A DNA stretch of 17,708 bases, from the NCBI GenBank assembly GCA_002887195.1, contig PJAB01001060.1, positions 1-17,708 on the forward strand, given 5' to 3'. The notes beneath the pieces are model-generated. The model was not told the origin of the DNA. It saw nothing but the letters and a program-made list of their open reading frames with translations, and did no database searches. The first letter of the stretch is position 1; each line of letters begins with the position of its first letter. The position numbers were made by a program, and so were the translations under genes. Below are positions 1-17,708 of this stretch, one piece after another. Source of the DNA: Chrysochromulina parva (taxonomy: Eukaryota; Haptophyta; Prymnesiales; Chrysochromulinaceae).

Positions 1-157
1 GCACGGTACCCCATATGCCCAATACCCCTTCCCCCTGGTTGGGCCCCTGTGGTAGCTCTGCCAACAGTCTCATCACACGTTGAGTTCACGGCCGCTTAAC
101 TGTTGGGGTCAAGCGGCAGACTTTTCCGAGTTTCGGTCGCACACGTCCACATCAACA

Positions 158-2536
158 ATGCCGGCCACCCCGGTCAGGGCGATCAAGATCACCCCGGGCA
201 AGCCGCAGCCCCCCGGCACGCGAATCGCCTTCCCAAGCAACCCGGCACCGACTCACTCTGATCCTGCGCCTCCGCCTACGCCGCCTCCCAAGCCTTCGCC
301 TGCCCCTTCGCCTGCACCTCCGCCGCCGCCTCCGAAGCCTCCGGCTGTCGAGGTCTCTCCGGCCGCTCACACGTACCCAGCACCCACAACTCCGCGCTCG
401 CAGCCGCTGGCTTCGCCGCGGCCGCACTCGGCGAAAGCCAGCCTCGAGGATACTCGCTCGCGCTGGGGAGCGGGCCCGTTCAAGCCGTCGCACTGCCATC
501 TGCGTGCGCTCTTCGGACTCCAACAAACCGAGGCCGATGTTACGAGTGTGCTGCGCAAGCTCGACCCTGAGTTTCCGGACGCCAACGCGCTTTCGGGCTC
601 GCAGGAACGTGCGATCCTCGCTGGCATAAAGGTGCTCATCGATGCGGCGGAAGCTGCGTACAACAACGCGCACAAGAATAAGCGGCAGCTCTACAGCACC
701 ACGTGGCGCTCGGTCGGTTCGGAGCGCCCGAAGCGCGGCAACGAGATCAACCAGAAGGAGTTTGCCGAGGCGCTCGCGAAACGCGCAACCGGCAACGGCC
801 GTGAGCTGCAGCCGCGCGAGACGGTAGAGCTTGGCCACGACAAGCTGACCGAGCTCGGCGTGAAGGAGGTCGACTTGCGGCCAGGTAACTTTGTGCACCT
901 CGCCGTCGGCAGCGGCGAGTACTACACCCTCTTAGAAGAAGTTGGAGCTCCCGAAAAGTATTCGGGTGCGACGATGCAGCATAACGACCCCAGGCTGTTG
1001 CTCGCCAATCAGCTTGAAGCGACCGCACAGGTGGCCAAGCAGTGCCTGGGCGGTCTGCGCATGCATGAGGGGATTCTTCTACGCCACGGAGACGAGCTCT
1101 ACGCCCGGCTGGCGGCTCTGCAGGCCATGCATTTAATCATCGAGAGCGCATCTGACCCAGGCAAGACGCTCACCAAGGGCGCGCCGCCGCCCGTGTACGG
1201 TTTGTCATGGATCGAGGTGCCCGCGCCGCCATCCGAGGGACGCGAAATCTTCTCATCGGTCCTCTCGGCTGCCCTGCAGCGTCAGACCACCTTCACGCCT
1301 GAGGAGCTTGCTGGCTTCAGGCTGCTGGAGGCACCATCCACGGACAGCTTCATAAAGGTGGCCGCAGCGGGCAATAACGGCCGCCCTCGGTACATGAAGA
1401 CGGTCGCTGTCGAAGCTCGTGCCGCCGGCGTCGCGCCAGGGACTCCGAGAGACCATGCCAACAAGCCTTGGCTTACGCCACGCGCCAAGTTCTCGGGCCC
1501 CGCCGTCAATCCTGACGCTGATGTGACGCCGGCTTCGACCCACTTGTCGTCGGCCGGGCTGAAGGGCACCGTGGCTGCAGTCAGCGCCGCTCAGCGCTGG
1601 GCAAATGTCCGCAACGTAGTGACTGCGGTCTCCGCGTTCTCGGGGCCCGCCTCGCCATCGAAGAGCTTCAAGCCGCAGTTTTCGGCCAAAATGGCGGTGG
1701 CAGCCTCTGCGCCGTCGCCATGGTCACCGCATGATGACGACGCGCTCCTTGAGCTGATACAAATGCACGGCCTGTATCGATGGGCGGTGGTGGCCGAGGC
1801 TCTCACGGCGCGGAACGGGCATTCGCACTCGATGCCTCGTACATCCCACACGTGCCAGCAACGCTGGGAGACCTTACTCAACGTCTGTCTCTCCGTTGGG
1901 GCGGCGCCAGCACTGCGCAAGACCTCGGATATACTCCTTTCCTGCCGCAAGGGCATGCGCAATGCCGAGCAGATCATGAACGAGGCGGCGGGCGTGCTCA
2001 TGCGTGCCCGATCGGAGCTGCAGCTCGCAAATGCACGCTCGATCCGTCTGAGAACAGAAGCCGCCGAGTTACGCGCAGAGGCGCAGGGACAAGCGGGGGA
2101 TCTCAATTCTCCGGCCTGGGCGATGGTCAGCGGTGCCGAGACGAAAGCGGCGGGGATTGCGGGGGAGCGGGCGAGGCTCGCGCTCATGCTCCAGACGGTC
2201 GGGCCTGGAATGGTGATGGAGAGGTTGGTGAACCAGGAAGATCGACTGCTGAAGCAGATCGACTTCCAGCCTCTCTCTGAGGAGCTGAGGCTCAACATAC
2301 TGAGCATCGAGACGGGGACGCTGTCTGGAAGCGAGGGCGGGAAGCCGCGGCACTTCCTGCGCGTGCGCGACTCGAGCACGGGCGAGATTGCGCTCGAGTG
2401 GAATGAGCCGAGCAACAGGCGCAATTGCGAATCGGGAGGCGACACGCGCATGGGAGGCGGACTCGATTCGTTCACAAAGAAGCTGCACGGGCCGCAGCGC
2501 GGTGCGCCACGCAGCGGAGCCAGCACGCCTCGCTGA
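158..2536 (+). CDS. Myb/SANT-domain protein of unknown family
   Basis: Intronless frame of 792 codons. I start it at the ATG at 158 (A at -3); the frame is open further upstream to 80 but only with a TTG. Residues about 28-95 are a proline/alanine-rich, probably disordered tract. A mixed alpha/beta region (about 100-350) that I do not recognise follows. Residues 520-575 look like one Myb/SANT repeat with tryptophans at 522, 542 and 570. The spacing between the first two is normal (19 residues), but 27 residues separate the second and third, so about 8 extra residues (GHSHSMP region) sit before the HTCQQRW recognition helix. A charged, coiled-coil-like helix (about 605-665) follows. A nuclear DNA- or chromatin-binding role is inferred from the Myb repeat alone. 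No close relative is recognised and no transposase motif is visible. Confidence 0.8.
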   Translation: MPATPVRAIKITPGKPQPPGTRIAFPSNPAPTHSDPAPPPTPPPKPSPAPSPAPPPPPPKPPAVEVSPAAHTYPAPTTPRSQPLASPRPHSAKASLEDTRSRWGAGPFKPSHCHLRALFGLQQTEADVTSVLRKLDPEFPDANALSGSQERAILAGIKVLIDAAEAAYNNAHKNKRQLYSTTWRSVGSERPKRGNEINQKEFAEALAKRATGNGRELQPRETVELGHDKLTELGVKEVDLRPGNFVHLAVGSGEYYTLLEEVGAPEKYSGATMQHNDPRLLLANQLEATAQVAKQCLGGLRMHEGILLRHGDELYARLAALQAMHLIIESASDPGKTLTKGAPPPVYGLSWIEVPAPPSEGREIFSSVLSAALQRQTTFTPEELAGFRLLEAPSTDSFIKVAAAGNNGRPRYMKTVAVEARAAGVAPGTPRDHANKPWLTPRAKFSGPAVNPDADVTPASTHLSSAGLKGTVAAVSAAQRWANVRNVVTAVSAFSGPASPSKSFKPQFSAKMAVAASAPSPWSPHDDDALLELIQMHGLYRWAVVAEALTARNGHSHSMPRTSHTCQQRWETLLNVCLSVGAAPALRKTSDILLSCRKGMRNAEQIMNEAAGVLMRARSELQLANARSIRLRTEAAELRAEAQGQAGDLNSPAWAMVSGAETKAAGIAGERARLALMLQTVGPGMVMERLVNQEDRLLKQIDFQPLSEELRLNILSIETGTLSGSEGGKPRHFLRVRDSSTGEIALEWNEPSNRRNCESGGDTRMGGGLDSFTKKLHGPQRGAPRSGASTPR

Positions 2537-2825
2537 GTCTCGATGGCATTCCGTGACCCTCGCACCTAGAGCCGTTTAGTGAAAAGTACGGCGCGGGTAA
2601 AACCTGATTACACCAGGCGTGTTTCTCTGGGAACGCTATTGCTGCTGCGTTGCTAGTATTCTATGACAGGACTTATTAGGTCGTAGGACGGTGATGTCAA
2701 GCTGTTCGTGTCGTCCGGTCCGCGAATCGGCGGACGGCGGAAAGCCAAAGAAATTGGATTCCGTCGCCAGCGAGCGGCGTCCCAGTTCGGTCGGCGCGAG
2801 CCCAAGCGAAGCGGGAGCGCCGCCG

Positions 2826-5514
2826 TCACGAGGGCGAGCTCTCGAGCAGCGTGCCCAGCCCGAGAGCCCGGCCGTCGATGAGCGCCCATGCCTGCTTGGA
2901 TGGGCCTCCTTCTAGTTGTGGGAACGGCGCGGCAGTGCGCACCCACCCATCACGTACCGCATCCACCTCGATGATGGAGCCTGCCTGCACAACGTTGTGC
3001 ACAGCTGCGTCTGTCGCCGGTGCGGCGCGCAGGAAGACAAAAGGCTGGTGCACCACCTGATGAGGGAGGCAATCAGCGTGCAATCAGTGAAGCTGCGACT
3101 GGCGCCGTCATGGGCACCATGGAAGACGAAGGGCTTGTGCACCACCCTGTAGATTGCCCTGCTTGCGAGCACATGCATGGCGCCGTCATGGGCACCATCG
3201 TCGGCTGCGGGGTCGTGTCCGTGCGCCCGGCCGATAGCGCCGTGTTGGGCACCGCCGGCCGCCTCGTCGTCCGTTACGGTCAACTCGCCAGTGATCGCGC
3301 CCTTCGCATGCATCGGCTGCTGAATGTCTGCGAACCCAATCGATCGCACCCGAACGCCCCGCCGGGCCGCTTCCTCGGCCGCCGAGCACCAGCGCAGCGC
3401 TCCGTGGCCGTCGTCGTGGCCGTCGTCGTGGCAGTCGGAGGGTCGCGCCGGCATTGGCGGTCGCCTGCCCGCGACGGCGCTCAGCTCGCGCTCCAGCCCT
3501 CCCTCCCGCCCGCCCGCGAAGGCGAGGAAGGCGTCGCGGCTGGCGAGCGACTCCCGCCGTAAGGTCGCCTCGTCCTCGAGTAACGGTCGTAGCAACGCCT
3601 CAAAAGGAAGGACCTCCTCCACTGTCGCCTCTTCAAGGGTGGCGACGGCCACCGCCGCCGCGCGCTCCGCATTCGACGGGAGAGATGGGTGGGCGCCTAA
3701 ACGCTGCTCGAGCTGCGCGTTGCTCACGCCATGGTGCAGCGTGCCGCGCGCGTGGTCATAGGAGAGTGCCGCATGCGCGAGGAGGCGGGGGTTCGTGTTC
3801 GCCTCGGCGAGTCCGAAGACATCTGACGAAACACACGGGATGGCGCGACTGCATGCCTCCATCACGATCAGAGGGCAGCACTCCTGCCAGAGGGACGGCA
3901 CGAGACAGCGCCTGATGAGTGAGGCCATCAGTGGTGCCATCAGAGGCCATCAGAGGTCATCAGTGGTACTCACCTGCCAGAGGGACGGCGCGAGGAGCAC
4001 CCGGGTCTGCCGGAAGATGACGTCCACGTCGGGATGCGCCGGCAGGATGGTGATGTTGGGCAGTCGCTTGAGCTGTGCGAGGGTCTGGGCGCCCGTCCAT
4101 TGCGTCGTCACCGCCGCAAACGGCACGTGCGGCAGGCGCTGAGCGAGCGTCATCAAGACAGCGAGACCCTTTTCCGGCGCTGGGCTCACCAGCGTCACAT
4201 ACCGATGGGACGGCTCCCATGGCCTCATCGCAGGCGGGAGCGAGCGAGAGACGCCCGTCGCCGCGCCCGACACGGCGCTTGCAGGCGGGAGCGAGCGAGA
4301 GACGCCCGTCGCCGCGCCCGACACGGCGCCGGTGGTCTGCGAGCCCGCCGTCGTGGGCACATGGAAATAGCGGTAGTCCGCAGCGTATAAGGTGCGTACC
4401 TGGAACCCCGTTGTAGTGAGCACTTGCATGCAAGGCTTTCATCCACGGCAATCAACGGCAATCAACGTACCTGGAGCCCCGAGAGCGTTGTGGTGAGCGC
4501 ACTTGCATGCAAGGCAGGTCATCAACGGCAATCAACGTACCTGGAGCCCTGGCGGTCCCCAGCGCTGCAGGTACTCACAGTGATGCATGCACGGGCTGAG
4601 AAGCCCATCGAGGCGCTGCAGCAGGGCCACGTGGCCGTCGCGCACCTGCATGCAAGGCAACCAGTCGCAATCAATCGCAATCAATCGCAATCAGTCGCAA
4701 TCCGTCGCAATCCGTCGCAATCCGTCGCAATCCGTCCCAATCCGTCGCAATCCGTCGCAATCTGTCCCAATCCGTCGCAATCCGTCGCAATCCGTCCCAA
4801 TCCGGCGTGGCCACAGGGCCAGTGGCCGCTGCGCACCGGGAAGCGCCGAAAGGGCCCGAATGGTGGCAGGTAGTAGTTGTGCGGCGTGGCATAGTGCGCC
4901 GTTGCACGCAGCTCGAGCGCAAACGCCAGGATCGCTTGCTCAATGGAGAGCGCCATCACGACGTCGTAGTGCCGGTGCTTGAGCGCAGTGAGGAGAGCGG
5001 GTGCACGCCCAACGAGCACGCACTGATTGTGCTCCCAGGGCAGCTCACCGAGTTGCCCGTGCTCAAGCTTGTACACGAGAGCCTCGGGCACAGGCGTCTG
5101 CACGAGCGCGATCACGTCGAGGCCGCCGCCGCCGTCAGGCGTGCCGCAGATGCGCCCTGCCTCACGAAGCATGGCGAGGCTGGCCAGAGTGGCGCCGCCA
5201 AAGGACCCGCCCGTAAAGTAGCCTGTGTGGCACACAAATGCGCATCTAGGTGCGGAGCTGCGTGCTGGTGCGGTCGCGGGCGACCCAGAGCCAGATGACT
5301 CGCACTCTTCCGCCGCAGCCTTCTGCAGTGCATTAATCGCCTTCATGCGCTGGCCCAGCTTGCTGAAACCGAGATCGCGAAGCTTCGCGTCGAGCGCCGG
5401 CCGACCTTGCTCAGCCAGGATGCGGCAAAGCACGGCGCGTCGTGCCAGCAGATCAGCGTCTGATGGCGGAGGCGGAGGCGGCAGAGCAGCGTCCATCTGC
5501 TGCCGACTGTGCAT
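2826..5514 (-). CDS. GT-B (GT4-like) glycosyltransferase with C-terminal SH3b-like domain, five exons
   Basis: Exons in reading order: 5514-4837, 4645-4541, 4399-3974, 3883-3146 and 3056-2826, all junctions phase 0, giving about 725 aa. Introns 1 and 4 are not multiples of three and join exons lying in different frames; intron 3 contains an in-frame stop. Residues 20-66 end in a SAM-like motif (LGFSKLGQRMKAINAL). A Rossmann-type N-terminal half starts near 90 with a glycine-rich loop (GYFTGGSFGG). The C-terminal half has SPAPEKGL (333-340), typical of GT4 sugar-nucleotide enzymes, and an EX7E motif (E404, E412) that begins exactly at the exon 3/4 junction, followed by PCVSSDVFGLAEAN. Exon 5 encodes an SH3b-like domain starting YRVVHQPFVF and ending in GLGTLLE. 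It probably transfers a sugar from a nucleotide donor; the acceptor is unknown. No signal peptide is seen with this start. The first-exon frame is open upstream to 5910, but that part overlaps the neighbouring ATCase gene. Confidence 0.8.
3057..3145 (-). other. Intron 4 of the glycosyltransferase gene, introner-like
   Basis: 89 nt, donor GTGGTG at 3145, acceptor CATCAG at 3057, phase 0. The first 25 nt copy the first 25 nt of exon 5 with three mismatches, so the donor lies in duplicated exon sequence. Next comes a 21-bp exact copy (3100-3120) of an exon 4 segment at 3178-3198, then GATTGC-containing sequence ending CTCATCAG. The length is not a multiple of three; removal joins AIYR to VVHQPFVF and restores the SH3b-like domain. 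Confidence 0.85.
3884..3973 (-). other. Intron 3 of the glycosyltransferase gene, introner-like
   Basis: 90 nt, donor GTGAGT at 3973, acceptor TGGCAG at 3884, phase 0, with an in-frame stop. The last 19 nt (CGTGCCGTCCCTCTGGCAG) copy the last 19 nt of exon 3 with one mismatch, so the acceptor lies in duplicated exon sequence. The body has CTGATG-type repeats and the module CTGATGGCCTCACTCATCAG, which matches the tail of intron 4 (CTGATTGCCTCCCTCATCAG) at 18 of 20 positions. Confidence 0.87.
4230..4331 (-). repeat. 51-bp in-frame tandem duplication inside exon 3
   Basis: Two copies (4230-4280 and 4281-4331) differ only at the last bases. They duplicate 17 residues (AVSGAATGVSRSLPPA + S/M, about residues 286-302 and 303-319) in a linker just before the SPAPEKGL motif. 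Because the period is a multiple of three, the frame is kept. Confidence 0.93.
4400..4540 (-). other. Intron 2 of the glycosyltransferase gene, two tandem introner units
   Basis: 141 nt, donor GTACGT at 4540, acceptor TTCCAG at 4400, phase 0. It consists of two related units, 4540-4471 (70 nt) and 4470-4400 (71 nt). Each starts GTACGTTGATTGCCGTTGAT, contains the palindrome CTTGCATGCAAG followed by GCTCACYACAACG, and ends in GGGG(C/T)TCCAG, a copy of the end of exon 2 (GGGCTCCAG). The internal CTCCAG|GTACGT junction at 4471/4470 is itself a perfect AG|GT site. Removal joins WGPPGLQ to VRTLYAADYRYF. Confidence 0.82.
4646..4836 (-). other. Intron 1 of the glycosyltransferase gene, introner-like with 10-bp satellite
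   Basis: 191 nt, donor GTGCGC at 4836, acceptor GCATGCAG at 4646, phase 0. Its first ~25 nt (GTGCGCAGCGGCCAC...) are an imperfect copy of the first bases of exon 2 (GTGCGCGACGGCCAC...), so the donor lies in duplicated exon sequence. The middle (4661-4800) is 14 units of a 10-bp repeat, read on this strand as GATTGCGACG with variants. The 3' end is TTGCCTTGCATGCAG. Length not divisible by three; splicing joins FRRFP to VRDGHV. Confidence 0.82.
4661..4800 (-). repeat. 10-bp tandem repeat array, 14 units
   Basis: Read on the plus strand the unit is TCCGTCGCAA, with variants TCAATCGCAA and TCCGTCCCAA. Fourteen units lie in strict 10-bp register, inside intron 1 of the glycosyltransferase gene. 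A sister array of the same unit and number is at 12208-12347. Confidence 0.95.
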
Positions 5515-5737
5515 CGTCCGTATGTACGCCGGGCCGGTGTCTTGGGTGTCGAATTCTAAACAGTGGCTGTGAAGTCCAGATCGAGCGAAGGCGGCGCGGC
5601 GCCGCCCGCCGCCGCGCGCGATTTCACCAATTGAATACCTCCTCAAGAACGTGTTGTTGAGCACTGACCTTAGTGAGAATATACTGGTCCATTTTTGCGC
5701 TATGAACAGAGTGTGAACAGTGAACGACTTCGCGCCT
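5515..5737. promoter_or_regulatory. Shared upstream region of divergent glycosyltransferase and ATCase genes
   Basis: The 223 bp between the two chosen ATGs must hold both promoters. Visible candidates are a CCAAT motif at 5627-5631, about 107 bp before the ATCase ATG, an AT-richer stretch around 5670-5700 (GAATATACTGG), and a GC-only stretch near 5590-5620. No clear TATA box. A short upstream ATG at 5702 reads four codons to a stop before the ATCase start. Motif roles are inference. Confidence 0.4.
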
Positions 5738-6736
5738 ATGTCCAAGAAGCAAATGACGTCGCCGCTCTGGACGGGCAAGCACGTGCTCTCATGCGACCAG
5801 TTTGATGAGGCCATGCTGCACGTGCTCTTCGAGACGGCCTCCGCCATGAAGGCGATGGTCGCGACCAAGAGGAAGAGCGCCATCCTCACAGGCCGCGTGC
5901 TCGCCAACATCTTCTATGAGCCGTCGACGCGCACGATGTGCTCCTTCGACGCGGCGATGAAGCGGCTGGGAGGTGACGTGATCAGCGTGAGTGAGAGCTC
6001 ATCCTCCGCCAAGAAGGGCGAGACGATCGAAGACACGGTGCGATGCCTCGAGTGCTACTGCGACATCCTCGTCCTGCGTCACCCGGTCAAGGGCACTGCC
6101 GCGCAGGCGGCTTCCGCGATGAAGAAGCCTTTGATCAACGCCGGCGATGGCGTCGGCGAGCACCCGACGCAGGCGCTCCTCGACCTCTTCACGGTCGTCT
6201 CGGCGCACCCTCGCGCCAAATCAACCGCGGAAGGGCTACAGCTCGACTCCCTGACGCTGACGCTGCTCGGCGACCTGAAGCACGGTCGCACGGTGCACTC
6301 GATCGCGCGGCTGGTGACCAAGCTCTCGCGCCCGCCCACCCTCCACCTCGTCTCGCCCGCGCTCCTCTCGATGCCCGCCGAGATCTGCGACGAGCTGGCC
6401 AGGGCCAACGTGCCGATGCAGGCGAGCGACGACTTTGCCGCCGCACTGCCCGCGGCGGACGTGCTGTACGTGACGCGTGTCCAAAAGGAGCGCTTCGCCA
6501 CGGAGGCCGAGTACGCTGCCGTCGCGGGCAGCTACGTCGTCAACGCTGCCGCGCTCGCCGCCGGACCCGCCAAGCCGGATATGTTGATCATGCACCCGCT
6601 GCCCCGCGTGGACGAAATCTCCACTGACGTGGATGCGGACCCGCGCGCGACCTACTTTATTGAGATGGAGAATGGCATGTACGTCCGCATGGCGCTGCTC
6701 GCGCTCGTACTCGGAGCCGATCTCTCGGCGCTGTAG
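5738..6736 (+). CDS. pyrB: Aspartate carbamoyltransferase (ATCase catalytic chain)
   Basis: Transfers the carbamoyl group of carbamoyl phosphate to L-aspartate, the committed step of pyrimidine synthesis. I start it at the ATG at 5738, giving 332 aa, close to the usual catalytic chain length (about 310). Family motifs are intact: STRT carbamoyl-phosphate loop (63-66), active-site loop KKGET (lysines about 92-93), HPTQALLDL (142-150), GDLKHGRTVHS (178-188), TRVQKER (246-252) and HPLPRVDEI (286-294). Wording such as INAGDGVGEHPTQ and ENGMYVRMALLA is closer to the ATCase domain of animal/fungal CAD proteins than to plant plastid or typical bacterial PyrB (from memory of the families). No carbamoyl-phosphate synthetase or dihydroorotase is fused or adjacent, and no plastid-targeting leader is visible. 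The final codons and stop lie in the first unit of a downstream minisatellite. Confidence 0.97.
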   Translation: MSKKQMTSPLWTGKHVLSCDQFDEAMLHVLFETASAMKAMVATKRKSAILTGRVLANIFYEPSTRTMCSFDAAMKRLGGDVISVSESSSSAKKGETIEDTVRCLECYCDILVLRHPVKGTAAQAASAMKKPLINAGDGVGEHPTQALLDLFTVVSAHPRAKSTAEGLQLDSLTLTLLGDLKHGRTVHSIARLVTKLSRPPTLHLVSPALLSMPAEICDELARANVPMQASDDFAAALPAADVLYVTRVQKERFATEAEYAAVAGSYVVNAAALAAGPAKPDMLIMHPLPRVDEISTDVDADPRATYFIEMENGMYVRMALLALVLGADLSAL

Positions 6737-6879
6737 GCAGATGGCGCGCCGTAGCGAGCGCTGTAGGCAGGCGCCGCGCCGTAGCTAGCGCCGTCGGGAG
6801 GATGGCGCGCCGTAGCGAGCGCCGTCGGGAGGATGGCGCGCCGTAGCGAGCGCCGTCGGGAGGATGGCGCGCGCGTTGA
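6730..6879 (+). repeat. 30/31-bp minisatellite, five units, starting at the ATCase stop codon
   Basis: Units begin at 6730, 6760, 6790, 6821 and 6852, with the consensus core ATGGCGCGCCGTAGCGAGCG. The first two units are 30 bp and start GCTGTAGGCAG; the later ones are 31 bp and start GCCGTCGGGAG. The first unit contains the last codon (CTG) and the TAG stop of the ATCase gene, so the array appears to have grown from the gene's 3' end. Confidence 0.93.
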
Positions 6880-7405
6880 GCGCTGGCAAGGGGTACCCTG
6901 GTGTGGGAAAGAGCTGTGCGCTGGCAAGGGGTACCCTGGTGTGGGAAAGAGCTCTCGCCCCCTCCCCTGTCTGAGAGCGGACGAGCGGCTGCGCAGTGCG
7001 CTGGCAATGGGTAGCCTGTTGTTCCCGCAGGCGGGAAGTCTATTCCTCCACCTCCACCACCTCCCTCGTCCTGATTCTCGACTTTCAGACGAGGAGAGCG
7101 GAGCAGCTGCTGTGGTACATTGTATGGCCTGCATGGGCCTGTGCGCTGTGGTTGGCTGGTGCGCAATTGCTGGTGCGGCGGACCACGGGGCCGGGCTGAA
7201 CGCTCGTGAAGGGTGAAAAGGGGCCTGCATGTCGGTTGGGATGTTATAATTTGATAATTTGGCACCATGGTTGTGTATTGCGTCTGCTCCCTCATCGTAT
7301 AGGTATTCGCCCCTTGGACTTAATTCGCCCCGTCGAATTCGAAGTCTATTTCTGGGAGCTCGTGAGCTCATCTGATGCACGAAAGCGGTCACTTGCTACC
7401 GAACA
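6737..7405. other. Intergenic region between ATCase and the RING-CH/TPR gene
   Basis: 669 bp without a convincing gene. The first ~280 bp hold the two minisatellites. A short perfect inverted repeat, TTCCCGC-AG-GCGGGAA, lies at 7022-7037 and resembles paired E2F-type sites; its role is speculative. The last ~170 bp are AT-richer (for example TTATAATTTGATAATTTGG near 7244) and are the likely promoter of the gene at 7406. Confidence 0.5.
6880..7019 (+). repeat. 38-bp tandem repeat, two full units plus a degenerate third
   Basis: The unit starting GCGCTGGCAAGGGGTACCCT occurs at 6880 and 6918. A diverged partial copy (GCGCTGGCAATGGGTAGCCT) lies at 6998. It follows directly on the 31-bp minisatellite and lies between the ATCase and TPR genes. 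Confidence 0.9.
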
Positions 7406-10039
7406 ATGTCCATGCCCAATGCCAGGCAACTTAACGCCCTCGCCGCGGCTCTTTGTGCCATTCGGAATGGTGAGACCTCATCAGAAACTCTACGAGACCT
7501 CGCACAAGCCTTTGGTGCAACGCACCCGAAGGCGGGAACATTGCGTGCCATACAAGCAGTGCTGGATCAGATCGAACACCCTTCCGACTTCACCCGCGAC
7601 CAAGATGCATATGAGAAGCATGGCGCAACAAAAGCTACCTTCTGTCGCTGGAAGCAGAAGCTGACTCAACAATCACGCTCCATTGCAGTAGATGAGCTCG
7701 CGCAATCACTGGATGATGGTGATGAGGATGAGGATCATGATGAGCTTTCTGTCGCCTTACAGAGACGCGACGCTAGGCTTGAACGCCACGAGTGGCGCAG
7801 GGAAGCTGCCGAGCCAGACCTGGCCCAGGCTCCGCTAACATTCCTCGTCGGGGCGCCCCCTGATCTTGCCGGTCGAGCCCCGAGTACAGTGGTGGATGCA
7901 GCGGAGGCAGCCGGAATATCGGTTGCTGAGGCCTTCGAGAAGCTCATCATCTCTGCGGCCGACCGGCATGCAGCTGCCGTCTTAGAAGCGGATCTCGCTG
8001 ATTCTACGGTGGCCTTAAAAGAGAAAGAGGCGCGCGAGGCGGCTCTAGCGGCGGAGGCAGCCGAGGCTATTGCCATCCTTAGACGACATGACTCACGGAA
8101 GGCTGATGAGCTCTTGAACGAGGCGCGGGCGGCTGCAGTCTTGGCAACTGAGAAAGCAGAGGCGGCAGCGCGCGAGGCGGCGGCAGAGGCGGCAGAGGCG
8201 ACGGCCCGCCGCTCGGCGGGATCCTCGCGTGATGCGAGCCAATCCTCGAGTGATGCGAGCCTTCGTGCGCAAGAAGCCGCCTTGACCCCTATGTTGCCGT
8301 GTGCGGACGATGGATTTAAAGTCTGTCGAATCTGTCTCTCTGGTGATGAGGATGAGCCGCTCGTGCAGCCATGCGGCTGCCGAGGCACCGCGGCCTGGGT
8401 TCACGAAAGCTGCCTCAGCGAATGGCGGCGCACAAGCTCAAACGGCACAGCCGCCTACCGATGCGGTCAATGTCACGACGACTACCGTGATGCGCTGTCG
8501 ATTGAGCTGCTTGAGGAGAGGCTACTTCGGCAGCGCACGACGCTTGGCAATAGACATGCAGGCACGATTGACACCATCGTCGAGTTGGGGAACGTGTTGC
8601 ATGCCCAGGGCAAATTCCGCGCGGCCGAGCCCCTGCATCGCGAGGCGCTGTCGGCGAGTCGCGCGACGCTGGGGGATCGACACCCCGACACACTCCGCTC
8701 CATCAACAATCTCGCTTCGCTGCTTCAAGACCAGGGGAACCTGGCGGCGGCCGAGCCGCTGTATCGCGAGGCGCTGTCGGCGAGGCGCGCGACGCTGGGG
8801 GATCGACACCCCGACACACTCTGCTGCATCAACAATCTCGCCTCGCTGCTTCAAGACCAGGGGAACCTGGCGGCGGCCGAGCCGCTGTATCGCGAGGCGC
8901 TGTCGGCGAGGCGCGCGACGCTGGGGGATCGACACCCCACCACACTCAGCTCCATCAACAATCTCGCCTCGCTGCTTCAAGCACAGGGGAACCTGGCGGC
9001 GGCCGAGCCGCTGTATCGCGAGGCGCTGTCGGCGAGTCGCGCGACGCTGGGGGATCGACACCCCGACACACTAGGCTGCATCAACAATCTCGCCTCGCTG
9101 CTTCAAGACCAGGGGAACCTGGCGGCGGCCGAGCCGCTGTATCGCGAGGCGCTGTCGGCGAGTCGCGCGACGCTGGGGGATCGACACCCCACCACACTCA
9201 GCTCCATCAACAATCTCGCCTCGCTGCTTCAAGACCAGGGGAACGTGGCGGCGGCCGAGCCGCTGTATCGCGAGGCGCTGTCGGCGAGTCGCGCGACGCT
9301 GGGGGATCGACACCCCGACACACTCGGCTGCATCAACAATCTCGCTTCGCTGCTCAAAGACCAGGGGAACCTGGCGGCGGCCGAGGCGCTGTATCGCGAG
9401 GCGCTGTCGGCGAGTCGCGCGACGCTGGGGGATCGACACCCTCACACACTCTGCTGCATCAACAATCTCGCCACGCTGCTTCAAGACCAGGGGAACCTGG
9501 CGGCGGCCGAGCCGCTGTGTCGCGAGGCGCTGTCGGTGAGTCGCGCAATGCTGGGGGATCGACACCATAAAACACTCTGCTGCATCAACAATCTCGCTTC
9601 GCTGCTTCAAGCACAGGGTAACCTGGCGGCGGCCGAGCCGCTGTGTCGCGAGGCGCTGTCGGCGAGTCGCGCGACGCTGGGGGATCGACACCCCGACACA
9701 CTCGGCTGCATCAACAATCTCGCCACGCTGCTCAAAGACCAGGGCAAGCTCGACGACGCCGAGCCAATGTGTCGCGAGGCGCTTGAGGGGCTGCTTTCGA
9801 CGCTCGGCAATCGGAACCCGAACACACTCCATGCCATGAGCTCGCTTAAGGCGCTCGAGTTTCATCGCGCGCCGCTTGTTGGCAAGCAGGTGCTGCTGCA
9901 TGGGTTGGTGGCGAAGCCGGAGCTCAACGACATGACTGGGACTGCCACCGGCTGGAACAGCAAGAGTGGGCGGTACGCAGTGCGGCTGCAGGATGGGAGG
10001 GCCGTGGCCTTGAAGGCAGCCAACCTGGTCTTACTGTAA
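7406..10039 (+). CDS. RING-CH zinc finger / TPR-repeat protein, probable E3 ubiquitin ligase
   Basis: Intronless, 877 aa, ATG at 7406. The N-terminus has a helix-turn-helix-like stretch (residues 70-86, GATKATFCRW) followed by an acidic patch (103-113). Residues about 188-270 are an alanine/glutamate-rich coiled coil. A complete RING-CH (MARCH-type C4HC3) finger spans C307-C310-C323-C325-H333-C336-C353-C356 with textbook spacing and a tryptophan (W340) four residues after C336. From about 380 to 800 run ten 42-residue units of kinesin-light-chain-type TPR (LGDRHPDTL...INNLASLLQDQGNLAAAEPLYREAL). The tail 824-877 is a small SH3-like domain (GLVAKPELND...GRYAVRL). RING-CH fingers usually recruit E2 enzymes and TPRs bind partners, so substrate-selective ubiquitination is the likely role. 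No membrane segments, unlike many MARCH proteins. Partner and location are unknown. Confidence 0.93.
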   Translation: MSMPNARQLNALAAALCAIRNGETSSETLRDLAQAFGATHPKAGTLRAIQAVLDQIEHPSDFTRDQDAYEKHGATKATFCRWKQKLTQQSRSIAVDELAQSLDDGDEDEDHDELSVALQRRDARLERHEWRREAAEPDLAQAPLTFLVGAPPDLAGRAPSTVVDAAEAAGISVAEAFEKLIISAADRHAAAVLEADLADSTVALKEKEAREAALAAEAAEAIAILRRHDSRKADELLNEARAAAVLATEKAEAAAREAAAEAAEATARRSAGSSRDASQSSSDASLRAQEAALTPMLPCADDGFKVCRICLSGDEDEPLVQPCGCRGTAAWVHESCLSEWRRTSSNGTAAYRCGQCHDDYRDALSIELLEERLLRQRTTLGNRHAGTIDTIVELGNVLHAQGKFRAAEPLHREALSASRATLGDRHPDTLRSINNLASLLQDQGNLAAAEPLYREALSARRATLGDRHPDTLCCINNLASLLQDQGNLAAAEPLYREALSARRATLGDRHPTTLSSINNLASLLQAQGNLAAAEPLYREALSASRATLGDRHPDTLGCINNLASLLQDQGNLAAAEPLYREALSASRATLGDRHPTTLSSINNLASLLQDQGNVAAAEPLYREALSASRATLGDRHPDTLGCINNLASLLKDQGNLAAAEALYREALSASRATLGDRHPHTLCCINNLATLLQDQGNLAAAEPLCREALSVSRAMLGDRHHKTLCCINNLASLLQAQGNLAAAEPLCREALSASRATLGDRHPDTLGCINNLATLLKDQGKLDDAEPMCREALEGLLSTLGNRNPNTLHAMSSLKALEFHRAPLVGKQVLLHGLVAKPELNDMTGTATGWNSKSGRYAVRLQDGRAVALKAANLVLL
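8543..9802 (+). repeat. 126-bp tandem array encoding the TPR units
   Basis: Ten units of exactly 126 bp (42 codons). The phrase CTGGGGGATCGACACC recurs at 126-bp steps. The central units are almost identical at DNA level, including third codon positions, while the first and last are diverged. This pattern points to recent unit duplication or gene conversion within the array. Confidence 0.95.
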
Positions 10040-10679
10040 CAGCAAACATTGGCACGACATGGCACGGTACAATCCTGCTTTGCGACCGCGAGTGTGCTTG
10101 TCGCCTCGCTGTTTCAAGCTCAGGGCGACCTGTGTGTGGCCGAGCCGCTGTATCGCGAGGCAGTGCAGGCGAGTCGCGCGGCGCTGGGGGATCGACACAT
10201 CTCTCGCCTCGTTGCTTCAAGTACAGGGTGCCCCTCGCCATGATCTTCAAGCTCGCTACGATCCTGTCGCCCTTCTAAGCCGTCTCTGCGCAGCACACAC
10301 CGTAGAGAGGACGTTGGTGTGTGAATGTGAACGTGTGTCTTTTCGCCGGTCCCGGGTGGGCGGTGGGGGGTGGACGCGGACGGAGCGAGGCAGCCGAGCG
10401 CCGGCCGGGGCCGCGAAGAACGGAACAAGTCGAGTGTAAGTGAGCCGCGGAGGCAGGCCGCGCGTGCTGTGCGCGAGCGCCAGTCCGTCGTGAGGCTATT
10501 CGTCTGGCATGGCGGCTACCGTACCCTGAGCAAGAAATGACCATCGAAATGACAGACGAGAGACTACGGAAAGGCATATTAAATTATACTTAGACAGACT
10601 TCGCACCGTACACACGTCCTACATTCTTTAAACGAGAAACGTCGCTTATCGTACGTAACGCATGGTACTGCTGTGCATT
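10040..10679. other. Intergenic region between convergent TPR and PHD genes
   Basis: 640 bp between two convergent genes. Apart from the TPR relic I see no gene; open frames here lack recognisable domains and follow GC-rich sequence. AT content rises near 10560-10660, next to the 3' end of the PHD gene. Confidence 0.5.
10100..10229 (+). pseudogene. Decayed TPR repeat unit downstream of the TPR gene
   Basis: Sequence starting GTCGCCTCGCTGTTTCAAG matches about 1.2 units of the upstream 126-bp TPR array, including GCCGAGCCGCTGTATCGCG and GCGCTGGGGGATCGACAC. After GATCGACACAT about 25 bp of the unit are missing, which breaks the frame. It lies 60 bp after the stop of the intact gene, beyond the C-terminal SH3-like tail, so it is not part of that reading frame. 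It may be the remnant of a larger array or of a lost paralogue. Confidence 0.85.
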
Positions 10680-13600
10680 TTACTCGAGTGCGCGACTGAC
10701 CAGCCTCACGCGAGGATAGACCCACGAGTCGGGGTTGGTGTCGACGCCCGCCGCGGCCGCCGCCTCGAGCGCGCTCTGGCGCGTGCGGTGCTTGGTACCA
10801 TTCGGCTCGAGGTACGTCCAGTTCGCCACCGTGCGCGCGCCCTTGTACGCTTCGATCATGCGCCAGCCGGCGGCCGCGGCGCCGGGCCAAAGTTTGAAGT
10901 TGACCAGCGAAGGCGGCACCTCGTACCGGTAGGCGTTCTCATCGCGCGATCCGAAGTGCCGCGAGCCACCGCCCACGGCAGCGCCTACCGGTACGTGGTG
11001 GCGCGAGCTGCCGCCGTGACGGTCACGCGAGCCGCCGCCCTCGTCCGACTCGTCGCCGTCGTCGCCCAAGTCGGCGCTTCGGTCGGGCGGTCTGCCGCTG
11101 AGGCGCTCGGTACGGCGCTCGGTGCGGCCGGCGTGGGGGATAAAGGGCGGCGGCAGCTGCGGCAGCTGTGACGGGCGCAGCAGCGTACCATCGTCGGCGA
11201 GAGGCACCCAGCGAAGCCGCCTGTCCACCTGTGGCTGCGTGGGCGAGCGCATGACCTGTGGGGAAGAGAGAGGCGCCGTGGTGAGCGTATGCATGCAAGG
11301 GCTGCGTGGGCGAGCGCATTACCTTCCACTGGCGGCCGTCGCGGCCGTACGCCACCGTCCCCTTGGCACACCGCGTCGCGTCGGCCGGCGGAGGGATCAC
11401 GTCGGGGCGATAGACCCACCACCTGTGGGGAAGAGTGAGGCGCCGTGGTGAGCGTATGCATGCAAGGATCACGTCGGGACGATAGACCCACCAGCCATCG
11501 GCAAACTCGTCGGCGCCGTCTTGGTGGGCGCTGCCCCCTACCGTGTCGGGCCAGGGGCGCGCCGGCCGCGTGTTGAGCGCCTCGTGGTACGCGAGGGCCA
11601 TCTTGAGAAAGCGCGCGTGCTTCACTTCACGGGTCTCGCGGGCAGGCGCCGAGACGGGCGCCGAGGCGGGCGCCGAGGTGGGCGCATCGGCGCCACGTCG
11701 CTTATGGCGCGTCTCCATGGGCGCGATCGTCGCCGCGCTCGCCACAACACGCGTCTTGCAGGCCGCCTCGGCCGCCGCCGCCTCGGCCGCCGCCGCCTCG
11801 GCCGCCGGCTCGACGGGCGCCGTTGCGGGCGCCACCGCCTCCGCCCCCGCCGCCTCGACAGGCGCCGTGTTGAGCGGTACCTCCGCTCGCGGCTTGACGG
11901 GCGGCGGCGGCGGCGGCCCTTCCTTTACCGGTACGAGCAGCTTCGTGTTCTGGTGGAGTTTCGGGCGCGTTGTAGTGAGCACTTGCATGCAAGGCAGGTC
12001 ATCAGTGGCAATCAACGGCAATCAACGTACCTGGTGGAGCTTCGAGCTCGGCCGCAGGTCATCAACGGCAATCAACGGCAATCAACGTACCTGGTGGAGC
12101 TTCGAGCTCGGCCGCAGGTCAGGAAACTGAGCCGCGTTGAGGTCGACCAGCACCATGGCGTCGACGCCACACGCCGTCGCAATCTGGCGCACCTGCACGC
12201 AAGGCAATCAGTCGCAATCAGTCGCAATCCGTCGCAATCCGTCGCAATCCGTCGCAATCCGTCGCAATCCGTCGCAATCCGTCGCAATCCGTCGCAATCC
12301 GTCGCAATCCGTCGCAATCTGGCGCAATCTGGCGCAATCTGGCGCAATCTGGCGCACCGTCTCATCTTCGCTGGCCACGTACTCTCGCAACTGCTGCGGC
12401 GCGCGCGGCGCCGCCATCGCCTCCATCGCCTCCATCGCCTCCGACGCCTCCGTCGCCGCCTCCAGCCCGACCTTCAGCTCCGCTGCTGCCCTCGCCGCCT
12501 CTTGCACCTTCATGGCCTCTCTCCCGATCAGCGCAAGCGCCGCCGCGGGCAGAGGCGCCGCAAACACCGCCGCTTGCGCCGTGTTGAGCGCCGCCTCTGC
12601 TGCCGCTTCCGCCGCCGCCATCGCACGCCCCCGCCTCCTCTCCTCCTTCTCTACCCGATGCTGCTCGTTGGCAGCCTCGTCCTCCATCGCCTCCACCTGC
12701 GCCGCCGCGGGCGCGGGCGTGGCGCCCGTCACGGCGCCACCCGAGCCTGCCACCGCCCCCTGCCCCTCACCGTCCGCCCCTCTCCCTTTTTTGGAATGTC
12801 TCCTCGCCGCCCTCTCCCACTCCTCCATCGCTCGCACCTTGACCCTCTCGGCCTTCCTTGCCGCCCTCTCCGCCCTCTGCGCCGCCTCCGCCGCCTCAGC
12901 TGCTCCTCCCTCCACACCAGCCAACCTCGAGGCCTTCTCAGCCAGCGTAGCCGCCCGTTTGGCCGCCGCCTTGGCCGCCCTCTGAGCGTCCTTGACCGCC
13001 TCCCTCTGCGCCTCCCGCTGCGCGTCGGCGCGCTCGCGCCCTGGGTGGCGCGGCGCCCGCGGCCCATACCGGTCGCGCGCGTCCTTGGCCTTGCAGTGCG
13101 ACGGGCACAAGATCCAAAAGTACTCGGCGCCAAAGTGCGCGCAGCTCCCGAGCTTGAGATTGCTCTCGAGCCCGCAGCTCGGATGGACGAAGAGCGGACA
13201 GGAGGGCACATTGCCGCACGTGGCGCCGCATCGGACCAGCCCACGCACGCCGCCGCAGACGGCGCACTTTGGCGGGCCCGTCGCCGTCGCGAACGGGATG
13301 AGCGGGGGCGGGGCGGCGTCGATGACCGACACGGCGCCAGCTCCGGACGGCAACAGGGCACTGGCGGAGGTGGAGCCGCGAGTGCCCAGGACGACGCGAG
13401 AGGACGACGCGGCGGCGGCGGCGGCGGCGGCATCGTCCACATCATCCGCTCCTAATTGGGTAACGTTGCCTAATTTGGCATCATCCACCATAGCCTCAGC
13501 CGCAGCGACAGCCTCGACCTCGACCTCGACCTCCTCGTGGGTCTCGGCCTCGACCTCGACCTCGACCTCCGATTGGATCTCGATCTCGACCTCGACCTCG

Positions 13601-14553
13601 ACCTCCGAGTCCTCCGCCTCCTCCTCCGCTCGATGCAGCGGGGGCGCAACCACCGATGGCGCGCCTGCTTGCATCGTCGTAAGCTCGAGCTCGCTAGCCG
13701 CTCGTGCGCCGTCGAAGAGCGCTGACGGGCCGCCCTCGACTAGCCGGCAGATGCCGCGGTGGCGCGCGGGGCGCACGCAGCGCGCGTCTTTGGGGCATGG
13801 CTGGTGCCCTTCCGCTAAGACGAGCGCCGCGTCGCCACCAGGTCGAGCGTTCACATTCACACCAGGTCGAGCGCGGGCGGGCGACCGAGCGACGCGGGCG
13901 GCGGGCGGCCGTGCGGCGGCGGCACGGGCGGCTGGCGCGGCGTCGGGCGGAGCGCGAGGGCTGCTGGACTTGGCGGCTGCACCGTCGAGCATTCTCGGCG
14001 CTGTCTGCGTCGCAAGCGTACACGAGCGCCTGCCGGCCGCGCCACCGAGCACACTGGGCGTCCTCTGCACCGTCATTGCGTAAACGAGCGCCGCGCGCAC
14101 GCCCGACGCGACGAAGCAGCCCTTTGCTGGCACGAGCGACACGCCGGGCATAAAATGGGCGCACACTCCGTGAACCCACTCGCCGCCCGCGGTGCGAATC
14201 AGCGCGCCGCCGCTGCGGTCACACAGCGCGCACCGCTCTGCGCTCGTCTGGATCCCCGCGATGCAGGCGTGGCACGAGAAAGTGCTGGCTCCTTGCTGCG
14301 ACAGGGCGACGGCGCAATCGGCCGGCAGGAAGCATTCGGGGTGCACGGTCACGCCGCAGCTCGCGCACAAGAGCAGCCGCTCGGGCTTGGCCCACTCGCC
14401 GCACACATGGCAGCGCGGCCAGCCACGGCGCGACAAGGATTTCGAGGAGCTGGCGGCGGCCTTGGAAGAACGCGGCTTCAGCAGGCACGACTCCTCGTCC
14501 ACGTTGGCCACGTTTCGAACGTGCGGCTCCGAGCCAGCACTAGGATCCTCCAT
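10680..14553 (-). CDS. PHD / extended-PHD / LysM-like / MBD-like chromatin protein, five exons
   Basis: Exons in reading order: 14553-12358, 12192-12091, 11949-11492, 11422-11323 and 11255-10680, about 1143 aa. The ATG at 14553 (ATGG context) is preferred to a GTG 15 bp upstream. A canonical C4HC3 PHD finger is formed by C48, C51, C63, C66, H71, C74, C94 and C97. A zinc knuckle as in extended PHD modules follows (C108, C111, WVHGVC 126-131). Residues 316-350 are Glu-Val repeats. A second Cys/His cluster at 430-487 (C430, C433, C442, H457, C460, CPSH) resembles an extended PHD. Residues 505-700 are an Ala/Arg/Glu-rich helix or coiled coil. Residues 730-775 match a LysM-like motif (ETVRQIATACGVD...VDLNA...KLLVPV), rebuilt only when introns 1 and 2 are removed. 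The C-terminus (about 1075-1122, WRMIEAY...WTYLEPNGTKHRTRQSALEAA) resembles a methyl-CpG-binding domain. A nuclear reader of histone or DNA marks is inferred. Confidence 0.85.
10922..10995. repeat. 14-bp perfect inverted repeat inside the last PHD-gene exon
   Basis: CGTACCGGTAGGCG at 10922-10935 and its exact reverse complement at 10982-10995, with a 46-bp loop. It lies in coding sequence just before the MBD-like domain. It could form a hairpin in the mRNA; no role is known. Confidence 0.8.
11256..11322 (-). other. Intron 4 of the PHD gene, introner-like
   Basis: 67 nt, donor GTAATG at 11322, acceptor CCCCACAG at 11256, phase 0. The first 23 nt copy the first 23 nt of exon 5 (GTCATGCGCTCGCCCACGCA...) with one mismatch, and that mismatch (C to A) makes a better donor. 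The remaining ~44 nt are the same insert as in intron 3, with one base different. The length is not a multiple of three; removal joins RQWK to VMRSPTQP. Confidence 0.9.
11423..11491 (-). other. Intron 3 of the PHD gene, introner-like
   Basis: 69 nt, donor GTGGGT at 11491, acceptor CCCCACAG at 11423, phase 2. The first 26 nt (GTGGGTCTATCG...) copy exon 4 with one mismatch, followed by an insert starting CTTGCATGCATACGCTCACC and ending CTCTTCCCCACAG. The length is a multiple of three and there is no stop, so retention would add 23 residues in frame. Splicing as drawn leaves three tryptophans in a row (DGWWWVYR). Confidence 0.82.
11950..12090 (-). other. Intron 2 of the PHD gene, two introner units with an exon fragment
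   Basis: 141 nt, donor GTACGT at 12090, acceptor CACCAG at 11950, phase 0. It starts GTACGTTGATTGCCGTTGAT like intron 2 of the glycosyltransferase gene and has the same total length. A 60-bp tandem duplication (12001-12060 and 12061-12120, two mismatches) places a copy of the last 27 nt of exon 2 plus its donor inside the intron. The rest has CTTGCATGCAAG (11982-11993) and GCTCACTACAACG, and it ends with CTCCACCAG as exon 2 does. Removal joins SSKLHQ to NTKLLVPV. Confidence 0.85.
12001..12120 (-). repeat. 60-bp tandem duplication spanning an exon/intron border
   Basis: The copies 12001-12060 and 12061-12120 differ only at two adjacent bases. The right-hand copy contains the end of exon 2 and the true donor; the left-hand copy lies wholly in the intron and offers a second, identical donor at 12030. 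Confidence 0.97.
12193..12357 (-). other. Intron 1 of the PHD gene, introner-like with 10-bp satellite
   Basis: 165 nt, donor GTGCGC at 12357, acceptor GCGTGCAG at 12193, phase 0. The first bases (GTGCGCCAGATTGCG) copy the start of exon 2 exactly, so the donor is in duplicated exon sequence. The body is 14 units of the GATTGCGACG-type 10-mer, and the 3' end is GATTGCCTTGCGTGCAG. An in-frame TGA near the 3' end of the intron shows that it must be removed. Removal joins SEDET to VRQIATACGVD inside the LysM-like motif. Confidence 0.87.
12208..12347 (-). repeat. 10-bp tandem repeat array, 14 units
   Basis: Strict 10-bp register; plus-strand unit GTCGCAATCC, with the units nearest exon 1 reading GGCGCAATCT. 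It has the same unit, length and left boundary (AAGGCAA then YCAGTCGCAA) as the array at 4661-4800. The exon 2 text CAGATTGCGACGG itself contains one unit. Confidence 0.95.
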
Positions 14554-14715
14554 TTCGCTTCCCGCCACGTAAAGAACAAGTCAAGTCAAGCAAGGCGAAG
14601 ATTTCATAGACACGTGCCGAGTAATACTGATTAGGCGACACAGGGAGCCGGGACACAGGACGCACGGCTCACATCGGCGATGAACTTTTGACGAAGTGAC
14701 GTTCCGGAGAACACG
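14554..14715. promoter_or_regulatory. Shared upstream region of divergent PHD and prolyl aminopeptidase genes
   Basis: 162 bp between the two ATGs. Candidate motifs are an E2F-like TTCCCGCC at 14559-14566, a G-box/E-box CACGTG at 14611-14616 and a CRE-like TGACGT at 14697-14702. No TATA box is obvious. All are short motifs that could occur by chance; a bidirectional promoter is inferred from the layout. Confidence 0.4.
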
Positions 14716-15840
14716 ATGTTCCCGCGTCAGAAGGCCTATGCGTCCCACACGCTCGCCGTCGGCGCCGAGCACGAGCTATCCGTGCGCGAGTACGGCTCGC
14801 CGAGCGGTGCTCCCGTCGTATACTTGCACGGAGGGCCGGGTGGCTCGACGCCGCCCGATCTGCCGCGCCTGTTCGATCCCGAATTGTGGCGTGTCGTGTG
14901 CATCGACCAGCGTGGCTGCGGCGATTCGCGCAGCGCCGATCGGCTGCGCGACAACACGACGAACCACCTGCTGGCCGATGTGGAGGCCGTCCGCTGCTTT
15001 TTGGGCATCGCGAGCTGGGGCGTCATGGGCTCCTCCTATGGCTCCTTCCTCGGCGCCCTCTACGCAGCTCGTCACAGCGAATGCGTGCGTTGGGTGCTGC
15101 TGCACGGCGTCTTCCTCGGGAGCGCCGCCGAGGTCGAGTGGCTCTTCGAAGCCGGTGGCGCCGCGCGCTTCTATCCGGAGCAGTGGGAACAGGTGCACGC
15201 AGGCGCGCAAGGCGTTAGGAACGTGTCGCACTACGCTGCTCTCCGTCTGGCCAATGCGACATGGAAACGGCCGGAGCTGCTCATTCAGTATTACGCACTG
15301 CTCAGCGACGATTCCGTGCCGCGTGCCCACCCGCTACCGCTGCCGGCTGGCGGCGCTGGCGGCGGCGACGACACCACCGCGGCGGCGACGGCGTCCGCCC
15401 TCTCAACGGCGCTAGCGGCGGCGACGGCGCTCACGAAATGGGAAGATGAGATGGAGACACTCGTGCCGGCGCCCGCGACGCACGATCCATGTGAGCTGCT
15501 CGCGGGCGCACAGATCGCCACCCACCATTTTTGGCACGGCTGTTTCGTGCCCTTGGAAGGCGCACTGCCCGAGCTCAGGACGGCGCGTGCGACCCTCGGT
15601 GCCATACCCTGCGCGATCGTGCAGGGGAGGCATGACGTGCTCTGTCCGCCGCACACGGCGAGCGCCCTGCACGCCGCGTGGCCCAGCTCGACATTGCGCA
15701 TCGTCGAGGCTGGCGCGCATGCCCTCTTTGAGAAACCGATGCGCACAGCGGTGCAGGCATGCCTCCTACAGCTCAGGGAGCGGAGCGACGCCGACGGCCG
15801 CGCCGGCGGGGAGCGCGTCAAGCGGGCACGGACGTCTTGA
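14716..15840 (+). CDS. pip: Prolyl aminopeptidase-like alpha/beta hydrolase (peptidase family S33)
   Basis: Intronless, 374 aa, ATG at 14716. Family S33 prolyl aminopeptidases remove N-terminal proline from peptides. The oxyanion-hole motif HGGPGG is at 38-43, DQRGCGDS at 64-71, and the nucleophile elbow G-S-S-Y-G at 105-109 gives Ser107. D307 (QGRHDVLCPP) and H335 (AGAHALFEKP) complete the catalytic triad in the expected order and spacing. Residues about 211-240 are a Gly/Ala-rich insertion in the cap region, probably disordered, before the conserved KWEDEM. No signal peptide or clear targeting sequence is seen, so a cytosolic enzyme is likely. The C-terminal ~20 residues are basic and low in complexity. 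Other S33 hydrolases are possible, but the DQRG and HGGPGG motifs favour prolyl aminopeptidase. Confidence 0.92.
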   Translation: MFPRQKAYASHTLAVGAEHELSVREYGSPSGAPVVYLHGGPGGSTPPDLPRLFDPELWRVVCIDQRGCGDSRSADRLRDNTTNHLLADVEAVRCFLGIASWGVMGSSYGSFLGALYAARHSECVRWVLLHGVFLGSAAEVEWLFEAGGAARFYPEQWEQVHAGAQGVRNVSHYAALRLANATWKRPELLIQYYALLSDDSVPRAHPLPLPAGGAGGGDDTTAAATASALSTALAAATALTKWEDEMETLVPAPATHDPCELLAGAQIATHHFWHGCFVPLEGALPELRTARATLGAIPCAIVQGRHDVLCPPHTASALHAAWPSSTLRIVEAGAHALFEKPMRTAVQACLLQLRERSDADGRAGGERVKRARTS

Positions 15841-16292
15841 TGAAGGAATGCCCCTGCAACACAGGGATCCGGGCGAGCGGCGCGCGTCCAAAAAGGTACA
15901 CAATCCGCTATCCGGCCGTAATTTCTCCCTCTCCGCGTGCTCTCCCGACCCCGAGCGCCGGTGGTCGCGCCGTAAGGGCCGTAGCGCCGTACGGGCCGAG
16001 GGCGTTATTTCACGTGCGGTGGGGAGCGGACCGACATGCTAATAAGCAGAGCCGAGCTTCAGCTTGCAAACCAGCCGAGCTGAGGCCTTTGCAGCTTCGC
16101 TGCGCGCTGTACTCTTCTCTCTCCATAATTAATAATCGAATCTCAAGAATCTGACAAGTGCGACCCGACAAGAACGTATACATTCTATCGAGGTTCGCGA
16201 GCGCTTCTCGAGGCGCCTCGCTTTCGCTCGGCCTAGATCTAGATCTAGCATCTACCGAAAAGACCGGGCGGGTCTGCGAATAATCTCTGAGA
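15841..16292. other. Intergenic region between convergent genes
   Basis: 452 bp with no supported gene. It should carry the 3' ends of both neighbours. AT-rich sequence near 16125-16145 (CATAATTAATAATCG) may be part of a 3' end signal, but no AATAAA is seen. A 16-bp perfect palindrome, CTAGATCTAGATCTAG, lies at 16233-16248. Confidence 0.5.
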
Positions 16293-17054
16293 TCAGGGCG
16301 CGATCACTAGTGTGCGATTGCGAGCCCAATTCGCCTTAAACTTGACCACGTCGGCGCACGGGAAGCGAAGCGCCTGCCGCGGCGTGCTGTGCGCACCGTA
16401 CACGCGCACCAGGGTCTCGTCGAGCTGTGCGAGGGAGCAGATGCACGTCGGCCGGCGCAGCGTGGTGTTCTGGCACCGTCGCGTGAACCGTCGGATCGGC
16501 CCATCGCGGCTCGTTGCGTCGCACAGCTTGAACAACTTGTCCTCCCAGCCCATTCCGCGCTGCTTCCAGCGCATGGCCGTGGCATTGCGCACATTCTTCA
16601 GCGCGACCACATCAGCGGCATGTGCGTTCAGAAAGGAAGCGTCGTATAGGCCCATCGACGACGAGGGCATCCAGCGTGTCAGCGGCAGAGCGCACGCTGG
16701 TAGTCCGCCGCACCAGAATGTCGCGTTGCTCCAGAAGCCAGCGCCGACCGAGACGGTGTCGTGCAGGTAGAACCACTGCGCCACGCCGCGAAATCGCTCC
16801 GGGTTCTCGACGATGTGCACCATCGCTGTGAAATCGACGCTATTGTGGCGCACGCGATAGTGCAGTACGCCGCTCTCTGCTTCGACGTAGGCGGCTTCGT
16901 CGCCCTGAGCGCCGCCGAGAAATACGTGCACCTGCTGCGCCGGCACGCCCGCAGCGCGCAAAGCAGCCAGAAGGTGCGCACGCGGTGCCGCGTACGACGC
17001 GACCGAGTTTATGGCCACGTGCACGCCGGGGCACGACGAGCTGGAAGCAGCCAT
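16293..17054 (-). CDS. Uncharacterised protein with GT-A-like glycosyltransferase layout
   Basis: Single frame of 253 aa from an ATG at 17054 (ATGG). I do not recognise the family with certainty. The order of elements resembles a GT-A fold: a first strand and loop (VHVAINSVASYAAP, 11-24) with a following helix, a second strand VHVFLGG (42-48), a conserved-looking block RHNSVDFTAMVHIVEN (69-84), and WFYLHDTVSVGAGFW (94-108). In the last, HDT would take the place of the usual metal-binding DxD. Residues 165-200 are rich in Arg, Trp and Cys, with ten cysteines over the whole protein. No signal peptide or membrane segment. Function is inferred only from this layout, and no gene nearby adds support. 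Intronless. Confidence 0.72.
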   Translation of the reverse strand: MAASSSSCPGVHVAINSVASYAAPRAHLLAALRAAGVPAQQVHVFLGGAQGDEAAYVEAESGVLHYRVRHNSVDFTAMVHIVENPERFRGVAQWFYLHDTVSVGAGFWSNATFWCGGLPACALPLTRWMPSSSMGLYDASFLNAHAADVVALKNVRNATAMRWKQRGMGWEDKLFKLCDATSRDGPIRRFTRRCQNTTLRRPTCICSLAQLDETLVRVYGAHSTPRQALRFPCADVVKFKANWARNRTLVIAP

Positions 17055-17592
17055 GTACTCTTTTCACAGTTATTATACTGATGAATACAGCACTTGCCCG
17101 CTCAGAACACACATCTATCCATTAACCATAAACGTTGTGGCGGTGACACGCTCTCACCCGAGCACGCTTTGTTGTGCAATATTCGATGTGCATAACGTAG
17201 TAGCAGAATGATCCTCTGGCTCGAGACACTTGACAAAGTATCGAGACACATGATGAATCTGCCGGCCGCGTTTATCGCCGGCACGGACGTGTCGCAATGG
17301 ACAGGATCGGCCACTTGTCATCGGGAACCACGCCAGGCACCACCAAAGGCGACACGCACACCGGCAAACATACAGTATGTTCAGACACAACACCCACCCT
17401 CACTCACAAACAGGGCCTCTCTCGCGCCCCTCGTAGCTACAGGGCTCATGCCATGACATGAACCCGGACATGTGTATCCACATACCCATATACGAACACT
17501 GCCCTCGACGCGAGCTCGGCGATTGGTCCGTCATCAGGTCCGTCACATCGATGTGACTCGCACGTACAGGAACCGAGGGCCTGAAATCTCTC
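17055..17592. other. Intergenic region upstream of the uncharacterised gene
   Basis: 538 bp, visibly less GC-rich than the coding regions. Visible structures are a direct repeat TCGAGACAC at 17221-17229 and 17241-17249, a 7-bp inverted repeat TGCCGGC/GCCGGCA at 17260-17283, an inverted CCAAT at 17522-17526, a direct repeat GGTCCGTCA at 17525-17533 and 17537-17545, and a 16-bp perfect palindrome GTCACATCGATGTGAC at 17542-17557. It probably holds the promoter of the gene ending at 16293. Confidence 0.45.
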
Positions 17593-17708
17593 TCAAGACT
17601 TGTACGCCGATGGACCGTTCTGCATTTGTCCAGGAACCATGCAGCACTGTCCCTCGAGGCAGCCTTTCATCTGCAGCACGCGCTCACGGCGCGGGGCATC
17701 CGCCTCAG
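17593..17708 (-). CDS. Possible C-terminal end of a gene running off the window
   Basis: From the window edge a minus-strand frame stays open for 38 codons and ends at TGA (17593-17595). It reads ...RRERVLQMKGCLEG, then QCCMVPGQMQNGPSAYKS. There is no start inside the window and no recognised domain. Such a short open frame can arise by chance in GC-rich DNA, so this is only a candidate. Confidence 0.28.
   Translation of the reverse strand, partial: EADAPRRERVLQMKGCLEGQCCMVPGQMQNGPSAYKS

Follow-up and report, generated by a model that had tools for sequence, protein, structure and literature searches.

Introner-like elements with long, variable target duplications in two unrelated genes of a haptophyte contig

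Two unrelated genes on a single haptophyte contig carry eight introns built from shared modules. We interpret them as products of mobile introners of two classes that leave long and variable duplications, are filtered by size and were probably copied from introns; we give this explanation as a whole a probability of roughly 0.82. The origin of spliceosomal introns is a long-standing question, and genomes with active introners allow that origin to be watched. Here, within one genome, a common core is found in two opposite modes of splice-site recruitment.

Eight introns in two host genes

The window, i.e., the whole stretch of 17,708 nt that was analyzed, is an entire contig of the haptophyte genome. 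Its minus strand carries eight GT-AG introns, four in a glycosyltransferase (GT) gene and four in a PHD gene (Table 1). Excision of the eight introns, each with one copy of its duplication, leaves reading frames that are open over 719 and 1143 codons, confirming the first-pass annotation, which had proposed eight introns with shared modules in two unrelated genes; without splicing, the GT frame meets a stop within intron 1. The GT protein matched PF13692 with 33.2 bits (cut-off 27), while the PHD match of the other protein, at 22.9 bits, lay slightly under the Pfam cut-off of 24. The end of the GT gene at 2826 was calculated from 719 codons, the stop and the introns. In GT intron 3 the order is donor GTGAGT, TGATGGC-type 10-bp units, CTCATCAG and a copy of the upstream exon, which is the source of the acceptor. 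PHD introns 3 and 4 are neighbours and nearly identical. An Rfam scan of the window gave no match at the gathering threshold, and hence none to self-splicing group I or II introns.

Table 1. Positions of the two genes, their introns and intron modules in the window
Feature	Position	Strand	Description
Glycosyltransferase group 1 gene	2826..5496	-	719 aa once four introns are removed
GT intron 1	4646..4836	-	class B, includes a 10-bp array; acceptor CTTGCATGCAG supplied by the element, donor by the duplication
GATTGCGACG-type 10-bp array in GT intron 1	4664..4804	-	period 10, 14.1 copies
GT intron 2	4400..4540	-	tandem pair of class A copies; element brings donor GTACGTTGATTGCC, duplicated exon end brings acceptor
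GT intron 2 core CTTGCATGCAAGTGCTCACTAC, one of two	4413..4434	-	pattern match
GT intron 2 second core	4490..4513	-	spacer longer by 2 bases; read directly
GT intron 3	3884..3973	-	class A-like; lacks CATGCA core
GT intron 3 inner duplicated exon segment	3884..3904	-	partner copy 3974-3994
GT intron 4	3057..3145	-	class B, without CATGCA core; tail GATTGCCTCCCTCATCAG, duplication-derived donor
GT intron 4 duplicated exon segment, 5' end	3121..3145	-	exon copy 3032-3056; 22/25 identical
PHD-finger gene	10680..14553	-	1143 aa once four introns are removed; end calculated
PHD intron 1	12193..12357	-	class B; acceptor CTTGCGTGCAG; contains 10-bp array
GATTGC 10-bp array in PHD intron 1	12204..12349	-	14.6 copies
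PHD intron 2	11950..12090	-	double class A insertion; CTCCACCAG exon end three times
PHD intron 2 core	11972..11993	-	pattern match
PHD intron 3	11423..11491	-	class B; tail CTCTTCCCCACAG
PHD intron 3 core	11445..11466	-	3 mismatches to pattern
PHD intron 4	11256..11322	-	class B; tail CTCTTCCCCACAG; 23-bp duplication, 22 identical
PHD intron 4 core	11278..11299	-	3 mismatches to pattern

The GT protein (32 homologue matches) was gapless at all four junctions in 11/11 aligned homologues. Similarly, spliced pieces of ClpB, MSH6, DDX21, HECT and ABCF were gapless at the junction when compared with solved-structure sequences. The best frame was fully open at 24 of 32 sites after splicing vs. 10 of 32 unspliced; this test covered 32 of 47 sites, those in loci shorter than 1 kb (15) being set aside along with the 3 of 36 class B copies lacking a duplication that scored at least 10. 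On the basis of protein homology, the segments are best read as spliced introns, the predicted GT-AG removal restoring the coding sequence. The PHD segments are likewise predicted to be introns from restoration of the open reading frame and family resemblance.

Concerning the age of the introns, the GT introns are absent from all 11 aligned GT homologues, and two ClpB proteins of 98% identity, P0161 and P0164, continue through the predicted junction without the class B introner; comparison with relatives, as the first-pass annotation had suggested, thus did not uphold the possibility of old introns. The ClpB protein P0161 ends in DGH, which is the unspliced reading of the class A introner of this genome, and the ClpB proteins could be of metatranscriptomic origin, from transcripts that had lost the B intron by splicing but kept the A intron. 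With this transcript caveat for ClpB, the insertions appear recent and lineage-specific, and the ClpB case suggests that nearly identical strains may still differ in them.

Two element classes and the length of their duplications

The shared core spans about 24 nt (GCATGCA-NNN-GCTCACYAC-RGCGC). The branch-point consensus is yTnAy, and CTCAC in the core, which fits it, is a candidate branch point. Four occurrences of CTTGCATGCAAGTGCTCACYAC (up to 3 mismatches) were found in the window, a number reached in 0/200 shuffles, whose maximum was 0. The GCATGCA-type core or a short form of it is present in six of the eight introns, while the GT introns at 3884-3973 and 3057-3145 share only TGATTGC/TGATGGC units and the CTCATCAG tail and lack the CATGCA core. 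The earlier view that one family seeded all eight introns is therefore too simple, given the two with 10-bp units and the CTCATCAG tail only. The elements are better described as a putative core family in two reciprocal forms, together with an overlapping group defined by the 10-bp array or CTCATCAG tail.

The anticipated further copies were abundant in the assembly. Exact-pattern searches of the genome returned 238 cores, 481 core-plus-acceptor (class B) ends followed by GT and 35 strict class A matches; the array pattern matched 1685 times and the CTCCCTCATCAG-GT tail 788 times. Patterns written backwards, as controls, gave 0 matches genome-wide. Gene contexts are known for the retrieved loci, and highly similar introns occur in many unrelated genes of this one genome, as is characteristic of introners. 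Viral carriage was considered and rejected, as neither the core nor the class A donor arm had an exact match in viral contigs; the nine matches there of the CTCCCTCATCAG-GT 16-mer are, by our own estimate, what chance would give for so short a word.

Class A copies bring their own donor arm (GTACGTTGATTGCCACTGATGACCTGCCTT) and the core, and take the acceptor from the duplication. Class B copies bring the core and an acceptor tail (..CTTCCCCACAG), and the donor is taken from the duplication. Splice sites are GT-AG with a few GC donors. Recruitment of one splice site from the duplicated target, which had been expected of introners, was thus seen in both classes. A copy of the adjacent exon at one end of every intron, also proposed earlier, was found in 8/8 cases, at the 5' end (downstream-exon copy) in five and at the 3' end (upstream-exon copy) in three. 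Gapped duplications (aligned/identical) were 40/32, 9/8, 28/25 and 40/35 for GT introns 1 to 4, and 36/29, 20/17, 40/34 and 23/22 for PHD introns 1 to 4. Ungapped, they reached 22 nt at 95% identity in GT3, 26 nt at 88% in GT4, 28 and 23 nt, each with one mismatch, in PHD3 and PHD4, and 15 nt in PHD1 (direct reading). The length of mostly about 19-28 nt given by the first-pass annotation is valid for five of the eight and fails for the remaining three.

Across the genome, recognized duplications measured 9-50 bp (class A 9-28, class B 13-50), with a recognition floor of about 9 bp for A and 13 bp for B. The duplication exceeded the 99% null in 33/36 single class B and 7/14 single class A copies, and did not in 3/36 and 7/14, respectively. 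Among the above-null duplications, 29/33 of class B and 7/7 of class A had offset 0, an exact terminus that is partly built in, since copies were selected with class patterns that demand a donor or CAG end. Length statistics were based on 104 unique copies minus 54 tandem or unclassified ones. The class A copy L006+ was left out of the range, length, terminus and strand analyses, and one 148-nt class B double out of the length-relation, filler and terminus analyses. Tandem element-duplication units within single introns occur at loci L006, L052 and L055.

Core sites were mostly in sense orientation, in 56 of 59 strongly scored cases and 60 of 69 by sign. The coding-strand scorer was right for 37/37 held-out pieces, window loci L001 and L005 being withheld from training. 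An earlier run of the same scorer, with 59/59 controls right but overlapping the training set, had given 57/60; the counts were nearly equal on the held-out repeat. Results of two preceding scorers (33/46 controls right) were not used. When 79.8 kb of arbitrarily chosen regions were scanned blindly, 33 duplications turned up, with 6 on the coding strand and 5 on the antisense strand able to restore splicing, vs. 31 duplications in reversed sequence; given these similar antisense and reversed-sequence counts, the scan cannot separate signal from noise.

Longer duplications were found with shorter elements. In 32 class B copies, duplication length correlated with filler length at r = -0.84, and in 13 class A copies with tail length at r = -0.63. 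Class A duplications were shorter than those of class B (P = 0.0008; P = 0.029 with one score threshold for both classes). Of the 46 introns measured, 45 fell between 64 and 93 nt. This inverse relation and the narrow intron range indicate that a filter for minimum intron size could explain much of the duplication length. It had been argued earlier that long duplications point to a different mechanism; they are indeed longer and more variable than a transposase making short staggered cuts of fixed length would leave, but the step from long duplication to different enzyme is weaker than it appears, because the size filter could account for much of the length. A simulation of the filter fitted roughly, with a spread of 6.7 vs. 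6.5, a mean length of 75 vs. 78 and r of about -0.6 to -0.7 vs. -0.84. The average similarity of the filler to the continuing exon slightly exceeded the permuted value (P about 0.02; 20 of 32 class B copies, filler of at least 8 nt). Decayed duplication was rejected as a general explanation of the filler, as only 2/20 stood out singly at 0.05.

Possible origins of the copies

It appears that each copy would enter an exon in the sense direction and leave a variable target duplication, one copy of which would provide the missing acceptor (class A) or donor (class B). Splicing would then take out the element and one copy, so that the protein stays the same or nearly so. As the element is below the smallest intron here (64 nt), mainly insertions with long duplications would survive, a filter suggested by the inverse length relation. 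The relation thereby points to minimum intron size as a sieve that makes introns from insertions. The copies themselves were most likely intron-derived and inserted at staggered breaks, plausibly as reverse-transcribed excised introns; this route is favoured because in each class one intron terminus is in exact register while the other end is variable. A more specific version, which we advance tentatively, takes the excised intron as the mobile unit, a "portable branch point." Class A, with an exact 5' end and a common 3' end about 9 nt beyond the presumed branch A, would stem from RNA whose tail was trimmed just beyond the branch point. Class B, with an exact 3' end but a truncated 5' end, would stem from untrimmed RNA copied part-way, and both forms would be reverse-transcribed into staggered breaks. 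If so, the minimum intron length of the spliceosome would set the duplication length needed for survival. The variable duplication with one fixed and one variable end is also a trait of LINE/SINE-type (TPRT) insertion, although the fixed end can be mimicked by selection and by the class patterns; class B copies do end at CAG, an end demanded by the class pattern. The five reverse-transcriptase (PF00078) matches in the genome are weak (E 3.8e-7 to 8.8e-6), and so few weak matches do not favour retrotransposition.

Several other origins were weighed against intron-derived mobile copies. In one model (AG|GT), the exon sequence is duplicated locally in tandem, or through template switching during replication, and the filler comes from a nearby intron without any mobile element. 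Such a model would agree with the varying duplication lengths, the tandem units in single introns and the near-identity of the neighbouring PHD introns 3 and 4. We nevertheless consider it doubtful, as the common core on many contigs implies inserts from one source family, the duplication begins exactly at the acceptor end in 29/33 class B copies, and the introns are not purely duplicated local sequence but contain a foreign core (present by construction of the search). MITE-like introners, i.e., non-autonomous DNA transposons mobilized by a transposase, have been proposed for Micromonas, Aureococcus and dinoflagellates. Such an origin would account for the family structure, for the duplicated targets and for the way splice sites are recruited, all of which resemble known introners. 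However, no terminal inverted repeat (TIR) rose above shuffles in the two consensus strings (A 7/15, P = 0.22; B 6/15, P = 0.35), one end is variable in each class, and duplications of a variable 9-50 bp are neither short nor fixed, compared with the 3-9 bp reported for introners (PMC9860276). It should be mentioned that TIRs are also absent in many published families, being present in 72/177 (PMC9860276), and that MITEs often have direct repeats of 10-15 bp (PMC7789003), a length described there that overlaps the shorter class A duplications. Overall, we regard a DNA transposon as unlikely.

For fungal introner-like elements, it has been proposed that an excised intron is reverse-spliced into a different mRNA, with reverse transcription and recombination to follow. 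The mostly sense copies beside coding sequence and the one terminus in exact register per class are in line with it, but it predicts whole introns, whereas here one end is missing, and no target duplication, whereas one was recognized in 33/36 single class B copies; this route thus seems very improbable. Finally, the segments might be in-frame coding repeats or assembly artefacts. PHD intron 3, at 69 nt, is open in frame (with the GT-AG pair chosen, one Trp codon is added), as is the best unspliced frame at 10/32 sites. Against this, intron lengths modulo 3 are distributed 9/14/9, the unspliced GT frame hits a stop, and homologues without exactly these segments contradict it for the GT gene and ClpB, leaving it hardly credible.

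Comparison with known introners

Introners are already known, including in the haptophyte genus Chrysochromulina, and the present elements are a variant of them. Family 5 of Chrysochromulina sp. TARA_PON_109_MAG_00232, with a 70-nt example lacking TIRs, brings its own 5' splice site and recruits the 3' site, which is the logic of class A here (Gozashti et al., 2022, PMC9860276); judging from this description, the two may be related. Its duplication is given as 4 bp, compared with 9-28 (A) and 13-50 bp (B) where recognized here, and the account of that family describes no acceptor-carrying form with a common core, which is present here (PMC9860276).

The introners described for Micromonas, Aureococcus and Symbiodinium are similar as repeated introns in unrelated genes that draw splice sites from a duplication, but some have TIRs and their duplications are 3-9 bp, e.g., 4 bp in the Symbiodinium and 8 bp in the Aureococcus sp. 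examples (PMC9860276). The introner elements reported from Amoebophrya also show direct repeats over the exon/intron boundaries of repeated introns; these measure 3-5 nt vs. 9-50 bp here, and are accompanied by inverted repeats of 8-20 nt and largely non-canonical splice sites, whereas here no inverted repeats were found and sites are GT-AG with a few GC donors (PMC7789003). For newly gained Daphnia introns, 33 repeats of 4-12 bp are cited, in contrast to 9-50 bp flanking one recurrent family here (PMC4202315). The present duplications are longer than these sources state, be it for introners (3-9 bp in one, 3-5 nt in another) or for recently gained Daphnia introns (4-12 bp) (PMC9860276, PMC7789003, PMC4202315), and the size-sieve idea predicts that in every other introner family, too, shorter elements would be accompanied by longer duplications.

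Copies across the genome and two reciprocal forms

The genome searched comprises 45.07 Mb in 2199 contigs, of which the window is C1060 (17,708 bases). The aspartate carbamoyltransferase encoded in the window assigns the contig to the haptophytes: among named organisms it is closest to the proteins of Haptolina brevifila (76%) and of Prymnesium parvum (69%), while one environmental protein reaches 98% identity. The introners of the window are located in two minus-strand genes, encoding a group 1 glycosyltransferase and a PHD-finger protein. Counting only exact matches to chosen patterns, the core CTTGCATGCANNNGCTCACYAC was found 238 times in the whole genome, the core end with acceptor and then GT 481 times, the strict donor arm 35 times, the CTCCCTCATCAG tail followed by GT 788 times and three GATTGC words at 10-bp spacing 1685 times, these last matches overlapping one another. 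Backwards-read controls of all five patterns gave 0 matches each. The abundance of cores, acceptors and tails agrees with the introner origin proposed in the first-pass annotation.

In the loci fetched from the same genome, the core occurs in 104 unique copies: 14 single class A, 36 single class B and 54 tandem or unclassified. In class A the element brings donor arm and core and the acceptor is taken from a duplication of adjacent exon, the consensus running from GTACGYTGATTGCCACTGATGACCTGCCTT through GCATGCAAGTGCTCACCACAGCGC and a variable tail to the copy of the exon end, ..AG. In class B the element brings core and acceptor and the donor is taken from the duplication, the consensus running from the copy of the exon start, GT.., through variable filler to GCATGCANNNGCTCACCACGGCGC..CTTCCCCACAG. 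This is an introner family in two reciprocal recruitment modes within one genome. The modules that the first-pass annotation had seen in all eight introns correspond to parts of these consensus sequences and do link the eight; however, two glycosyltransferase introns have no core, and attributing all eight to a single family was an overstatement.

The array unit, in the window and genome-wide, consists of 10 bp, a constant GATTGC and a 4-nt spacer. Among the matches listed, spacers appear alike inside one array and different from array to array. At one intron of the PHD gene, the target exon has CCAGATTGCGACG right where the insertion took place, and the array units to either side carry those same spacers, GCCA then GACG; judging from the sequence, this array looks as if seeded by microhomology with the target.

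Positions of features in the window and, where named, in other loci (L) or contigs (C) of the same genome
Location	Strand	Feature
2826-5496	-	glycosyltransferase gene, four introns
3057-3145		intron without core, grouped with the 10-bp-unit / CTCATCAG set
3884-3973		intron without core, grouped with the 10-bp-unit / CTCATCAG set
4230-4329		glycosyltransferase exon: exact 51-bp tandem duplication, which repeats 17 residues of the spliced protein
4664-4804		10-bp array
6740-6872		tandem repeat with a 31-bp unit, downstream of and close to the aspartate carbamoyltransferase gene
7376-10039	+	RING-variant plus TPR gene: 126-bp repeat, 9.2 copies, 92% matches
about 10100-10230		apparent decayed piece of the 126-bp repeat, as read from the sequence
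10680-14553	-	PHD gene, four introns
12193-12357		intron whose array units carry the same spacers as the target exon
12204-12349		10-bp array
L046, about 1458	+	GC donor GCAAGC in an otherwise normal class B intron
L038, about 1473	+	GC donor GCACGT in an otherwise normal class A intron
L006, about 222-366	+	element + duplication, three times head to tail
L052, about 1851-1945	counted on reverse strand	element + duplication, three times head to tail
L055, about 595-705	counted on reverse strand	element + duplication, three times head to tail
C42, C43		CTCCCTCATCAG-GT tail repeats in regular 65-80 bp steps, by match positions

Splicing, homologues and gene context

The eight window segments were spliced out on the assumption that the boundaries of each intron fall such that a single copy of the exon duplication leaves with it. 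The resulting frames have 719 codons (glycosyltransferase) and 1143 codons (PHD gene), while the unspliced glycosyltransferase frame meets a stop within intron 1. A search with the spliced glycosyltransferase protein returned 32 matches, 30 with E < 1e-58. None of the 11 that were aligned has a gap or insert at any of the four junctions themselves (for example APSLWQ/ECCPLIVMEA, the slash marking the junction); near junction 2, there are small differences of one or two residues in two rows, a few columns upstream, and a downstream insert in one row, and at junction 4 several aligned rows have gaps upstream. The homologue P0121 (668 aa) is encoded on a 2139-nt contig, too short to contain four such introns, and thus represents a relative without them. 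Elsewhere in the genome, spliced pieces of ClpB, MSH6, ABCF1, nucleolar RNA helicase 2 (DDX21) and the HECT ligase HACE1 match sequences of solved structures with gap-free junctions, the HACE1 match being weak (3e-7). We consider the introns real, judged by homology for the glycosyltransferase gene and the pieces of other genes, and by the restored frame and family resemblance for the PHD gene. A result that counts against it is that best frames are fully open in no more than 24/32 tested sites when spliced, compared with 10/32 unspliced. The earlier reading of eight introns in two unrelated genes is borne out by both frames and by the glycosyltransferase junctions, and the introns are absent from the aligned glycosyltransferase relatives.

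A coding-strand scorer, correct on 37/37 held-out 300-nt pieces, placed core sites in sense orientation in 60/69 cases by sign and in 56/59 strong calls, and the 10-bp arrays of the fetched loci in 13/15 and 11/12, respectively. Earlier scoring, with controls overlapping the training, had given 57/60 for core sites and 11/12 for arrays. At least one coding flank was present at 62/68 core sites vs 364/480 random points. Selection acting on exon insertions would be expected to spare the sense copies in genes; antisense copies are notably scarce, and a few intergenic copies may exist.

The ClpB gene carries two introners, a class B and a double class A one. With spliced ClpB as the query, two environmental proteins matched at 98% identity, P0161 (3 member sequences) over 479 residues and P0164 (2) over 439; both continue uninterrupted across the class B junction, which lies at residue 180 of the query. 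The C-terminal end of P0161, ..GAPPGYVDGH, is exactly the unspliced reading of the genome's class A introner to its stop; P0164 stops short of that point. If these proteins are genomic, they would represent a near-identical strain without the class B insertion and with the class A one; if they derive from transcripts, class B would have been spliced exactly at the predicted site.

Target duplications, intron length and mobility

Scored against the 99% level of mismatched pairs (null median 5), the duplication exceeds that level in 33/36 single class B and 7/14 single class A copies, all 14 of the latter scoring at least 8. Its register is exact in 29/33 and 7/7 of these, respectively, and therefore splicing gives back the original sequence. 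Where recognised, duplications measure 13-50 bp in class B (n = 33) and 9-28 bp in class A (n = 13), shorter ones escaping recognition. The class B donor copy begins with GT in 26/33 and GC in 2, and the exon copy with GT in 30/33, the GT share being biased among the 20 loci that came from a pattern already requiring acceptor then GT. Donor and exon copies mismatch at 20/198 positions within the first six and 27/631 further in. Several donor-copy changes resemble donor improvements (GTC to GTA, GTGCTC to GTGCGC), as would fit selection acting on the donor afterwards, a few rows being probably misregistered. A blind scan of 79.8 kb found 33 duplications, of which 6 restore splicing on the coding strand and 5 on the antisense strand, and so gave no coding-strand excess.

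In class B (n = 32), the duplication shortens as the filler lengthens (r = -0.84), and total length is 77.6 with an s.d. of 6.5, vs 14.1 with permuted fillers, 0/20,000 permutations being as narrow. In class A (n = 13), the correlation with tail length is r = -0.63 (permutation P = 0.012). The class A fixed part is longer and its duplications shorter, with a median of 14 vs 24 in class B (P = 0.0008, class A being admitted at a lower score); with one score threshold for both (9 A, 33 B), class A has a median of 17 and class B one of 24 (P = 0.029). Introns of 64-93 nt account for 45 of the 46 measured, the sole outlier (148 nt) being a double. It appears that a minimum intron size may select for long duplications. 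A model of steeply declining duplication lengths with such a minimum yields a similar spread and a smaller mean; its r of about -0.6 to -0.7 falls short of the observed value and leaves some of the coupling unaccounted for. Most class B fillers bear no resemblance to continuing exon sequence.

Regarding mobility, a transposase is disfavoured because the class A and class B consensus sequences gave no TIR signal and the duplications are variable, and a LINE-like route is not favoured because reverse transcriptase domain matches are few (5) and weak. Copies may move as intron-derived molecules, perhaps reverse-transcribed, into staggered breaks, and GCTCAC, assigned by the branch-point consensus, would act as branch point. 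Each class has one intron terminus in exact register, at opposite ends in A and B, as would be expected of trimmed or partly copied excised introns; selection for splicing, or the patterns by which copies were picked, could yield the same appearance.

Comparison with published introners

A survey of 175 genomes described 548 introner families (Gozashti et al., 2022; PMC9860276). According to the parts of that paper considered here, both recruitment directions occur among introner families, previously characterised families have duplications of 3-9 bp, and a family in a Chrysochromulina MAG brings its own 5' splice site, recruits the 3' site from the target and has a 4-bp duplication and no TIR, whereas the class A duplications recognised here measure 9-28 bp. 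Likewise, the excerpts compared give 3-5 nt for Amoebophrya direct repeats (PMC7789003) and 4-12 bp for repeats of comparable kind at new Daphnia introns (PMC4202315), in contrast to the 9-50 bp recognised here; those of PMC12768974 and PMC11782384 added nothing on duplication length. Literature listings, subscription papers (the primary ones on Micromonas/Aureococcus and dinoflagellates included) aside, yielded no paper recognised as describing introners whose duplications run to tens of bp. Introners are thus already known, Chrysochromulina included, and by the published descriptions compared it is the variant with duplications of tens of bp that is new.
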